64,000 bases of DNA from Halobacterium rubrum. Lineage in GTDB: Archaea > Halobacteriota > Halobacteria > Halobacteriales > Halobacteriaceae. This document shows, piece after piece, positions 1-64,000 of the stretch (positions within the stretch are counted from its first letter, which is position 1; every line of letters starts with the position of its first letter). The notes below the pieces were generated by a model. That model was not told the DNA's origin. It made no database searches and worked only from the letters and a program-made list of their open reading frames with translations. Location of the stretch: the NCBI RefSeq assembly GCF_021729015.1, contig NZ_JAJQQZ010000002.1, forward strand, positions 620,001 through 684,000, read 5' to 3'. Position numbers and translations under genes: made by a program.

Positions 1-55
1 TGCTGTTCGCCCGCCAACACCTCCACGACATCGGGCGGATTCACCACGGCGGGAT

Positions 56-62
56 GTTTATG
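56..62 (+). promoter_or_regulatory. TATA box of the archaemetzincin gene
   Basis: The AT-rich hexamer tttatg lies 25-31 bases before the ATG at 87, the spacing of a leaderless haloarchaeal transcript. The 86 bases before that gene hold no complete gene; a short open frame ending at 77 could be the tail of an upstream gene but cannot be recognised. Confidence 0.45.
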
Positions 63-86
63 CCGTCCCACGTTTAATGATGGTTC

Positions 87-608
87 ATGCGGGTAGACAT
101 CGTCCCCGTCGGTGACGTGCCCGCGCACGTCAAACGCGAGGCCTCCTCGAGCCTGCGGTCCGTCTACGACTGCGAGGTGGTCGTCGCCGCCGAACAGGAC
201 GTGCCGACGGAGGCGTACGACGACGCCCGGAGCCAGTACCGCGCCGCCGAGTTCATCGACACCGCCACCCGCGCCACCAGCGGCGACAAGACCATCGCCA
301 TCACTCCCCACGACCTCTTCTACCGCCGCCGCAACTACGTCTTCGGCCTCGCCTACCTCGACGGCCGCGGCTGCGTCGTCTCCACCTACCGACTCCAGAC
401 CTCAAGCGACGGCGGCTTCTCCGACCGCCCCGCAAGCGACGTCTTCGACGACAGAGTGCGGAAGGAAGTCGTCCACGAACTCGGGCACACCCTCGGCCTC
501 GAACACTGCGACAACAACCGCTGTGCCATGAACTTCTCCCCCACTGTGCGGGAGGTCGACCGCAAAGAAGAGAATCTGTGTGGCAGCTGCCAGCGTAGCG
601 TCTTCTGA
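87..608 (+). CDS. amzA: archaemetzincin (zinc metalloprotease)
   Basis: Predicted cytoplasmic zinc-dependent peptidase of the archaemetzincin family (173 residues, normal length). The metzincin signature HELGHTLGLEHC occupies residues 130-141. The family's second zinc site follows: Cys141, Cys146, Met148 (also the Met-turn) and the CGSC pair at 165-168. The ATG at 87 has a TATA-like box about 27 bases upstream, which fits a leaderless message. The natural substrate of archaeal archaemetzincins is unknown. It converges on the HflX gene across a hairpin-rich spacer. Confidence 0.92.
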   Translation: MRVDIVPVGDVPAHVKREASSSLRSVYDCEVVVAAEQDVPTEAYDDARSQYRAAEFIDTATRATSGDKTIAITPHDLFYRRRNYVFGLAYLDGRGCVVSTYRLQTSSDGGFSDRPASDVFDDRVRKEVVHELGHTLGLEHCDNNRCAMNFSPTVREVDRKEENLCGSCQRSVF

Positions 609-892
609 GGTACCTTTTGCTGCGCTCGGTCGCTTCGCTCCTTCGTCTGCTCACGGGTGCATAGCGCCCGTTCGCACGGCCAGCGGGACCTCTGGTCCCG
701 CTCGGCTGGCAAAAGCTACGCTAAAAGCACTCCTCGCTCCAGCGCGCCTTCGGCGCTTAGTCGCTTGTCGGCCTGCACTCGTTCGCGTCGCTCACTCGCG
801 CAGTGAACCGCGTCGCTCGGGCTTTTCAAGCCGCTCGCTTGCGGATGCTCGTCGTCAGCTGGTCGGTCCCGGCGACGACTGAGGTCTGTTTG
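609..892. repeat. hairpin-rich spacer between convergent genes
   Basis: This 284-base stretch has no credible gene. It is built of short GC-rich inverted repeats, such as CGGGACC-tct-GGTCCCG at 684-700 inside an outer GCCAG/CTGGC stem (679-683 and 706-710), and of cgctcgcttcgc-like simple sequence. Both flanking genes end here, so the hairpins may serve as a bidirectional 3' end. Their look resembles the repeat block beside the tRNA near 48.5 kb. Confidence 0.6.
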
Positions 893-2185
893 TCAGTCGC
901 CGCCTAACTGGTCGGCTCGCCCCTCGGCTTTCGCAGCAACCTCCGGGCGTGCTTCGAAGTCGAACGCGATGCGCTCGCCGTAGCTCGGGTCGTGGACCGT
1001 GCCGTGGTCGTGGCACCACGACAGGAAGCCGTTGCCGTCGTCGGTGTTCGGCACCGACAGCGAGACGCGCTCGCGGTCCGGCAGCGCCTCGGTGAGTCGG
1101 TCCCGGAGGTCGTCGAGGCCGTCGTTCTCGGTCGCGCTCGTGACCACGGGCGAGTCCTCGGTGCGGTCTGCGAGCAGCCGACGCTTCGCGTCGAGGTCGT
1201 CGCCGGCGGCGTCCTGCTTGTTCAGCACGGGGACGAGCGTTCCCTCGGCGTCCGCTAGCTCGTCGAGGCTCGTCTCGACCTTCTCACGAATCTCGTCCTC
1301 GCTGTCCGTCGCGTCGACGACGAGGAGGACGGCGTCGGCCTCCCGGGCGGCCGCAAGCGTCGTCCGGAACGAGGACACGAGCCAGTCCGGGAGGTCGCTG
1401 ACGAACCCCACGGTGTCGGTGAGGAGCACGCGGCGCTCGCCGACCGTCGCCCGGCGCGTCGTCGTGTTCAGCGTCTCGAACAGCCGGTCGCGGGACGCCG
1501 CAGTCTCGGTGCGGTCGCCGTGGCCCTCGTTCTCGTCGACGGCGAGGTCGTCTGCGAGCCGCCGCAGCAGCGTCGACTTCCCCGCGTTCGTGTAGCCCGC
1601 CAGCGCCACCAGGTCGAACCCGGACTCCCGGCGCGCCGCCCGGAGCCCGTCGTCGGCGTCGTCGAGGCCATCGAGTTCGGCTTCGAGGTCCTTGATTCGC
1701 TGGCGGTAGTCCGCCTTCAGCTGGGCGGCCGGCCGCTCGCCGCCGCTCCTGAACCCCTGCCGGCCCTGGCTCTCGCCGCGCTCGACGCGAGCCTGCGCCC
1801 GCGGGAGCTCGTACCGGAGTTCGGCGAGCTCGACTTCGAGGCGGGCGCGGCGGGTCTCCGCGCGCTCCCCGAAGATGTCCAGCACGAGGCGCGCGCGGTC
1901 GACCACCTCGGCGCCGACCGCCGCCTCGAGGTTGTACGCCCGCCCGGGGTCGAGGTGGTCGTCGACGACCACCAGGTCGGCGTCCCGGCGCTCGACCAGT
2001 TCCGCGACGTCCGCGACGGCGCCGTCACCGAGGTCGTACGTCGGGTCGCGAGGCCGGGCCTGCGTGCGCTCGCCGACCACCTCGACGCCCGCCGCCTCGC
2101 AGAGGCCGCGAATCTCGTCGGTCTCGATGGGTGTGTCTGTTTGCCGTTTCGCTACGACTGCTGTCGAACCGCGTCGTCCTGTCAT
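893..2185 (-). CDS. hflX: ribosome-associated GTPase HflX
   Basis: HflX-family GTPase, 430 residues. The N-terminal HflX domain (about 1-180, with the family's DLVVVDDHLDP-like glycine-poor segment and a basic helical linker) precedes a G domain. G1 GYTNAGKST is at about 197-205, G3 DTVGF near 258 and G4 NKQD near 322. HflX binds the large ribosomal subunit and, in bacteria, splits stalled ribosomes. I chose the ATG at 2185 because the longer open frame to 2350 adds an alanine/arginine-rich extension with no family resemblance. In many haloarchaea it sits near amzA, as here. Confidence 0.93.
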   Translation of the reverse strand: MTGRRGSTAVVAKRQTDTPIETDEIRGLCEAAGVEVVGERTQARPRDPTYDLGDGAVADVAELVERRDADLVVVDDHLDPGRAYNLEAAVGAEVVDRARLVLDIFGERAETRRARLEVELAELRYELPRAQARVERGESQGRQGFRSGGERPAAQLKADYRQRIKDLEAELDGLDDADDGLRAARRESGFDLVALAGYTNAGKSTLLRRLADDLAVDENEGHGDRTETAASRDRLFETLNTTTRRATVGERRVLLTDTVGFVSDLPDWLVSSFRTTLAAAREADAVLLVVDATDSEDEIREKVETSLDELADAEGTLVPVLNKQDAAGDDLDAKRRLLADRTEDSPVVTSATENDGLDDLRDRLTEALPDRERVSLSVPNTDDGNGFLSWCHDHGTVHDPSYGERIAFDFEARPEVAAKAEGRADQLGGD

Positions 2186-2368
2186 GTTCGCGTGGGTGTC
2201 TCGCTGGGTCAGAAACCGGTGCCCGTCGTGACGCCCGCACGCGGCAGCCGCCGCCAGCCGGCAGTCGTTGGCGGCGGCGAACCGGGTCGGCGGACGCCCG
2301 GTTACAGGTCGAGAACGGTCATCGAGAACAACGGCGGCTGCGAACGACAAAACGCTACTGGTGGTGTG

Positions 2369-3316
2369 CTAGGAAGTGACTAGAAAGAACAGCGAGTCGA
2401 GCAGGCTGGTCGTCACGTTCGCGCCGGTCCCGTTCGGCGACCCCGGGGTTCCCGGCGTGTCGCTGGGCGGCCCTTCCGTCCCGTTCTGGGTCGGTCCGTC
2501 CGTGCCGTCCGCGGGCGGTCCCTGCGTAGTGTTTCCGGGCGGGCCCTGCGTGCTGTTCCCGGGCGGCCCCCGCGTCTCGTTCTGGGACGGTCCCTGTGTC
2601 CGGTTCGCCGGTGGGCCCTGCGTGTCGTTACCGGGCGGACCGATATTCGAGTTTCCCGGCGCGCCAGTGGTCCGGTTCCCCGGCGGCCCCACAGAGCGGT
2701 TCACCGGCGGTCCACCGATGTCGCGGGCGATCGCCGCCATCTCGGGGCCGGAGACGTTCCCGGCGGCCTCACGGAGCCGCTGGAGGTCGGTCGCGTTCAC
2801 CCCGGCGTTCTGTAGCGCTGCCGCCGGCAGCTTCGTCGCCTCACTCGACGTCCGGTTCAGCAGCCGGTTCGCGGTCGACAGCTCGGCCGCGACCCGCGCC
2901 ATCTCGGCGCGATACCGCCCCTCCGAGATGGTGCCGTTGGCCCGGGCGTCCCGCAGCGCCTGCTTGCGGTCCCGGAGCTCGGCGACGCGCTCGGAGAGGT
3001 CGCCGGTCTGGTTCGCCAGCACCGACGCCTTCGAGGCGTTGGACGTCGCCGCAGCGAGCTGGAGGCCGAACGACCGCTCGGCGACTTCGCCCTCGACCTC
3101 GGCGCCCTGCACGTTCACGACGCCGGCGAGCCGAGCGCCGGGTGCCGTGCCGTTCGCGGTCTCGTTCCCGTCGTCGTCGTCGGCCGTCTGGGCGACCTGC
3201 CCGGTGTCGTCGCTCCCGCCGACCGCGTCGGCAGGCGCCGCCGGCGACGCCACGACGGTCGGGGCGCCGGCGCCGACGACCACGAGGGCCGCGACCAGCA
3301 GTACGATGTGTCTCAT
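2369..3316 (-). CDS. secreted protein with collagen-like, sequon-rich repeats (DUF7096-like)
   Basis: 315 residues starting with a cleavable-type signal peptide (hydrophobic 4-22, then AxA-like VASPA). A soluble region follows (about 60-200) containing a predicted helical segment rich in Arg/Glu, which resembles the haloarchaeal DUF7096 family as I remember it. From about 205 to 290 the chain becomes Gly-Pro-rich, with repeated units of the type GPPGNxTQ, many carrying N-x-S/T glycosylation sequons. The last residues are mildly hydrophobic. It probably resides at the cell surface; its function is unknown. The gene ends 183 bases from the hflX start on the same strand. Confidence 0.8.
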   Translation of the reverse strand: MRHIVLLVAALVVVGAGAPTVVASPAAPADAVGGSDDTGQVAQTADDDDGNETANGTAPGARLAGVVNVQGAEVEGEVAERSFGLQLAAATSNASKASVLANQTGDLSERVAELRDRKQALRDARANGTISEGRYRAEMARVAAELSTANRLLNRTSSEATKLPAAALQNAGVNATDLQRLREAAGNVSGPEMAAIARDIGGPPVNRSVGPPGNRTTGAPGNSNIGPPGNDTQGPPANRTQGPSQNETRGPPGNSTQGPPGNTTQGPPADGTDGPTQNGTEGPPSDTPGTPGSPNGTGANVTTSLLDSLFFLVTS

Positions 3317-3448
3317 CCTGTCTGGGCCTACCCACTCTGTTCACTTAAACCGGAACGACCGTGCGCGCGGATTCGCCCGGATTAACGCCGATTAAACGCG
3401 ACCGGCGACCCGCGCCGTCCGGGAGTTCCTGTGGTACCGCGAGAACAG

Positions 3449-5281
3449 TCAGGTCGTGTAGTAGTACTCGCCGTCGCGCTTCTGCTGTTTGTCGAGCTGG
3501 CTGTCCGGCTTGTTGATGCGCGGCCGGCCGAGCCGCTCGTCGCGCCGGAACGTCACGTCGAGGTTCGCGAGGAACTCGTTCATCCCCGACCGCATCTCCT
3601 GGGGAGTCGACGCATGGCCGTGGTCGGCGGGCTCGCCGTCGAACACCATCAGGCGGTCGCTCACGAGGTCGATCATGTAGATGTCGTGGTCGATGACCAT
3701 CACGGTGCTCTCGTTGTTCTCGGCGTACCGCCGGATGGCGCGGGTCGCGAGCACGCGCTGCTCGACGTCGAGGTGCGCGCTCGGCTCGTCCAGCAGGTAG
3801 AGGTCGGCGTCCCGCGACAGCGTCGCGGCGATGGCGACGCGCTGGCGCTCCCCGCCGGAGAGGTCGGGGAGGTTCTGCTCCATGATGGGGTCGAGCTGGA
3901 GCGGGTCCCCGATTTCGGTCTGCCAGTAGCTCGTGCCGACGTCGTCCGTGATGGAGGAGAGGAACGCGTCGACGCGCATGTGCTGGTCTGCCTCGACGTA
4001 CTGGGGCTTGTACGCGATGTCGAGGCCGACGTCGAGGTCGGCGCCCGCCTCGCCGTCGACGCTCGTGGGCTCGAGGCCGCCGGCCAGCAGCTGCGCGAAC
4101 GTCGACTTCCCGATGCCGTTCGGGCCGACGACGCCCAGCACTTCGTTGCGGTTGATGTCGCCCCCGTCGACGGTCAGCGAGAACTCGCCCTCGCCGTAGG
4201 ACTTCGTCACGTCCGGGTAGGAGACCAGCGTCTCCTCGCGGCTGGCGGGCCGGGGCGCGTGCTCCTCGAACTGGATGGCTTCGGGGCGCACGCGCATGTT
4301 CTCGTTCTCGAGGTACCCCCGGAGGTACTCGTTGATGCCGTTCCGGACGCTCTTGGGCGCCGTCACGACGCCGTACACCGACGGTTCACCGTACGCGACG
4401 TGGATGGAGTCCGCGAGCATGTCGAGGACCGCGAGGTCGTGCTCGACGACGAGGACGGCCTTGTCCTCCTCCTCGGCGAGTTCGCGGACGATGCGCGCTG
4501 CGGTGACGCGCTGGCCGATGTCGAGGTACGGCGTCAGCTCGTCCACGAAGTAGAAGTCCGCGTCCCGCGCGAGCGTCGCGGCGAGCGCGACTCGCTGGAG
4601 CTCGCCGCCGGACAGCGAGTCGATGTCCTGGTCCATCACCGGGCGGATCGAGAGCCGGTCGACGAGCTCGTCGAGCACGCCGCGCTCGTCGGTCGCCTCC
4701 AGCAGCTGGCGGGTCTTCCCGTCGAACTGCGCGGGAATCTCGTCGACGTACTGGGGCTTCTTCGCGACGTCGACGTCGCCGGCCTGCACGGCCTCGAGGT
4801 AGTCCTGGAGTTCGGTGCCGCGGTACTCCTCGACGACCTCGTCCCAGTCCGGCGGGTCGTCGTGCCGGCCGAGGTTCGGCGTCATCTCGCCCGCGAGCAG
4901 GTCGACGGCCGTCGACTTCCCGATGCCGTTGGGCCCCAGCAGGCCCGTGACCTTCCCGGACTCGGGGACCGGCAGGCCGTACAGCGAGAACGAGTTCTCG
5001 CCGTAGCGGTGGGTCGGCTCGTCGTCCAGCTCCTGCGGGAGGTTGATGATCTCGATGGCGTCGAAGGGGCACTTCTCGACGCAGATGCCACAGGTCTCCC
5101 CGAGGCAGATCTCCTCGCTGATGCGTACCTGATCGGGGTCGCCGTCCTCGGCGTCCTCACCGCGGAGCGTGATGCACTCCTTGCCGGTGCGGTTGGGTGG
5201 ACAGTAGTTCGAACACTCGTAGTTGCACCGGTCGGGTTGGCACCGCTCGAGGTCGACGACTGCGATACTGTCGTCCGCCAT
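3449..5281 (-). CDS. rli: ABCE1/RLI ribosome-recycling ATPase
   Basis: 610 residues with the full ABCE1 layout. The N-terminal iron-sulphur region has eight cysteines (first set between about 13 and 36, then a ferredoxin CxxCGxCxxxCP pattern near 59-70). Two ABC ATPase cassettes follow: Walker A GPNGIGKST at about 118 and 387, signatures LSGGELQR and LSGGERQR, and a switch His in VVEHD and VIDHD. ABCE1 splits 70S ribosomes after termination in archaea. It lies 2 bases downstream of the EMC6-like gene and is probably co-transcribed with it. Confidence 0.97.
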   Translation of the reverse strand: MADDSIAVVDLERCQPDRCNYECSNYCPPNRTGKECITLRGEDAEDGDPDQVRISEEICLGETCGICVEKCPFDAIEIINLPQELDDEPTHRYGENSFSLYGLPVPESGKVTGLLGPNGIGKSTAVDLLAGEMTPNLGRHDDPPDWDEVVEEYRGTELQDYLEAVQAGDVDVAKKPQYVDEIPAQFDGKTRQLLEATDERGVLDELVDRLSIRPVMDQDIDSLSGGELQRVALAATLARDADFYFVDELTPYLDIGQRVTAARIVRELAEEEDKAVLVVEHDLAVLDMLADSIHVAYGEPSVYGVVTAPKSVRNGINEYLRGYLENENMRVRPEAIQFEEHAPRPASREETLVSYPDVTKSYGEGEFSLTVDGGDINRNEVLGVVGPNGIGKSTFAQLLAGGLEPTSVDGEAGADLDVGLDIAYKPQYVEADQHMRVDAFLSSITDDVGTSYWQTEIGDPLQLDPIMEQNLPDLSGGERQRVAIAATLSRDADLYLLDEPSAHLDVEQRVLATRAIRRYAENNESTVMVIDHDIYMIDLVSDRLMVFDGEPADHGHASTPQEMRSGMNEFLANLDVTFRRDERLGRPRINKPDSQLDKQQKRDGEYYYTT

Positions 5282-5283
5282 CG

Positions 5284-5583
5284 TTACAGGCTGACGCCAG
5301 CGGTCAACAGCACGCCCCAGGTGACGAACCAGAGCGCGAAGGTCATGAACGCGACGTAGAAGTGGTCTTTCGCGGAGAAGTTCTCGACGTCGACGCCGAG
5401 CAGTCGCATCAGTCCGAGCTCGACTGCGACCAGCCCGAACATCACGAGCAGCCCCATGCGGCTCGCCGGGTCGGAGATCGTGGCCTCCGACGCGAACGCC
5501 GCCGCCACCCCGCCGAGGGTGGCGATGGTCGTGACCTTCAGGCTCCGCCTGTGGGCGGCCGTCGGGTCCAGATTCTCTGCCAT
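5284..5583 (-). CDS. EMC6/Rab5ip-like small membrane protein
   Basis: 99 residues with three hydrophobic segments (about 18-38, 43-61, 73-95 in this numbering). It resembles the archaeal EMC6-like (Rab5-interacting protein fold) family, proposed relatives of the eukaryotic membrane insertase subunit EMC6. I chose the ATG at 5583 over an upstream start at 5610, which adds nine unconvincing residues. The gene stops 2 bases before rli, so a membrane-insertion factor and a ribosome recycling factor probably share a transcript. The family assignment rests on topology, size and context. Confidence 0.75.
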   Translation of the reverse strand: MAENLDPTAAHRRSLKVTTIATLGGVAAAFASEATISDPASRMGLLVMFGLVAVELGLMRLLGVDVENFSAKDHFYVAFMTFALWFVTWGVLLTAGVSL

Positions 5584-5695
5584 ACGGAGGTGTCCGGCGG
5601 CCGCGCTCAAAAGGCGTTCGCTTGTGTGACGTCGGGGGACGCGTCCGTTACCTGGTTCCCCGCGCGGGGTCTCACCGTGTGAGCCTCTCCCGCAG

Positions 5696-5701
5696 TTTTA
5701 A
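5696..5701 (+). promoter_or_regulatory. TATA box for winged-helix regulator
   Basis: The ttttaa at this position is 28-33 bases before the ATG at 5729. It argues for the ATGs at 5726/5729 rather than the in-frame GTG at 5711, which would lie upstream of the expected transcript start. Confidence 0.55.
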
Positions 5702-5728
5702 GCGCGTGGAGTGTTTCGATTCGTAATG

Positions 5729-6007
5729 ATGGCTGCAGACGACAGTGTGCTGGAGGACCTCCCGCCGAGCGCCAAGCTCGTCTTCAAGGTACTCGAGTAC
5801 GACGGCCCACTCACCCAGAAACGAATCGTCGAGGAGACCATGCTGTCGGCGCGCACCGTCCGGTACGCGCTCGAACGCCTCGAGGACCGCGGCGTCGTCG
5901 ACGAGGACATCTACTTCGCCGACGCCCGCCAGAGTCTCTACAAGCTCACCTGTGAGCCCGAAGACGGCGGCAGCAACACCGAGGCCGACGCCGAAGCCGC
6001 CGACTGA
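5729..6007 (+). CDS. MarR/TrmB-like winged-helix regulator
   Basis: 92-residue DNA-binding protein. After PPSAKLVFKVLEY comes a helix-turn-helix (about 25-58: thrown-out loop GPLTQKRIVEETMLSARTVR, recognition helix RTVRYALERLEDRG) and a short beta wing containing YFADARQSLYKL. The C-terminus is an acidic tail. Small one-domain MarR-like regulators of this type are conserved in haloarchaea; the target is unknown. The gene stands alone, transcribed away from the EMC6-like/rli pair and convergent with the transducer gene. Confidence 0.85.
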   Translation: MAADDSVLEDLPPSAKLVFKVLEYDGPLTQKRIVEETMLSARTVRYALERLEDRGVVDEDIYFADARQSLYKLTCEPEDGGSNTEADAEAAD

Positions 6008-6073
6008 CCGCGAACGACCCGTCTCCGCCACAGCGTCCCGCCAGCGGCCCTATCCAGTCTGTTCTCTGCAGCG

Positions 6074-7447
6074 CTACTCCGCGCCGAGCTCGTAGCGCTG
6101 GAACTCGCTGGCGACCGCCTGTACGGTCTCGTCGAGGTCCGCGACCGTCTCCGTCTGGTCGGTCGTCGCCGCAGCGATGTCGCCGACGCGGTCGGCGACG
6201 GCCGTCGTCCGGTCGGCGACCTCCTCGACGTCGCTCTCCATCTCGCCGGCGCGGACGGCCTGCTCGGTGACCGCCTCGCGGACCGTCGTCACGTCCTCGG
6301 TCATCGCGCGGACGTCGCCGGCGATGGCGTCGTGGGCGGCCGCCAGCTCGCGGGCCTCGTCGACGGCGGCGTCCAGTTCGGCGCCGAGTTCGTCGACGTC
6401 CGCCACCGTCTCGTCGATGGTGTCCCGGGTGGCGGCGACCTCCTCGGCGACCTTCTCGGCCTCCGACCGGGAGCGCTCGGCGAGCTCCTTCACCTCGTCG
6501 GCGACCACCTCGAAGCCGTCGTCGCCGCCGCCGCTCGCGCGCGCCGCCTCGATGTTCGCGTTCAGCGCCAGCATGTTCGTCTGGGTCGCCACCTCCTCGA
6601 TGGTCTCCGTGACCTGCGTGATGGCGGCGGCGCGCTCCTCCAGTTCCGCCGCGCGGGTCTCGACGTCGCCCGCAAGCCCAGCCGCCGATTCGACGGTGTC
6701 GACGACCGTTCCCACCGACTCTTCGGCGTCCCCGACGGCGGACTCGACGGCGTCGGCGTGCTCGTCGGCGTCCCGCGCCTGCTCGGCGGCGCGCTCGCTG
6801 CGCTCGCAGACGTCCCCGAACTCCTCGCGGAGCGCCGCCACCTCGGCGGCCTGCTCGTCGGCGGTCGCCTCGATGGCGGCGGCGTTGTCGGCGGTCTCCG
6901 ACAGGGCCTCCCGGAGCGCCTCGGTCGCGGTCGCCACCTCGTCGGTGACGCGGTCCTGGAGCCGAGACAGCGCCCGGTTCTTCTCCACGACCTCGGTCAC
7001 GTCAGTGTTCACCTGGAACGCACCTGCAACCCCGCCGTCCGGGCCGCGAAGTGGGAACGCCGCGCCCCGGACGTGCCAGGCGTCGCCGTCGGCAGACTCG
7101 CCGGACCGGATGTCGTCCTCGACGACCGACTCGCCCGTGCGGGCGACCTGCTCGGAGAGCACTTCGTCCTCGCCCTCGGTGCCGACGACGTCGTACGCCT
7201 GCTCGCCGACCGCCGCACCGGCGCCGACGCCCACGAGGTCGCCGAGCTCGCCGTTCCAGTGTGTCACCACGCCGCCGTCGTCGACGACGCCGACCGGGTG
7301 AGGGAACGACTCGACGACCGACTCGAACAGCGCCCGGTAGTAGTCGCGCTGGGCCCGCAGTGTCTCCCGGTCGTCGGTCGGTCCAGTCAGCTCCTCCGGG
7401 AGCAGGCGATCGGTCGCCGACGACTGCTCCGTGGCAGCGTCGCTCAT
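6074..7447 (-). CDS. soluble methyl-accepting transducer with PAS domain
   Basis: 457 residues with no transmembrane segment, so a cytoplasmic Htr-type transducer. A PAS domain (about 35-155, containing FPHPVGVVDDGG and the closing FQVNTDVTE) is followed by a long coiled coil. The MCP signalling hairpin has its conserved tip in TQTNMLALNANIEAARA and VVADEVKELAERS (about 285-325). The domain should relay a ligand or redox signal sensed by PAS to CheA/CheW and the archaellum. Possible methylation sites lie in the Glu/Ala-rich flanks. The C-terminus ends shortly after the coiled coil, without a CheR-docking pentapeptide. Confidence 0.93.
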   Translation of the reverse strand: MSDAATEQSSATDRLLPEELTGPTDDRETLRAQRDYYRALFESVVESFPHPVGVVDDGGVVTHWNGELGDLVGVGAGAAVGEQAYDVVGTEGEDEVLSEQVARTGESVVEDDIRSGESADGDAWHVRGAAFPLRGPDGGVAGAFQVNTDVTEVVEKNRALSRLQDRVTDEVATATEALREALSETADNAAAIEATADEQAAEVAALREEFGDVCERSERAAEQARDADEHADAVESAVGDAEESVGTVVDTVESAAGLAGDVETRAAELEERAAAITQVTETIEEVATQTNMLALNANIEAARASGGGDDGFEVVADEVKELAERSRSEAEKVAEEVAATRDTIDETVADVDELGAELDAAVDEARELAAAHDAIAGDVRAMTEDVTTVREAVTEQAVRAGEMESDVEEVADRTTAVADRVGDIAAATTDQTETVADLDETVQAVASEFQRYELGAE

Positions 7448-7519
7448 ACCCGGCGACTCTCCGCTCGCACCCTAAATATCTGCCTGCCGGAACGTCGGCG
7501 GTGAAAACTGCCGGTAGTG

Positions 7520-9388
7520 TTACTCGTTGGGGACGACGGTGACCATGCGCTCGGCGTCGATGGCGCGCTCCAGCTCCTCCGCGATGGCCGACCCGCGGGA
7601 GACCTTGATGTCGCCGCCGCGGCCGACCGTCGCGGTGAACAGGTACTCGCCGTCGGCCTGCACCTCGACGGTCTCGCCCGCGCGGTCGCCGTCCAGCGGC
7701 ACGATGATGTGCCGGCTCGTGATCTCGGGCGTCACGATGTCGCCGGACGGGTCGCTGCCGTTCCCCTCGTCGCTCCCGGCGCTTCCGCCGGCTGTCTCGC
7801 TCGGGCGCTCGTCGAGCGTGCGCACGTCGATGTCGATGCCGAGGCGGTTCTCGATGTCCGCGATGCGGCCGCCGCCCTTCCCGATGACGTGGCTGATGTC
7901 GTCGTCGGAGACGTAAACGACGGCGTCGTTCGGTCCCCGGATGTCGACCTCCACCCGGTCCCGCGTCGCGGCCTGAATCTCCCGTTCGACCTCCTGTTTC
8001 GCGAGCTTGTCCACGCCAGACTCGCCGCCGCTGCCCTCGTCACCGTCAAGCGGGACGGTGACGACCTGGCGGTTGAAGGTGTAGATCTCGTAGGCGGGGA
8101 CGCTCGTCTCGAAGTCCCGCACCTGAATGACGGGCCGCGCGAGGTCCTCCTCCATCAGGCCCTCGGGCACCTTCACCTCGGTCGTCACGTCGTAGACGGT
8201 CTCGACGTTGCCCTCCTCGATGTAGACGACGGTGTCCACGATCTGGGGAATCATGCCGAGTTCGACGCGGCCGACGAGCCGCTGGAGCGCGTCGATGGGG
8301 CGAGTGGCGTGCACCACGCCGACCATCCCGACGCCCGCCAGCCGCATGTCGGCGAACACCTCGAAGTCGTCGGTCTTCCGCACCTCGTCGTAGATGGTGT
8401 AGTCCGGCCGCACCATCAGCAGAGAGTCGGCGGTCTTCTCCATCGACCCGCCGAGCTCGGTGTACTGCGTGACGTCCTCGTCGAGCTGGAGGTCCCGGGG
8501 CTTCTCCATCGTCTTCACGACGTTGCCGGCGTCCGAGAGGAACTCGGCGACGGCCTGCGCGAACGTCGACTTCCCGGCGCCCGGCGCGCCGGCGATGAGC
8601 ACGCCGCGGTCGCGCTCCAGCAGGCGCTCGCGGAGGTCGTCGGCCTGCGAGTAGTCGTCCATCGTCGTCTTCACGATGGGCCGCACGGCTGTGATCTCGA
8701 CGCGCTCGCTGAACGGCGGCTCCGAGATGGCGATGCGGAGGTCCCGCACCTGCGCGATGGTCATGCCGTCCTCCGAGAGCTCCACGAACGCGTCGTCGGC
8801 GCGCTTCGCCGTCGAGATGATCTCGGTCGCGTACTCGCGGACGGTCTCCTCGTCGAGGAGCTCGTCGCCGATTGCCTGGTACTCGATCTCGCCGACGTCG
8901 CCGCGCTTGGCCTTCGGCACCATCCCCGCCTTCAGGTGGAGGCTCATCGTCCCCTCGTCGAGGTAGTCCTCGATGGCCAGCGCCTCGAAGTCCGGCTCCA
9001 GCGGTTCGAGGAACTCCACGTCGATGCCCTTCCCCTTCGCCACCTCGGCCTGCACGATGTCGCTGGTGACGAACGTCGCGTCGTGGGCGGCCGCCACGTC
9101 ACGGATGATGGCGTCGATGGCGCCCGCCGACGCGCGCTTGATGTCGTCCTCGTCGGCGCGCTCGCCGACGTACTCGACGGTGATCTCTCCCTCGTCGGCG
9201 AGCTCGACGAGCCGCTGGAGCTCCTCGAGGGCGTCCCAGCCGGTCTGTCGGCCGCCGTTTGCCTGCGCCTCTACCTCGCCCACGACAGCCTCGGGCACGT
9301 AGACGGTCGCGCCCTCGTAGGTGCCGTCATCGACGCCCCGCGAGATGCGGCCGTCGACGACGACGCTCGTGTCCGGAACGACGTTCAT
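7520..9388 (-). CDS. PINc/VapC-type ATPase with KH domain
   Basis: 622 residues. An N-terminal PIN nuclease-like domain (about 1-130; acidic residues in VVPDTSVVVDG, GAIDAIIRD and VTSD) joins a TadA/VirB11-type ATPase (Walker A GAPGAGKST near 265, Walker B-like region around 310-330). Then comes a KH RNA-binding domain with VIGKGGGRI near 500, and a small C-terminal beta domain. This architecture is widespread and conserved in euryarchaea, but its cellular role is unsettled; RNA processing or ribosome quality control are guesses from the domains. The gene is single, converging on the transducer gene. Confidence 0.93.
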   Translation of the reverse strand: MNVVPDTSVVVDGRISRGVDDGTYEGATVYVPEAVVGEVEAQANGGRQTGWDALEELQRLVELADEGEITVEYVGERADEDDIKRASAGAIDAIIRDVAAAHDATFVTSDIVQAEVAKGKGIDVEFLEPLEPDFEALAIEDYLDEGTMSLHLKAGMVPKAKRGDVGEIEYQAIGDELLDEETVREYATEIISTAKRADDAFVELSEDGMTIAQVRDLRIAISEPPFSERVEITAVRPIVKTTMDDYSQADDLRERLLERDRGVLIAGAPGAGKSTFAQAVAEFLSDAGNVVKTMEKPRDLQLDEDVTQYTELGGSMEKTADSLLMVRPDYTIYDEVRKTDDFEVFADMRLAGVGMVGVVHATRPIDALQRLVGRVELGMIPQIVDTVVYIEEGNVETVYDVTTEVKVPEGLMEEDLARPVIQVRDFETSVPAYEIYTFNRQVVTVPLDGDEGSGGESGVDKLAKQEVEREIQAATRDRVEVDIRGPNDAVVYVSDDDISHVIGKGGGRIADIENRLGIDIDVRTLDERPSETAGGSAGSDEGNGSDPSGDIVTPEITSRHIIVPLDGDRAGETVEVQADGEYLFTATVGRGGDIKVSRGSAIAEELERAIDAERMVTVVPNE

Positions 9389-9517
9389 TGTTGGCTGGAC
9401 GTAGGCTCCGCCGGGTTGATAAGGCGTGTGTCCCCGGTTCGGCCCGACCAGCCGCCGGCGTGTGACTGCTTGCCGCGACCCGGCGGCTTATCGGTTCGAC
9501 GCCCGAGCCACGAGTCG

Positions 9518-9949
9518 ATGACTGAGTCGAATCACTCCGGCGTCGGGGGCGACGGCACGCTCGACGCCACGGCCGTCGGGTCGGTCGACGCCGGCAGCTG
9601 GCTGACCGACGAACAGTCCGCCGCTGGCGGCGACGACGGCGCGGCGGTCGGCGACCGGCTCGCGGCCAGCGAGGACGCCTTCCAGGCGCTCGCCAGCGAC
9701 GTCCGGCTGGCGGTGCTCGTCCACCTCCTGCGGGCCGACCGCGAGGGCCGTCGACCGTCGTTCTCCGCCCTCCAGTCGGCCGCGGGCAGCGACAGCTCGG
9801 CGGGGTTCGCGTACCACCTCCGGCAGCTCGACGGCCGCTTCGTCCGGAAGACCGACTCCGGCTACGAGCTGACGCAGGCCGGCCGGCGGGCCGCGGAGGC
9901 GGTGCTCGCCGGAACGTTCACGAACACGGACAGCCGCCGGGCGAGCTGA
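9518..9949 (+). CDS. ArsR-like winged-helix transcription regulator
   Basis: 143 residues. A low-complexity acidic N-terminus (1-45) precedes a winged-helix domain: EDAFQALASDVRLAVLVHLL (about 51-70), SFSALQSAAG and the recognition-wing segment GFAYHLRQLDGRFVRKTDSGYELTQAG. The pattern is that of haloarchaeal ArsR/DUF7347-like regulators in which AFQALASDVRLAVL starts the domain. A cttatc TATA-like element about 30 bases upstream of the ATG fits a leaderless start. It is divergent from the PINc-ATPase gene; its target is unknown. Confidence 0.85.
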   Translation: MTESNHSGVGGDGTLDATAVGSVDAGSWLTDEQSAAGGDDGAAVGDRLAASEDAFQALASDVRLAVLVHLLRADREGRRPSFSALQSAAGSDSSAGFAYHLRQLDGRFVRKTDSGYELTQAGRRAAEAVLAGTFTNTDSRRAS

Positions 9950-10160
9950 CCGCCCGGCTTGCGTCGAGCAGGGTGGGACGTGCCTCGCGCCAAAAAGTGG
10001 AAGGGAGCGAGTTCCACTGCGATGGGCTGCCACGCGACGGCTTCCAGGTGGGTGCCAGGGAGTACGTTGGTTCCCGGAAGCCATCATAGTGTACCACAGC
10101 CTACCTGAAAGCAGATTGGTATGGTGTACCAAGGCGTACTTTTCGGGGTAGCTATCGCGT
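9950..10160. other. spacer with imperfect palindrome
   Basis: No gene is seen. At 10115-10131 there is a palindrome with arms TTGGTA and TACCAA separated by five bases, related to the TGGTATACCA-type palindromes at 19.2, 25.4 and 27.8 kb. Both flanking genes end in this spacer, so it is not an obvious promoter position. Confidence 0.4.
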
Positions 10161-10871
10161 TCAGCTCGCGCCGGCGCCGGCGGCCCGCAGCCGGTCCTCG
10201 CCGACCCGCTGTGTCCCGTCGGCAGTCACCAGTGTCGCGTCGATCGCGCCGACGGTCACCTCGTCGACGGCGGCCGAGAGCCCGTCGACCGCCAGCGCCA
10301 GCGCGTCGTCGGCGCCCAGCGCCGGCCCGTAGCCGGCCTCGAACGTCTCGACGGCGTCGCTCGCTCCCCGGCCGACGGCGTCTGCGCGCCACGACCGCGT
10401 CGCGCCCGACGGGTCGATTTCGACCAGCCCGGGGTCGTCGTCGTGGCCGGCGACGAGCAGCGCGGTCCCGTAGGGTCGTGCACCCCCAGTCTGGGTGTAC
10501 TCCTGGAGGTGGTCGGCGACGACCGTCGCGAGCTCGTCGACCGGGGCGCGTTCGCCGTACCGGACGCGCTCCCGCTGGGCGCGGCGCCGCGCGAGGTCCA
10601 CGAGCTGGCGGGTGTCGGCCGCGTGCCCGGCGCCCGCGACGGCGACGTGGTCGTCGACGGCCGAGACCTTCTCGGTGTCGCCGTCGGCCGCGAGCGGCGA
10701 CCGCTCCGGTGCGTGCGCCGCCAGTACGACGCTGTCCTCGCCGCGCACGCCGACGACCGGCGCGCCCTGCCCGACGGCTTCGCGAGCGTACTCCACCTGG
10801 TAGAGCCGGCCGTCCGGCGAGAAGATGGTCGTCCCGCGGTCGTAGGCCTGCTGGTCCGAGGAACCCTGCAT
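10161..10871 (-). CDS. proteasome alpha subunit, divergent paralogue
   Basis: 236 residues. The N-terminus has the alpha-ring signature YDRGTTIFSPDGRLYQVEYA, so this is an alpha and not a catalytic subunit. A lysine equivalent to the activator-docking Lys66 of Thermoplasma alpha appears to be kept (TEKVSAVDD), as does GARPYG. It diverges from typical haloarchaeal PsmA in the middle (basic residues replaced) and has a short C-terminus. It starts 2 bases after a beta subunit gene, so the pair is an operon that could build an alternative 20S core. The principal psmA/psmB of the cell would then be elsewhere (inference). Confidence 0.92.
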   Translation of the reverse strand: MQGSSDQQAYDRGTTIFSPDGRLYQVEYAREAVGQGAPVVGVRGEDSVVLAAHAPERSPLAADGDTEKVSAVDDHVAVAGAGHAADTRQLVDLARRRAQRERVRYGERAPVDELATVVADHLQEYTQTGGARPYGTALLVAGHDDDPGLVEIDPSGATRSWRADAVGRGASDAVETFEAGYGPALGADDALALAVDGLSAAVDEVTVGAIDATLVTADGTQRVGEDRLRAAGAGAS

Positions 10872-10873
10872 CG

Positions 10874-11593
10874 TCAGGCCACCTCCCCGGCGGCGTCGTA
10901 CTCGGCGGTGTCGACGCCCTCTCGCGTGACGGTGGCGACGGTGACGCCGTTCCCGCTGGCGGTGTCGCGCTCGCTTGCGCTCTCGACGGCCCGGGCGGCG
11001 ATCCGGCGCGCGTCGACCGGCGACAGCCCTGGCTCGTAGTCCTGTTCGAGGACGCCGTACGCGAGCTGCATCCCGCTGCCGCCGGCGGCGTAGTCGTCGA
11101 CTAACACGCCACCACCGCCATCGAGCGTGAACACGGCCGGCCCCTGCTCGTCGTCCACGCCGCCGAGCAGCGGGGAGACGGCCAGCGGCGACGACCGCAG
11201 GATGCTGCCGGCGAGCGTGGACAGTGCGGTGAGACTCGGCGGATCGCCCCGTCTGTCCGCGTACAGCCGGCTCTCCGAGCGCAGCACGCGCACGAACTGC
11301 TGGAGGTGGCCGACGGTCCCCGAGAGTGCGGCGGCGGCCGTCGGGTGAATCTGTTCGACCTTGCGGGTGTCCTTGTTCGTGACGAACCGGCCGCCGCCGA
11401 CGCTGGCGCGCTGGTCGGCGGCGAGCACGGCGGCGTCCTCGGTGGTGACGCCGACCACGGTCGTCCCGGTCTCCGCGGCGTTCCCGGCGTCCCCGGTGTC
11501 GTCGACGAGGTCGGGGTCGCGCTCGTGGAGCGGCCGGCGGCCGTGGCGGTCGGAGCCTGCTGTGCTCGCATCCGTCTGCTGTGTCGGGGTCAC
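10874..11593 (-). CDS. proteasome beta subunit, paralogue
   Basis: Threonine protease of the 20S core. A propeptide of about 38 residues ends at Gly before the catalytic Thr in ETG-TTVVGV. The active-site partners are visible: Asp in AADQRAS, Lys in NKDTRKVEQIHP, and ERDTASGNG plus GSGMQ near the end. An ATG at 11626 gives a longer form, but the strong AT-rich promoter at 11631-11643 sits only 5-17 bases from it. I therefore prefer the GTG at 11593. The gene precedes the alpha paralogue by 2 bases. Confidence 0.88.
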   Translation of the reverse strand: MTPTQQTDASTAGSDRHGRRPLHERDPDLVDDTGDAGNAAETGTTVVGVTTEDAAVLAADQRASVGGGRFVTNKDTRKVEQIHPTAAAALSGTVGHLQQFVRVLRSESRLYADRRGDPPSLTALSTLAGSILRSSPLAVSPLLGGVDDEQGPAVFTLDGGGGVLVDDYAAGGSGMQLAYGVLEQDYEPGLSPVDARRIAARAVESASERDTASGNGVTVATVTREGVDTAEYDAAGEVA

Positions 11594-11630
11594 GACTGGA
11601 GCGAGGGCACCCGGACGGAAAAGCATAATC

Positions 11631-11643
11631 TAAATTATATTTT
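11631..11643 (-). promoter_or_regulatory. TATA/BRE region of the proteasome pair
   Basis: Read on the minus strand this is taaaatataattt, the most AT-rich spot for several kilobases. Transcription would start about 25 bases on, near 11610, which is downstream of the ATG at 11626 and upstream of the GTG at 11593. Confidence 0.6.
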
Positions 11644-11703
11644 AGTCGGCGCTCGGACACGCCCCCGCCAACGGCTAAGGTCCGGCGGCCCGACACCACG
11701 CCC

Positions 11704-12777
11704 GTGTCCGAACTAGGCGACCTCACCGAACGCCTCGTCTCGATTCCGAGCCACGACGACGAGACCGCCGCCGGCGACGCCATCGAGGACTGGCTGCGCG
11801 ACCACACCGACGCCGCCGTCCGGCGGGACGACGCCGGGAACGTCCGGGCGTGGCGCGCCCGCGACGAGTCCGGCGAGTCGCTGGCGTTCGTCGGCCACCA
11901 CGACGTCGTCCCCCCGGACGAATCGCAGGTCGAGGAAGCCGGCCAGTTCGTCGTCGAACGGCGCGACGGCCGGCTCTACGGCCGCGGCGCCGCCGACATG
12001 AAGGGCGCCGTCGCGGCGATGCTGCTCGCGTTCCGGGACGCCGACCCCGGTCGCCCGCTCGGCTTCGCGTCGTTCGTCGGCGAGGAGACCGGCGGCCGGG
12101 GCGCCCGCCACGCCATCGAGGACGGCTTCGACCCCGACTGGGCGGTCGTCGGCGAGGGGTCGACGGGGTACTCCGCCGACGGCGTCCTCGACGTCGCCGT
12201 GGCGCACAAGGGCCGGCGCGCGAGTACGCTCACCGCCAGCGGCGCGAGCGCGCACGCCAGCGAACCCGACGCCGGCGAGAACGCCGTCTACCGCGCGGCC
12301 GACGCCGTGGACGTCGTCCGCGACCTCGACGCGCCGACCGCCGAGGTACGGGGCGAACGGCTCGCCGGGAGCGTCGCCGTCACCGAAATCGACGGCGGGA
12401 CGGCGTGGAACGTGATTCCCGACGAGTGCACAATCACGGTCGACGAGCGCACCGTGCCCGGCGAGCGCGCCGACCTCGCCCGGGCCGCGGACGTGTCGCG
12501 CGTCTCGTGGACCGTCGACCAGGACCTCCCGCCGATGGCGTGCAGCAGCGACGCGCTCGCCGACCGCGCGCTGTCGGGCGTCCGGACGGTCCAGGACGGC
12601 GACGGCGAGCACGTCGTGAAACCGCACGCGACCGACGCCGGCTGGCTCGCGGACGCCGGCGTCGCCTGCGTCGTCTGCGGGCCCGCCGAACCCGGCGAAG
12701 CCCACACGGAGACGGAGAGCGTGTCCCTGTCGGTGCTGGCGCGCTGCCGGGACGTCTATCGCCGGCTCGCGGCGTGA
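11704..12777 (+). CDS. M20 family metallohydrolase (ArgE/DapE-like)
   Basis: 357 residues of the M20 di-zinc amidohydrolase family. Metal and catalytic positions are visible: His in GHHDVVP, bridging Asp in GRGAADMKG, Glu-Glu in GEETGG, and His near the end in EAHTETE. The small lid domain spans about 170-275. Members deacylate N-acyl amino acids such as acetylornithine or succinyl-diaminopimelate, or act as peptidases; the substrate cannot be told from sequence. It starts with GTG and runs divergently from the proteasome pair. Confidence 0.9.
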   Translation: MSELGDLTERLVSIPSHDDETAAGDAIEDWLRDHTDAAVRRDDAGNVRAWRARDESGESLAFVGHHDVVPPDESQVEEAGQFVVERRDGRLYGRGAADMKGAVAAMLLAFRDADPGRPLGFASFVGEETGGRGARHAIEDGFDPDWAVVGEGSTGYSADGVLDVAVAHKGRRASTLTASGASAHASEPDAGENAVYRAADAVDVVRDLDAPTAEVRGERLAGSVAVTEIDGGTAWNVIPDECTITVDERTVPGERADLARAADVSRVSWTVDQDLPPMACSSDALADRALSGVRTVQDGDGEHVVKPHATDAGWLADAGVACVVCGPAEPGEAHTETESVSLSVLARCRDVYRRLAA

Positions 12778-12827
12778 CCCGCGCCGAGACAACAACTCTC
12801 ATAGTGCCCCGGCATCGAGTGACGCCC

Positions 12828-14333
12828 ATGGCAGAGGCCAAACAGGCCCCCGACGCGTACGAGGCCCTCCTCGAGCACTACGAGACCATCTCCGGCCTCG
12901 GCGACGCTGCCGGCGTGCTCAACTGGGACCAGGAAGTGATGATGCCCGAAGGCGGCACGCCCGCCCGCTCGAAGCAGAAGTCGGCGGTGTCGACCGTCCG
13001 CCACGACCTCCTCACGGACGAGAAAGTCGCGGACTGGCTGGACGAACTCGACGACGCCGACCTCACGGACGAACAGGAGTCGGTCGTCCGCGAGATTCGA
13101 CGCGAGCACGAGCGCGCCGCTCGCGTGCCCAGCGACCTCGTCGCCGAGATCTCGGAGAAGACCTCCGAGGCCCACCCGAAGTGGAAGCAGGCCCGCGAGG
13201 AGAACGACTTCTCAATCTTCGCGCCGGTCCTCGAGGACCTCATCGAGCTGAAGAAGGAGTACGCCGAGCACATCGACCCCGACGCCGACGCCTACGAGGT
13301 CCTGTTCGCGGACTACGAGCCCTACCTCGACCTCGACGTCGCCGAGCGCGTGCTCGAACGCCTCCGCGACGAACTCGTCCCGCTGGTCGAGGACATCCGC
13401 GACAGCGACGTCGAGCTCGCGGACCCCTTCGACGACGAGTTCGACGTCGACACCCAGGAGGACCTCGCCCGCGACGTCCTCGACACCCTCGGCTACGACT
13501 GGGAACACGGCCGCGTCGACACGGCCCCGCACCCGTTCTCGTCGGGCACCCAGTTCGACGCCCGCGTCACCACCCGCTTCGACCCCGAGAAGCCCGTGGA
13601 CGCGTTCATGTCCACCATCCACGAGTTCGGGCACGCCCGCTACACCCTCGGCCTGCCCCGGGAAGAGTACGGCAACCCCCTCGGCGAGTCACGCGACCTG
13701 ACGGTCCACGAGTCCCAGAGCCGGCTCTGGGAGAACCACGTCGGCCGCTCCCGCGCCTTCTGGGAGACGTTCCTCCCCGAGGTCAAAGAGCGCTTCCCGC
13801 AGGTCGAGGACGTCACCCCCGAGGAGGCCTTCGAGGCCGCCAACGAGATCTTCGAGGACAACCTCATCCGGGTCGAAGCGGACGAACTCACGTACCACAT
13901 GCACATCGTGGTGCGCTTCGAGATCGAGCGCGAGCTCATCGAGGGCGACCTCGACGTCGAGGACGTCCCCGAGGCCTGGAACGACAAGTACGAGGAGTAC
14001 CTCGGCATCCGCCCCGAGACCGACGCCGAGGGCTGTCTGCAGGACATCCACTGGAGCCACGGCTCCTTCGGCTACTTCCCGACGTACTCGCTGGGCAGCG
14101 TGCTCGCCGCCCAGATCCACGACGCGCTCGAGGACGACGTCGGCCCCGTCGACGAGAAGGTCCGCGAGGGCGACTTCGACGTCGTCGCCGACTGGCTCGA
14201 GTCGAACGTCCACCAGCACGGCGCCCGCTACACCACGCCCGAACTGGTGCGTGAAGCCACGGGCGAGGAGTTCACCGCCGACTACTTCCTCGACTACGCC
14301 CACGAGAAGTACGGCGAGCTGTACGACCTGTAG
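12828..14333 (+). CDS. M32 carboxypeptidase (Taq family), copy 1
   Basis: 501 residues, the normal length for thermostable carboxypeptidase 1. The zinc motif HEFGH is at 265-269, and the downstream Glu ligand lies in VHESQSRLWENHVGR. Other family hallmarks are LNWDQEVMMPEGG near the start, TAPHPF, and DIHWSHGSFGYFPTYSLG in the C-terminal half. The enzyme removes C-terminal residues from peptides in the cytoplasm. A close paralogue follows about 3.3 kb further on, with HEFGH at exactly the same residue number. Confidence 0.96.
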   Translation: MAEAKQAPDAYEALLEHYETISGLGDAAGVLNWDQEVMMPEGGTPARSKQKSAVSTVRHDLLTDEKVADWLDELDDADLTDEQESVVREIRREHERAARVPSDLVAEISEKTSEAHPKWKQAREENDFSIFAPVLEDLIELKKEYAEHIDPDADAYEVLFADYEPYLDLDVAERVLERLRDELVPLVEDIRDSDVELADPFDDEFDVDTQEDLARDVLDTLGYDWEHGRVDTAPHPFSSGTQFDARVTTRFDPEKPVDAFMSTIHEFGHARYTLGLPREEYGNPLGESRDLTVHESQSRLWENHVGRSRAFWETFLPEVKERFPQVEDVTPEEAFEAANEIFEDNLIRVEADELTYHMHIVVRFEIERELIEGDLDVEDVPEAWNDKYEEYLGIRPETDAEGCLQDIHWSHGSFGYFPTYSLGSVLAAQIHDALEDDVGPVDEKVREGDFDVVADWLESNVHQHGARYTTPELVREATGEEFTADYFLDYAHEKYGELYDL

Positions 14334-14357
14334 GGCCGCGAGCCCGCCGCCAGCCGT

Positions 14358-15428
14358 CTACCGCTGTGACCTCCGCAGGATGATGGGGCCGATGGCGAGC
14401 GTGCGCTTGGCGACGGTGGCGATGCGCAGGATGTACGCCACCACCAGCAGGAACGGCAGGAGGGAGACCGTGAACGCCGCACTGACCACCCAGAGGACGT
14501 TCTCCACGCCCAGTGTCGTTCCGGGAATCGGGCCGGTCCCGAAGAACGCGAGCATCCCGCCAGCGACCACGAGCGCCGGCAGCGCCGCGTAGAGGATGAG
14601 CTGCGAGAGGTCGATGAGCGCCCACTGGAAGTACAGCGTCTTGATGTGTTCGCGAGCCGGCCCGAACATGGTGAGCGTCGAACGGAGCTCGGAGAGCACC
14701 GCGTCGGTCTCGTCGTCGATGCTGTCGGCGTGCTCGTGGGCCAGCCGCTCCACCTGGAAGATCTTCCAGCCGTAGTTGAAGTTCAACGCCGCGAACACCA
14801 CGTCGAACGTGCCGAACGTCGCGCCCGTTAGCTGGTCGCCGACCTCGTCGGCGTTCCCGGTGACGCTGTCCGTGAACTCGGCGACCTCCTCGCGGAGTTC
14901 GTCGTCGTCGTTGTCCGAGACGGCGTCCCTGAGTGCCTTCGCGCGGTCCTCGGTCTCGGTCACGAGTTTCCGCAGGAACGCCGACGGGTCGACGGGCGCC
15001 GGTTCGTCGTAGTGGTCGCCGACAAACGCCCGAAAGTCCATCGTGTTGGACATGCGCTCGTGCTGGTCGCCGAGTGGACCGTTCTCCTGCGAGATGACGA
15101 GCTGGCTGATGGTGACCACGAGCGTGGTACCAGTGACGATGGCGCCCAGTAGCGTCGCGAACATGCTCGTTTTCGTGTCTCCGGATTCGAGGGTCCCGGC
15201 GAAGTCCGGGACGATGAACGCGCCGAGCGCGACGAACGACCCGAAGACGGCGAGTGCGAGCACTCCGGTGACAACCAGACGGTTCGCGCGCAACACCACC
15301 CAGAGCTTGAGCCGGCTCTCGTCGGCTCGCTCTCGCATGGTGTTCGCGGTGCTGATGTCGGGGCCGTCGCCGGTCTCGATGTCGCTGTCGACGTCGGAGT
15401 CCACGTCCGCACCCGGTTCGGCGCTCAT
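14358..15428 (-). CDS. haloarchaeal multi-pass membrane protein of unknown function
   Basis: 356 residues. An acidic N-terminus (1-35) is followed by two transmembrane segments (about 50-75 and 85-110), a long hydrophilic, mostly helical domain (about 115-245), and two more membrane segments (about 270-295 and 310-335), then a basic C-terminus. I recognise no catalytic motif. The two-in, soluble, two-out topology resembles the general plan of bestrophin-like or DUF2254-type proteins, but that is only a resemblance. The start overlaps the stop of the DUF4177 gene by 4 bases, so the two are translationally coupled. Confidence 0.8.
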   Translation of the reverse strand: MSAEPGADVDSDVDSDIETGDGPDISTANTMRERADESRLKLWVVLRANRLVVTGVLALAVFGSFVALGAFIVPDFAGTLESGDTKTSMFATLLGAIVTGTTLVVTISQLVISQENGPLGDQHERMSNTMDFRAFVGDHYDEPAPVDPSAFLRKLVTETEDRAKALRDAVSDNDDDELREEVAEFTDSVTGNADEVGDQLTGATFGTFDVVFAALNFNYGWKIFQVERLAHEHADSIDDETDAVLSELRSTLTMFGPAREHIKTLYFQWALIDLSQLILYAALPALVVAGGMLAFFGTGPIPGTTLGVENVLWVVSAAFTVSLLPFLLVVAYILRIATVAKRTLAIGPIILRRSQR

Positions 15429-15736
15429 CTCGATTCCCCCGCAGTGGTCGTGTCGCTCGTCCCGTCGCGCTCGCCGCTCCCGTCGGCCCGTTCCCCGCTG
15501 TCGGTCCCCGTGTCGTCGCTCGGGGTGTCGTCACTCGTGTCGTTCCCGCGGTCGGCGGGCCGCTTCAGAACGAGGAACTTCGTGCCGCCCCCGGCGTACT
15601 CAACGGTGTCCACGAGCTCCCAGCCGTCCGCGCCGAGTTCGTTCAACCTGCCTTTCGGGTCGGACGCCTCCTTCTTGGCCACCCCTCTCGGCGGCTTCAG
15701 GGTCTCGTACTCCCACGCGGTCCGGTCCGGTGCCAT
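15425..15736 (-). CDS. DUF4177-like small protein
   Basis: 103 residues. The folded part (about 5-60) has WEYETLKPP and LNELGADGWELVDTVEYAGGG ending in FLVLKRP, the pattern of DUF4177 proteins; the rest is a disordered Asp/Gly/Ser tail. Function is unknown. Its stop codon overlaps the start of the downstream membrane protein gene (tcat shared). I chose the ATG at 15736 because the domain begins right after it and the longer frame adds unrelated sequence. Confidence 0.8.
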   Translation of the reverse strand: MAPDRTAWEYETLKPPRGVAKKEASDPKGRLNELGADGWELVDTVEYAGGGTKFLVLKRPADRGNDTSDDTPSDDTGTDSGERADGSGERDGTSDTTTAGESR

Positions 15737-15780
15737 ACCGTGACCACGGCTGCAGCGCGTGAAAACCCGTTGCCTCACCG

Positions 15781-15788
15781 AAAACTTA
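15781..15788 (+). promoter_or_regulatory. TATA box of GNAT gene
   Basis: The aaaactta element lies 28-35 bases before the ATG at 15816. It rules against the in-frame upstream ATG at 15759, which lies before the box. Confidence 0.5.
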
Positions 15789-15815
15789 TGCCCGAGCCCA
15801 CGACCAGACTCCTCC

Positions 15816-16373
15816 ATGCCCGGTCCCGTCTTCCTCCCCGGCGACAGCCTCACTCTCCGACCGCCCGAACGCGAGGACCTCGACGCCATCCAGCGCTGGA
15901 TGAACGACCCACAACTCTGGCGACCCGCACTCGACGCGTTCCCGATGAACGGCGACCTCGCCGAGGAGTTCTTCGAGACGACGCTCACCACCGAGGACGA
16001 CGTGAAACTCGTTGTCTGTGTCGACGACGCCGACGAACCAATCGGGCTGGTGTCGCTGACGGCCAGCCAGTACGGGCCGACGGCGACCGACCGCGCGCGC
16101 AGCATGGAGCTCGCGTACCACCTCGACCCCGACTTTCACGGCGAGGGCTACGGCTCCGAGGCCGCCGAACTGGTCGTCGAGTACGGCTTCGCGGACCTGA
16201 ACCTCAACCGCATCGAGGCGGAGGCCGGCGCCTTCAACGACGCCTCGCAGGGCTTGCTGGAATCGCTCGGCTTCCAGCGGGAGGGCGCGCGCCGCGACGC
16301 CGCCTACTACCGGGGCGACTACTACGACATGGTCACGTACGGGCTGCTGCGCGAGGAGTGGGACGGCCGATAG
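15816..16373 (+). CDS. GNAT N-acetyltransferase (RimJ/RimL-like)
   Basis: 185 residues of the acetyl-CoA-dependent GNAT fold. It opens with LTLRPPEREDLDAIQRWMNDP, typical of the RimJ/RimL subgroup that acetylates protein N-termini or small amines. The CoA-binding turn is in HGEGYGSEA (motif A), and motif B is near LNLNRIEAEAGAFNDASQGLLESLGF. The substrate is unknown. The gene is divergent from the DUF4177/membrane operon. Confidence 0.92.
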   Translation: MPGPVFLPGDSLTLRPPEREDLDAIQRWMNDPQLWRPALDAFPMNGDLAEEFFETTLTTEDDVKLVVCVDDADEPIGLVSLTASQYGPTATDRARSMELAYHLDPDFHGEGYGSEAAELVVEYGFADLNLNRIEAEAGAFNDASQGLLESLGFQREGARRDAAYYRGDYYDMVTYGLLREEWDGR

Positions 16374-16442
16374 GCCGGCGAGTTCCGGCGACCAGCCGGG
16401 GGTGCCGGGTCGCTTATGCGGCTGCCCGCCGACGCCACGAGT

Positions 16443-17486
16443 ATGCGCGCAGCCGTCTACCGGGGACCCGGCGAGATTGCCGTCGAGGACGTACCGAAGC
16501 CCGAAATCGAGTCGCCCGACGACGCCGTGATTCGCGTGACGCACACGGCGGTCTGTGGCTCCGACCTCTGGTTCTACCGCGGGGACAGCGACCGCGAGGA
16601 GGGGTCGCGGGTCGGCCACGAGCCGATGGGCATCGTCGAGGAGGTCGGCGACGACGTGACGTCGGTCGAGCCGGGTGACCGGGTCATCGCGCCGTTCGCC
16701 ATCTCCTGTGGGGAGTGCGAGTTCTGCCGGAAGGGCCTGTACACGTCCTGCGTGGAGGACGAGTCCTGGGGCAGCGAGGCCAACGGCGGCGGGCAGGGCG
16801 AGTACGTCAAGTGCCCGTTCGCTGACGGCACGCTGGTCCGGGTGCCGGACCGTTACGCCGACGACGAGGAGACGCTCGAAGCGCTGCTGCCGCTGACCGA
16901 CGTGATGGGGACCGGCCACCACGCCGCCGTGAGCGCGGGCGTCGGCGAGGGCGATACGGTCGTGGTCGTCGGCGACGGCGCCGTCGGGCTGTGTGGCGTG
17001 CTGGCCGCCCAGCGCCTCGGCGCCGAACGCATCGTCGCGATGGGTCACCACGAGGACCGCCTCGAACTCGCCGAGGAGTTCGGCGCCACCGAGACCATCT
17101 CCGCGCGGGGGGAGGAAGCAATCGAGCGAGCGCGAGAGCTCACGCACGGCGGCGCGAACCACGTCATGGAGTGCGTCGGCGCGGCGTCCGCGATGGACAC
17201 CGCCATCGCCATCGCGCGGCCCGGCGGCACCGTCGGCTACGTCGGCGTGCCGTACGGCGTCGACGAGGAGGGGCTGGACGTGTTCACGATGTTCTCCGAC
17301 AACATCACCGTCCGGGGCGGCGTCGCGCCCGTCCGGAAGTACGCCGAGGAGCTGATGGACGACGTCCTGCAGGGCACGCTGGACCCGTCGCCCATCTTCA
17401 CGAAGACCGTCGACATGGAGGGGGTGCCGGAGGGCTACGCGGCCATGGACGACCGGGAGGCAATCAAGGTCATGGTGAAGGTCTGA
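16443..17486 (+). CDS. zinc-dependent alcohol dehydrogenase family protein
   Basis: 347-residue medium-chain dehydrogenase. The catalytic zinc region shows CGSDLW and GHEPMG. Four structural-zinc cysteines lie in CGECEFCRKGLYTSC (about 90-104). The Rossmann fold has VVVVGDGAVGLCG near 170. The nearest type by eye is the glutathione-independent formaldehyde or threonine dehydrogenase-like group of bacteria and haloarchaea; the real substrate is undetermined. The ATG at 16443 (MRAAVYRGPG) matches family starts better than the one at 16416. Confidence 0.93.
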   Translation: MRAAVYRGPGEIAVEDVPKPEIESPDDAVIRVTHTAVCGSDLWFYRGDSDREEGSRVGHEPMGIVEEVGDDVTSVEPGDRVIAPFAISCGECEFCRKGLYTSCVEDESWGSEANGGGQGEYVKCPFADGTLVRVPDRYADDEETLEALLPLTDVMGTGHHAAVSAGVGEGDTVVVVGDGAVGLCGVLAAQRLGAERIVAMGHHEDRLELAEEFGATETISARGEEAIERARELTHGGANHVMECVGAASAMDTAIAIARPGGTVGYVGVPYGVDEEGLDVFTMFSDNITVRGGVAPVRKYAEELMDDVLQGTLDPSPIFTKTVDMEGVPEGYAAMDDREAIKVMVKV

Positions 17487-17597
17487 GACGAGGGCCGAGA
17501 CGGGGACGGCCGGCCGAGCTGTGCCGGCTGGGTCGACCGGACTGTGCCGGACTGCCGGCGGGCGAGCCTTGATGTGGGCTCGCTCGCACGTGAACGC

Positions 17598-19091
17598 ATG
17601 GCGACAGAACCTCCCGAGACCGACGCAGTCGACGCCCTCGAAGACCGAGCCGAGCAGCTGGCGTACCTCAGTGACGCCAGCGGCACGCTCGCGTGGGACC
17701 AGCGAGTGATGATGCCGGAGGGCGGCGCGCCCGCCCGCGGCAAGCAGCTATCGGCGCTCTCCACGGTGACCCACGACCTGCTCACCGACGAGGAAGTGGG
17801 AACGTGGCTCGACGAGCTCGCGGACCGCGACCTCGAGGACGACCAGCAGGTGCTGTACCGCGAGCTCCGCCGGCAGTACGACCGCGCCGACCGCGTGCCC
17901 GCCGACCTCGTCGGGGAGCTCACCGAGACGCAGAGCGACGCCCAGCAGGTCTGGGAGAACGCGAAAGCCGACAGCGACTTCGACTCGTTCGCGCCCGTGC
18001 TCGACGACCTCCGGGACCTCCACCTGGAGCGCGCCGGCCACATCGACGACACCGCCGACCCCTACGAGGTGATGTTCGAGGACGGCGAACCCTACCTCCC
18101 GCTGGAGCGCGTCGAGGAGATCTTCGACACGCTGCGCGAGCACCTCGTGCCGCTCATCGCGGACCTCAAGGCCAGCGACACGGAGTTCACGTCGCCGTAC
18201 GACGGCGAGTACGACGACGACACGCAGATGGCGCTCTGCCGTGAGGTCGTCGACCACCTCGGCTACGACTGGGACCGCGGGCGCCTCGACACCGCGCCCC
18301 ACCCGTTCATGGTGGGGCCGCAGTTCGACGCCCGCATCACGACCCGCTTCGCGGCCGACGACCCGCTCGGCGCCGTGATGAGCACCGTCCACGAGTTCGG
18401 GCACGCCTCGTACCAGCACGGACTGCGGGACGACCAGTACGGCCACCCGCTCGGGCAGTCCCGGTCCTCTGGCGTCCACGAGTCACAGTCGCGGTTCTGG
18501 GAGAACCACGTCGGCCGCACGGAGGCGTTCTGGGAGTACGCGACCCCCATCGTGAACGAGCACCTCGACGGCGACGCCGACCCGCGGGAGGTGTACGAGG
18601 CGGTCAACCGCATCTACCCCGAGAACAAGATTCGCGTGGAGGCCGACGAGCTCACGTACCACATGCACATCATCCTCCGGTCGGACGTCGAGCAGGCGTT
18701 CGTCGGCGGCGACATCGACGTCGACGAGATTCCGGGGCGCTGGAACGACCTGATGGAGGAGTACCTGGGCGTGCGGCCGGAGAACGACGCCGAGGGCTGC
18801 CTGCAGGACATCCACTGGACGGGCGGCTTCGCGTCCTTCCAGAACTACACGGTGGGGAGCGTGCTCGCGGCGCAGCTGGACGCGACGATGCGCGACGACC
18901 TCGACGTCGACGGCCTCGTGCGCGAGGGCGAGTTCGGCCCCATCCGCGAGTGGCTCACGGAGCACGTGCACAGCCACGGCCAGCGCTACACGACCGACGA
19001 GCTGGTCGAGGAGGCGACCGGCGAGCCGCTGACGGCGGACTACTTCGTGGCGTACGCCGAGGAGAAGTTCGGCGAACTCTACGGGCTGTAA
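17598..19091 (+). CDS. M32 carboxypeptidase (Taq family), copy 2
   Basis: 497 residues, clearly paralogous to the gene at 12.8 kb along its entire length. HEFGH is at 265-269, VHESQSRFWENHVGR holds the third zinc ligand, and LAWDQRVMMPEGG and DIHWTGGFASFQNYTVG are also present. Both copies keep all the residues I can name, so both are probably active. The family cleaves C-terminal amino acids except after proline. The ATG at 17598 was chosen over a longer frame from 17544, which adds unrelated residues. Confidence 0.96.
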   Translation: MATEPPETDAVDALEDRAEQLAYLSDASGTLAWDQRVMMPEGGAPARGKQLSALSTVTHDLLTDEEVGTWLDELADRDLEDDQQVLYRELRRQYDRADRVPADLVGELTETQSDAQQVWENAKADSDFDSFAPVLDDLRDLHLERAGHIDDTADPYEVMFEDGEPYLPLERVEEIFDTLREHLVPLIADLKASDTEFTSPYDGEYDDDTQMALCREVVDHLGYDWDRGRLDTAPHPFMVGPQFDARITTRFAADDPLGAVMSTVHEFGHASYQHGLRDDQYGHPLGQSRSSGVHESQSRFWENHVGRTEAFWEYATPIVNEHLDGDADPREVYEAVNRIYPENKIRVEADELTYHMHIILRSDVEQAFVGGDIDVDEIPGRWNDLMEEYLGVRPENDAEGCLQDIHWTGGFASFQNYTVGSVLAAQLDATMRDDLDVDGLVREGEFGPIREWLTEHVHSHGQRYTTDELVEEATGEPLTADYFVAYAEEKFGELYGL

Positions 19092-19183
19092 GCCGTCGGA
19101 TTCGAGCGTTTTCGCGGTTCTCGACCGCTCCCGGCCGCTGGTGTGACAATCTTTGACAACCCCGGTAGTTTGAAGTAGTGGTG

Positions 19184-19193
19184 TGGTATACCA
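19184..19193. promoter_or_regulatory. perfect 10-bp palindrome before zinc-finger gene
   Basis: TGGTATACCA is self-complementary and lies 9-18 bases before the ATG at 19202. That is between the expected TATA region and the start, where a repressor would block transcription. Related sequences occur at 10.12, 25.42 and 27.77 kb. Confidence 0.4.
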
Positions 19194-19201
19194 TAACGTG
19201 T

Positions 19202-19375
19202 ATGTCGAGCGCACAGACTCCGGACGACTCCCTGCTGGACGAGTTCCTCGAAGACCGCGGCCACGAGACCCAGACGTGGGAGGAGAGCTATAACAAGAAG
19301 CAGTGTCCGGAGTGCGGTGGGCTCCACGACGTAGACGCACGAACCTGCGAGGTCTGCGGCTGGGGACCGAACTGA
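19202..19375 (+). CDS. HVO_0416-family zinc-finger microprotein
   Basis: 57 residues. An acidic helix (FLEDRGHETQTWEESYNKK) precedes a single zinc ribbon with CPECGGLH and CEVCGWGP (cysteines at about 36, 39, 50 and 53). It looks like the haloarchaeal family named after HVO_0416. Such one-knuckle proteins are thought to act in protein or nucleic-acid interactions; no function is shown here. It lies upstream of another zinc-ribbon gene and the helicase, all on the same strand. Confidence 0.85.
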   Translation: MSSAQTPDDSLLDEFLEDRGHETQTWEESYNKKQCPECGGLHDVDARTCEVCGWGPN

Positions 19376-19578
19376 CGGCCCCGCCGCGTCACGGCGTACC
19401 GAACCACGACCACTCTTCTGTGGCGTCGCTGCGACCCGCCAGCCGACGCCACGCCACCGTCCACGCTGTCCCCCGCCTCCCCGGGTAGCCACTACCCGCC
19501 GCCACGGCCCCTGCGAGTACCGGATACCTGGGTGTGTGGCCAGCACGCCTAAGACGGTGTACGCCGTCCGTTGACACG

Positions 19579-19737
19579 ATGCCGGAGTGCCAGAACTGCG
19601 GGTCGTTCGTGACCGAGGACTACGTCCGGGTGTTCACACCGAACGAACACAGCCAGCCCCGCGTCTGCCCGAACTGCGAGGACAAGATCCGGGACGGGGC
19701 GGACGTCCGCGAGGCCCGCTCGACCAGGGGGAACTGA
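19579..19737 (+). CDS. zinc-ribbon microprotein (DUF7563-like)
   Basis: 52 residues carrying two CxxC pairs, CQNCGSFV and CPNCEDKIRDG, and the intervening YVRVFTP. It resembles a conserved haloarchaeal family that I remember as DUF7563. The fold is a rubredoxin-like zinc ribbon and its function is unknown. The ATG at 19579 starts directly at MPECQNCG; a longer frame from 19534 has no resemblance. The 203 bases upstream hold no other gene. Confidence 0.82.
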   Translation: MPECQNCGSFVTEDYVRVFTPNEHSQPRVCPNCEDKIRDGADVREARSTRGN

Positions 19738-19769
19738 CGGTCCAACTGGAGTGGCAGAATTTCAAGCGG

Positions 19770-19775
19770 TTTATA
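19770..19775 (+). promoter_or_regulatory. TATA box of the helicase gene
   Basis: The tttata is 26-31 bases before the ATG at 19801, in a clearly AT-richer segment, consistent with a leaderless transcript. Confidence 0.6.
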
Positions 19776-19800
19776 CACTATCGGCTCCTCTAGTTCTCCA

Positions 19801-21633
19801 ATGACGGACTCGGAGCCGGAAGTCACGCGGCTGTTCGGTGGTCCGGGGAGCGGGAAGACGACCGCGCTCCTCGACCACGTCGAGGAAATCCTCGAAGAGG
19901 ACGACGACGTCTCCGTTCGGGACATCCTCGTCGTGTCGTACACGCGCGCAGCAGCCGCCGAGGTCCGGGAACGGCTCGCCGAGCGGCTCGACATGAACCC
20001 CCGGTCGCTGCGGGGGAACGTCGCCACGATGCACGCGAAAGCCTACGAACTCCTCGGGCTCTCCCGCGGAGACGTCGTGGGCGAGGACGACAAGGAGGAC
20101 TTCGCCGAGGAGTACGGGATTCCCTTCGAAGACGAGTACGCCTCCGGCTCGCGCCGGACGGCACGCTCGACGACGCTGGGGAACAAGGTCATCGCGACCA
20201 GCCAGTGGCTCCAGCGAACGCGACGCGACGTCGCCGACTGGTACGACGTGCCGTTCCGCTGGAACGACGAAGAGGTACGCCTGCCGCCGGAGATCGACGA
20301 GAACGCGCAGGTCGGGAACAAGTACACGCCGACGTGGCCGTCCAGCGACGAACGCTACGACATCCCGGAAGCCATCCGGGCGTGGCGGACGTACAAGGGC
20401 GAGAACGACCTCGTCGGCTTCGCGGACATGCTCGAGCGCGTCCAGCAGCGGTCGCTGCTCCCGAACGTCGACTACCTCGTCATCGACGAGTTCCAGGACA
20501 TCACGAGTCTGCAGTACGACGTCTACGAGGAGTGGCGGCCGCACATGGAGCGCGTGCTCATCGCGGGCGACGACGACCAGGTCGTGTACGCTTGGCAGGG
20601 CGCCGACCCGCGGCTGCTGCTGGACACGAAGGTCACCGACGACCAGGTGCTGCCGAACTCCTACCGGCTGCCCTCCCAAGTGCTGGAGATCGTTCAACAG
20701 GAGATCAGCCACATCGACACCCGCCAGGAGAAAGACCTGAAGCCCCGCAAGGAGGGCGGTAGCGTCGAGGCAATCGACAGCCCGTCGATGCTGGACCTCG
20801 TGCGGAACGTCCGGCGGACCGTCGAGTCCACCGAGGACGACACGGTGATGATCCTGTTCCGGGCGCGCTACCAGCTGTTCGACTTCGTCGACGAGTTCAT
20901 CGGCGAGGGCATCCCGTTCCGCGCGCTCACCGACCAGCGGATGTGGACGGACCGACTCCAGCAGTACATCAACGCCGTCGAGGCGCTGGAGAACGACGAC
21001 GACGTGAACGGTCTCGAAGCCCGCCGGCTGATGGACATGCTCCAGGACTCGGCGTTCGGCACCCGCGAGCGCAACGACCTCCGGGAGGCCATCGACGAGG
21101 CGCAGGGCGAAGACACCGACCTCACCGAACTCACGTTCGCCGCGGACTTCATCCGCGACTACGTGCCGTTCGTGCCCGGGCCGTCGGCGGCCGCCGACAT
21201 GCTGCGGAAGGTCACGCGCTACCAGCGCCGCAGTATCGACGCGTACTTCCAGGGCGACTACCGCGGCATGGACCCCGACCGGGTCCGCGTCGGCACCATC
21301 CACTCGGCGAAGGGCCGCGAGGCCGACCACGTGTTCCTCGCGACGGACCTCACCGAGAAGGTCGTCGAGCAGATGGCGGCGACCGCCGACCCCGAGGACG
21401 TCCCGGACGACATCGAGTTCACGAGCAAGACCAGTCCGGTCCCGATTCTGACGGACAACGAGCGCCGCGTGTTCTACGTCGGTATGAGTCGTGCCCGCGA
21501 GCGCCTGGTGATGCTCCAGAACCTCGTCGGCGGCGCGCCGACGCTACCCATCGACGTGTTGCTGTACGGCGAGCAGACCGGCCAGACGCTGGAGGACGCG
21601 CTGGACGCCGACACGCCGATCCAGCTCCCGTGA
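19801..21633 (+). CDS. UvrD/Rep-type superfamily 1 DNA helicase
   Basis: 610 residues with the SF1A helicase motifs in order: Walker A GGPGSGKTT (about 13-21), motif Ia SYTRAAAAEV, DEAD-box-like VIDEFQD (about 225), motif III DDDQVVYAWQGA, motif V HSAKGREADHVFLATD and motif VI FYVGMSRARERL near 565. It should unwind DNA 3'-5' using ATP, in repair or in clearing proteins from DNA. It is short compared with bacterial UvrD (about 720), as usual for haloarchaeal forms. The M24-like gene begins at the next base after its stop. Confidence 0.93.
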   Translation: MTDSEPEVTRLFGGPGSGKTTALLDHVEEILEEDDDVSVRDILVVSYTRAAAAEVRERLAERLDMNPRSLRGNVATMHAKAYELLGLSRGDVVGEDDKEDFAEEYGIPFEDEYASGSRRTARSTTLGNKVIATSQWLQRTRRDVADWYDVPFRWNDEEVRLPPEIDENAQVGNKYTPTWPSSDERYDIPEAIRAWRTYKGENDLVGFADMLERVQQRSLLPNVDYLVIDEFQDITSLQYDVYEEWRPHMERVLIAGDDDQVVYAWQGADPRLLLDTKVTDDQVLPNSYRLPSQVLEIVQQEISHIDTRQEKDLKPRKEGGSVEAIDSPSMLDLVRNVRRTVESTEDDTVMILFRARYQLFDFVDEFIGEGIPFRALTDQRMWTDRLQQYINAVEALENDDDVNGLEARRLMDMLQDSAFGTRERNDLREAIDEAQGEDTDLTELTFAADFIRDYVPFVPGPSAAADMLRKVTRYQRRSIDAYFQGDYRGMDPDRVRVGTIHSAKGREADHVFLATDLTEKVVEQMAATADPEDVPDDIEFTSKTSPVPILTDNERRVFYVGMSRARERLVMLQNLVGGAPTLPIDVLLYGEQTGQTLEDALDADTPIQLP

Positions 21634-22704
21634 ATGCGGCCGGGCGTCTTCGATAGCGCGCTCGCCGACGCGGGCGCCGACGCGTTCGTCCACGCCGGGC
21701 CGCCCGGCGACCCCGTGGTCTCCTACTTGACGGGCGCCCAGCTGCCGTGCCGGGCGGCCGTCGTCTACGGCGGCCGGGTCGCCGTCGTGCCTGGCCGCCC
21801 CCTCCCCGAGCACGTCGCCGTCCGCGAGGACGTGACCGTGCTCGACCCGCATCCGGTGCCCGCCGAGCGGCTTCCGGGCCTCGTCGCGGACGAGGTCGTC
21901 GCACCGAGAGCCATCCCTCACGACGCCGCGCTCTACCTCGAGGGGGACGGCGTCGACATCTCGTCGACGGCCGCCCACGAGCGCGCCCGCCGCCGGAAGA
22001 CGGACGGCGAACTCGAGGCGCTGCGGGACGCCACCGAGGCCGCCGAAGTCGGACTCGAAGCGGCCGCCGGCCTGCTCGCCGACTCGGACGCCGACGCGAA
22101 CCGGCTCGGTGCCGACGGCGAGGACGTGACCGCCGAGCGCGTGCGCCGCGCGGCGAACGGCGCGGTCGCAGAGGCGGGCGCGACGCCGGAGACGGCCGTC
22201 CAGCCGGCCGGCGTCGTCGACCCGGGGGAGCCGCTGCGCGTCACTGTCGCGGGGGCCGTCGACGGCTACCGCGCCCCCGTCTTCCGGACGTTCGTGCCGG
22301 ACAGCGACGGCGGCTGGGACCGCCGCGCGACCCTCGGCTGCGAGTACGGCGTCGAGGCCGCGCTCGAAATCGTCGAGCCGGGCGAGACGACGGCGGAGCG
22401 CGCCGGCGAGGAGGCGACCGCCGAACTCGCCTCGCTCGGCTTCCCGCCGGAGACGACCGACGTGGACGTCCACGGTGTCGGGCTACAGCGACGGGAGGCG
22501 CCGACCGGTGAGGACGCGCTCGTGGCGGGCGCAGTCGTCTCCGTGACGGCGACGGCCAGGCCCGACGAGGCGAACGGCGGTGGCGAGGAGGCGGCCGACG
22601 ACCCGGGGTCCGTAGGTGTCTCGGACGTCGCGGTCGTCGGCGAGAACGGCGCCGAGCGCGTCGGCTCCTTCCCGCGGTCGGTCGTGCCGAAGGCGGACTA
22701 CTGA
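21634..22704 (+). CDS. M24-like (Xaa-Pro peptidase fold) protein, probably inactive
   Basis: 356 residues. The N-terminal creatinase-like domain (about 1-125) and the pita-bread region (from about 130, beginning RRRKTDGELEALRDATEAAE) follow M24 proteins. The metal-binding residues that mark active enzymes (two Asp, one His in GHGxG, two Glu) are not recognisable apart from a lone HGVG, so it is probably a pseudo-enzyme. The gene starts immediately after the helicase stop (tga then atg), suggesting coupling. The last 7 bases overlap the convergent DUF7533-like gene. Confidence 0.78.
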   Translation: MRPGVFDSALADAGADAFVHAGPPGDPVVSYLTGAQLPCRAAVVYGGRVAVVPGRPLPEHVAVREDVTVLDPHPVPAERLPGLVADEVVAPRAIPHDAALYLEGDGVDISSTAAHERARRRKTDGELEALRDATEAAEVGLEAAAGLLADSDADANRLGADGEDVTAERVRRAANGAVAEAGATPETAVQPAGVVDPGEPLRVTVAGAVDGYRAPVFRTFVPDSDGGWDRRATLGCEYGVEAALEIVEPGETTAERAGEEATAELASLGFPPETTDVDVHGVGLQRREAPTGEDALVAGAVVSVTATARPDEANGGGEEAADDPGSVGVSDVAVVGENGAERVGSFPRSVVPKADY

Positions 22705-22955
22705 GTGCTCGAGTCGTCGTCACTGCGGCTCTCGTCGGGGTCTTCGACGACCGCGCCGACGGTCTTCTGCGCGAGCATCGCGGGCAGGTCGTCGGGCGTG
22801 ACCACGTAGCGCTCGAAGGCGAGGATGCCGGCGGCGAACCCGAGGAACACCCAGCCGGTGCGGTCGCCGGCCAGCAGCGTCTCGACGCCGAGCAGCGCGG
22901 CTGGCGCCGCGAACGCCACCGCCACGCCGAGACTGATCGCGTCGAGGAGTTTCAC
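22698..22955 (-). CDS. small membrane protein (DUF7533-like)
   Basis: 85 residues starting with GTG (MKLLDAISLGVAVAF). It has two hydrophobic segments (about 5-29 and 34-50), then a conserved-looking RYVVTPDDLPAMLAQKTVGAVV segment and an acidic tail. It resembles a haloarchaeal family of short two-pass membrane proteins. Its function is unknown. It follows the cytidine deaminase gene on the same strand by 35 bases and overlaps the end of the M24-like gene on the other strand. Confidence 0.75.
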   Translation of the reverse strand: MKLLDAISLGVAVAFAAPAALLGVETLLAGDRTGWVFLGFAAGILAFERYVVTPDDLPAMLAQKTVGAVVEDPDESRSDDDSSTQ

Positions 22956-22990
22956 GCCAGAGGGTGGGCGCTCGGGACGGAAAAGTCCCG

Positions 22991-23428
22991 CTACCAGGTC
23001 CGGGCCGGCAGGAGGTCGGCGGTCGTGACGACCCCGACTTCGTCGTTCGCGGTCCGGACGACGACGCGGACGTCGTCGCCGTAGTCCGCCAGCAGCTCCC
23101 GGCAGACGCCACAGGGCGGAATCACGGCGAACGAGTCGCCGTCCTCGCCGGGGTGTTCGACGGCGACGATTCGCTCGAAGTCGCTGGCGCCGTCGGCGAC
23201 GGCGGCGCCGAGCGCGCCGGGTTCGGCGCAGGTGGAGGCGCGGCCGACGCTCGCGGGGAGGCTGGCGGCGGTGTAGACGTCGCCGTCGCTCGCCTCGACG
23301 GCAGCCGACACGATGTGGGCCGCGCCGTCGAATCTGCCCTCGCCGCCGGGCGAGAATGCGGCTTCGGCGGCGTCGACGGCCCGCTCGACGAGGCGTTCGT
23401 CGGCAGCGGTGAGAGGGGCGGGGTCCAT
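22991..23428 (-). CDS. cdd: cytidine deaminase
   Basis: 145 residues, the size of the homotetrameric class. The catalytic motif is TCAEPGALG, with Cys as zinc ligand and Glu as proton shuttle. The second zinc motif is PPCGVCREL. It hydrolyses cytidine or deoxycytidine to uridine or deoxyuridine in pyrimidine salvage. One difference from the usual pattern is Pro-Gly-Ala after CAE in place of a polar Arg/Asn. It is divergent from riboflavin synthase. Confidence 0.9.
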   Translation of the reverse strand: MDPAPLTAADERLVERAVDAAEAAFSPGGEGRFDGAAHIVSAAVEASDGDVYTAASLPASVGRASTCAEPGALGAAVADGASDFERIVAVEHPGEDGDSFAVIPPCGVCRELLADYGDDVRVVVRTANDEVGVVTTADLLPARTW

Positions 23429-23508
23429 ACCGCCCGGTCTCGCTGGGGGAGCAAGTGCTTTCGGCCGCGAACCGGTACGTTTTCGTGACGCGTCCCGAAT
23501 CTGGAAGC

Positions 23509-24192
23509 GTGTTCACCGGCATCATCGAGGAGACGGGCACCGTCGAGCGCGTCGTCGACGACGACGGCGGCCGCCGCCTCCGCATCGCAGTCGAGGACTT
23601 CGGCGAGTTCAGCCACGGCGAGAGCATCAGCGTCGGCGGCGTCTGTCTCACCGTCGAAGACTGGGGCGACCAGTGGTTCTCCGTGTTCACCGCCGAGGAG
23701 ACGCTGGCGAAGACGACGCTGAGCGCCGTCTCCGAGGGCGACCTCGTGAACCTCGAGCGCGCGCTCCCGGCCGACGGCCGGCTGGACGGCCACGTCGTGC
23801 AGGGCCACGTCGACACCACCACCGAGGTCGTCGACGTCGAACGGGTCGGCGAGGACTGGACGTTCACGTTCGCGCTCCCTGCCGACCACGGCCAGTACGT
23901 CGCTCCGAAGGGCTCGATCGCCCTCGACGGCATCAGCCTCACCGTCGCCGAAGTCGACGACACTCCGGACGACGAGTCCGGAGGCAGTCGGGGCTCGTCT
24001 GACCAGCACGCCGGCACCTTCTCCGTCGCCGTCATCCCGACGACGTACGACCTGACGTCGCTGTCGGAGCGCCAGCCCGGCGACCGCGTCAACGTCGAGG
24101 TCGACGTGCTCGCGAAGTACGTCGAGCGGATGGCGACCTACGACTCCTCCGAGGTCTCCGTCGACGCGCTCGCCTCCGAGTCCGCCGAGTAG
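23509..24192 (+). CDS. ribE: riboflavin synthase, alpha-type
   Basis: 227 residues made of two similar lumazine-binding barrels: MFTGIIEETGTVE ... GVCLTVE, and after DGHVVQGHVDTTTEV a second copy with DGISLTVAEV ... VAVIPTTY. The enzyme dismutates two 6,7-dimethyl-8-ribityllumazine molecules to riboflavin. It starts with GTG, at the canonical position for MFTG. A Gly/Ser/Asp-rich insertion sits in the second barrel. The 3' end overlaps the convergent PrsW gene by 55 bases. Confidence 0.95.
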   Translation: MFTGIIEETGTVERVVDDDGGRRLRIAVEDFGEFSHGESISVGGVCLTVEDWGDQWFSVFTAEETLAKTTLSAVSEGDLVNLERALPADGRLDGHVVQGHVDTTTEVVDVERVGEDWTFTFALPADHGQYVAPKGSIALDGISLTVAEVDDTPDDESGGSRGSSDQHAGTFSVAVIPTTYDLTSLSERQPGDRVNVEVDVLAKYVERMATYDSSEVSVDALASESAE

Positions 24193-25310
24193 CCGGCGCG
24201 CTCCGGCTCGACGCGTCGGACCGCCGGCTCCAGACGTTCGGTGTCGTCGTGGCGGCCAGCGGTGTCGTCGTCGTCGTCGCCGTAGCGGCCGCCGTCGTCG
24301 TCGCCGTCGAACTCGCTGGCGCCGGAGGCGACGTACGCCTCCCGGTAGGCAGTCAGTTTCCGGTAGAGGACGTAGAGGAAGACGCCGTCGTAGACCACGA
24401 CGAACGCGAGGAACACGACGCCCTGCGCGAGCCCGACGAATTCCGCGACCGGGCCGAGACTCGTCACCGCCGTGTTGTACGTCGCGTGGATGAGCGACGC
24501 GACCACCAGCCCCTTCACGACGATGGGGCCGGCGTCGTCGGGGTTGAACTTCGCGAGCCCGAGGTAGTACCCCGCGAACGCCGAGTAGATGACGTGGCCG
24601 GGACCGGCGAACGTCCGGACGGCGGCCACCTGGAACGCCACTTCGGCGGCCGGCTGGCCGCCCGCCGTCTGCGTGACCGACACGACCTCCCGGAGCACGT
24701 AGACGGCGTTCTCGATGGTGGCGAACCCGAGGCCGGCCATCGCGCCGTAGACGGCGCCGTCGACGACCGCGCCGAAGCGGTCGTCCCGGAAGGCGTACAG
24801 CCGCACCGCGAGCCACTTCACCGTCTCCTCGACGGGCCCGACGACGAGGAAGTAGAACAGCGCGGGCACGACGACGGCGACCCAGCCGGTGCTGGCCTCG
24901 GCGACGCCGAAGAACGCCCCGGAGAACACCGAGTTCAGGACGGCGGCGAACCCTGCGAACAGGAAGCCGAGCGCGAACGTCGCCACCAGCAACTCCAGTG
25001 GCTCCTGTGGCGAGGCGTCGGCCCGCCAGATGTAGCCCGCCACGGCGAGCGCGGGAACGACCGACAGCAGGACGTAAATCCCGACGACGGGGCGGTCGAC
25101 GAGGACGAGTCCGGTCGCCGCCGCGAACTGGGCGACGACGATGAGCGTCGCGAGCGCGACGACGCCAGCCCGGGCACCGGTGCCGAGCGCGCCGTACAGC
25201 CACGCCGACGCGCGGTCGAGGCGGCTGCGTGGTTCCCAGGTGGCGACGTCGTAGAGGTCCCTGTCGTCGTCCCCTGTGGCCCGCTGCACTGGGTCCCTGT
25301 CGGCTGTCAT
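24138..25310 (-). CDS. PrsW-family intramembrane metalloprotease
   Basis: 390 residues with about eight membrane segments. The putative active-site residues of the PrsW/CPBP-like group are visible: PVEETVKW (Glu-Glu), ATIENAVY, GPGHVIYSAF and SLIHATYNT. In Bacillus PrsW cleaves an anti-sigma factor; in archaea the substrate is unknown. The acidic N-terminus and C-terminal tail (about 330-390) are cytoplasmic-type. I chose the ATG at 25310 over one at 25370. It overlaps ribE tail-to-tail. Confidence 0.9.
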   Translation of the reverse strand: MTADRDPVQRATGDDDRDLYDVATWEPRSRLDRASAWLYGALGTGARAGVVALATLIVVAQFAAATGLVLVDRPVVGIYVLLSVVPALAVAGYIWRADASPQEPLELLVATFALGFLFAGFAAVLNSVFSGAFFGVAEASTGWVAVVVPALFYFLVVGPVEETVKWLAVRLYAFRDDRFGAVVDGAVYGAMAGLGFATIENAVYVLREVVSVTQTAGGQPAAEVAFQVAAVRTFAGPGHVIYSAFAGYYLGLAKFNPDDAGPIVVKGLVVASLIHATYNTAVTSLGPVAEFVGLAQGVVFLAFVVVYDGVFLYVLYRKLTAYREAYVASGASEFDGDDDGGRYGDDDDDTAGRHDDTERLEPAVRRVEPERAGYSADSEASASTETSEES

Positions 25311-25419
25311 GGTCGTCGGGTTCAGTCTGCACGTCCTTGACCGTTCCCGCCCGCTGCCCTCATATGCCATTAAGGGCCTAAAGGGGGGAACTTATCACTC
25401 GGTACCGGCGACGAGTGTG

Positions 25420-25430
25420 GTATGCCATAC
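25420..25430. promoter_or_regulatory. palindrome GTATG-c-CATAC
   Basis: Five-base inverted arms around one base, in a gtgtggtatgccatacagt context like the 19.19 kb site. It lies 118-128 bases before the DUF7532-like gene and about 25 bases before an ATG at 25449 that opens a 21-codon frame. It could be a promoter element or an operator. Confidence 0.3.
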
Positions 25431-25521
25431 AGTGCCAGCCGAGGACTCATGTACAGTTCACTGAACGGGGACGGAGACCGAGGAGACGCCGACGCGGCGC
25501 CCGCCGACGACTGAAACGCTG

Positions 25522-25549
25522 ATACCCCCACGGGGCCAAGCGGGGGTAT
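25522..25549. promoter_or_regulatory. inverted repeat spanning promoter and start codon
   Basis: Perfect 8-base arms ATACCCCC (25522-25529) and GGGGGTAT (25542-25549). The left arm covers the TATA-like gatacc 20-26 bases before the ATG, and the right arm runs into the start codon of the gene at 25548. This is the layout of an operator or of a start-occluding RNA hairpin. Confidence 0.5.
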
Positions 25550-25925
25550 GCGATTCGACCAGCGCGCCCGGCAGGCGCTCCGGGACGCCGGCGTCTCGCC
25601 GGACGCCATCCAGCGCGCCGAACAGGACCTGGCGGACGCCGCCAGCGATACCGCCGCCGACGTCGAGGCCTTCTTCGACGGTGTCGACACCGTCTTCTCG
25701 GACATGGACCAGACACACGCCAGCGCGGACTACCCCGAACACGACCTCGACTACGTCGACCTCTTCACGCACAGCGACGACGTCCGCGGGTTCGTGCGCT
25801 TCGACACCTGGGGGGCGTACGTCGAGGACGCCCGCGTCCTCTCCGACGAACTGGTCGAGCTCACCCTCGGGCCGACCGTGAACGACCGCGTGCGGTTCGC
25901 CCGGGAGCGGGCGCACCTCGAATGA
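25548..25925 (+). CDS. conserved haloarchaeal protein (DUF7532-like), FAU-1 partner
   Basis: 125 acidic residues, predicted mainly helical and soluble, with a conserved-looking central part (EHDLDYVDLFTHSDDVRGFVRFDTWGAY is the most distinctive segment, about 65-92). I recognise no catalytic motif. It resembles a family of haloarchaeal proteins that neighbours FAU-1. Its stop overlaps the start of the RNA-binding FAU-1 gene by 4 bases (atga), so the two are translationally coupled and likely work together in RNA metabolism (inference). Confidence 0.78.
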   Translation: MRFDQRARQALRDAGVSPDAIQRAEQDLADAASDTAADVEAFFDGVDTVFSDMDQTHASADYPEHDLDYVDLFTHSDDVRGFVRFDTWGAYVEDARVLSDELVELTLGPTVNDRVRFARERAHLE

Positions 25926-27355
25926 GCGAGTCGACGACGAGCGTCCGCGTCCGCGGCATCTACGCCACGGCGCTCACGCGGGCGTTCCGGCAGGCCGGCC
26001 TCGACGTCGTCGCCGCGTCGCCGCCCATCCGGGAGCGCTTCACGGACGCCGACCTCGCCGCCGCCGAACCCGACGTCGACGTCTGGATGACCGAGGACCG
26101 ACAGGGCGTCGGCGTCGCCGCCCGCGACGACAGCCACGCCGCGGCGGTCCGGGACGTGCTCGCCGGCCTCGGCCGCGACGCCTTCGTCTGGGACGACCCC
26201 GTGCCGCGGGGCGCCGTCTTCGACGCCGTCGTCGACCGGACCGTCGGCGGCGGCGCGGTTCTCGCCCTCGACGCCGACGGCCACGAGGCCTACCTCCCGT
26301 TCGGGAACGCCGACGAGCACGTCGAAGTTGGCGACCGCCTCCGGGTCGGCATCCGCGAGCCGGCGGCGCCGTGGAGCGACGACAGGGCCGTCGCCGCCGA
26401 CGACGTGACCGTCTCGGGCGCGCTCGCCAGCCTCGACCGGGGCGTCGACGCGCTCGTGAAGGGGGCGGCCGCAGACCGCGAGGAGCTGGCGCGCACCACC
26501 GAACTGCTCGACCCGGACGTCCCCGACAACTGGGGCGTCTACTGGCAGTACGAAGCGACGGACGCGGACATGGACGCGCTGGGGGACGCCCTCGACGCGC
26601 TCGCCGACCGCGCCCACCGAGTCGAGGACGAGCTCGGGGAGGCCGACGGCGACGACGACGACCCCGGTCTGGTCGCGTCCCCCGAGTCGACGCTCTGGGC
26701 GTGGTTCGGCCGCGAGAGCCGGACTGCACTCGACGAGCACCGCCGGGACGTCACCGCGACGATGCCCGGCCACCACCGTACGAAGGCCGGCAGCGAGACC
26801 GCCAGCGGCGCGGTCGACTTCGCCGAGTCGCTGGGCGCCAGCGTCGACGAGTTCCCCTTCGAGGCCGTCACGGACCAGTTCGGCCCCACGGCGGGCGACT
26901 CCGTCGTCCTCCGCCACGGGAAGCCCGACGGCTCGCTCATCACGCTCGGCCGAGGCGAGGTCACTGACCGGAACGTCGAGAAGGGCCGGCTGAGCGTCGA
27001 GCGCGAGATGACCGGCGGCGGCACCTACGACGCCCTCGGCGTCGACCGCGAGGCCGGCGACACTGCCACCACCCGATTCACCGAGGGGAACTGGTGGTAC
27101 CCGACCGTCTACCGCAGCGAGGACGGCGAGCGCAAGGGCACCTACCTGAACGTCTGCACGCCCGTCGAGGTGTTCCCCGACGCCGTCCGGTACGTCGACC
27201 TCCACGTCGACGTCATCAAACACGCGAACGGCACCGTCGACGTCGTCGACGAGGACGAACTGCAGGACTGCGTCGACGAGGGCCTGGTCTCAGAACCGCT
27301 CGCGGAGCAGGCGCTGTCGGTCGCCCACCGCGTGCAGTCCGCTGTCGAGAACTGA
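25922..27355 (+). CDS. FAU-1-type RNA-binding protein / RNase E/G-like
   Basis: 477 residues. The N-terminal half has the RNase E/G S1-like and AU-1 features (VRGIYATALTRAF, AYLPFGNADEHVEVGDRLRVGI), and the C-terminal half is a DUF402-type domain (about 340-460: NWWYPTVYRSEDGERKGTYLNVCTP broken over several strands, then YVDLHVDVIKH). The archaeal homologue FAU-1 binds AU-rich RNA and was reported to take part in 5S rRNA maturation. It is the second gene of a two-gene operon. Confidence 0.88.
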   Translation: MSESTTSVRVRGIYATALTRAFRQAGLDVVAASPPIRERFTDADLAAAEPDVDVWMTEDRQGVGVAARDDSHAAAVRDVLAGLGRDAFVWDDPVPRGAVFDAVVDRTVGGGAVLALDADGHEAYLPFGNADEHVEVGDRLRVGIREPAAPWSDDRAVAADDVTVSGALASLDRGVDALVKGAAADREELARTTELLDPDVPDNWGVYWQYEATDADMDALGDALDALADRAHRVEDELGEADGDDDDPGLVASPESTLWAWFGRESRTALDEHRRDVTATMPGHHRTKAGSETASGAVDFAESLGASVDEFPFEAVTDQFGPTAGDSVVLRHGKPDGSLITLGRGEVTDRNVEKGRLSVEREMTGGGTYDALGVDREAGDTATTRFTEGNWWYPTVYRSEDGERKGTYLNVCTPVEVFPDAVRYVDLHVDVIKHANGTVDVVDEDELQDCVDEGLVSEPLAEQALSVAHRVQSAVEN

Positions 27356-27368
27356 CTTCTCCTCCGCG

Positions 27369-27740
27369 TCAGAAGTGCGCGTCCGAGTTCGGGCTGCCCT
27401 CCCCGCGGCCGCCACGGCCGCCCTCGTTTCGGTCGACGCCCATGAAGCTCTCCGCCTGGTCGCCGCCCCAGCCGCCGCCGTCGCCGTCCGTGAACCGCAC
27501 GACGACGTCGTCGACCTCGTCGAACTCCGTTGCGAGGTCCGTCTTGATTCGCTGGGCGGTCCGGGGGCTGATGCCACACCCCGAGCACGCGCCGCCCAGT
27601 TCGACGACGACCTCGCCGTCGTCGGGGTCGGCCTTCCGGACGGCGCTCGTGCCGCCGTGGCTCCTGATGATGGGCATCTGGGCGACGAGCCACGTCTCGA
27701 CGCGCTCGTGGAGGTCCCCCGCAGCCGCGGTCTCGCTCAT
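27369..27740 (-). CDS. NifU C-terminal domain (Nfu) iron-sulphur scaffold protein
   Basis: 123 residues. The Nfu domain (about 8-80) has the cluster-binding CxxC in GGACSGCGISPRT, preceded by PIIRSHGG and followed by TDLATEF. It carries iron-sulphur clusters to client proteins in the cytoplasm. A Gly/Asp-rich disordered tail of about 35 residues follows. GGTATACC at 27767-27774 stands 27-34 bases before its ATG, at TATA distance. It converges with the FAU-1 gene. Confidence 0.9.
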   Translation of the reverse strand: MSETAAAGDLHERVETWLVAQMPIIRSHGGTSAVRKADPDDGEVVVELGGACSGCGISPRTAQRIKTDLATEFDEVDDVVVRFTDGDGGGWGGDQAESFMGVDRNEGGRGGRGEGSPNSDAHF

Positions 27741-27766
27741 ACCCGAGGGGTACGCGTCCGAGCCGT

Positions 27767-27774
27767 GGTATACC
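27767..27774 (-). promoter_or_regulatory. GGTATACC palindrome at TATA position of the Nfu gene
   Basis: This self-complementary octamer is 27-34 bases upstream of the ATG at 27740. It belongs to the recurring GGTATACC family in this window. It may simply be the TATA box. Confidence 0.4.
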
Positions 27775-27779
27775 TTCGG

Positions 27780-29288
27780 TTAGTCGCGGCCGCCGCCGTG
27801 GCGCCGCCACGCCGCGAGCGCCGCCGCCGACGCGCCCGAGAGCGCGGCGAGCACGCCGAACCCGGGGGCGCTGCCGCCCGAGGCGTCGCCATCGTCGTCG
27901 CCGGCAGTCGTGTCAGCCCCGTCCTCGGTCGTCGTCGCCGGTTCGTCGGTGGTCGTCGGGGCAGCGGTCGTGGCCTCAGTCGTCGTGGTCGTCGCAGTCG
28001 TCGCCGTCGTCGTCGCCGTCTCGTTCTCGTCGGGGACGATCGCCGGGGCGTCGACCTGCTCGCCGTGGCGGTCCGGGAAGGTGAACAGGCCCGGGCCGTA
28101 CTCGTCGCCGCCCTGCATGCTGGAGGCGACGAACGCCTTCCCGTCGCCCAGCGACTGGGCCGTCCAGAACATCGTCGACTCGGGGTGGCGCCACCACGCC
28201 ACCTCCTCCGGATTCTGTGGGTCGGAGACGTCGTGAATCTTCACGCCGCCCTGGTACCACGAGGTGTACAGCCGGTCGCCGCGGAAGTCGAAGTTGTGGC
28301 TGGTCGTCCACGTCCCGTCGTAGCCGGCATTCGGCGTCGCCGGCGCCTCGATGGTCGTCAGCTTCTCGGCGTTCTTCGGGTCGGAGACGTCCCAGAGCGC
28401 GACGCCGCCGGGGCCGCCCCGGCTGTCGTCGTCGGGGGTTACGTCCCACGCCTCCGCGCCGCACGCGAGCAGGGAGGCATCGTCGTTCACGGCGACGTAG
28501 TGGGCGTTCCCCGGGAGCTCGAAGCCGGCGCTCCGGTCGTCGAGCTCCCGGAGCTCCTCGAGGCTGTAGTGCCCGAAGTGGTTCACGTACTCGGGGTTCG
28601 CGGGGTCGGAGACGTCCAGCAGCCACGTGCCCGCGTCCCAGTGTGCGATGTAGAGCGTGTCGTCGTGGACGTAGAGGTCGTGGTTGGAGTTCCGGACGTC
28701 CGCCCACCCCTCGTCGTAGTCGACCCGCGACCAGCGGCCGATCTCCGTGGGCTCGTCACCGGCGAGGTCGACGACGACCACGGGGCTGTGCTCCACGCCG
28801 GTGGCGGTGAGATAGAGCGTGTCGCCGTCGAGGTAGGCGTTGTGGATGGGGTGGCCGGTCTCGTGGCTCCCCTCCAGCTGGGGGTCGCTCGGGTCGGAGA
28901 CGTCGAAGACGGCGACGCCCTCGAAGACCTCGGTCTGCGTGGGGTTGGCCGGCCCGACGGCCACCAGCGTGTCGCCGTCGACTTTCACGTCGAAGATCTG
29001 CCCCATCGGCCCGGTCTCGGTGTCAGCGAGCAGGTCCGAACGCTCGGCGAGCACGGACGGGGCGGTCGTGTCGCTGACGTCGACGGCCGCGAAGCCGTCG
29101 GTCGTGGCGACGTAGGCGGTCTCGCCGCCGTCGCCGACGACCGCCTCCTTCGCGCCCTGCAGTTCGACGTTCCCCAGCGGCGCGTAGGGCTCGTGAGTGG
29201 CGGTGGTCGTCGCTGCGGCGACTCGACTCGAGAGTGGGAGGGCGACTGCGCCGGCGGCGGCGCCGCGCAGCACGTCACGTCGTCGCAT
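27780..29288 (-). CDS. Tat-exported LVIVD-repeat protein with PGF-CTERM anchor
   Basis: 502 residues. The N-terminus MRRRDVLRGAAAG is a twin-arginine signal. The body (about 30-400) is a beta-propeller-like chain of LVIVD-type repeats, many ending in VSDPxxPE. A Thr/Glu/Asp-rich stalk (about 405-465) leads to the C-terminal sorting signal: PGFGVLAALSG, a hydrophobic helix and a WRRHGGGRD basic end. That is a PGF-CTERM tripartite tail, processed by archaeosortase A with lipid attachment in haloarchaea. Surface location is therefore expected. The start at 29288 places the Arg-Arg pair at the N-terminus. Confidence 0.88.
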   Translation of the reverse strand: MRRRDVLRGAAAGAVALPLSSRVAAATTTATHEPYAPLGNVELQGAKEAVVGDGGETAYVATTDGFAAVDVSDTTAPSVLAERSDLLADTETGPMGQIFDVKVDGDTLVAVGPANPTQTEVFEGVAVFDVSDPSDPQLEGSHETGHPIHNAYLDGDTLYLTATGVEHSPVVVVDLAGDEPTEIGRWSRVDYDEGWADVRNSNHDLYVHDDTLYIAHWDAGTWLLDVSDPANPEYVNHFGHYSLEELRELDDRSAGFELPGNAHYVAVNDDASLLACGAEAWDVTPDDDSRGGPGGVALWDVSDPKNAEKLTTIEAPATPNAGYDGTWTTSHNFDFRGDRLYTSWYQGGVKIHDVSDPQNPEEVAWWRHPESTMFWTAQSLGDGKAFVASSMQGGDEYGPGLFTFPDRHGEQVDAPAIVPDENETATTTATTATTTTTEATTAAPTTTDEPATTTEDGADTTAGDDDGDASGGSAPGFGVLAALSGASAAALAAWRRHGGGRD

Positions 29289-29330
29289 GCGACGTACTCG
29301 GGAGTCACCGCGCAAAAGTGCTGCGTCCGA

Positions 29331-30305
29331 CTACGGGCCGCGAGAACGGTCGCCGGTTCCACCCGTGAGTGCCGACGCGATGGCGCCTTTCAGGACCACG
29401 TCGTCTCCGAGTGTCGTCAGTCGCACCTGTGGGACGTTGTTGAACACGCCCTCCTCGAGGTGCTCGCGGATGGGTTCGAGGACCTGCTCGGGGTTGTTCA
29501 GCGCGACCGCGCCGCCGACGTACACGACCAGCGGCGCGTACGCCTGCACGAGGTTCGTCATCCCGACGGCGTTCCAGAAGCCGACCTGGTCGACGACGTA
29601 GGACGCGAACTCGTCGCCGTTCTCGGCGCACGCGAACACGTCCTTCGCGGTGAAATCGGCCTCGGACAGCGGCAGTGCGGTGTCGACGCCGGGGTCGTCG
29701 TCGGCGAGCATCCGGGCGTACTCGGGGATGTTGTTGCCCGAGCAGTACGCCTCCCAGTGGCCGTCGCGGCCGCAGCCACACGTCCGCCGGCCCTGCGGGT
29801 CGACGACCATGTGCCCGAGCTCGCCGGCGTTGCCGTCCCAGCCCTCCAGCACTTCGCCGTCGACGGCGACGCCCGCGCCGATGCCCGAGGAGATGGTGAC
29901 GTACGCCATGTCGTCGGGCGTGCTGTCGGCGTGGAACCGCTCCCCGATGACGCCCGCGACGGTGTCGTTGTGGAGGTACACCGACTCGGAGTCCAGGAGG
30001 TTCGAGACGGGGCCGACGAGCGGAATCGTGTTGACGGAGTCCGGGAAGTTCGCCGGACCCTCGACAGTGCCGTCGGCGAGGTCGAGGGGGCCGATGCTGG
30101 CGATGCCGGCGGCCCGCACGTCGCCCGGGGCGACGCCGGCGTCGGCACAGGCCGCCCGGAGCGTCTCGAGGACGGCCTCGGTGACGTCGATGCCCGTCGG
30201 GCCGCGGGGGGTCTCTCGGCGGTCGATGCCGACGATAGTGCCGGATTCGTCGGCGACCGCGGCCCGCACGTTCGTCGCCCCGAGGTCGACGCCCGCGTAG
30301 TGCAT
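29331..30305 (-). CDS. ROK-family sugar kinase (glucokinase-like)
   Basis: 324 residues. The phosphate-binding loop is GVDLGATNVRAAV at the start. ROK features follow: YLHNDTVAG (catalytic Asp), ISSGIGAGV, WDGNAGELGHMVVDP, and the zinc motif CGCGRDGHWEAYCSG near 160. In the usual ROK motif the zinc ligands are H-x-C-x-C-x4-C, and here Tyr-Cys follows at the end. It should phosphorylate glucose or a related hexose with ATP. A TTAAGT box at 30332-30337, 27-32 bases ahead, supports a leaderless start. Confidence 0.92.
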   Translation of the reverse strand: MHYAGVDLGATNVRAAVADESGTIVGIDRRETPRGPTGIDVTEAVLETLRAACADAGVAPGDVRAAGIASIGPLDLADGTVEGPANFPDSVNTIPLVGPVSNLLDSESVYLHNDTVAGVIGERFHADSTPDDMAYVTISSGIGAGVAVDGEVLEGWDGNAGELGHMVVDPQGRRTCGCGRDGHWEAYCSGNNIPEYARMLADDDPGVDTALPLSEADFTAKDVFACAENGDEFASYVVDQVGFWNAVGMTNLVQAYAPLVVYVGGAVALNNPEQVLEPIREHLEEGVFNNVPQVRLTTLGDDVVLKGAIASALTGGTGDRSRGP

Positions 30306-30331
30306 TCACCCGTAGGGGGTGCCCCCGAGCA

Positions 30332-30337
30332 CTTAAC
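30332..30337 (-). promoter_or_regulatory. TATA box of ROK kinase gene
   Basis: TTAAGT on the minus strand, 27-32 bases before the ATG at 30305. Confidence 0.5.
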
Positions 30338-30370
30338 TACACAGTTTTCACTCGCAGCCGTGTTAGTCGC

Positions 30371-30976
30371 TTACTCGCGGCGCCGGGTGGACAGCCACAC
30401 CGCGCCGGGGCCGTGGAACCGACCGACCGACGCCGCGTCCTCCATCGCCGAGACGCGCTCGACGGTGACGCCGACGCGGTCCTCGAACGCCACGACGTTC
30501 GCAGCTGCGACCACTCGGCTCTCGCCCTCGGCGAGAGCGACGCGTTCGACCCGGCCGCGCCCGGCGACGTAGGCCGCCCCACCGTCGCCGGTGAGCTGCG
30601 TCAGGAACAGCCCCATGCCGCGCGTCGGCGCGTTGCCGATGCTCCCGGCGCCAACGCGGACGCCGGCCGGCGCCGCGAGGAACGCGTCCCGGGCGACCGA
30701 CACCGTTCCCTCGTCGAGCCCGCAGGCCGCGACCTCGCCGTGGTGCCGAGGCGCGAACCGGGCGGTCGCCGCCTCGGTCGCGGTCACCTTCACCGGCGTC
30801 ACCTCGCGCTGCCGGGCGGCGTTCGCGACCGACCGCAGCGCCCCCTCGCGGGCCCGTTCGACGCGCACGCCGCCCGTGTGGTCGACGATCGCGCCAGACG
30901 CTGCCAGTACTGACTCCCCAGCGTCGAGCTCGACGGCGAGCACGCCGGCGAGCCCGTCCTCGACGGTCGCGTCCAT
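30371..30976 (-). CDS. AIM24-family protein
   Basis: 201 residues of the AIM24/TIGR00266 beta-sandwich family: VELDAGESVLAASGAIVDHTGGV at the start (about 14-36), internal Gly-rich strands, GSIGNAPTRGMGLFLTQLTGDGGAAYVAG, and VVAFEDRVGVTVERV. The molecular function is not established; a yeast homologue affects inner mitochondrial membrane organisation. Its start is 1 base from the stop of the universal stress protein gene, so the two form an operon. Confidence 0.87.
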   Translation of the reverse strand: MDATVEDGLAGVLAVELDAGESVLAASGAIVDHTGGVRVERAREGALRSVANAARQREVTPVKVTATEAATARFAPRHHGEVAACGLDEGTVSVARDAFLAAPAGVRVGAGSIGNAPTRGMGLFLTQLTGDGGAAYVAGRGRVERVALAEGESRVVAAANVVAFEDRVGVTVERVSAMEDAASVGRFHGPGAVWLSTRRRE

Positions 30977-30977
30977 G

Positions 30978-31430
30978 TCAGTGGTCGCTCCGGACGAACG
31001 TCACCGGGCAGGGCGCCGACAGCAACACCGTCTGTGCGGTGCTTCCGAAGACGGCCTTCCCGGTCGGCGAGCGCTGGCGGCCGCCGACGACGGCGAGGTC
31101 CGCGTCCACCTCGTCGGCCAGCGCGACGATACTCTCGCCGTGTTCGCCGACCCGTCCCGCCACCTCGTAGTCGACACCGGCGTCGTCGAGCGCGTCGCCG
31201 AGCGCGCGGATCGTCGCGTGCCGGCGCGCCACCGAGTCCGCCGTCACCTCGTCGCCGGGCTCGCCGCCGAGCCGGTCGCGCGCCGTCTCGTACTCGCCCT
31301 CGGTGAAGACGTGCGCCAGCGTCACCGACGCTCCCACCGCACCCGCGATGTCCGTCGTCGTCTCCGCCAGCGGCTCCACGCGGTCGTCGTCGGTCGGCCC
31401 GACGGCGACCAGCACCCGGTCGAGTGTCAT
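30978..31430 (-). CDS. universal stress protein (UspA family)
   Basis: 150 residues with the Usp fold: MTLDRVLVAVGPTDDD at the N-terminus and AADLAVVGGRQRSPTGKAVFGSTAQTVLL-like nucleotide-binding region near 115-140, split here as LAVVGGRQR and GKAVFGSTAQ. The closing strand is PCPVTFVRS. The GGRxRSPTGKxxFGS pattern is typical of ATP-binding members. It is the first gene of the pair with AIM24. The ATG at 31430 was preferred to upstream starts because the first beta strand begins there. Confidence 0.92.
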   Translation of the reverse strand: MTLDRVLVAVGPTDDDRVEPLAETTTDIAGAVGASVTLAHVFTEGEYETARDRLGGEPGDEVTADSVARRHATIRALGDALDDAGVDYEVAGRVGEHGESIVALADEVDADLAVVGGRQRSPTGKAVFGSTAQTVLLSAPCPVTFVRSDH

Positions 31431-31483
31431 GTCCTCGCCGTGGCTCGCGAACGGCATAAGCATGTGGCCGGCGGGACGAGCAG

Positions 31484-31684
31484 CTACGCCTCGCTCTCGC
31501 TCCACGGGCCGACGCCGAAGACGGTGCCAGCTACCCAGCCGGCGGCGAACGGCGCGACGACGGCCAGACAGCCGAGGCCGACCCAGCGCGCGGGCGGCGG
31601 CTGCGTGGCGAGGTAGCCGAGGTACGCCACGCCGACGACGGGCAGCGAGCGCGCGATCAGCGACGGTGACGGCTCCGGAGACAC
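31484..31684 (-). CDS. small two-pass membrane protein
   Basis: 66 residues from a GTG start: a short polar N-terminus, two hydrophobic segments (about 10-28 and 33-55), and an acidic end WSESEA. I do not recognise a family. It lies 53 bases ahead of the universal stress protein gene on the same strand and is divergent from the YbaK gene. Haloarchaeal codon usage (third-position G/C) supports coding, but the gene is short. Confidence 0.6.
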   Translation of the reverse strand: MSPEPSPSLIARSLPVVGVAYLGYLATQPPPARWVGLGCLAVVAPFAAGWVAGTVFGVGPWSESEA

Positions 31685-31787
31685 GTGTCGACTACCGCGC
31701 TCGGACGGAAGAATCTACGCCTCCGGCGCGCCCGCGTGGTTGCGCCGAGCGACACGCCTATCTCCCCCGGCCGTGTCACTGTGGCGC

Positions 31788-32261
31788 ATGCACGAGCGAG
31801 CGGCGGAGTTCGCCCGGCGAGCCAGCGAGGAGTACGGCGTGGACGTGGACGTCCACGAGTTCGACGAGGGCACGAAGACCGCGCAGGACGCGGCCGACGC
31901 CATCGGCTGCGACGTCGCCCAGATCGCGTCCAGCATCGTCGTGGTGGTGGACGGCGACGACCCCGTGGTCGTGGTGACCAGCGGCGCGAACCGCGTGGAC
32001 CTCGACGCGGTCGCGGTCTACCGGGACGGCGTCGACGCCCGGATGGCCGAGGCCGACGAGGTCACGGAGGCGACCGGGTGGAGCATCGGCGGCGTGCCGC
32101 CGTTCTGCCACACCACCGACGTCCCCGTGTTGATGGACGAGACCCTGCTCGACCACGACGAGGTGTGGGCGGCGGCCGGCACGCCGACGGCCGTCTGGCC
32201 CATCGACCCCGAGCGACTGCGCGAGATTTCGGGCGCGGAGCCGGCAGCCGTCGCGGAGTAG
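31788..32261 (+). CDS. YbaK/prolyl-tRNA deacylase-like protein
   Basis: 157 residues of the YbaK/EbsC fold that hydrolyses mischarged aminoacyl-tRNA (for example Cys-tRNA-Pro). Typical segments are GTKTAQDAADAIGCDVAQIASSIVV near 28-52, TGWSIGGVPPFCH near 94-107, and PVLMDETLLDHDEVWAAAGTPTAV. A TATA-like ctatct about 28 bases upstream supports the ATG at 31788. It precedes an esterase gene on the same strand by 50 bases. Confidence 0.92.
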   Translation: MHERAAEFARRASEEYGVDVDVHEFDEGTKTAQDAADAIGCDVAQIASSIVVVVDGDDPVVVVTSGANRVDLDAVAVYRDGVDARMAEADEVTEATGWSIGGVPPFCHTTDVPVLMDETLLDHDEVWAAAGTPTAVWPIDPERLREISGAEPAAVAE

Positions 32262-32311
32262 GCCGGCGAGCCGGCGGGCGGCTTTTTGCTGCCGGCGGCC
32301 CACGAGCCGCT

Positions 32312-33277
32312 ATGGACGGCGACGGCGGAGGCGGCGACAATGCCGAACTGCACCCCGAAGCGGCGGCGGCGCTCCGGCAGCGCGAACACCTCGGACTGGA
32401 CGGCTCGCTGGAGTCGATCGGCCGACGGCGGCTGCGGCTGCTGATGCGGGCGGTGGCGTGGTGGGAGACTCGCGACCCGCCGGCGGTCGGCGGCGTGACC
32501 GACGGGACGATTCCCGGGCCAGCGGGCCGCATCCCGGTGCGGGCGTACCGGCCCGATGCCGACGGCCCGTACCCGACGGTCGTCTTCTACCACGGGGGCG
32601 GGTTCGTCTTCGGCGGACTGGACAGCCACGACCTGTTCTGCCGGCACCTGGTCCGTGAGAGCGGGTGTGTCGTGTTCGCCGTGGACTACCGGCTGGCGCC
32701 CGAGCACCCGTTTCCGGCGGCCGTCGAGGACGCCGACGCGGCGCTCCGGTGGGCCGCCGACAACACGGAGACGCTGCGCGGTACCGGAGACCTCGCCGTC
32801 GTCGGCGACTCGGCGGGTGGCGCGCTCGCGGCCGTCGTCGCGCTGCTGGCGGCCGAATGCGACGGCCCCGACCTCGACTACCAGTACCTGCTGTACCCGG
32901 GCGTGGGCGTCGAGGAAGGTCAGGAGTCGGTCCGCGAGCACGCCGGGAACGTGCTCTCGGAGGCGGACCTCGAGTGGTTCCGGGAGTGCTACTACGAGAG
33001 CCCCATCGACGAACACAACCCCTGCGCGGACCCGACGAACGCCCGCGACCTCTCCGGGGTGGCGCCTGCGACCGTGCTCACGGCGGGGTTCGACCCGCTG
33101 CGGGACGGCGGCCGGCGGTACGCCGACCGGCTCGCCGCCGACGGCGTCGACGTCGAGTACGTCGAGTACGAGGACGTCATCCACGGGTTCGCGACGATGC
33201 TCGGGTCGCCCGAACTGGCGCGCGCCCACGACGCCGTCGCCGACGTCGCGTCCACCCTCGAGGCGGCGCTCAGCTGA
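32312..33277 (+). CDS. alpha/beta hydrolase, HSL-type esterase
   Basis: 321 residues. The oxyanion-hole motif is YHGGGFVFGG, the nucleophile elbow VVGDSAGGALA, and the catalytic Asp and His are in AGFDPLRDGG and VIHGF. This is the hormone-sensitive-lipase (bacterial family IV) pattern, acting on short-chain esters. No signal peptide is seen, so it is cytoplasmic. I chose the ATG at 32312; the long upstream frame overlaps the YbaK gene and is not coding. Confidence 0.93.
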   Translation: MDGDGGGGDNAELHPEAAAALRQREHLGLDGSLESIGRRRLRLLMRAVAWWETRDPPAVGGVTDGTIPGPAGRIPVRAYRPDADGPYPTVVFYHGGGFVFGGLDSHDLFCRHLVRESGCVVFAVDYRLAPEHPFPAAVEDADAALRWAADNTETLRGTGDLAVVGDSAGGALAAVVALLAAECDGPDLDYQYLLYPGVGVEEGQESVREHAGNVLSEADLEWFRECYYESPIDEHNPCADPTNARDLSGVAPATVLTAGFDPLRDGGRRYADRLAADGVDVEYVEYEDVIHGFATMLGSPELARAHDAVADVASTLEAALS

Positions 33278-33280
33278 CCA

Positions 33281-33853
33281 TCACTCGTTTTCCAGTGCGT
33301 CGATGACGCACGCGGCGGCGACGACGGCTTCTTTCGGGACGGTGCCCGCGTCGTCGATGCTGACCGTGTACGTGTCCTTCAGCGAGAACTGGCCCTCGAT
33401 GCTGCCGACCTCGCGCCCGTCGGGGTCGTAGATGTCGTACTTGTTCGGGAAGAGGTTCGCGGCACTCACGAGGTGGCGGAGCGCCGACAGCACCTTGCTC
33501 CGAGACTCGATGGTGGCCAGCGCCTCGCCGGTCTCCGGGTCGCGGACGGTCCAGTTCTCCACGAACAGCGAGTAGTCCTCGTCGAGCACGACGACCTCTT
33601 CGCCGGTCACGTCGTCGACGAGCGCGTAGTTGCCGCCCACATCGAGGATGCCGCCGGCCTTCACGGTGAACGCCGGTTCGTCGTCGCCGGTGACGAACGG
33701 GAACTGCTCTTTCATCTTGAACAGCTTCTGCTTCGCGCGCAGGACCACCTCCCCGGTGGAGTCGCGGACGGCGTACTTGTTCCGGACGAGGGCTTGCTTG
33801 ACCTCGTAGGTGTCGCCGTCGAGGTCGAGGGCAGCGAAGTCGTAGTCGGCCAT
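33281..33853 (-). CDS. LURP-one-related (LOR) family protein
   Basis: 190 residues. The repeated strand pattern VKQALVRNKYAVRD ... VLRAKQKLFKMKEQFPF ... VENWTVRDPETGEALATIESR is that of LURP-one/tubby-like proteins, with a phospholipid-scramblase-like barrel around one central helix. The closing helix VPKEAVVAAACVIDALENE fits too. The biochemical role is unknown. It is divergent from uvrA and converges with the esterase, with only 3 bases between the stops. Confidence 0.9.
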   Translation of the reverse strand: MADYDFAALDLDGDTYEVKQALVRNKYAVRDSTGEVVLRAKQKLFKMKEQFPFVTGDDEPAFTVKAGGILDVGGNYALVDDVTGEEVVVLDEDYSLFVENWTVRDPETGEALATIESRSKVLSALRHLVSAANLFPNKYDIYDPDGREVGSIEGQFSLKDTYTVSIDDAGTVPKEAVVAAACVIDALENE

Positions 33854-33943
33854 GGTGGGACCTGTCTCGTCCTGTCTGAAAAGCCTTCTCTGCAGTTTCC
33901 GGGACCGATAGACCTTCACTGATTCGTCCCCTGCAACCGTCCA

Positions 33944-36922
33944 ATGAGTGAGGAGTACATCGAGGTCCGCGGGGCGGAGGAGCACAACCTCAAGGACCTC
34001 GACGTGGAGCTTCCCCGCGAGTCGCTGAACGTCGTCACGGGGCTGTCGGGCTCCGGGAAGTCGTCGCTGGCCTTCGAGACCATCTACGCCGAGGGCCAGC
34101 GCCGCTACATCGAGAGCCTCTCGGCGTACGCGCGGAACTTCCTCGGGCAGATGGACAAACCCCAGGTGGAGTCCGTGGAGGGGCTGAGTCCGGCCATCAG
34201 CATCGACCAGAAGAACGCCGCCAACAACCCCCGGTCGACGGTCGGCACCGTCACCGAGCTCCACGACTACCTGCGGCTGCTGTACGCTCGCGTCGGCACG
34301 CCGCACTGTCCGGAGTGCGGCCGCGAGGTCGGCGAGCAGTCCGCCCAGCAGATGGTGCGACGCATCCTCGAACTGCCGGAGGGGACGAAGGCGAAGATTG
34401 CGGCGCCCGTGGTGCGCGACCAGAAGGGCGCGTTCGAGGAGCTGTTCGAAGACCTCGTCAGCGAGGGGTACTCGCGGGTGGAAGTCGACGGCGAGGCCTA
34501 CGACCTCGCGTACGACGACCCGGACCTCGACGAGAACTACGACCACACCGTCGACGTCGTGGTCGACCGGGTGACCGTCACGGAGGACGCCCGCTCGCGA
34601 ATCACCGACAGCGTCGAGACCGCCCTCGAGGAGGCCGACGGCGTGCTGAAGGTCGTCGTCCCTGACGCCGACGACGACCTCGAACTCGGCGGCGCGACGG
34701 CGCGCTCGACCGGCGACCTGGCTGAGGCGGACAGCGACGACCGCTTCGTCGTGGAGTTCAGCGAGGACCTCGCGTGCACGCACTGCGGCATCGACATCAG
34801 CGAGATCGAGACCCGGAGCTTCTCGTTCAACAGCCCGCACGGCGCCTGTCCCGAGTGCGAGGGCATCGGGAACACGAAGGAGGTCAGCGAGGACCTCGTC
34901 GTCGTCGACACCTCGAAGCCCATCAAGGACGTCTTCGAGGCCTGGAGCTACAACCGGTCGTACTACCGCACCCGGCTGGACGCCGTCGCCGCGCACTTCG
35001 GCGTGAGCGTCGACACGCCGTTCGACGACCTCGACGAGGACGTCCAGCAGGCGTTCCTCTACGGCACCAGCGGGGAGGTCGTCTTCGAGCGCTCCACGAA
35101 GAACGGCACCCGCCGGAAAGAGAAGCGCTTCGAGGGCGTCATCCCGAACCTCGAGCGCCGGTACGTCGAGACGGACTCCGAGAGCACCCGGGACCACATC
35201 GAGAAGTACATGTCCGTGACGACGTGCCCGGCCTGCGACGGCACGCGCCTGAAGCCGTCCTCGCGGGCCGTGCTCGTCGACGACACCCCCATCACCGAGG
35301 TCAACCGGATGAGTATCGGCGACGCCCTCGAGCACTTCGAGGGCATGGAGGCCGGGATGGACGCCCGCGACACCAAAATCGCCGAGGAGATTCTCAAGGA
35401 GATCCGCGCCCGGCTGGGCTTCATGGAGGAGGTGGGGCTGGAGTACCTCACGCTGGACCGCGAGGCGTCGACGCTCTCCGGCGGCGAGTCCCAGCGCATC
35501 CGCCTCGCCACCCAGATCGGCTCCGGGCTGGTGGGCGTGCTGTACGTCCTCGACGAGCCCTCCATCGGCCTCCACCAGCGCGACAACGACCGGCTGCTGA
35601 ACACCCTCGAGGAGCTCCGGGACCTCGGGAACACGCTGGTCGTCGTCGAGCACGACGAGGAGACGATGCGCCGGGCCGACAACGTCGTCGACATGGGGCC
35701 GGGGCCGGGCCGCCACGGCGGCGAGGTCGTCGCCAACGGCAGCGTCGAAGACCTGATGGCTGCCGAGGACTCCGTTACCGGCGACTACCTCGCGGGCCGC
35801 GAGCAGATTCCCGTCCCCGAACAGCGACGAGACCACGACGAGACGCTCACCATCGAGGGCGCCCGCCAGCACAACCTCCGGGACGTCGACGTCGACCTCC
35901 CAATCGGCGCGTTCACGGCCATTACGGGTGTCTCGGGCTCGGGGAAGTCGACGCTGATGCACGACATCCTCTACAAGGGCCTCGCCCGCGAGATGAACGA
36001 CAACACGAGCGTCGACCCCGGCGAACACGACGCCATCGAGGGCGTCGAACACGTCGAGACGGTGCGGCTCATCGACCAGAGCCCCATCGGCCGCACGCCC
36101 CGCAGTAATCCGGCGACGTACACGGGCATCTTCGACTACATCCGGGAGAAGTTCGCGCAGACGAAACTCTCCAAGCAGCGCGGCTACGAGAAGGGCCGGT
36201 TCTCGTTCAACGTCAAGGGCGGGCGGTGTGAGGCCTGCGGCGGGCAGGGCACCCAGAAGATCGAGATGAACTTCCTGTCGGACGTCCACGTCCCCTGCGA
36301 GGAGTGCGGCGGCGACCGCTACAACGACGAGACGCTGCAGGTCGAGTTCAAGGGCAAGACCATCGCGGACGTCCTCCAGATGAGCGTCGAGGAGGCCTAC
36401 GACTTCTTCGAGGCGGACAGCCGGCTCGGCCGCCGCCTCCAGCTGCTGGAGGACGTCGGCCTCGACTACATGCGCCTCGGGCAGCCCTCCACCACGCTCA
36501 GCGGCGGCGAGGCCCAGCGCGTCAAACTCGCCGAGGAACTCGGGAAGAAGGACTCCGGCGACACCCTCTACCTGCTGGACGAGCCGACGACGGGCCTCCA
36601 CAGCCACGACGAGCGCAAGCTCATCGAGGTGCTCCAGCGGCTCACCGACCGCGGCAACACCGTCGTCGTCATCGAGCACGAACTCGACCTCGTGAAGAAC
36701 GCCGACCACATCGTCGACCTCGGGCCCGAGGGCGGCGAGGCCGGCGGCGACGTCGTCGCCACCGGCACCCCCGAGGCGGTCGCGCGCAACGACGACAGCC
36801 ACACGGGTCGCTACCTCCGGGACAAGCTCCCCGCCGTCGACCTCGAAGGCCCACGCAGCGACCGCGAGAAGCCCGCCAGAGCGGAGGAGACGGCGGCGCC
36901 GACGGCCGACGACGACGACTGA
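33944..36922 (+). CDS. uvrA: excinuclease ABC subunit A
   Basis: 992 residues, full length. First ATPase: [15 protein letters not shown] at about 32-46, with its signature [16 protein letters not shown] near 510. The insertion and zinc sites carry CPECGRE and CTHCGID ... CPECEGIG. Second ATPase: [13 protein letters not shown] near 665; the UvrA zinc finger has CEACGGQG and [10 protein letters not shown]; the signature is [15 protein letters not shown] near 850. UvrA dimers scan DNA for bulky lesions and load UvrB in nucleotide excision repair. uvrB/uvrC are not in this window. Confidence 0.98.
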
Positions 36923-36963
36923 CGCCGCAGCCTACCGGCTGCCCCGCCACGCGTCGCCGAAGG

Positions 36964-36968
36964 TTTTA
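36964..36968 (+). promoter_or_regulatory. TATA box of HNH gene
   Basis: tttta, 26-30 bases before the ATG at 36994, so the HNH gene has its own promoter despite lying directly downstream of uvrA. Confidence 0.5.
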
Positions 36969-36993
36969 GATCGGGCGATTCGAAGCCGGCGAC

Positions 36994-37695
36994 ATGTCTC
37001 GCTGGCGTCGCGTCGTCCGCAGGGAGCTCGCCCGGTACCGCGAGGACACCGGGTGGCGGGTCGTCGAGTTACAGGAGCTGTACGACCAGCTGGGGCCGGT
37101 GCTCCGCGAGGAGTTCCCCGAGAACAACAACCGGGAGGCGAAGCTCCGCCAGATTCTCCAGCAGCTCGCGGAACGCGACGAACTCGCGTTCGTCGACGGC
37201 GACGGCACCTACCGCGTCGGTGAACTGGGCGAGACGGCCGGACCGCGCGGGGGCGGCGGGACCGCTGGGGACGACGACGGTGACTGGCAGTACGAGGCCA
37301 GCGAGTACGAGATGACAGTCGGCGCTCGCTCGCTCCCAGCGGCGTTCCGGGACGCAGTGCTGGCGCGCTACGACACCGAGTGCCCGGTCTCCGGCGTCGA
37401 CCACCCCCGGCTGCTCGACGTCGCACACGTGCTGTCGTGGAGTGACCACGAGTCCCTCCGGACGGCCCCGGGGAACGTCGTCGCGCTGGACAGGACCCAC
37501 CACGCCGCCTTCGACGCCGGGCTCTACACGCTCGACGCCGACTTCCGGCTCCACGTCTCCCCCGACTTCGAGACCGACAGCGACCTGCTCCGGCGGACGC
37601 TCGTCGAGCGGGCCGGCGAGCGCGTCGCCGTCCCGAACGGCGCCCTCGACCCCGCCTACCTCGACGAACGCAACCAGTCACTCGACTGGTGGTGA
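36994..37695 (+). CDS. HNH endonuclease-domain protein
   Basis: 233 residues. The N-terminal part (about 1-75, RRELARYREDTGWRVVELQELYDQ) looks like a winged-helix DNA-binding region. After a Gly-rich linker, the C-terminal HNH_2-type domain has CPVSGVDHPRLLDVAHVLSW (catalytic His), GNVVALDRTHHAAFDAGLYTLD (Asn and His), then a terminal helical part. In this family the nuclease is often linked to restriction or repair. No methyltransferase lies nearby, so a solitary repair or defence nuclease is likely (inference). Confidence 0.88.
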   Translation: MSRWRRVVRRELARYREDTGWRVVELQELYDQLGPVLREEFPENNNREAKLRQILQQLAERDELAFVDGDGTYRVGELGETAGPRGGGGTAGDDDGDWQYEASEYEMTVGARSLPAAFRDAVLARYDTECPVSGVDHPRLLDVAHVLSWSDHESLRTAPGNVVALDRTHHAAFDAGLYTLDADFRLHVSPDFETDSDLLRRTLVERAGERVAVPNGALDPAYLDERNQSLDWW

Positions 37696-37807
37696 CGCCG
37701 ACACCCCGGAGTGGCCCGGGGTCAACCCGGTGACGCGGGGGTTACTCGTTCGGGCGCGACTCGCCGGTGAACACACGTTCTTTCCCGGGCAGCGACTGGA
37801 CGGGAGT

Positions 37808-38470
37808 ATGAGCCAGCAGACGAAGGCGGACTACGCAGACGACGTGGACGTAGACGACAACTGGGACGAGCACCCGAGCGACGAGGAACTCGAGGCGACC
37901 GTCGAGAGCCTCGAAGCGAGCGGGTTCGACGTCGAGGTCGTCGCGGACGCGGACGCCGCCCTGGAGTACGTCACCGACGCGATTCCCGCCGGGGCGTCCG
38001 TGATGAACGGTCACTCCACGACTCTCGAAGAGATCGGGTTCGCGGAGCACCTCGACGAGGGCGACCACGACTGGGAGAACCTCGCGGCCGACATCTGGAG
38101 CATCGACGACGACGAGGAGCGCGACGCTGCGCGCCGCGCGTCCCAGACGGCAGACTACTTCCTCGGGAGCGTGAACGGCATCGCCCGCGAGGAGGGGACG
38201 CTCGTCGCTGCGGACCTCTCGGGGAGCCGCGTCGGCGCGTACCCGTTCGCCGCAGGGAACCTCCTGCTCGTCGCCGGCGTGAACAAGGTCGTCGAGGACG
38301 TCGAGACGGCCCGCGAGCGCCTCCACGAGTACGCGTGGGCGTTCGAGAACGAGCGCGCACAGGAGGCCTACGGCGTCGAGAGCGCGGCGGCGAAGGAACT
38401 CATCTACCGCCAGGAGGGCACCGAGGGGCGCACGACGATCGTGCTCGTCGAGGAGACGTTCGGCTACTAG
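37808..38470 (+). CDS. LUD-domain (LutC-like) protein
   Basis: 220 residues of the LUD (former DUF162) family: VMNGHSTTLEEIGF near the middle, ADYFLGSVNGIAREEGTLVAADLSGSRVGAYPFAAGN and VAGVNKVVEDVETARERL. The family includes LutC of lactate utilisation, but lutA and lutB are not adjacent, so the function here is open. The ATG at 37808 follows an imperfect purine-rich stretch. The geranylgeranyl-reductase-like gene follows at a distance of 38 bases. Confidence 0.88.
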   Translation: MSQQTKADYADDVDVDDNWDEHPSDEELEATVESLEASGFDVEVVADADAALEYVTDAIPAGASVMNGHSTTLEEIGFAEHLDEGDHDWENLAADIWSIDDDEERDAARRASQTADYFLGSVNGIAREEGTLVAADLSGSRVGAYPFAAGNLLLVAGVNKVVEDVETARERLHEYAWAFENERAQEAYGVESAAAKELIYRQEGTEGRTTIVLVEETFGY

Positions 38471-38508
38471 GCGAAGGCTCTTTCTTCCGCGCGTCGTAGG
38501 AGGCGTCG

Positions 38509-39588
38509 ATGTACGACTTTGCGGTCGTCGGCGTGGGACCGGCCGGCGCGCGGTTCGCCCGCCGCGCCGCCGAGCAGGGCTACGACGTGGTCGCCTTCGA
38601 GTCCGGGGAGCTCGGGAAGCCACTTGCGTGCTCGGGGCACGTCAGCCTCGACGTCTGGGAGTTCGTCCCCGACGAGCACCGCGAGGCGCTGTTCCAGAAC
38701 GAGATCCGCGGCGCGCGCTTCCACCTCGGCGGGGCGGACTCGCCGGCACACCCGTTCTACAAGCACGACGCCATCTCGAACGCCGTCGACCGCGTGCAAC
38801 TGGACAGAGTGCTTGCCGACGCCGCCCGCGACGCCGGCGCCGACGTCCGCGAGCAACACACGGTCACCGAGGTCACCGAGCACCGGGACCGTGTGGACCT
38901 CACGGTCAGGGGGCCCGAGGAGACGTTCGACGTGTCGGCGAAGCTGGTCGCCGGCAGCGACGGCCCGCAGTCCCGGGTCCGGGAGGCACTGGGGCTGCCC
39001 GAACCCGACGAGTTCCTGCACGGCGCGCTCGCGTTCGACCCCGAGCCCGACCACGAGGACTTCGTCGACGTCCACCTCACCGTCCCCGAGTTCTTCGCGT
39101 GGCGCATCCCCCGCGGCGAGGGCGGCGTCGAGTACGGACTGGCGGCCGCGCCGGGCGAAGACGTTCCCGGCCGCTTCGACGACCTCGTCGCTGACTACGG
39201 CGTCGACGTCGAACACCGGTGCTCTGGCGTCATCCCCATCGGGCCACCGGACACCGTCACCAGCCACCGGGGGTTCCTGCTCGGCGACGCCGCCGGCCAG
39301 ACGAAGCCGTTCACGGGGGGCGGCATCCGCTACGGGATGACCGCCGCCGACGCCGCCGCTCGCGAACTCGACCCCGACCGGCCCGGGACGCTGGCGGGCT
39401 ACGAGCGCGCGTGGCGCGACGAACTCGGCCGCGACATCGCGCTGGGCCACCTCGTCCGCAAGGGCTACTCGATGCCCGAACCCGTCCAGAAGGCGGGGAT
39501 GAAGCTGTTCTCCGGCGAAATCGCGGTCCACATGGACCAGCCGACGAGTCTGTTCTCGCTGGACCAGGTGCGGGCGCTGCTCCGGTAG
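38509..39588 (+). CDS. geranylgeranyl-reductase-family flavoprotein
   Basis: 359 residues. The FAD-binding Rossmann motif VVGVGPAGARFARRAAEQG is at the N-terminus. LACSGHVS resembles the family's conserved Cys-containing substrate motif. GDAAGQTKPFTGGGIRYGM is the second FAD motif typical of archaeal geranylgeranyl reductases, which saturate isoprenoid chains of membrane lipids or menaquinone. A Shine-Dalgarno-like taggagg sits about 5 bases before the ATG, showing leadered translation from an upstream transcript. It is shorter than GGR proper (about 400), so the substrate is not certain. Confidence 0.88.
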   Translation: MYDFAVVGVGPAGARFARRAAEQGYDVVAFESGELGKPLACSGHVSLDVWEFVPDEHREALFQNEIRGARFHLGGADSPAHPFYKHDAISNAVDRVQLDRVLADAARDAGADVREQHTVTEVTEHRDRVDLTVRGPEETFDVSAKLVAGSDGPQSRVREALGLPEPDEFLHGALAFDPEPDHEDFVDVHLTVPEFFAWRIPRGEGGVEYGLAAAPGEDVPGRFDDLVADYGVDVEHRCSGVIPIGPPDTVTSHRGFLLGDAAGQTKPFTGGGIRYGMTAADAAARELDPDRPGTLAGYERAWRDELGRDIALGHLVRKGYSMPEPVQKAGMKLFSGEIAVHMDQPTSLFSLDQVRALLR

Positions 39589-39609
39589 CGACCCGACCGA
39601 GGAGCCGAA

Positions 39610-40650
39610 TCAGTACTCGGGGATGCGCCGCGAGCGCTGCCCCGTGTCGACGAACGGCAGGTCGACCACGTCGGCAGCCACGCCGTCGCCGACGGTGACG
39701 CGCTCCGTGTCCGGTTCGACGCCCGAGACAGCGGCGAACGCCAGCGGCACGTCCCGGGTCGGGCTGACGGCAGCGCGCGTCACGGCGCCGACGTCTTCGC
39801 CGTCGACCGTGACGGCTGCACCCTGCTCCGGGAGTTCCTCGGGTTCGAGGCCGACGAGCCGTGCCCCCTCGCCGGCTGCCTGCGCGTCGCCGCCGTCCGC
39901 GAGGAGCCCGGAGAGGCCGGCGTCGGCGACCGTCCGCCCGCGGAGTTCGGCCTCGAACAGCGGCGTGCCGGCCTCCAGCGTGAGCGTCTCCCACGTCTCG
40001 CGGCCGAACGGCACGGCGTTCAGCCCGCGCACGAGCAGCGTCTGGAAGACCTCGTCGGCGTCCTCGGCGGCGCAGACGACGAGGTAGCCCTCATCGCCCG
40101 CGAGGTCGTCGTCGCGGACGACGGTGACACCGCCCTCCATCTCGCCGCGCACGAACCGCAGGCGCTCCTCGGGCGGGCTGGCGTGGTGGAGGACGCTGGC
40201 GATCTTCTCGGTGGCGTTCGGGCCGTGGACGCCGAACGTCCCGAAGTCGTCGGTCGCCACGGCGAACTCGGCGTCCCGGTCGCCGGCGGCCTCGCGCCAC
40301 TCGCTGGCGACGGCGTCGCCCTCGCCGGCCGGCAGGAACACGAGGAGGCGGTCGCCGGTCGCGAACACGTAGCAGTCGGCGCGCACGGCACCGTCGCCGT
40401 CGAGGACGACGGCGTAGCTCGCCTCGCCGTCCTCGGTCGGCACGCTGCCGGTGGCGGCGTCGTCGACGAACCCGTGGCGGTCGCCGCCGGTCGCCACGAC
40501 CACGTCGAAGGCGTGCTCGGTCACGCCGACGCCGTTCCGGACGGCGCCGTGCGTGCGCTCCGGTCGGCCGTACTCGGCGGGGAACGACCGATCCGCCACC
40601 TCGCGGAACGTCGCGCCGTGGGCCTCGTGGGCTTCCCTGACGACAGTCAT
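39610..40650 (-). CDS. GcvT/YgfZ-family folate-binding protein
   Basis: 346 residues. The aminomethyltransferase fold is indicated by EAHGATFREVADRSFPAEYG, FGTFGVHGPNATEKIASVL and LRFVRGEMEGGVTVVRDDD, and by the WETLTLEAGTPLFEAELRGR segment followed by the C-terminal OB domain. The usual YgfZ motif KGCYxGQE is not present. Catalytic T-protein activity of glycine cleavage is not certain either, because no gcvH/gcvP are nearby. The ATG at 40650 matches family starts. It converges with the reductase gene. Confidence 0.85.
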   Translation of the reverse strand: MTVVREAHEAHGATFREVADRSFPAEYGRPERTHGAVRNGVGVTEHAFDVVVATGGDRHGFVDDAATGSVPTEDGEASYAVVLDGDGAVRADCYVFATGDRLLVFLPAGEGDAVASEWREAAGDRDAEFAVATDDFGTFGVHGPNATEKIASVLHHASPPEERLRFVRGEMEGGVTVVRDDDLAGDEGYLVVCAAEDADEVFQTLLVRGLNAVPFGRETWETLTLEAGTPLFEAELRGRTVADAGLSGLLADGGDAQAAGEGARLVGLEPEELPEQGAAVTVDGEDVGAVTRAAVSPTRDVPLAFAAVSGVEPDTERVTVGDGVAADVVDLPFVDTGQRSRRIPEY

Positions 40651-40723
40651 GTCCGGACTGTCGCCGCCCGCGAGGCGTAAACCCACCGCATCGGCGGTCG
40701 CGGCGGGCGGGGTCGCCGCCGGG

Positions 40724-41020
40724 TCACAGGCCGATACGGCGCCGGATGGCGTCGAGCAGCGAGTCCTCGGGCACGTCGTCCTCGGGGCTGGGGACGACGC
40801 GTTCGTCGACGGTGAACTTCGTCCGGCCGTCTTCCTCCTCGGCGTGGACGAGGTCCGCCGTCGTCAGCGACTCGAGCGCGTCCTCGATGGCGTCGATGTC
40901 GGCGTCCACGCTCGCCCGCAGCTCGAAGACGGTCATGCCGCCGTTCGAGCGTTCGACGAGCGCGTCGAGGACCGCCACCTCGGTCCCGGGGCGGTCTCGA
41001 AACTCGCGCTTCGCTGGCAT
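40724..41020 (-). CDS. DUF6432-like winged-helix protein
   Basis: 98 residues with a winged-helix pattern: TEVAVLDALVERSNGGMTVFELRASVDADIDAIEDALESLTTADLVHAEEEDGRTKF, spread over about 13-68, then a short acidic and basic tail ending SLLDAIRRRIGL. It resembles a conserved haloarchaeal DUF6432 protein and presumably binds DNA; targets are unknown. It is divergent from the DUF7093-like gene. Confidence 0.82.
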   Translation of the reverse strand: MPAKREFRDRPGTEVAVLDALVERSNGGMTVFELRASVDADIDAIEDALESLTTADLVHAEEEDGRTKFTVDERVVPSPEDDVPEDSLLDAIRRRIGL

Positions 41021-41101
41021 ACGTGAACCGACGCGCGCCGGCGTCTTAGCCGTGTCCCTGAACGGTAGTCTTTTGCCCGTGGGCCGGATACGACCCTGCC
41101 A

Positions 41102-42124
<1,023 letters not shown>

Positions 42125-42140
42125 CGCCACACGAAGGGAC

Positions 42141-42146
42141 TAAAAC
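42141..42146 (+). promoter_or_regulatory. TATA box of DUF5611 gene
   Basis: taaaac, 23-28 bases before the ATG at 42169. It falls in the short gap after the DUF7093-like gene and supports that ATG. Confidence 0.45.
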
Positions 42147-42168
42147 CCTCGCTGCCGTTCTCGCGGTC

Positions 42169-42564
42169 ATGAAGGAGTACAAGATGCGGAGAGGGGAGTA
42201 CCTCGAAGAGCGAGTGCCAGAGATGGCAGACACCGTCGAGGAATACTTCGGTGAGATCACGGGCACCGAGGAGTTCAAGGGGAGCGACCTGTTCGTCGTC
42301 GAAGACCCCAAGAACCCCGTCTTCGAGCGCATCGTCGCCGGCACCGTCTCGTACTCCGGGAAGAAGGACAAGCTCGGCGTCGAGTTCGAGGAGCGACCCG
42401 CCGAGGAGGTCATCGCCGAGGGGAACGCCGACGCGGCCGCCGACGCCGTCGACGCGAAAAACGACTTCCTGCTGGAGGCGACGGGCCGCGACGCGAAATC
42501 CCGCCGCGACTCCATGAAGCGCGCCGTCGAGGACGACGCCGACAAGCCCGACAACGTCTCGTAA
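42169..42564 (+). CDS. DUF5611 family protein
   Basis: 131 residues. A compact basic/acidic alpha-beta domain (MKEYKMRRGEYLEERVPEMADTVEEYFG near the start, then LFVVEDPKNPVFERIVAGTVSYSGKKDKLGVEFEERP, about 44-80) is followed by a helical tail KNDFLLEATGRDAKSRRDSMKR. This pattern is the archaeal DUF5611 family, of unknown function, frequently close to transcription or chromatin genes. The TATA-like taaaac supports a leaderless start at 42169. Confidence 0.85.
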   Translation: MKEYKMRRGEYLEERVPEMADTVEEYFGEITGTEEFKGSDLFVVEDPKNPVFERIVAGTVSYSGKKDKLGVEFEERPAEEVIAEGNADAAADAVDAKNDFLLEATGRDAKSRRDSMKRAVEDDADKPDNVS

Positions 42565-42742
42565 GCACGCCACCGAGACCCAGTCTGTTCTGCAGCCGCT
42601 TTGCTGTCGCTGTTCGTCGCCTGCGATAGCCGACGCTGGATTGTCGGTGCTACCGGCGTCGTCGTCGTCGTCGTTGACCGCTTGCTCCTGCTCGGCCCGG
42701 CTTGCACCCAGAGTCAAGTGTGCTGGGACCGCAGGCCCGAGC

Positions 42743-42844
42743 GTGCCGCCTCGAGAACCCGACGGCAGGGAAGACGAAGACGATGTCCAGAAGAACGAGC
42801 GGCTCGACCGGCTGGTGAACTTCCTCGCGACCTACCTGCCCTGA
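42743..42844 (+). CDS. candidate 33-residue microprotein
   Basis: A GTG-initiated frame whose product ends in DVQKNERLDRLVNFLATYLP, an amphipathic helix after an Asp/Glu-rich start. It lies in an otherwise empty 289-base gap between the DUF5611 gene and sepF and ends 9 bases before the sepF stop. Codon use is not decisive and I see no clear promoter. The gap also holds cgtcgtcgtcgt simple sequence at about 42658-42675. Confidence 0.3.
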   Translation: MPPREPDGREDEDDVQKNERLDRLVNFLATYLP

Positions 42845-42853
42845 GGTGGCCGG

Positions 42854-43210
42854 TCAGGGACGGTTGAGTTTCGACCGGCTGACGGCGATGCCGTTCGGCG
42901 TCACGATGAGCTGGTCGTCGCCCTTCTGGACGATGTCGCCGCCGACCTCGGTGGCGACCTGCCGGAGCTCGTCGATGACGTGTTCGACCGTGCTGTCCTC
43001 GGTGCGGAGCCGGGTGATGTCCGCGACGACGAGGTCGCCGTCGTAGACGGCGTCCTTGATGGCGATGACGTCTTCCTGTCCGTCGATTTCGGCGATGTGG
43101 ACGTTGACGTTCGCCTCGCCGGCGTCCGTGTCGAAGTCCTCGACGTCCAGTTCCACGTAGTCCTCGGTGGAACTCCCGCTCCCGCCGAGGATCTTGTCCA
43201 TGAAGCCCAT
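42854..43210 (-). CDS. sepF: cell division protein SepF
   Basis: 118 residues. It has the N-terminal membrane-targeting amphipathic helix MGFMDKILGG, a linker, then the SepF fold (about 30-118: VNVHIAEIDGQEDVIAIKDAVYDGDLVVADI ... VEHVIDELRQVATEVGGDIVQKGDDQLIVTPNGIAVSRSKL). In archaea SepF anchors the FtsZ rings to the membrane and is essential for division. Starting at 43210 puts the amphipathic helix first. A TATA-like aactatgc lies 24-31 bases upstream on the minus strand. Confidence 0.95.
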   Translation of the reverse strand: MGFMDKILGGSGSSTEDYVELDVEDFDTDAGEANVNVHIAEIDGQEDVIAIKDAVYDGDLVVADITRLRTEDSTVEHVIDELRQVATEVGGDIVQKGDDQLIVTPNGIAVSRSKLNRP

Positions 43211-43275
43211 ACCCAAGACACCGGCCCGCCGCGTGCATAGTTCTTGCGTCAGACGCGGCGAGGCGGCCGGCTGCC

Positions 43276-44133
43276 CTACTCGGCCGACTCGTTCGCCACC
43301 GTCTCGTTCAGCGCCGTCTCGTACCAGTCCGGCTCCTCGACGGGGTTGACGACGTCGGTATCGAAGGTGATGGTGCGCTCGACGGTGGCGTCTCCTGACC
43401 GATACAGCAGGTCGATGGCCGTCGCACGGCCCTCGGCTGTCACGGTCATCGTGAACTCCACGTCACCGGTCCGGTCGAACAGCGTCGGTAGCTCGGAGGC
43501 AGTGCCAGAGAGTCCGACGGCGGCTGCTTTGTCGTCGACTGCCTCGACGCTGTCGGCGTTCGCCACCAGTGAGTAGACGAGGCTGTGGCCGTAGAACCGC
43601 TGGAAGTTGTTGTTCTCGAACACCTGATTCGGCGGGACCGGTTGTTCGTCGCCACGTATCGTGACCGAAATCACGCCGTAGGACGTGTTCCCGGCGGTGT
43701 CGTTCTCGCGCTGCCAGAGCACTCGCTCGCCGTCGGCGTACAGGTCGTAGCTGCCGTTCGTGACGCTGAAGGCGACCGGGACCCCCTCACCGCTCACTGT
43801 CGACCGCCACAGTGAGTCAGTCGTAAACTGCTGGGTCGTGTTCCGCGTCCTCGTCGTCGACTCGTTCGTCAGCCGGGTCCCGGCGCGTCGGACGAACGCG
43901 TCTCCTTCGAGTGCGTCGCGGTGCGCGTCGGCGAGCGCTCGCGGGTCCTCGACGCCGTCGGCTGTCACGCCGGGCGCGAGCTGTTCGGCCGTCTCGGTTG
44001 TCGTCGCCTCTGTCGTCTCGGCTGTCGTCTGCGTCGGTGCAGTCGTCGGCTGGTCGTCCGAGCCGCCGATTCCCGCGCAGCCGGCGGTCACCAGCAGGAG
44101 GGCGCAGGCCAGAGCGGCGACCCGTCGTGTCAT
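43276..44133 (-). CDS. haloarchaeal lipoprotein (DUF7537-like)
   Basis: 285 residues. A signal with lipobox LLVTAGC places the lipidated Cys at position 19, followed by a Thr-rich linker (27-50). The globular part holds several N-glycosylation sequons (NES, NTT, NGS, NDT, NTS) and beta-rich sequence such as SYDLYADGERVLWQREN. It resembles an abundant haloarchaeal surface lipoprotein family I recall as DUF7537. Its ligand is unknown. It is upstream of sepF on the same strand but 65 bases away, with a separate promoter likely for sepF. Confidence 0.82.
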   Translation of the reverse strand: MTRRVAALACALLLVTAGCAGIGGSDDQPTTAPTQTTAETTEATTTETAEQLAPGVTADGVEDPRALADAHRDALEGDAFVRRAGTRLTNESTTRTRNTTQQFTTDSLWRSTVSGEGVPVAFSVTNGSYDLYADGERVLWQRENDTAGNTSYGVISVTIRGDEQPVPPNQVFENNNFQRFYGHSLVYSLVANADSVEAVDDKAAAVGLSGTASELPTLFDRTGDVEFTMTVTAEGRATAIDLLYRSGDATVERTITFDTDVVNPVEEPDWYETALNETVANESAE

Positions 44134-44231
44134 ACATCCGGATTCTCTCGCGGGAGCAAAAACCCACGGTCGCGTTCTCGCGGGCTGCCGGTTCGGCCAC
44201 GCCTATGCCGCTCCGACCGCTCGCATCGAGC

Positions 44232-45032
44232 GTGACCTTCAGCATCTGCGTCCGCGAGTCCTACGAGGACGACGACGGCGACCAGCAGTACCGGTTTGGG
44301 GTAGCGGTGACGACCCGGCTGCCGGGCGTCGGCGTCCCCTGCCCGCACGTCAACGAACACGGCGCAGTGGCCACCCAGAGCCTGACGAACCCCCGGCTGG
44401 GGTCGAAGGGCGTCGAGTACCTCGCCGACGGGCTCGACGTCGAGGACGCCCTGCAGGCGCTTTTGAACGCCGACGACGGCAGCGAGGACCGACAGCTCCA
44501 CGGCGTCGGCCGCGAGGGGTCGTTCGCCTTCTCCGGCGACGGCTGCAACGGCTGGTACGGCGAACGCGAGGGCGAGAACTACACCGTCGCCGGCAACCTC
44601 CTCACCGGCGAGGCCGTCGTCGACCGCACCGCCGAGAAGTACGAGGACCTGCGGGTCGACGGCGCCGGAACCGACGAGGACGCCGACCCGCTGGCGAAGC
44701 GCCTCGTCGACGCGCTCGGCGCCGGACAGGCCGCCGGCGGCGACAAGCGAGAGGAGCTCACCGTCCAGAGCGCGGCCGTCAAGGTCACCGATACCGGCGC
44801 CGAGGAGGCGCCGTACTGGAACGACCTCCGGGTCGACGCCAGCGAGGACCCGGTCGTCGACCTCCGGGAGACCTACCGGCTGGCGAAGGCGGGCTACGAG
44901 GACGCCCTCGACCTGTACGGCGACCCCGACGACGAGGACGCGGAAGCCGAGGCGGACAGCGAGGACGGTGACAGCGACGACGGAGAGCGCGAGCCTGAGC
45001 AGGGAGCGACCGACGGGACCGGGGACGCCTGA
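44232..45032 (+). CDS. DUF1028 family protein (Ntn-hydrolase-like)
   Basis: 266 residues from GTG. The hallmark N-terminus MTFSICVRE is followed by FGVAVTTRLPGVGVPCPHVNEHGAVATQSLTNPRLG, spread over about 21-56, then HGVGREGSFAFSGDGCNGWYG and AGNLLTGEAVV. DUF1028 proteins have the Ntn-hydrolase fold and are usually predicted amidases or peptidoglycan-related hydrolases. An upstream in-frame ATG at 44205 would overlap a TATA-like cctatg, so GTG at 44232 fits both the family start and the promoter. The C-terminus is a long acidic tail. Confidence 0.85.
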   Translation: MTFSICVRESYEDDDGDQQYRFGVAVTTRLPGVGVPCPHVNEHGAVATQSLTNPRLGSKGVEYLADGLDVEDALQALLNADDGSEDRQLHGVGREGSFAFSGDGCNGWYGEREGENYTVAGNLLTGEAVVDRTAEKYEDLRVDGAGTDEDADPLAKRLVDALGAGQAAGGDKREELTVQSAAVKVTDTGAEEAPYWNDLRVDASEDPVVDLRETYRLAKAGYEDALDLYGDPDDEDAEAEADSEDGDSDDGEREPEQGATDGTGDA

Positions 45033-45035
45033 CGC

Positions 45036-45515
45036 TCAGACCGAGAACTCGAACAGCTCGTCGCCGACGTGGTGCAGGGACTCCACGACCTTCCCGGAGT
45101 CGCCGGCCATGTCGTCGCCGTCGACGAGCGCGCGCCCGACGGCCAGCGCCTTCCCGTGTGCTTCTTCCTGAATCACGACGAGGTCGCCCTCGGAGATGCC
45201 CTCGGAGGCCTCGGTGATGCCCGGCCGCATCACGTCCGCGCCGTCGCTCACGAAGGAGACGGCGCCCGCGTCGACGGTGACGACGCCGGTCGAGGGGTCG
45301 GTGCGGTTCGCCCCGGCGACCGTGACGAACGGCTCGCCGCCCGGATACCACACCAGCGGGTCGCCGTCCACGAGCACGACCTCGAAGTCCTCGTCGGCGA
45401 ACTCCACGAGCTCGTAGGAGTCGCCGTCCAGCTCGACGCCCAGCCCCTCACGGAGGGCGTCGGCGATCTCGTCGATTTCGTCGCTTCGCAGGTGGTGACG
45501 CGAGGAGACGTCCAT
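45036..45515 (-). CDS. PUA-domain RNA-binding protein
   Basis: 159 residues. An N-terminal domain (about 1-75: SSRHHLRSDEIDEIADALREGLG, EDFEVVLVDGDPLVWYPGG) is followed by a PUA domain (about 78-150: TVDAGAVSFVSDGADVMRPGI, EGDLVVIQEEAHGKALAVGRA). Single-PUA proteins of this size are common in archaea and related to the MCT-1/Tma20 group acting on tRNA or ribosomes; function here is inferred. It converges on the DUF1028 gene. Confidence 0.9.
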   Translation of the reverse strand: MDVSSRHHLRSDEIDEIADALREGLGVELDGDSYELVEFADEDFEVVLVDGDPLVWYPGGEPFVTVAGANRTDPSTGVVTVDAGAVSFVSDGADVMRPGITEASEGISEGDLVVIQEEAHGKALAVGRALVDGDDMAGDSGKVVESLHHVGDELFEFSV

Positions 45516-45597
45516 ACGTGTCTTCGGGACGGCTCCGGGCATAAAACGACCGCTGTCGGCCCAACCGCTAAGTGGCGGCGCGCAGAACTATCGAGTG

Positions 45598-45876
45598 ATG
45601 TGGGGTGAGAACGACGGCCCCGTCTCCTGTATCGCCTGCGGCGAGGAGGTCCCCCGCAGCGACGCCCGCGAGTACGACAAACACGGCGACCGCTGGACGC
45701 GGGACGGCAAGGACTTCGAGTACCTCTGCAAGCCCTGCTTCCGGGACCTCACCAAGCACGCCCGGGACGGCCTCGAGGACGCCCTCGACGACGCCGGCGC
45801 GGGCCGCGTCGACGACGAGGAGTTCATCGGGCGGTTTCTCGATGCCACACGGGAAGAACCGGCCGAACGCGAGTAG
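45598..45876 (+). CDS. small zinc-ribbon protein (DUF7562-like)
   Basis: 92 residues. The N-terminal half carries CIACGEEVPRSDAREYDKHG and CKPCFRDLTKHARDGLED, giving four cysteines (about 12, 15, 46, 49) for one zinc. The C-terminus is an acidic helix. It resembles a haloarchaeal family I remember as DUF7562, with uncertain name. ATG at 45598 is preferred to the adjacent GTG at 45595. It precedes the RNB nuclease gene by 42 bases. Confidence 0.75.
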   Translation: MWGENDGPVSCIACGEEVPRSDAREYDKHGDRWTRDGKDFEYLCKPCFRDLTKHARDGLEDALDDAGAGRVDDEEFIGRFLDATREEPAERE

Positions 45877-45918
45877 GACGCCGACACCACTAACTACGCC
45901 ACCCGGCTACTGGGTGGT

Positions 45919-47211
45919 ATGACTGAAGCCGACGACGCCGAGCCGGCCCAGGGCTCCATCGAGGACCAGGGTCCCGTCGAGATTCCGCCGGAGCTCGCCC
46001 GCCAGCTCGAGAACAAACGCGACGACCTCTTCGAGAAGTTCGACCTCCACGACGAGTTCCCGCCGGAGGTCGTCGAGGAGGCCGAGGCGCGGACGGAGGA
46101 CGTCCAGAAAGAGATCGCCGAGGAGGTCGACGACCGGGCGGACATGCGGCCGCTGCCGACGTGGACCGTCGACCCCGTCGACGCCCAGGACTTCGACGAC
46201 GCCATCTCGGTGCTGGAACGCGACGACGAGTACGTCCTCTGGGTCCACATCGCCGACGTCACGCACTACGTCCACCCCGACTCGAAGATGTGGGAGGAGG
46301 CGATCCAGCGCGCGAACACCGTCTACCTCCCCGGGTACACGATGCACATGCTGCCGCCCGTGCTCGCGGAGACGGTGTGCTCGCTGGTGCCCGGCGAGGA
46401 CCGGCTCGCACACACCGTCGAGATGCACCTCGACAAGGACGACCTCTCCTACCAGAACATCGAGATCTACAAGTCCGTCATCCACAGCGACGAACGCCTC
46501 ACGTACAAGGAGGCCGAACAGCGGCTGGACGACGAGACGGCCGAACTCCACGACGAACTCTCGATGGTGTTCGAGCTCGCCGACCAGATGCACGAACAGC
46601 GCAAGGAGGAGGGCAGCCTCGTCCTCAACCCCCGCCGGGACCGCGCCCACACCATCATCGAGGAGTCGATGCTGAAGGCCAACAAGGCTGTCACGCACGA
46701 ACTCATGTGGAGCCGGGGCGTCGAAGCCGTCTACCGCGTCCACCCGCAGCCGTCGCCCGAGGAGTGGGACGACGCCCTCCAGGAGATCCAGGAGCTCAAC
46801 GGCGTCTCCATCCCCGGCGACGCCTGGGACGACCCCCGGAAGGCCGTCAACGCCACCCTCGAACAGGCGCCCGAGCGCCAGCTCGGGAAGATCCAGTGGG
46901 CTGTGATGAAGGTGATGCCGCGCGCCCGGTACATGAACGACCCCTTCGGCGGCCACCACGCGCTCAACTTCGAGATCTACGGCCACTTCACCAGCCCCAT
47001 CCGGCGGATGAGCGACCTCGTCAACCACTGGATCGTCTACCAGAACGACGTCCCCGAGAACCTCGTCGCGCTCTGCGACCGCGCCAGCGACAAACAGCAG
47101 GCCGGCGAGACCGCCGAACGCGAGTACCGGAACTTCCTCGAGGAGGTCGGCCTCGACCCGGACGCCGTCAACAACCGCGGCGTCGAAATCGTCGAAGACG
47201 CCGAGGTCTGA
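45919..47211 (+). CDS. RNase R/II-family exoribonuclease (RNB domain)
   Basis: 430 residues. The RNB domain fills most of the protein. The magnesium-binding acidic cluster DPVDAQDFDDAISV is near 90-103, followed by LWVHIADVTHYVHPDS, RANTVYLPGYTMHMLPPVLAETVCSLVPGEDRLAHTVEM (in parts) and the late motif FGGHHALNFEIYGHFTSPIRRMSDLVNHW. N-terminal cold-shock and C-terminal S1 domains of bacterial RNase R are missing, as in haloarchaeal RNase R. It degrades RNA 3'-5' processively. Haloarchaea lack an exosome core, so this enzyme is likely a main 3' exonuclease. Confidence 0.95.
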   Translation: MTEADDAEPAQGSIEDQGPVEIPPELARQLENKRDDLFEKFDLHDEFPPEVVEEAEARTEDVQKEIAEEVDDRADMRPLPTWTVDPVDAQDFDDAISVLERDDEYVLWVHIADVTHYVHPDSKMWEEAIQRANTVYLPGYTMHMLPPVLAETVCSLVPGEDRLAHTVEMHLDKDDLSYQNIEIYKSVIHSDERLTYKEAEQRLDDETAELHDELSMVFELADQMHEQRKEEGSLVLNPRRDRAHTIIEESMLKANKAVTHELMWSRGVEAVYRVHPQPSPEEWDDALQEIQELNGVSIPGDAWDDPRKAVNATLEQAPERQLGKIQWAVMKVMPRARYMNDPFGGHHALNFEIYGHFTSPIRRMSDLVNHWIVYQNDVPENLVALCDRASDKQQAGETAEREYRNFLEEVGLDPDAVNNRGVEIVEDAEV

Positions 47212-47250
47212 ACGGCCCGCTGTACATTCTTCTCGGGTGACTGCCGCCCG

Positions 47251-48300
47251 CTACCACTCCGTCGCAGGCGGGTGATCCCAGCCGTAGAACGGCGCCGGCA
47301 CGCGGTCGGTCCACAGCGTCTGCCCGAGCCAGTAGCCCACGTGCCAGCCCGGCCGCTCGTGGGCGGCCTCCCCGAGGACCACGTGGGCGTCCGTGTAGTA
47401 CTCCGGCGCCCCGTCGTCGTCGACGTCGGGGCCCTGCCAGTCGACGCAGGACGACGACGGCTCGCCGGTGTCGACACCCTCACAGGCCGCGTCCTTCCGG
47501 AACGACACCACCACGTCGGCGGCTGCGGCGTCCTCGGTGACCGTCACTGACGGCGGCCGCTGTATCGTGCCGTCGGCGCCGTCCGCCAGGAACGACACGG
47601 CGGCAGCCAGCCGGTCCCGCTGGCCGTCACGGAGCGCGGCGTCGCTGCTGGGTGCCACCGACAGCGTCTCCGACGCCCACGGGTACGTCCGGTTGCGCGC
47701 GTCCACGACGTCCGCCGGCGCTCGCGCCGACAGATTCGTCGACATCACCGCCGCCGGCTCGTCGCCGTGCCGGTACCCGAGCGTGTGCCCGAACTCGTGT
47801 TTCAGCACGGCCTCGGTCGTGTTCGGCGCGTGTCCACCCCGGATCTGCACCGTCACCGTCCCGTCAACGCGGGACTCCTCGGTCAGCACCGGCGCACACC
47901 CCAGCGCCACGTCGTCCTCGTGCACGCCACACCCCTCGACGGTGCGCACCACCGCCACCCGGAGGTCCGGCTCCTCGTGCTCGCTCACCACCCGGTAGTC
48001 GGGCTCGTAGGCCGCGTCGGCGTCGCTCTCGGTCTCGCTCTCCCAGTACTGCACCGTCCGCATCACCTCCGACACCACGTTCCGGTCGCCACCCCCTCGG
48101 TGGTCGACGGTCACCACGATCTCCTCGGTCCGCCACGGGTTGTCGTACACCTCCGACGGCGGCTCACCGACCGTCCGGTCGTCGTACGGCAAGTCCACGG
48201 AGGGGTTCTCCACGGGCTCCGGCGCCGCCGGCTGCGTCGTCAGACAGCCCGCTGTCACCACCAGCGCGAGCACTGCGAGCACCGCCGCAGCGCGTGCCAT
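47251..48300 (-). CDS. lipoprotein metalloprotease with metzincin motif
   Basis: 349 residues. A signal and lipobox (VVTAGC, Cys19) indicate surface lipidation. HEFGHTLGYRH occupies about 168-178 and VMSTN follows as Met-turn near 186, giving a complete metzincin active site. The middle region DVVVSFRKDAACEGVDTGEP and the Cys pairs suggest disulphides outside the cell. It resembles a family of haloarchaeal matrixin-like proteases. It converges with the RNase gene and is separated from the tRNA-flanking repeats by its own promoter region. Confidence 0.88.
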   Translation of the reverse strand: MARAAAVLAVLALVVTAGCLTTQPAAPEPVENPSVDLPYDDRTVGEPPSEVYDNPWRTEEIVVTVDHRGGGDRNVVSEVMRTVQYWESETESDADAAYEPDYRVVSEHEEPDLRVAVVRTVEGCGVHEDDVALGCAPVLTEESRVDGTVTVQIRGGHAPNTTEAVLKHEFGHTLGYRHGDEPAAVMSTNLSARAPADVVDARNRTYPWASETLSVAPSSDAALRDGQRDRLAAAVSFLADGADGTIQRPPSVTVTEDAAAADVVVSFRKDAACEGVDTGEPSSSCVDWQGPDVDDDGAPEYYTDAHVVLGEAAHERPGWHVGYWLGQTLWTDRVPAPFYGWDHPPATEW

Positions 48301-48366
48301 TGTGACACAGCTAGACAGTATTCCGTATCAACGTGTCGGCTGACCGCTCGAGCACCCCTGCCGAGT

Positions 48367-48415
48367 GACACACGCGTCGCTTCGCGGTCGAGTAGTAGAG
48401 TGGACTCGCTGGGAT
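48367..48415 (+). repeat. 49-base direct repeat, copy 1
   Basis: It begins gacacacgcgtcgcttcg and ends gtggactcgctgggat; identical to the copy at 48641-48689, 274 bases away. The last 15 bases match the tRNA-Ala 3' end on the other strand. Confidence 0.9.
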
Positions 48416-48554
48416 CACCGTGAGCGCTGCGAGGCGCCGCGCGCCTCGAAATGTGCGAACGGCGCAGCCGTGAGCACAGCGAACGGGGAGCCTGCGAGGG
48501 AATGACTGAGCGAACGCTGTGCGTTCGCGAGGGTCGCCAGACCTCCGGTCTGGC

Positions 48555-48617
48555 GGGATTTGAACCCGTTCCGAGACTCGCTGCGCTCGTCTCGCGGGGC
48601 TTCAAATCCCGACTCGC
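48555..48617. repeat. T-arm hairpin unit 1
   Basis: GGGATTTGAACCC at 48555-48567 and GGGCTTCAAATCCC ending at 48610 form an inverted repeat closed by about 29 bases, followed by gactcgcc. Each arm resembles a tRNA T-arm. Confidence 0.7.
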
Positions 48618-48640
48618 CACCACGAGAATCGACGCGAAGC

Positions 48641-48689
48641 GACACACGCGTCGCTTCGCGGTCGAGTAGTAGAGTGGACTCGCTGGGAT
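48641..48689 (+). repeat. 49-base direct repeat, copy 2
   Basis: Identical to 48367-48415. Here the similarity to the tRNA 3' end continues to 48697 (23 bases from 48675), ending in tgaaccc. Confidence 0.9.
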
Positions 48690-48763
48690 TTGAACCCGGA
48701 GGAAGACGGACCGCTCGCTTCGCTTGCGGTTGCGACTTCCAGGGCTTCAAATCCCGACTCGCC
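48685..48763. repeat. T-arm hairpin unit 2
   Basis: GGGATTTGAACCC at 48685-48697 and GGGCTTCAAATCCC at 48742-48755, then gactcgcc as in unit 1; the loop of about 44 bases differs from unit 1. Confidence 0.7.
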
Positions 48764-48829
48764 GCGCCGCACTCGCAACGACGGACGAGCGACACGCTGG
48801 TCGCTCGTCGCGTCGGTTCTCGAGAAGTA

Positions 48830-48901
48830 TGGACTCGCTGGGATTTGAACCCAGGGCCTCTTCCTTGCGAAGGAAGCGATCTACCCCTGATCTACGAGCC
48901 C
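48830..48901 (-). tRNA. tRNA-Ala (anticodon CGC)
   Basis: 72-base cloverleaf on the minus strand. The acceptor stem GGGCTCG/CGAGTCC contains a G3:U70 wobble, the alanine identity element, and A73 discriminator. The anticodon stem CTTCC/GGAAG holds loop TTCGCAA, so the anticodon is CGC. The T-loop is GTTCAAATC. CCA is not encoded. A further fragmented copy of its 3' end recurs three times in the adjacent block. Confidence 0.95.
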
Positions 48902-48979
48902 GCACCCGAATGCAGTCGACGGCTGCACTTCAGGCTTCTGTTTCGGGCGGTGGAGGGCCGAACAGCGGGGGCAGGTGCG

Positions 48980-49333
48980 TCAGTCGGCGAACTGGACGGC
49001 GACGTCGATGCTGCCGCCGTCGAGGCCGACGGAGAGGGACTGGGCGGCGGCCTCGTAGCGCTCGTGGTGGTTGCCGTCGTCGGCGATGACGAGTTCGGTG
49101 GCGACGAGCCCGGCGTCCTCGAGGTCGTTCAGCCGGCGGTAGACGGTGGCCCGGGAGATGCCGGTGACGTCGGCAATCTCGCGGCCGCCGCGGGGCGCCT
49201 CGGAGACGGCCTCGAACACGCGGCGGGTGTACTGGTCGCCGAACAGCTCGAGGAGCTCCTCGGGGCTGGGGTCGGGGTCGGCCGATTCGGCGTGGGGTGG
49301 GTAGTCGCGGACAGGGTCGGCGTGCGTCGACAT
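48980..49333 (-). CDS. ArsR-like winged-helix regulator
   Basis: 117 residues. The domain starts PEELLELFGDQYTRRVFEAVSE; the recognition helix is in GISRATVYRRLNDLEDAGLV (about 64-83); the wing is TELVIADDGNHHERYEA. This is the haloarchaeal DUF7342/ArsR-like single-domain regulator pattern. It is divergent from the HalX response regulator across an intergenic region with direct repeats and a hairpin, which are likely operator sites. Confidence 0.88.
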   Translation of the reverse strand: MSTHADPVRDYPPHAESADPDPSPEELLELFGDQYTRRVFEAVSEAPRGGREIADVTGISRATVYRRLNDLEDAGLVATELVIADDGNHHERYEAAAQSLSVGLDGGSIDVAVQFAD

Positions 49334-49371
49334 ACTACTGGAGAGTGGCTCCGCCGCCGTGGACCTTCCAG

Positions 49372-49417
49372 CTAGCTATGCAGACCCGCATCGCGACGCG
49401 GGTCTAGCTATGCAGAC
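49372..49417. promoter_or_regulatory. direct repeats flanking a hairpin in a divergent promoter
   Basis: CTAGCTATGCAGAC occurs at 49372-49385 and again at 49404-49417, 32 bases apart (about three helical turns). Between them the arms GACCCGC (49383-49389) and GCGGGTC (49398-49404) can pair. The block lies between the winged-helix gene (start 49333) and the response regulator gene (start 49487), as expected for a shared operator. Confidence 0.6.
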
Positions 49418-49486
49418 TGCCGGTTCGCGGCGAACGGTACCAGTTATGTGGGTCGACGCCCGAATTCTGGACTGTACGTGGACAGC

Positions 49487-50065
49487 ATGGCTGCCGACGA
49501 ATCGAGCACGGGCCTCAGGGTGCTCGTCGTCGACGACGAGAAGGAGGTGGCGGACGCGTACGCGCTCCGCCTCCGGGGGTTCTGTGAGACCGAGACAGCC
49601 TACGGTGGGGAGGCGGCGCTCGCGGCCGTCGAGGACGAGACGTTCGACGTCGTGTTGCTCGACCGCCACATGCCGGGACTCTCCGGCGACGAGGTGCTCC
49701 GGGAGCTCGACGACCGCGACTTCCCCGGGCGGGTCGTCATGGTGACGGCCGTCGACCCACAGTTCGACGTCATCGAGATGCCGTTCGACGACTACCTCTG
49801 CAAGCCCGTCGACCGCGAGGACGTCCGAGCGGCCGTCGACCAGCAGCGCCGGGTGCTCGCCTACGAGATGCTCGGCGAGTACTTCAGCGCCGAATCGAAG
49901 CGCGCCGTCCTCGAGTCCGGGACCGCCGAGTCAGCGCGGGCCAGCCACGACGGCTACGAGGCGCTCAGCGAGCGCGCCGCCACCCTCGAGGCGCGCGCGA
50001 AGCGTCTACTCGACGACCCGACCGTCGTCGACTCCTTCGACGACATCTGCCGCGAGGAACTCTAA
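49487..50065 (+). CDS. response regulator with HalX output domain
   Basis: 192 residues. The receiver domain (about 10-120) has the acidic pair in VLVVDDEKEV, phospho-acceptor Asp in VVLLDRHMPGLSG, Thr in VMVTAVD and Lys in YLCKPVD. The C-terminal helical part (about 125-190) with YEALSERAATLEARAKRLLDDP matches the HalX domain found only in haloarchaea. It should receive phosphate from a nearby kinase, perhaps the one at 51815 or 53206 (inference). A GTG nine bases upstream is an alternative start. Confidence 0.92.
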   Translation: MAADESSTGLRVLVVDDEKEVADAYALRLRGFCETETAYGGEAALAAVEDETFDVVLLDRHMPGLSGDEVLRELDDRDFPGRVVMVTAVDPQFDVIEMPFDDYLCKPVDREDVRAAVDQQRRVLAYEMLGEYFSAESKRAVLESGTAESARASHDGYEALSERAATLEARAKRLLDDPTVVDSFDDICREEL

Positions 50066-50086
50066 TCGGGCCGCACCCGGGCGGCG

Positions 50087-51721
50087 TCACTCGGCGTTCC
50101 CGGGGCGGACGTCGCCGTCGAAGAACGCGTCGAGGAGCTTCCGCTGGCTGGCGCGGAGGTGGTGCAGCAGCGTCGACCCCGTGATGTCCAGCGACGACGC
50201 GACTTCCTCTGCGGTGCTGTCGCGGGGCGATTCGAAGTAGCCGGCGAGGTAGGCGGTCCGCAGCACCGTCTGCTGGCGGTCGGTGAGTTCGTCGCCGAGT
50301 TCGTCCCGGAACTCGCGGCCCCGGGACGGCGAGCGCTCCCGGTCGCGTTTGGCCTGCACGTCGGCCGCGAACTCGCGGCAGACCGCTGCAACCATCCGCC
50401 GCACGTCGCCGTCCGGCGGGAGGTCGACGACGACCCGGCCGCTGCCGGACGCGAACTCGGCGCGCTGCACGGTCCCGCCGGCGTTCTCGGCGGCCAGCAG
50501 CGGGCTGTCGCTGCGGACTTCGAGTTCCAGCGTGCCGCCGGACTCGCCGGCGTGGACGACGCGAGCGGCGTCGACGCCCGGCACGTCGAGGGTGGCGCTG
50601 CTGCTCGCGTCGGTTTCACCACCGTCAGCAGTGGCGGCGGCGAGCCGGTCGACGTCGCCGTCGTCCACCGAGACGTAGCAGAGGAGGGCGTCGTCGCCCT
50701 GCGGGACGGTGCCCTCGAGGGCGACGCGGGCGTCCAGCGCGGCGCTGAGGTCGGCCAGTGCGGCGGGCCGGTCGACTTCGAACGTGACCTCGGTGACGGC
50801 GTCCGAGCGCAGGAGACTCCGGTTCCGCACCGCGGTGACCGCGAACCCGGCGACCTCGCCGAGCGTGCGGAAGCTGGCGCGCTCCCGTTCGCCGAACGCG
50901 TCGCTGCCGGCCGCGTACACGCCGACGACGCCGTGGACCGTCGACCCGTGGGCGAGCGGTATCGCGAGCAGCGACTGCACGCCGTCGGCGAACCCCGCAC
51001 GGCGAACCGGTTCGGGCGCGGCGGGATCTTCGGCCAGCGGCGCCACCACCTGGAGGTCGCCCGTCTGCACGGCGCGTTCCTCGGCGGTCGGCCGGCTACT
51101 CTCTAGCGTCTCCCTGACGGCGTCGAAGGTCTCCCCGGTCCCGCCGGCGGCAGCCCGAACGGCGACGCCGTCGCCGTCGACGGCTCTCTCGCCGACCCAC
51201 GCGAACTCGTAGAGCTCCGTCTCGCCGAGCCGCGAGCAGATGGTCTCGGCGATCTCGTCTCGGGAGTCGGCGCCGACGAGCTCGGCGAGCACGTCCGAGA
51301 GCAGTGCGTCGATGACGGCGGTGCGCGCGCGCTCGGTGCGGAAGCGCTCGACAGTCTGTTCGTACCGCCGTCGCTCCGTCACGTCCTCGAGGAACACGGT
51401 CGCGGCGGGCGGCGCTTCACACGATTCGGTACCGGGGTCTGTGTCGTCGCTGTCGGCGTCCCGGGTCGTTACCGTGACTGCGAGCCACTGGTCGAGGTCG
51501 GGGTAGTACTCCTCGAACGAGCCCGCGTCGACCGTCTCGCCGGCGAACGCGCTGGGCACCGAGTCCTCGACCGACCGCGGGAACACGTCGCCAACTGGCG
51601 CTCCGGCCGCGTCCGCGAGTCCGTCGACCAGGTCGGTTGCAGTGTCGTCGACGGCCGCGACCACGCCGTCCCGGGTCACCTCGAGCACGCCGAACGGGGC
51701 GTCCCGGAGGCGGTCGTCCAT
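50087..51721 (-). CDS. bacterio-opsin-activator-like regulator (PAS-GAF-HTH-10)
   Basis: 544 residues. A PAS domain (about 1-115, closing with ATVFLEDVTERRRYE), a GAF domain (about 145-285, SLLAIPLAHGSTVHGVVGVYA), the Bat-type linker domain (about 290-470), and a C-terminal HTH-10 (ELTDRQQTVLRTAYLAGYFESPRDSTAEEVA, then ITGSTLLHHLRASQRKLLDAFF). This is the Bat architecture that controls bacteriorhodopsin synthesis in Halobacterium, although many paralogues with other targets exist. No bop gene is in this window. Confidence 0.94.
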   Translation of the reverse strand: MDDRLRDAPFGVLEVTRDGVVAAVDDTATDLVDGLADAAGAPVGDVFPRSVEDSVPSAFAGETVDAGSFEEYYPDLDQWLAVTVTTRDADSDDTDPGTESCEAPPAATVFLEDVTERRRYEQTVERFRTERARTAVIDALLSDVLAELVGADSRDEIAETICSRLGETELYEFAWVGERAVDGDGVAVRAAAGGTGETFDAVRETLESSRPTAEERAVQTGDLQVVAPLAEDPAAPEPVRRAGFADGVQSLLAIPLAHGSTVHGVVGVYAAGSDAFGERERASFRTLGEVAGFAVTAVRNRSLLRSDAVTEVTFEVDRPAALADLSAALDARVALEGTVPQGDDALLCYVSVDDGDVDRLAAATADGGETDASSSATLDVPGVDAARVVHAGESGGTLELEVRSDSPLLAAENAGGTVQRAEFASGSGRVVVDLPPDGDVRRMVAAVCREFAADVQAKRDRERSPSRGREFRDELGDELTDRQQTVLRTAYLAGYFESPRDSTAEEVASSLDITGSTLLHHLRASQRKLLDAFFDGDVRPGNAE

Positions 51722-51814
51722 GTGGCGACCACGCAACGGCCAGCGACATTGCTCTGTCGGTCCCCTGTCACAGCAGCTACCGCCAGCACCGCCACGGCCG
51801 CCACTGCCGGCCGC

Positions 51815-52915
51815 CTACTGGAGGCGAATCTCGAATCTGGCGCCGCCGTCGTCGCTGTCGGTGAGCGCCAGCGACCAGTCGTGGGCGGACGCGACGCGCT
51901 GCACGATCGAGAGTCCGAGGCCGGTGCCGCCGCCCTCGACCGTGTAGCCGGGGTCGAAGACGGCGTCGCGCTCGCCCGGCGGGATGCCTGGGCCGTCGTC
52001 GGCGACGTAGAAGCCGTCGTCGCCGTCACCGAGCGCGCCGACGGTCACTGTGACTCCAGCGCCATCCGCGTCCGTCGAACCGTGTTCGACGGCGTCCTGA
52101 CGAGCCTGCGAGTCAGGGCTCGTGGAGCCGTGTTCCACGGCGTCATCGGACTGCGGAGCAGTCCGATTGTCCGTCGAACCATGTTCGACAGCGTTCCGGA
52201 AGAGGTTCTCCAGCAGGCGGCGGAGGCGGTCGGGGTCGGCGGTCGTCGTGGGGAGGTCGTCGGCGACGCGGAGCTCGGCGTCGGCGGTCTCGACGGACTG
52301 CCAGGCGTCCTCGACGGCGGTCTGAATGGCGACGCCGTCGGTCGGGTCGACGACGGCCTCGCCGCGCGCGAGCGTGAGAACGTCCCGGATGATCTGATTC
52401 ATGCGGTCGTGGGCGTCCGCGACCGCGGCGAAGTGCTCGTCGGCGCCGGTCTCCTCGGCGGCCCGGAGGTGGGCTTTCGCGACGTCCAGAGGGTTCCGGA
52501 GGTCGTGGCTGAGGACGCTGGCGACCTCGCCGACGCCGACGGTGTCGACCATCGCGAGCAGGCCGGTGACGTCGCCGAACACGAGGAAGCCACCCGCCGC
52601 TGTGCCGTCACCGCCGTCGGCGTCGACGATTCGGACGAAGTAGCTGCGCGCGCCGGCGCCGCCGTCGAGGTAGATGCCGGCGTCGCTGTCGATGCGCGCG
52701 ACGTGGACCGCTGGCGGCTCGCAGCCCGTCGTCTCGACGGTGTCGAACGCGTCGAAGACCGCGCCGACCGGCCGGCCCTCGGCGTCGACGGCCACGGCGT
52801 CGTCGAACGCCGGGTTCGTGGCAGTGACGACTGGGTCGCCGTCCCGGACCTCGTACGCGAGGACGGGGTCCGGGTGGGCTGCGAGCGGAATCGCCGCGGT
52901 GGAGTCACCTGTCAT
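51815..52915 (-). CDS. histidine kinase with triplicated N-box motif
   Basis: 366 residues. A PAS-like sensor (about 10-120) is followed by the dimerisation helix with phospho-acceptor His137 (SHDLRNPLDV) and an HATPase_c domain: N-box RNAVEHGST at 240-248, G1 ADDGPGIPPG at 305-314, and G2 TGLGLSI. The stretch between N-box and G1 holds two more DAVEHGST units (258-265 and 274-281), so the motif appears three times. No membrane segment is seen. A TATA-like gttatt near 53036 suggests a leader of about 90 bases. Confidence 0.93.
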   Translation of the reverse strand: MTGDSTAAIPLAAHPDPVLAYEVRDGDPVVTATNPAFDDAVAVDAEGRPVGAVFDAFDTVETTGCEPPAVHVARIDSDAGIYLDGGAGARSYFVRIVDADGGDGTAAGGFLVFGDVTGLLAMVDTVGVGEVASVLSHDLRNPLDVAKAHLRAAEETGADEHFAAVADAHDRMNQIIRDVLTLARGEAVVDPTDGVAIQTAVEDAWQSVETADAELRVADDLPTTTADPDRLRRLLENLFRNAVEHGSTDNRTAPQSDDAVEHGSTSPDSQARQDAVEHGSTDADGAGVTVTVGALGDGDDGFYVADDGPGIPPGERDAVFDPGYTVEGGGTGLGLSIVQRVASAHDWSLALTDSDDGGARFEIRLQ

Positions 52916-53205
52916 CGACTTGCGCTGTGGTCTGAATCGTCGGTCTCGTCGCCTCTGTCGGCCGCTCGCGGCGCGGCCGGTCGCCCCGTGGGTCGGGCGT
53001 CACTCGTCGCTCCGTCCGGGGGTTGCAACTGGAGTGAAATAACTCTGGTCGCCGTCGACCGGTGGGCTCGCGGGCGTGCGTGCGGCGTCGGTCGCGCGAC
53101 CATCAGGTGAGCCGTCGCCCCCCGCCACGTTTAGTGTTGCTCGTCGCTGCCGAGCGTGAAACAGCGCCCCGGGCCGGTGCGTGCAGCCGTGCTGACTCCC
53201 GAGCG

Positions 53206-54843
53206 TCACGTAGACTGGCGCGGGACGGTGATGCGGACGGTCGTGCCGTCGTGGTCGTCGCCGGTGTCGAACGAGAGGTCGCCGTTGAGCTGCTTGACCC
53301 CCCACTTCAGCTGCCAGAGGCCGAGGCCGACGCCGTGCGTCAGCGGCGTCTCGGTCTCCGCCTCGAGGGCCGCGAGGTCGACGTCGGGGATGCCGGGGCC
53401 GTCGTCGGCGACCCGGACCTCGTAGCTCGACGGCTGTTCGACGACCGTGACCACCACGGCGGACGCGGCGTGCTCGACGGCGTTCTCGATGGCGCTGCCG
53501 AGCGCGCTCCGGAGCGCCGCCCAGTCGGTGGACAGCGGCGCCGACTCCGGAGCGTCGACCGTCACGTCGACGCCGGCCGGGTCGCGCGGCACGAGTTCGC
53601 GGAGCGTCGCAGCGAGGTCGCCCTGCGAGGGCTGGGCGTCGCGCGCGAGCAACTGGTCGGTCGCCCGCGCCTTGGAGCTGAGCGCCGCGAGCTGGTCCGC
53701 GGACGCCTGAATCGGTTCGGCGCGCGAGCGGTCGGCGCCGTCCGCGAGCGCCGCGGCGTTGCTCTTGATGACGTCCACGCGGTTCCGGAGGTTGTGCCGG
53801 AGCACGCGGTTCAGGACTTCGAGGCGCTGCTTGCGGAGTTCGCGCTCGGTGACGTCCCGCAGGCTGAGCAGCGAGCCGAGCCGGCGGCCGTGCTGGTCCG
53901 TGAACGCGGTCACCTGCGGGTCGAACTGGCGGCGGCCCGCGACCGTCTCCAGGTCGACGGTGTCGGCGTCCGCGAGCTCTGCCACGTCGAAGTCGGTGAG
54001 CGCCGCGAACGGCCGGCCGAGCGGTGCGGTCGCGGACACGCCGAAGGTGTCGACGGCCGTCTCGTTGAGCTTGACGATGCGGTCGTCGCGGTCGACGACG
54101 AACACGAGGTCGTCGGTCTCTCTGGGGATGGCGCGCTCGCCGAGGGCGCCGCTGGCGGGCGGCGAGTCGAACAGCCGGTACCGGAAGACGGCCAGCGAGA
54201 AGCCGACAGCCGGCATCGAGAACGCGAGCGCGAAGATGCCGTGGACGACGACGTCGTCGACGGCGCCGCCGAGCGTGCTCAGGGAGTTCAGCGCGACCAG
54301 CGGGCCGACGGCGCCGACGGAGAGCGTGACGCCCTGTAACAGGGACAGGTGGCCGTAGTCGGCCGTCGTGCGCAGGACGAGGTAGCAGCCGACGATGACG
54401 AGCGCGAACAGGTACAGAATCGAGACGGTGCCGACGACCTGCGTCAGGGCGCTCCGGGTCAGCACGCCGCTGGCTCGCATCCAGATGATGGCGTAGACGC
54501 CGGCAAGCGGGGCGGCGAGCGCGACGACCGTCCACCGGCCGACGTCGATGCGGCGGCCCGTGTACTGGAGGGCAAACACGAACCACGGCACCATTGCGGC
54601 GCCCCACACGAGCAGCGCGAAGTCCGACCACGGCGGAATCGAGTCGGCGGGGACGGTGCCGCCCTGCACCGCCGCCAGGGCGCTCCCCGCGAGGGCTGCG
54701 GCGCCGAGGAGGATGGCGACCGCCGAGAACGCCGCGGTCCCCGGGACGCTCCAGTGGCGGTAGGCGTACGCGCCGAGCCCGCACAGCGCCACGCCGCAGG
54801 CGGCCCCGACCGCGAAGAACAGCTCGGAGAGCGGGAGGGCCAT
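53206..54843 (-). CDS. histidine kinase with 7-TM sensor and PAS domain
   Basis: 545 residues. The N-terminal third has seven hydrophobic helices (about 5-215) of the HisK_7TM type, then a PAS domain (about 235-345, ETDDLVFVVDRDDRIVKLNE), the His-containing helix NRVLRHNLRNRVDVIKSNAAAL, and an HATPase domain with N-box SAIENAVEHA, G1 RVADDGPGIPDVD and a final GVGLGLWQLKWGVKQLNG. The acceptor His is in RHNLRNR. The 7-TM sensor probably reads a membrane or small-molecule signal. It stands divergent from the HTH-10 gene. Confidence 0.94.
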   Translation of the reverse strand: MALPLSELFFAVGAACGVALCGLGAYAYRHWSVPGTAAFSAVAILLGAAALAGSALAAVQGGTVPADSIPPWSDFALLVWGAAMVPWFVFALQYTGRRIDVGRWTVVALAAPLAGVYAIIWMRASGVLTRSALTQVVGTVSILYLFALVIVGCYLVLRTTADYGHLSLLQGVTLSVGAVGPLVALNSLSTLGGAVDDVVVHGIFALAFSMPAVGFSLAVFRYRLFDSPPASGALGERAIPRETDDLVFVVDRDDRIVKLNETAVDTFGVSATAPLGRPFAALTDFDVAELADADTVDLETVAGRRQFDPQVTAFTDQHGRRLGSLLSLRDVTERELRKQRLEVLNRVLRHNLRNRVDVIKSNAAALADGADRSRAEPIQASADQLAALSSKARATDQLLARDAQPSQGDLAATLRELVPRDPAGVDVTVDAPESAPLSTDWAALRSALGSAIENAVEHAASAVVVTVVEQPSSYEVRVADDGPGIPDVDLAALEAETETPLTHGVGLGLWQLKWGVKQLNGDLSFDTGDDHDGTTVRITVPRQST

Positions 54844-54977
54844 ACTCGTGTTCGGGTTCGGGAGTGCTCCGTAAAATAGCTAGTACTCGGTCGCGGACGG
54901 CGAAACGGTGCTCGAGGCCGCGGGCGGCCTCACACACCACCCCGCACCGTTATCGGCGCCGGAACCGAACGGTCGGT

Positions 54978-55619
54978 ATGGCGACTGTCGTGGAGTTCAG
55001 GACCCCGGCGGCCGAGTTCCCGCTGGGGACTGTCTTCGAGACGCTCCCCGACGTCACCGTCGAACTGGAGCGCCTCGTCCCCCAGGAGAACCGCGTCATC
55101 CCCTACTTCTGGGCGCGGGACGTGGACGTCGACGACGTCGAGGCGGCCTTCCAGTCCCACGCGGGCCTGACGGGCGTCCGGCTCGTCGACAGCGTCGACG
55201 ACGAGTACCTGCTGCGCGCGGAGTGGGACCGCGAGTACGCCGGCGTCCTGAGCGCGCTCGCCGAGACGGGCCTCGTGGTGCTCTCCGGCGTCGGGACCAG
55301 CGACGGCTGGGCGTTCGAGGTGCGTGGCGACAGCCGCGAGGACGTCGGCGAGTTCCGCACGTACTGCCAGACGAACGACGTCCCCATCGAGATCACCGCC
55401 GTCCACGCGCTGCTGCCGGTACAGGACGAGAGTTACGAGCTCACGGAACCGCAGCGGGAGGCGCTGCTCGCGGCCTACGAGCACGGGTTCTTCGATTCGC
55501 CGCGCACCACGTCGCTCTCGGAAGTCGCCGACGAACTGGGCATCACACAGCAGTCGCTGTCCTCGCGGCTGCGGCGCGGCCACCGACAGCTGATTGCGGC
55601 GACACTCGTCCACGGGTAG
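54978..55619 (+). CDS. HTH-10 (bacterio-opsin activator type) regulator
   Basis: 213 residues. The N-terminal Bat-like linker domain (about 1-140) has MATVVEFRTPAAEFPLG and sensory-like strands. The C-terminal HTH-10 domain has ELTEPQREALLAAYEHGFFDSPRTTSLSEVADELGITQQSLSSRLRRG, about 155-203. It should bind DNA. A TATA-like gttatc lies about 28 bases before the ATG at 54978, so leaderless. It is divergent from the 7-TM kinase. Confidence 0.92.
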   Translation: MATVVEFRTPAAEFPLGTVFETLPDVTVELERLVPQENRVIPYFWARDVDVDDVEAAFQSHAGLTGVRLVDSVDDEYLLRAEWDREYAGVLSALAETGLVVLSGVGTSDGWAFEVRGDSREDVGEFRTYCQTNDVPIEITAVHALLPVQDESYELTEPQREALLAAYEHGFFDSPRTTSLSEVADELGITQQSLSSRLRRGHRQLIAATLVHG

Positions 55620-55705
55620 CCGGCGCCAGCTACGGGACGGTACTTGAACCTCCTGTATAGTCAGTGCGCGCACTCAATCGCGCGAGGACACTACCCCAGG
55701 TACTG

Positions 55706-56092
55706 ATGGTCTCCACCACAGCCGGGTACGAGGTCGAGGCGGCGGGCGTCGACCCCGACACCGGCACTCACCGTTTCGAGTACGATTCCGGCGATACGTC
55801 GCCGTGTATGGCGGTCGTGTCGTCGCTTGCGTCGGTGCTGGGCGTCGACGCCGTCGACCTGGAACCGATACACACGACTGTCGAGCCCGACGCGCTCAAC
55901 GCGCTCGTCGGCAAGCAGGGCGACGAGAGTGTGCGAGTCACCTGGACGCACGAGGGGCACGTGGTCACCGTCGACGGCCCCGGCGTCGTGACAGTCGCTC
56001 CGGTAGACCCGCAGCCAGCCTCCAGCGAGCGCGCGATGCGAGACAGTGCGGAGACGGTGCAGCGACGGGCGCCCCAGAGCCCAGAGCAGTAA
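55706..56092 (+). CDS. HalOD1-domain protein
   Basis: 128 residues. The central part (about 18-105) follows the haloarchaeal HalOD1 output domain: HRFEYDSGDTSPCMAVVSSLASVLGVDAVDLEPIHTTVEPDALNALVG spread over 22-69, then VRVTWTHEGHVVTVDGPGVVTV. HalOD1 proteins are presumed signal-output domains of unknown mechanism. The ATG at 55706 is supported by the domain start. The gene ends 79 bases before a small ORF on the same strand that leads to the CHAT locus. Confidence 0.82.
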   Translation: MVSTTAGYEVEAAGVDPDTGTHRFEYDSGDTSPCMAVVSSLASVLGVDAVDLEPIHTTVEPDALNALVGKQGDESVRVTWTHEGHVVTVDGPGVVTVAPVDPQPASSERAMRDSAETVQRRAPQSPEQ

Positions 56093-56128
56093 TATACGAA
56101 CGTTCTACCGATAGTTCTGCCAATAACC

Positions 56129-56140
56129 TTTAGAAAAATA
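56129..56140 (+). promoter_or_regulatory. AT-rich promoter of the 30-residue ORF
   Basis: tttagaaaaata, the richest A/T stretch in 5 kb, centred about 38 bases before the ATG at 56172. A Shine-Dalgarno-like GGTGA (56160-56164) then sits 7 bases before that ATG. Confidence 0.55.
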
Positions 56141-56171
56141 GAAGGAACCGGGGGGCGTGGGTGAAGCTGTA

Positions 56172-56264
56172 ATGTCGCACGGTACCTACTCCCAGACGCA
56201 GTCGACACAGCCCCAGTCCAGTCGCAACGTCGCCGGCAACGGTACGGTCATCACCGGACCGTAG
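56172..56264 (+). CDS. candidate 30-residue protein next to CHAT gene
   Basis: A complete small frame whose product starts MSHGTYSQTQSTQ and ends NVAGNGTVITGP. It is Ser/Thr/Gln/Asn-rich, unlike the acidic neighbours. It has a promoter-like element, a Shine-Dalgarno-like GGTGA at 7 bases and a clean stop. It ends 6 bases before the stop of the convergent CHAT gene. I do not recognise it. The signals argue that it is expressed; function is unknown. Confidence 0.5.
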   Translation: MSHGTYSQTQSTQPQSSRNVAGNGTVITGP

Positions 56265-56270
56265 TCCGGG

Positions 56271-58397
56271 TCACAGGTCAGTCAGCGTCGACCACGTGAG
56301 CGACTCGTCGAGGACGACCGGCATCCGGTAGTCCAGGTCGACGAACGACGCGGCTTCGTCCGCAGTCACGCGTTCTGTCACAGTGAATCCGCCGCCGAGT
56401 ACGGACGGCACCGTCTCGATGTTCGGCGTGTAGACGACGCCGAGTCCGTCGTTGGCCGGCGGGAACGTCTCCAGTGCGAACTCGTAGGCGGCGTCGTCCG
56501 CGCCAGCCGGCAGCGACGCCAGGTGCGCGACGACCGGGACGCCGCTCTCGCTCTGCGCGACCTCGTGGCCGCCGTCCCCGAGCACGAGGTACTTGTCGTC
56601 GGCGCGGCCGTACTGCTGGACGACCTCCAGGGCCGACCGCGGCGAGAACCCCTGGTTGACGAGGCGGGCGACGCTCTGCCCGATGAGCATCGCCGAGTCG
56701 TTCCCGATGGGGCGCAGGGTGATGATGCCGGCCTGCGAGCCCGCCTCCACGAACGCCCGCCCGAGCTCGTAGGACGAACAGCCGTTCAGGAGGAACACCC
56801 GCGGCGGCGTCACCGTCGACGCCACCTCGTCGAACGCGAGTTCGCCGTCCGCACACACGAACCGCGTGCCGTCCCGGACGTGCCCGATGTAGTGGAAGAA
56901 GTCCGCCGACCCCGCGGACGCCAGCACGGCCGCCAGTTCCTCGCGGGTGGCGTTGCGCGTGACGGAGACGTCGAACTCGAGGGCGTCCCGGTTCCCGTAG
57001 AGGGGGAACTCGCTGTACTCCGCCCACATGTCGTCCTCGTTGCAGACCACCTGCACCGAGATGTCCTCGGCCGGCGACTGGTCGAACCGCGCCCCGTACG
57101 CCTCCCGGAGCAGTTTCGCGCCGCCGACCGGCACGCCACTGCCCGCGTACGACGTCTCGCCGGCGTCGGTCTCCGGAACGCCGACGAACTCGTCGACGGC
57201 CAGCCCGCCGCCGCGCTCGCGCTCGCGGTCGTCGGCGACGTCCCGGAGGAACTGGTCGACGGACTGCGAGAGCACGGGCGCCGGGTCCGGCTGGTCGTCC
57301 GGCAGCTCCCGAACCACGGCGAGGTCGTCCGCGAGGAACGACAGGTGCTCGATGGGCTGGGGGCTGTCCTCGACGAACACCTCGTGGCGCCACCGCGGCG
57401 CCGCGTCGAGCACGGGCTCCCGGGGGAGGTCGGCGTACGCGCGCAGCCGCTCGACCGGCGAGGCCTCGTAGAGCCGCCGCCAGTCCGCCGGCACCCGGTC
57501 GAGTGCCTCCCCGAGCCGCCGGCAGGCCGCCACCTCGACGTCGTAGAGCCCCGCCGACCGGACGACGCAGTCCAGCGTGAACGCGTGCCTGAGGAACTCG
57601 CCAGCCTCCCGACCGAGGTGCTCCCGGGAGAACGACGCGACCCGGCTGCCGCCCGCCGCGACGTGCGGCGTCGACGCCGGCTCGACGCGCGCGCCGAGGT
57701 AGAACGCCAGCGGTGCCACGGCGTAGACGGCGCCCAGCTCCCGGGGGACGCCGACCGTGACGTCCACGTCGGGGCGCGCCAGCCGGTCGGGAATCGACAG
57801 GTCGTCGCCGACCGTGAGCCGGGGCGGGTGGCCGCGGAGCGTCGGCCACGACCGCTCGGGCGACCGCGTCTGGAGCGCCGCGCCGAACGCTGCCACCGCC
57901 GCCATCACGTCCTCGGGGTCGGTCGTCGTCGTCACCTCCCCGATGGGCCGCGAGTGCTGGCTGCGGACGCCGACGGTGACCTCGCGGGGCCTGTCGTCGA
58001 ACGAGATGGTGACGTCGCTGGGCGTCGCTTCGATGGACGTCGTCGTGTGAGCGGGAATCCGGAGGTACGTGCGCACGGACGTCTGCAACTCCAGCAGCCG
58101 GGGGTCCTCGTGCGTCACCGTGGTCTCGCCGGTGCCCGTCAGCGCCGTCTCGATGTCGCCGGACAGCGGGTCGCGGACGAACGCCGCCGCCAGCCCCGCG
58201 ACCGTCAGCGCCGACGTCCGGACGCTGGCGGCCTCCTCCACGGGGAACAGGAACGGCGCGTCGTCGACGCGCTCCGGGGTCACGGGCCGGGGCGTGTGCA
58301 CGACCACCCGGCGGTTGTGGATGTTGTCACGGAGCGCCAGCCCCGACCGGTCGCCGGACAGCCCGACGATCATCTCGAAGCGGCCGGTGGTCGCCAC
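56271..58397 (-). CDS. CHAT-domain protein (caspase-like protease, haloarchaeal type)
   Basis: 708 residues. The C-terminal third is a CHAT domain: His506 in FHYIGH and Cys540 in LLNGCSSYELG are the catalytic pair, with GSQAGIITLRPIGNDSA after it. The N-terminal two thirds (about 1-430) is a beta-rich region typical of haloarchaeal CHAT proteins, with no TPR repeats. CHAT proteases act as effectors in bacterial death and anti-phage systems; whether this one does is not shown. The GTG start is 3 bases after the stop of a 22-codon ORF driven by the promoter at 58498-58506. Confidence 0.88.
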   Translation of the reverse strand: MATTGRFEMIVGLSGDRSGLALRDNIHNRRVVVHTPRPVTPERVDDAPFLFPVEEAASVRTSALTVAGLAAAFVRDPLSGDIETALTGTGETTVTHEDPRLLELQTSVRTYLRIPAHTTTSIEATPSDVTISFDDRPREVTVGVRSQHSRPIGEVTTTTDPEDVMAAVAAFGAALQTRSPERSWPTLRGHPPRLTVGDDLSIPDRLARPDVDVTVGVPRELGAVYAVAPLAFYLGARVEPASTPHVAAGGSRVASFSREHLGREAGEFLRHAFTLDCVVRSAGLYDVEVAACRRLGEALDRVPADWRRLYEASPVERLRAYADLPREPVLDAAPRWRHEVFVEDSPQPIEHLSFLADDLAVVRELPDDQPDPAPVLSQSVDQFLRDVADDRERERGGGLAVDEFVGVPETDAGETSYAGSGVPVGGAKLLREAYGARFDQSPAEDISVQVVCNEDDMWAEYSEFPLYGNRDALEFDVSVTRNATREELAAVLASAGSADFFHYIGHVRDGTRFVCADGELAFDEVASTVTPPRVFLLNGCSSYELGRAFVEAGSQAGIITLRPIGNDSAMLIGQSVARLVNQGFSPRSALEVVQQYGRADDKYLVLGDGGHEVAQSESGVPVVAHLASLPAGADDAAYEFALETFPPANDGLGVVYTPNIETVPSVLGGGFTVTERVTADEAASFVDLDYRMPVVLDESLTWSTLTDL

Positions 58398-58399
58398 GG

Positions 58400-58468
58400 T
58401 CAGCCACCCCTCCAGTTGTCGGGGACGGCACCGGGCTGGCTCCGGTCGCGCGGCGACGTTCCCGCCAT
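58400..58468 (-). CDS. 22-codon ORF upstream of CHAT gene
   Basis: The first start after the promoter: MAGTSPRDRSQPGAVPDN and four further residues, then TGA. Two bases later comes the GTG of the CHAT gene, so ribosomes ending here could re-initiate on it. The TATA box at 58498-58506 lies about 34 bases before the ATG, predicting a leader of only a few bases. It may be a regulatory leader peptide or a real small partner. I do not recognise the sequence. Confidence 0.5.
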   Translation of the reverse strand: MAGTSPRDRSQPGAVPDNWRGG

Positions 58469-58497
58469 CGTCTTGGGTAATGTGCGCACGGTCCGAG

Positions 58498-58506
58498 GAT
58501 AAATCT
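58498..58506 (-). promoter_or_regulatory. promoter of the CHAT transcript
   Basis: AGATTTATC on the minus strand; a good haloarchaeal TATA box. It is separate from the TrkH gene, which lies upstream on the same strand and ends at 58603. Confidence 0.6.
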
Positions 58507-58602
58507 TGTCAACTGGTCACGTGGTACCTCGGTCGATGAAGCGTCTCCGCCACGAACTGAGGGGCGGCGGGGCCACGGCGCGACCGTCCCGGGTCGCGGC
58601 CG

Positions 58603-60156
58603 CTACCGGTAGAGGTCCAGTCGCCGGAAGGCAGCCCCGAGCAGCACCGCGACGGGGATGATCTCCAGGCGCCCGACCCACATGTTGACGATGAGCATCG
58701 CCTTCGCGGTGTCGGGCATCCCCGGGCCGGTGATGCCGGAGTCCAGCCCGACGTTGCTCTGCGCGCTCATCACGTCGAAGATGACGTACTCCAGCGGGTA
58801 GCCGGGCGAGAGAACGCGCAACAGCACTGCGACGCCGATGGCGAGAAACGCCACCCAGAGAACGAACACGACCGTCGCCTCGGTGTACTCGCGCTGGGCC
58901 TGCTCCTCGTCGAGCTTCCGCTCGCCGAGTTGCATGTACCGGATAGCCGTGTCCGGCCGGAAGACGTCCCGGATCTGCCAGACCGTCCCGCGGACGAGCG
59001 TGGCGACCCGGATCAGCTTCAGCCCGCTGGTCGTCGACCCGGCGGCGCCGCCGGTGAGCATCCCCAGACACGTCAGCAGGGTCGCGCCGGCGCTCCACAC
59101 TTGCTCGGTGCCGCCGCCGATGGTCGCCGTCCCGAACCCCGTGTTCGAGGTCGCGGAGACGAACTGGAAGAGGCTCAGCCGGAACGTCTCCTCGAAGGTC
59201 GCGTACTGGCCGTTCGCGTACAGGATGCCCGTCAGCGCCAGCGAGCCGGCGCCGAACCAGATGAACACCCACCGCGTCTGGAGGTCGGCGTAGAAGTTCC
59301 GCAGCTCCCCCCGGAAGATGAGGTAGTGGACGGGGAACGCGATGCTGCCAGCGACCATGATGGGGACGGTGGCGTACTCGATGAGCGGGCTGTCGTAGTA
59401 CCCGATGGACTCCGAATGCACGGAGAACCCGCCGGTCGCGATGCCCGTCATCGCGTGGTTGATGGCGTCCCACAGCGGCATCCCCGCAAGCAGGTAGAGG
59501 AGGATGGAGCCGACGGTGAGTCCGACGAAGATCTTCCAGATCTCCCGGACGGTCGTCACGATGCTCGGGTGGATCTTCTCCGAGCGCGCCTCGCTCTCGT
59601 AGAGCGTGTACGAGCCGCTGCTCCCGCCGCCCCGCCGGAGAATCGCGACCGTGAGCACGATGACGCCGACGCCGCCCACCCACTCGATGAGCGACCGCCA
59701 CCAGTGCAGCGACCGCGGCAGTTGCTCCTCGACGGCGGCCATCGTCAGCCCGGTCCCCGTGAACCCGCTCATGCTCTCGAAGACTGCATCGAGGGGGTGG
59801 AGGAAGATCACCGTCGTCGAGTCCATCGGGGGCGTGTTCGCCCACACCGGAAACGGGTCGACCTGAATCGTCCACGCGATCAGCAGGAACGGCAGTCCGC
59901 CGAGCACGCCGACCAGCATCCACGCGGTCGCCGCCGTCACCATCGCGTCGCGTTTGGCCGGTGGGTCGGCGTCCCGGTACCGCCGCGCCAGCGCGGTGCC
60001 GACGCCCGCCACCACCGCCGCCGAGGCGAGGAACGCCGGGATAGCGTAGAACTCCCCGTTCGCAGCCGCCACGACGACGGAGACGGCCATCATCAGCGAG
60101 ACGGCCTGCACGATGCGACCGACGTCGCGTCCGACAGTCCGTGTGTCTACTCGCAT
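58603..60156 (-). CDS. trkH: TrkH-family potassium uptake protein
   Basis: 517 residues, multi-pass membrane protein. The four pore loops with selectivity-filter glycines are SMSGFTGTGLT, HAMTGIATGGFS, SATSNTGFGTATI and SAQSNVGLDSG. It forms the channel-like pore of a Trk/Ktr system and needs a cytosolic TrkA/KtrA subunit, provided by the genes just upstream. Two adjacent ATGs occur; the second (60156) is used here. It is the last gene of the local potassium cluster. Confidence 0.95.
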   Translation of the reverse strand: MRVDTRTVGRDVGRIVQAVSLMMAVSVVVAAANGEFYAIPAFLASAAVVAGVGTALARRYRDADPPAKRDAMVTAATAWMLVGVLGGLPFLLIAWTIQVDPFPVWANTPPMDSTTVIFLHPLDAVFESMSGFTGTGLTMAAVEEQLPRSLHWWRSLIEWVGGVGVIVLTVAILRRGGGSSGSYTLYESEARSEKIHPSIVTTVREIWKIFVGLTVGSILLYLLAGMPLWDAINHAMTGIATGGFSVHSESIGYYDSPLIEYATVPIMVAGSIAFPVHYLIFRGELRNFYADLQTRWVFIWFGAGSLALTGILYANGQYATFEETFRLSLFQFVSATSNTGFGTATIGGGTEQVWSAGATLLTCLGMLTGGAAGSTTSGLKLIRVATLVRGTVWQIRDVFRPDTAIRYMQLGERKLDEEQAQREYTEATVVFVLWVAFLAIGVAVLLRVLSPGYPLEYVIFDVMSAQSNVGLDSGITGPGMPDTAKAMLIVNMWVGRLEIIPVAVLLGAAFRRLDLYR

Positions 60157-60302
60157 CATGCGTCGTCGTTCGAAAGCGGGGACGGAGCGTCCCGGGTGTT
60201 CGGGCTACCTGTCCGTGCTCGATGGCAACCGGCGGCGGTCACGGTGTCGGAGCGACCGGGGAGTGCGTGAGACATAGCGTAGTGAGAGTGGTGCGTCGTC
60301 GA

Positions 60303-60989
60303 TTACGCGGAGCGGTCCTCGTAGTGACCGAAGATGTCCGTGAGTTCGGGGTCGGCGCCGTTCGCCGAGTAGACAGTCAGGAGGTCGCCGACCTGGATTC
60401 GCGTGTCGCCGCGTGGCGTCAGCGGCTTCTCCTCGCTGTCGCGCTCGATGGCGACGATCAGAACGTCGTCGGAGAGGATGTCCGCCTCGCCGGCTTCGGT
60501 GAGCGTCTTCCCGGCGATGGGTGCGCCCTCCGTGACGGTGATTTCGAACACCTCAGCCTCGTCGCCGATGCGCATGTAGTCGACGATGGCCGGCCGGGCG
60601 ACCGCCCGGTAGAGGTAGCCAGCGATGAGCTGCTGGGGGTTCTCGATGGTGTTCACGCCGATCTGCCGGAAGAGGTTCATGTGCTCTGCGCTGTGGACGA
60701 CCGACGTGATTGCCGGAATCTCGAACTCCTTGGCGAGCAGGCAGACCATCACGTTCGTCGCGTCCTGGTCGGTCGTCGAGATGATGGCGTCGGCGCGCTC
60801 GGCGCCGGCGTCCCGCAGCGTCTCCTTGGTCGTCGCGTCGGCGTTGAGCACCAGACAGTCGTGTTCGCTGGCGATCTCGTCGGCCTTCTGTGCGTCCCGC
60901 TCGACGACCACGACCTCGTTCCCGGATCTGGTCGCGATCTCGATCAGCGGCGTCCCGATGTCGCCCGCGCCGACAATGATGATGTACAT
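60303..60989 (-). CDS. trkA: TrkA-type potassium transport regulatory subunit
   Basis: 228 residues. RCK_N Rossmann fold IIIVGAGDIGTPL with acidic ribose-binding residue in VVVERD (about 28-33), then RCK_C (about 145-225, AEVFEITVTEGAPIAGKTL). It binds NAD(H) or ATP/ADP and gates TrkH. It lies upstream of trkH with 147 bases between the genes. That gap holds TATA-poor sequence, so co-transcription is possible. Confidence 0.95.
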   Translation of the reverse strand: MYIIIVGAGDIGTPLIEIATRSGNEVVVVERDAQKADEIASEHDCLVLNADATTKETLRDAGAERADAIISTTDQDATNVMVCLLAKEFEIPAITSVVHSAEHMNLFRQIGVNTIENPQQLIAGYLYRAVARPAIVDYMRIGDEAEVFEITVTEGAPIAGKTLTEAGEADILSDDVLIVAIERDSEEKPLTPRGDTRIQVGDLLTVYSANGADPELTDIFGHYEDRSA

Positions 60990-61126
60990 GTGTCGTCTGG
61001 AGTGGTCGTTCGATGTGGTAGCGTCGCGTCGCAGTTCGGTGTCTACTGGGCTGTTCGGTCGAGATGGGGGCTCACGATTCCTCGCTCAGAGGAGGAGGCT
61101 CCGGAGGGCGGGGTCCACTCGGCCGT

Positions 61127-61477
61127 TCAGTCACCGCCACCGCCCTGGACCGTTCCGAGGTAGTGCCACCGGTACTTGCCCGCCGATTCGCCGGCCACGT
61201 CGGGCTCCCACTGCACCCGGTACGCGAACGGCCCGCGCTCGGCGCCGGTCTCGTCCGGGCGCTCGACGACCACGATGGTGTACCCGTCGTGGTCCTCGGT
61301 GCGGACGAGTTCCTCGCCCTCCCGCGCCTCGATGGCGTCCGTCAGGGACGGCTTCGCTTCGAGGCGGTGCCGGACGTACCCGACGACGGCCCGGAGCTCC
61401 CGGTCGCTGCAGTCCTCGAGCGCAGCACGGACCTGTGCGGGCACGTCGTCGGCTGGGTCGGTGTCGGGTCCTGTCAT
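61127..61477 (-). CDS. conserved haloarchaeal protein of unknown function
   Basis: 116 residues, small, soluble and acidic. The recognisable features are a helical segment CSDRELRAVVGYVRHRLEAKP (two runs around 23-42) and a beta-rich end with GYTIVVVERPDE, FAYRVQWEPD and YRWHYLGTV. I cannot name a family. It lies between trkA and the Lrp-type regulator, read in the trkA direction. AT-rich sequence near 61585-61625 probably contains its promoter. Confidence 0.6.
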   Translation of the reverse strand: MTGPDTDPADDVPAQVRAALEDCSDRELRAVVGYVRHRLEAKPSLTDAIEAREGEELVRTEDHDGYTIVVVERPDETGAERGPFAYRVQWEPDVAGESAGKYRWHYLGTVQGGGGD

Positions 61478-61737
61478 GGCTGGGTGGTCGCGGCGCCCCC
61501 TGCGCCAGCCGCCACCGGTCGCGTCGACCGGCGAGGCTGGGCGGCGACTGCCGTTCTCGTGAGCCGGCTGCTGGCTACGACGCTGCTATATTATCGCTGC
61601 AAAATAAATGTTGGCACCATATTTTCGCTGGCGAAGTAGAACCAGTCGTATTTTTGCGCCCCAGAATAACTGGCGGGTGTGACGAGACGTTCGACCACGC
61701 GACCGACCACCGGTTCGCCCACTCGCCAATCGGGGGG
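61478..61737. other. AT-rich divergent intergenic region
   Basis: No gene is seen. 61585-61670 is strikingly AT-rich for this genome (tatattatcg, caaaataaatg, catattttcg, gtatttttg), with several potential TATA boxes for either strand. It separates the unknown-function gene from the Lrp-type regulator, a plausible place for regulator binding in this potassium-related block. Confidence 0.5.
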
Positions 61738-61745
61738 TAAATATG
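61738..61745 (+). promoter_or_regulatory. TATA box of Lrp/TrkA-C regulator
   Basis: taaatatg lies 22-29 bases before the ATG at 61767, so that ATG is used and not the upstream one at 61743. Confidence 0.55.
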
Positions 61746-61766
61746 CGCCCTGACCGTACCGCCAGT

Positions 61767-62510
61767 ATGGACCACCGGGTCGACGAGATCGACAAGCGCG
61801 TCCTCTACCACCTGGCGCGAGACGCCCGGAACACGACCGCCGCGGACGTCGCCGAGGAGATGGACGTGACGGCGGCGACGATCCGGAACCGCATCCACCA
61901 GCTCGAAGCCGAGGGCGTCCTGCGCGGCTACCTCGCGGACATCAACTACAAATCCATCGAGGGCCACGTCACCTACCAGTTCAGCTGCACCGCGCCGATC
62001 CCCGAACGGGACCGGCTCGCGCAGTCCGCCCTCGAGGTCTCGGGCGTCGTCTCCGTCCGCGAACTGATGACGGGCAAGACCAACCTGGCGGTGACGGCAG
62101 TCGGGTCGAACACGGACGACATCAGCCGCATCGCCGGTGAACTGTCCGACATCGGCCTCGACATCGAGGACGAGAGCGTCGTCGAGGACGAGTACCACCA
62201 GCCGTACAGCCCCTTCGGGCCGGAAGACGCCCCCGTCGGCCCGTCCCTCACCGACTTCATGAGTCTGGCCGGCGGCGCGGAAGTCGTCGAGTTCACCGTC
62301 TCCGAGGGGGCCGACGTTGCCGGGCTGACCATCGAGGACGCCGTCGAGGGCGGCCTGCTCGCCGACGAGATGCTCGTGGTCGGCATCGAGCGGGAGGGCG
62401 ACGTGTTGACGCCGAAAGGCGAGACGCTCATCCAGACCGGCGACGTCGTCTCCCTGTTCTCGAAGTCCGGCCTCGAGAAGGACGCCCTCGACGTCTTCGG
62501 CTCCCAGTAG
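61767..62510 (+). CDS. Lrp/AsnC-type regulator with C-terminal TrkA-C (RCK_C) domain
   Basis: 247 residues. The N-terminal Lrp helix-turn-helix (DEIDKRVLYHLARDARNTTAADVAEEM, ATIRNRIHQLEAEG) is joined to an AsnC-like ligand domain (about 65-140, TYQFSCTAPIPERD). The C-terminus (about 170-245) is an RCK_C domain: VVEFTVSEGADVAGLTIED, LVVGIEREGDVLTPKG and QTGDVVSLFSK. The fusion suggests a transcription factor that senses the same ligand class as TrkA. Its genomic place beside trkA and trkH supports control of potassium transport (inference). Confidence 0.94.
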   Translation: MDHRVDEIDKRVLYHLARDARNTTAADVAEEMDVTAATIRNRIHQLEAEGVLRGYLADINYKSIEGHVTYQFSCTAPIPERDRLAQSALEVSGVVSVRELMTGKTNLAVTAVGSNTDDISRIAGELSDIGLDIEDESVVEDEYHQPYSPFGPEDAPVGPSLTDFMSLAGGAEVVEFTVSEGADVAGLTIEDAVEGGLLADEMLVVGIEREGDVLTPKGETLIQTGDVVSLFSKSGLEKDALDVFGSQ

Positions 62511-62592
62511 GCCTCGTCGAAAGCGAGCAGTCGACCCCCGTCAACCCGGAAGCGCGCACCGCTGAGCAGTCGCCCGAAATCCACGACGGGTC

Positions 62593-62602
62593 GAAATTAA
62601 TA
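62593..62602 (+). promoter_or_regulatory. TATA region of the TFS-like gene
   Basis: gaaattaata is centred about 38 bases before the ATG at 62636 and predicts a leader of about 10 bases. Confidence 0.45.
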
Positions 62603-62635
62603 CGTACCTCCGGCGGCCGCGTATCCCCACGGTAC

Positions 62636-62953
62636 ATGAAGTTCTGTGACGGGTGTGGTTCGACGATGCACACGGAGGGCGACACGTGGGTGTGTCGCTC
62701 CTGTGAGAACGAGGAACCACGGGACTCGCAGGCAGAAGCGGCGATGACGACCCAGGACGGACAGCAGGACGACGGGGCACCCGCCGTCGCCGACGCGACC
62801 CAGGACGCCACCGAGACGATGCAGGAGCCCTGTCCGGCCGAGGACTGCGACAGCGACCGGGCCGACTACGAGATGCTGCCGAAGCCGGGCGGCTCCTACG
62901 AGGTCCGGCTGTTCACCTGCGTCGAGTGCGGCCACAAGTGGCGCGACTCCTGA
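62636..62953 (+). CDS. TFS/RPA12-like RNA polymerase factor lacking the acidic tip
   Basis: 105 residues. An N-terminal zinc ribbon (Cys4, 7, 20, 23) is followed by a Gln/Asp-rich linker and a C-terminal ribbon (Cys66, 71, 95, 98) of the TFS/TFIIS type ending KWRDS. In active TFS the hairpin tip carries an Asp-Glu pair that triggers RNA cleavage in the polymerase. Here the tip is LPKPGGSYEV without that pair, so cleavage activity is unlikely. It may be a paralogue that inhibits or modulates polymerase, as described for Sulfolobus TFS4. Confidence 0.85.
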   Translation: MKFCDGCGSTMHTEGDTWVCRSCENEEPRDSQAEAAMTTQDGQQDDGAPAVADATQDATETMQEPCPAEDCDSDRADYEMLPKPGGSYEVRLFTCVECGHKWRDS

Positions 62954-63214
62954 CGGCGCATCCTCTGCCCCCCGGCGGGTACACTCCCACAGCCGCCCAC
63001 CACCGGAGACGTCACTGTACAGCGACTGCCCGCAGCCGGAAGTCGCGAAGTGAGAAAGCGGGCGCGAAAGGCGTTCGTTCGAGCAGCGAGCGAATCGTTC
63101 TTTCGGGCGTGAGACGGCCGATGTCGGACAGTTCAGACCAGCATCTGAGAAGGGATGTACCGGTCAGTACGTCCTGGAGAGGAGACGGCGAGAAACGACG
63201 ACCAGGTCCGCGGA
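62954..63214. other. spacer with long imperfect hairpin
   Basis: No convincing gene is present. 63066-63106 (cgaaaggcgttcgttcg ... cgagcgaatcgttctttcg) forms a long imperfect stem that could end the TFS-like transcript. Downstream the sequence is not patterned until the candidate antitoxin. Confidence 0.45.
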
Positions 63215-63355
63215 CTACTCGTCTTCGAGTGCGTCGTAGACATCGCGGTTCGCCTCCCGGTCGGCAGCGGCTACACGCCGTACCAGTTCGTGGCGGAGGT
63301 CTTCCATCACCGCGTCGAGCGGCGAGTCGGACTCGACTCCCTCTTCGGTCGCCAT
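63215..63355 (-). CDS. candidate antitoxin, 46 residues, beside Doc
   Basis: A complete small frame, MATEEGVESDSPLDAVMEDL onwards to VYDALEDE, acidic at the N-terminus with an Arg/Ala-rich helix HELVRRVAAADREANR in the middle. It starts 26 bases after the doc stop on the same strand. It has its own TATA-like element, TTAACGATATT on the minus strand (63371-63386 region), about 25 bases upstream, so the expected message is leaderless. Small size, acidity and position suggest the antitoxin of the Doc toxin, although the usual order is antitoxin first. Confidence 0.6.
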   Translation of the reverse strand: MATEEGVESDSPLDAVMEDLRHELVRRVAAADREANRDVYDALEDE

Positions 63356-63370
63356 ACCACCACTAGCAGA

Positions 63371-63386
63371 CTGAATATCGTTAATC
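63371..63386 (-). promoter_or_regulatory. TATA region for the candidate antitoxin, inside the end of doc
   Basis: GATTAACGATATTCAG on the minus strand overlaps the last bases of doc. Its centre is about 25 bases before the ATG at 63355. Confidence 0.5.
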
Positions 63387-63869
63387 CTTCTGGTCGCCCG
63401 AGTCGCCCGTCAACTGCTCGATTCCGTACTGGAGGAGGTCCTCGCGCCACCGCTCGATTTCACCTGCCAAGTCCAGCTCCTCGGTGTGCGTACGGAGGTA
63501 CTCGACAACGTCTGATTCATCGACTGCTCGTTCGTCGGTGCCGAACTGTTTCAGAATCGTCCGAATCTCTTCGTCGTACGCGAACCGGTAGCCGTTCAGG
63601 AAGTAGAATACGGCGACCGTGTTCAGTGCAGACCGTTTGTTCGCGTCCACGAACGGATGGTTGACGACGAGCAGCCGCAGCAAGTGATACGCCTTCTTGT
63701 GAATCGATTCCGGCGCGGCACCGAAGTGGCCCCCCTCGATGTACGCCAGTGCGAACTCTACGTCACCCCGGTCCCTGACGCCGGACGGCGTGTCGGGGTA
63801 CTCCGCCACGATGTCCTCGTGGATGGCGAGGACGTCCTCGACCGACGGGTACCACAGCGAATCACCCAT
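63381..63869 (-). CDS. doc: Doc-family toxin (Fic/Doc)
   Basis: 162 residues. The Fic/Doc motif HPFVDANKR is complete at 71-79. The family's N-terminal WYPSVEDVLAIHEDIV and LEGGHFG-like loop (IEGGHFG, about 44-50) are also present. Doc phosphorylates elongation factor Tu and stops translation in bacteria; the archaeal target is unproven. It is 162 residues against about 126 for P1 Doc, with an extra C-terminal helical region. It is followed by a 46-residue acidic ORF. Confidence 0.92.
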   Translation of the reverse strand: MGDSLWYPSVEDVLAIHEDIVAEYPDTPSGVRDRGDVEFALAYIEGGHFGAAPESIHKKAYHLLRLLVVNHPFVDANKRSALNTVAVFYFLNGYRFAYDEEIRTILKQFGTDERAVDESDVVEYLRTHTEELDLAGEIERWREDLLQYGIEQLTGDSGDQKD

Positions 63870-64000
63870 TCGCTCCGAGGTCGAAGGGCCACCGAGGTAG
63901 TCGTTTCGTTCAGGACGGCGGGAGCGTAGTGATGACCGAGGTACCCAGACGCCACAACCACGATACCGAACGAAAGGACGTACACTGCGTTTACTCCAAC
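63870..64000. other. window-end region upstream of doc
   Basis: 131 bases with no complete gene. A minus-strand frame entering from the window edge reads a hydrophobic stretch (YVLSFGIVVVASGYLGHHYAP) and continues into the doc start region; it may be the end of a membrane protein gene or a chance frame. Only a longer sequence would decide. Confidence 0.3.

Follow-up and report, generated by a model that had tools for sequence, protein, structure and literature searches.

The window, i.e. the whole 64,000-nucleotide stretch of Halobacterium rubrum DNA analysed here, contains a short gene that encodes a paralogue of the archaeal cleavage factor TFS (Table 1). The first-pass annotation had described the product as a protein that keeps both Cys4 zinc ribbons and has no acidic pair at the tip of the C-terminal hairpin, and the reading frame as well as the residues concerned were confirmed. 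We refer to it as the DE-less protein.

Table 1. Features of the DE-less gene and the two other TFS genes of the same genome.
Feature	Position	Strand	Remarks
Conserved upstream block	62564..62635	+	in most relatives TTAACACATATATCC, with TATAT about 31 nt before the ATG, often surrounded by a TCGGA/TCCGA inverted repeat
DE-less TFS paralogue, open reading frame	62636-62953	+	105 aa plus stop
N-terminal zinc ribbon, Rpb9/TFS type	62636..62725	+	Cys4, 7, 20, 23; Pfam PF02150
Linker, acidic	62726..62830	+	omega 0.38, under weaker constraint than the tip
C-terminal zinc ribbon	62831..62929	+	Cys66-x4-Cys71 ... Cys95-x2-Cys98; AF2 strands 75-81 and 90-95
Hairpin tip and descending strand, residues 82-95 (PKPGGSYEVRLFTC)	62879..62920	+	nearly invariant; in place of the canonical (R)SADE
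TFSa (canonical)	C2:66561		tip SADES; acidic pair present
TFSb (canonical)	C1:807726		tip SADEP; acidic pair present

Upstream of the gene lies another (61743-62510, +) whose product combines an Lrp/AsnC-type HTH with a TrkA C-terminal domain and is likely to serve potassium-responsive regulation; a TrkA-like gene (60303-60989) and a TrkH-like gene (58603-60159), recognized by eye, are located near it. A Fic/DOC family protein (37.1 bits) is encoded convergently at 63381-63869 (-), and there is no sign of such a gene as a shared neighbour at other loci of the DE-less gene. Further upstream, the C-terminal part (HYIGH ... LNGCSS) of a 708-aa protein (56271-58397, -) resembles by eye a CHAT-type protease domain.

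All eight cysteines of the two ribbons are present in the 105-residue protein, and the first knuckle of the C-terminal ribbon reads C-PAED-C, which corresponds to a C-x4-C spacing. The stretch from Arg75 to Cys95, ADYEMLPKPGGSYEVRLFT, has no adjacent acidic pair; the tip itself is PKPGGSYEV, preceded by a leucine (LPKPGGSYEV). The N-terminal ribbon passes the Pfam model of RPB9 (PF02150, 31.8 bits, cut-off 25.2), while the C-terminal ribbon fails that of TFIIS (PF01096, 15.1 bits, cut-off 21), though its four cysteines are in place. With archaeal TFS, TFSa and TFSb from its own genome included, the protein shares the two Cys4 ribbons, the length and a common ancestry. By contrast, it has a different tip devoid of Asp-Glu, remains below the cut-off of the TFS equivalog model TIGR01384 (35.6 against 64.75 bits), and is accessory and unfixed in position.

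Across the entire genome (3.07 Mb), a search revealed two further TFS genes, both with an intact Asp-Glu pair. The first-pass annotation had named the absence of any other TFS as grounds for refutation; with TFSa and TFSb present, this condition does not apply. Within the family, an orthologue of the DE-less gene occurs in 13 of 26 genomes (identity 79-100%), where it constitutes the third TFS copy, and residues 82-98 are identical across these 13 orthologues. In the order, about 131 of 392 genomes carry an orthologue as an extra copy, six of them with two such copies, as counted by hand among the matches listed at 181 bits or more. Approximately one third of the examined haloarchaea thus have the DE-less gene, as a lone gene; all 80 of its named loci are haloarchaeal, and 18 plasmid records hold a full or nearly full copy. 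A phage or virus origin was rejected, as searches of viral contigs and phage records gave no match. Multiplication of tfs genes in Halobacteria is known already (PMC5715097); a literature search of open-licence papers found none on the DE-less family.

In a protein tree, the DE-less family forms one clade (100/100), which groups, again at 100/100, with C-x4-C TFS that bear the acidic pair; the exact branching around these DE-bearing sequences is weakly supported. The DE-less family arose once, within haloarchaeal TFS. The C-x4-C spacing of the second ribbon, which had been singled out as unusual, is genuine, yet it also occurs in TFS with an intact ADE from Halosegnis and one related genus and so is not confined to DE-less proteins. 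The NAC and methyltransferase genes, named by eye, in the vicinity of such a C-x4-C TFS in genome G186 are the same as those near TFSa in the window genome. Because the DE-bearing C-x4-C proteins group with the DE-less family, and because yeast C11 likewise combines a longer knuckle in its C-terminal ribbon (CPNYDTC) with an intact SADE, the spacing most likely preceded the loss of Asp-Glu and does not explain it. It was accordingly rejected as a cause or mark of lost function.

The Asp-Glu pair is absent from the hairpin tip in all 121 unique genes of the family. In its place the sequence P82-K-P-G-G-x-x-E-V-R is unvarying, save for a single S87A and a single Y88F at the x positions, and residues 82-95 display an omega of 0.024. 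As many of the 121 genes had been retrieved with search patterns containing the tip, the selection test was redone on 34 genes from whole-protein or whole-profile searches, in which the tip was not used as a pattern. The omega of residues 82-95 is 0.044 in this set, below that of every other 14-codon window (median 0.336), and synonymous change is present in the same residues (dS 0.35). The overall omega of the gene amounts to 0.27-0.31. A diverged tandem copy in G186 has the tip PEPRGSYEV.

The AlphaFold model of the protein alone, of modest confidence (mean pLDDT 71.7, pTM 0.40; residues 81-90 average 65), shows a zinc-ribbon hairpin, in which the loop at the apex of the C-terminal ribbon contains the invariant residues. 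The nearest folds retrieved by Foldseek, none of them at E <= 0.001, are those of A12.2, C11 and Rpb9, and for the C-terminal ribbon that of TFIIS domain III. Cleavage depends on carboxylates at the hairpin tip (PMC5715097, PMC6863433). With slightly more confidence than doubt, we regard the DE-less protein as a third, accessory and mobile member of the haloarchaeal TFS family that keeps the polymerase-binding architecture, lacks the cleavage site and competes with TFSa and TFSb. The N-terminal ribbon would dock on the lobe/jaw and the hairpin of the C-terminal ribbon would enter the NTP-entry funnel, leaving the active site for RNA cleavage incomplete, and the fixed tip most likely makes a contact of its own inside the funnel. 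When expressed, the protein would compete with TFSa and TFSb and slow or reprogram transcription in the manner of a dead TFIIS or of TraR. TFIIS with both acidic residues mutated is dominant-negative (PMC6863433). This Asp-Glu to Ala variant, TFIISmut, likewise has a tip of the TFIIS type that lacks the acidic pair and serves as a model of a polymerase-stalling competitor; it is, however, a laboratory mutant, whereas the DE-less tip is a new conserved sequence. Factors of the TraR type, encoded on mobile elements, work via the secondary channel (PMC9239242). TraR and its homologues resemble the DE-less protein as small regulators from plasmids and phages, in functional analogy only; they are non-homologous, and the DE-less gene, which was not found in viral and phage collections, has no shared conjugation or phage genes.

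A competitor that enters the funnel and does not cleave is the simplest reading of the DE-less protein, which probably modulates RNA polymerase rather than helps it. Dominant-negative TFIIS and TraR demonstrate, as analogies, that a protein of this sort is able to alter transcription. The first-pass annotation had proposed a polymerase-targeted regulator, and this prediction remains the natural reading because a DE-less paralogue stands beside two canonical TFS and its tip is under strong selection. An effect other than inhibition, either stabilising or specific to initiation, fits equally well; the protein may also act on some partner different from RNA polymerase.

Among the alternatives, a role as an Rpb9-like accessory subunit, which would sit on the lobe/jaw, tune elongation or start-site use and stay outside the funnel, is rather unlikely. 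Rpb9, A12.2 and C11 share the two-ribbon plan and are the top matches in the PDB by sequence as well as by fold, Rpb9 is likewise without cleavage activity (PMC5715097), and database names point the same way, the plasmid copies bearing the label 'RNA polymerase subunit M' or a similar one and also RPA12/RPB9/RPC11. These proteins are nevertheless stable subunits of eukaryotic polymerases, whereas the DE-less gene is restricted to about one third of the genomes and often resides on plasmids, unlike a gene for a core subunit. Moreover, constraint is concentrated in the hairpin and not in the N-terminal ribbon.

The proposal that the protein is of the TFS4 kind held only in part. Like TFS4 of Sulfolobus (NF047723; PDB 7oqy), it is a DE-less TFS paralogue that keeps both ribbons and coexists with a canonical TFS. 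TFS4 is, however, defined by a shortened hairpin with three lysines and a basic C-terminal ribbon (PMC5715097, PMC8448823), whereas the hairpin of the DE-less protein is only one residue shorter than in canonical TFS, with a single lysine in the tip, and its C-terminal ribbon has a net charge of -4. The two also differ in origin, the DE-less family having arisen separately, inside haloarchaeal TFS. Membership in TFS4 was rejected on the tip, the charge and the score against the NCBI TFS4 equivalog model NF047723 (27.1 bits, cut-off 120). TFS4 is silent during growth and induced by virus infection; a literature search for transcriptomes of virus-infected haloarchaea found none. A haloarchaeal TFS4, in the sense of a potent, virus-induced allosteric inhibitor of the polymerase that acts through a basic tip of the C-terminal ribbon, is distinctly improbable.

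Less probable still is that the protein remains a cleavage factor by means of another residue such as Glu89. This residue is invariant in the counted set of 121 unique genes, but it aligns with the glutamate of the canonical SET-R strand and not with Asp-Glu; in addition, the RSADE motif is wholly replaced and the genome already possesses two complete TFS. A decaying duplicate without function is scarcely credible, as the broken copy on pNRC200 of NRC-1, the broken or partial copies L214, L231, L232 and L238 and the degenerate TATA box in the window are outweighed by the overall omega, high-scoring copies in about 131 genomes, a conserved promoter and a tip under stronger constraint than any other part of the protein. 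The selection signal excludes a pseudogene for the family, not for every copy.

The conserved block upstream of the gene points to a regulated promoter, as far as sequence can suggest it. Its TATAT starts 30-31 nt before the ATG in 65 of 80 loci, a spacing as in leaderless haloarchaeal transcripts. An exact TCGGA-N(12-16)-TCCGA repeat surrounds the TATAT in 26 of the 80 loci, against 0.025 expected after shuffling, a figure that ignores the relatedness of the sequences. The window copy keeps the upstream block with a degenerate TATA part (TTAATACGTACC), and because the TATA core is missing there, expression of this copy may differ.

The genomic position of the DE-less gene is not conserved. 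In a test for any common neighbour family within 1.5 kb of the gene, 2.0% of locus pairs shared one for the DE-less gene (23 genomes), compared with 65.7% for canonical TFSa (25 genomes); within the gene's own family the values are 0% and 88.5%, respectively. No neighbour family recurred at more than 12 of the 80 loci with flanks of up to 6 kb, and no Pfam family is enriched among the neighbours. An operon or a partner gene (toxin-antitoxin, defence or conjugation) was rejected on these grounds. In flank alignments, homology outside the gene has ragged ends, which mostly fall 50-217 bp upstream of it and 0-366 bp downstream, with no fixed element end, and an insertion site is common to only a few closely related pairs. 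Searches for a clean empty site, beside the Lrp-TrkA gene in the genus and in Haloferax, gave no clean insertion boundary or target duplication, the sites lying in hypervariable DNA. With no conserved ends, partner gene or transposase, the gene was also rejected as cargo of a defined mobile element.

In the named set, DE-less proteins of other families are mostly 82-93% identical to the one in the window, while the identity of canonical TFSa is 54-74%. In a DNA tree, the family label changes 27 times, compared with a minimum of 6 and with 36.8 for shuffled labels, so the label is not random; these values fit frequent horizontal movement together with short-term vertical inheritance. The gene would thus travel singly with its own promoter and occupy a new place, often a plasmid, in nearly every lineage. 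More tentatively, it may be a nomadic one-gene unit, a funnel factor that spreads alone among haloarchaeal plasmids and chromosomes and imposes its own transcription setting, which would make it an archaeal counterpart of TraR derived from a disarmed TFS.

The DE-less TFS subfamily is new and unusually mobile. The literature search turned up a single archaeal DE-less TFS whose inhibitory role has been worked out, namely TFS4 of Sulfolobales. If the proposed role is true, the haloarchaeal family would be another such TFS, which evolved independently, is far more mobile and occurs in genetically tractable organisms, and the disarming of a cleavage factor would be a recurrent route to polymerase regulators. 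The near-invariant tip and the patchy presence in close relatives make the function directly accessible to gene deletion and to transcription assays in vitro.

Several individual loci display further features. A recurrent IS- or MITE-like motif, approximately TGCTGAATACAGGGCGCGTATGCAGCA and GTTGAAACC, is located near the gene in the flanks of L033, L043, L044, L053, L094, L095 and others; inverted-repeat, IS-like motifs are seen in some flanks, whose alignments gave no single element. At L232 (G163:C3:60059-60232), the C-terminal half of the DE-less protein is fused in frame to a preceding stretch that resembles the beginning of a UDP-glucose dehydrogenase, in what looks like an illegitimate insertion. 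In G186 (L230/L254; C8, ~200717-201424), a diverged DE-less copy directly precedes a canonical C-x4-C TFS across a short gap, an arrangement that may be either a relic of the birthplace or a later insertion.
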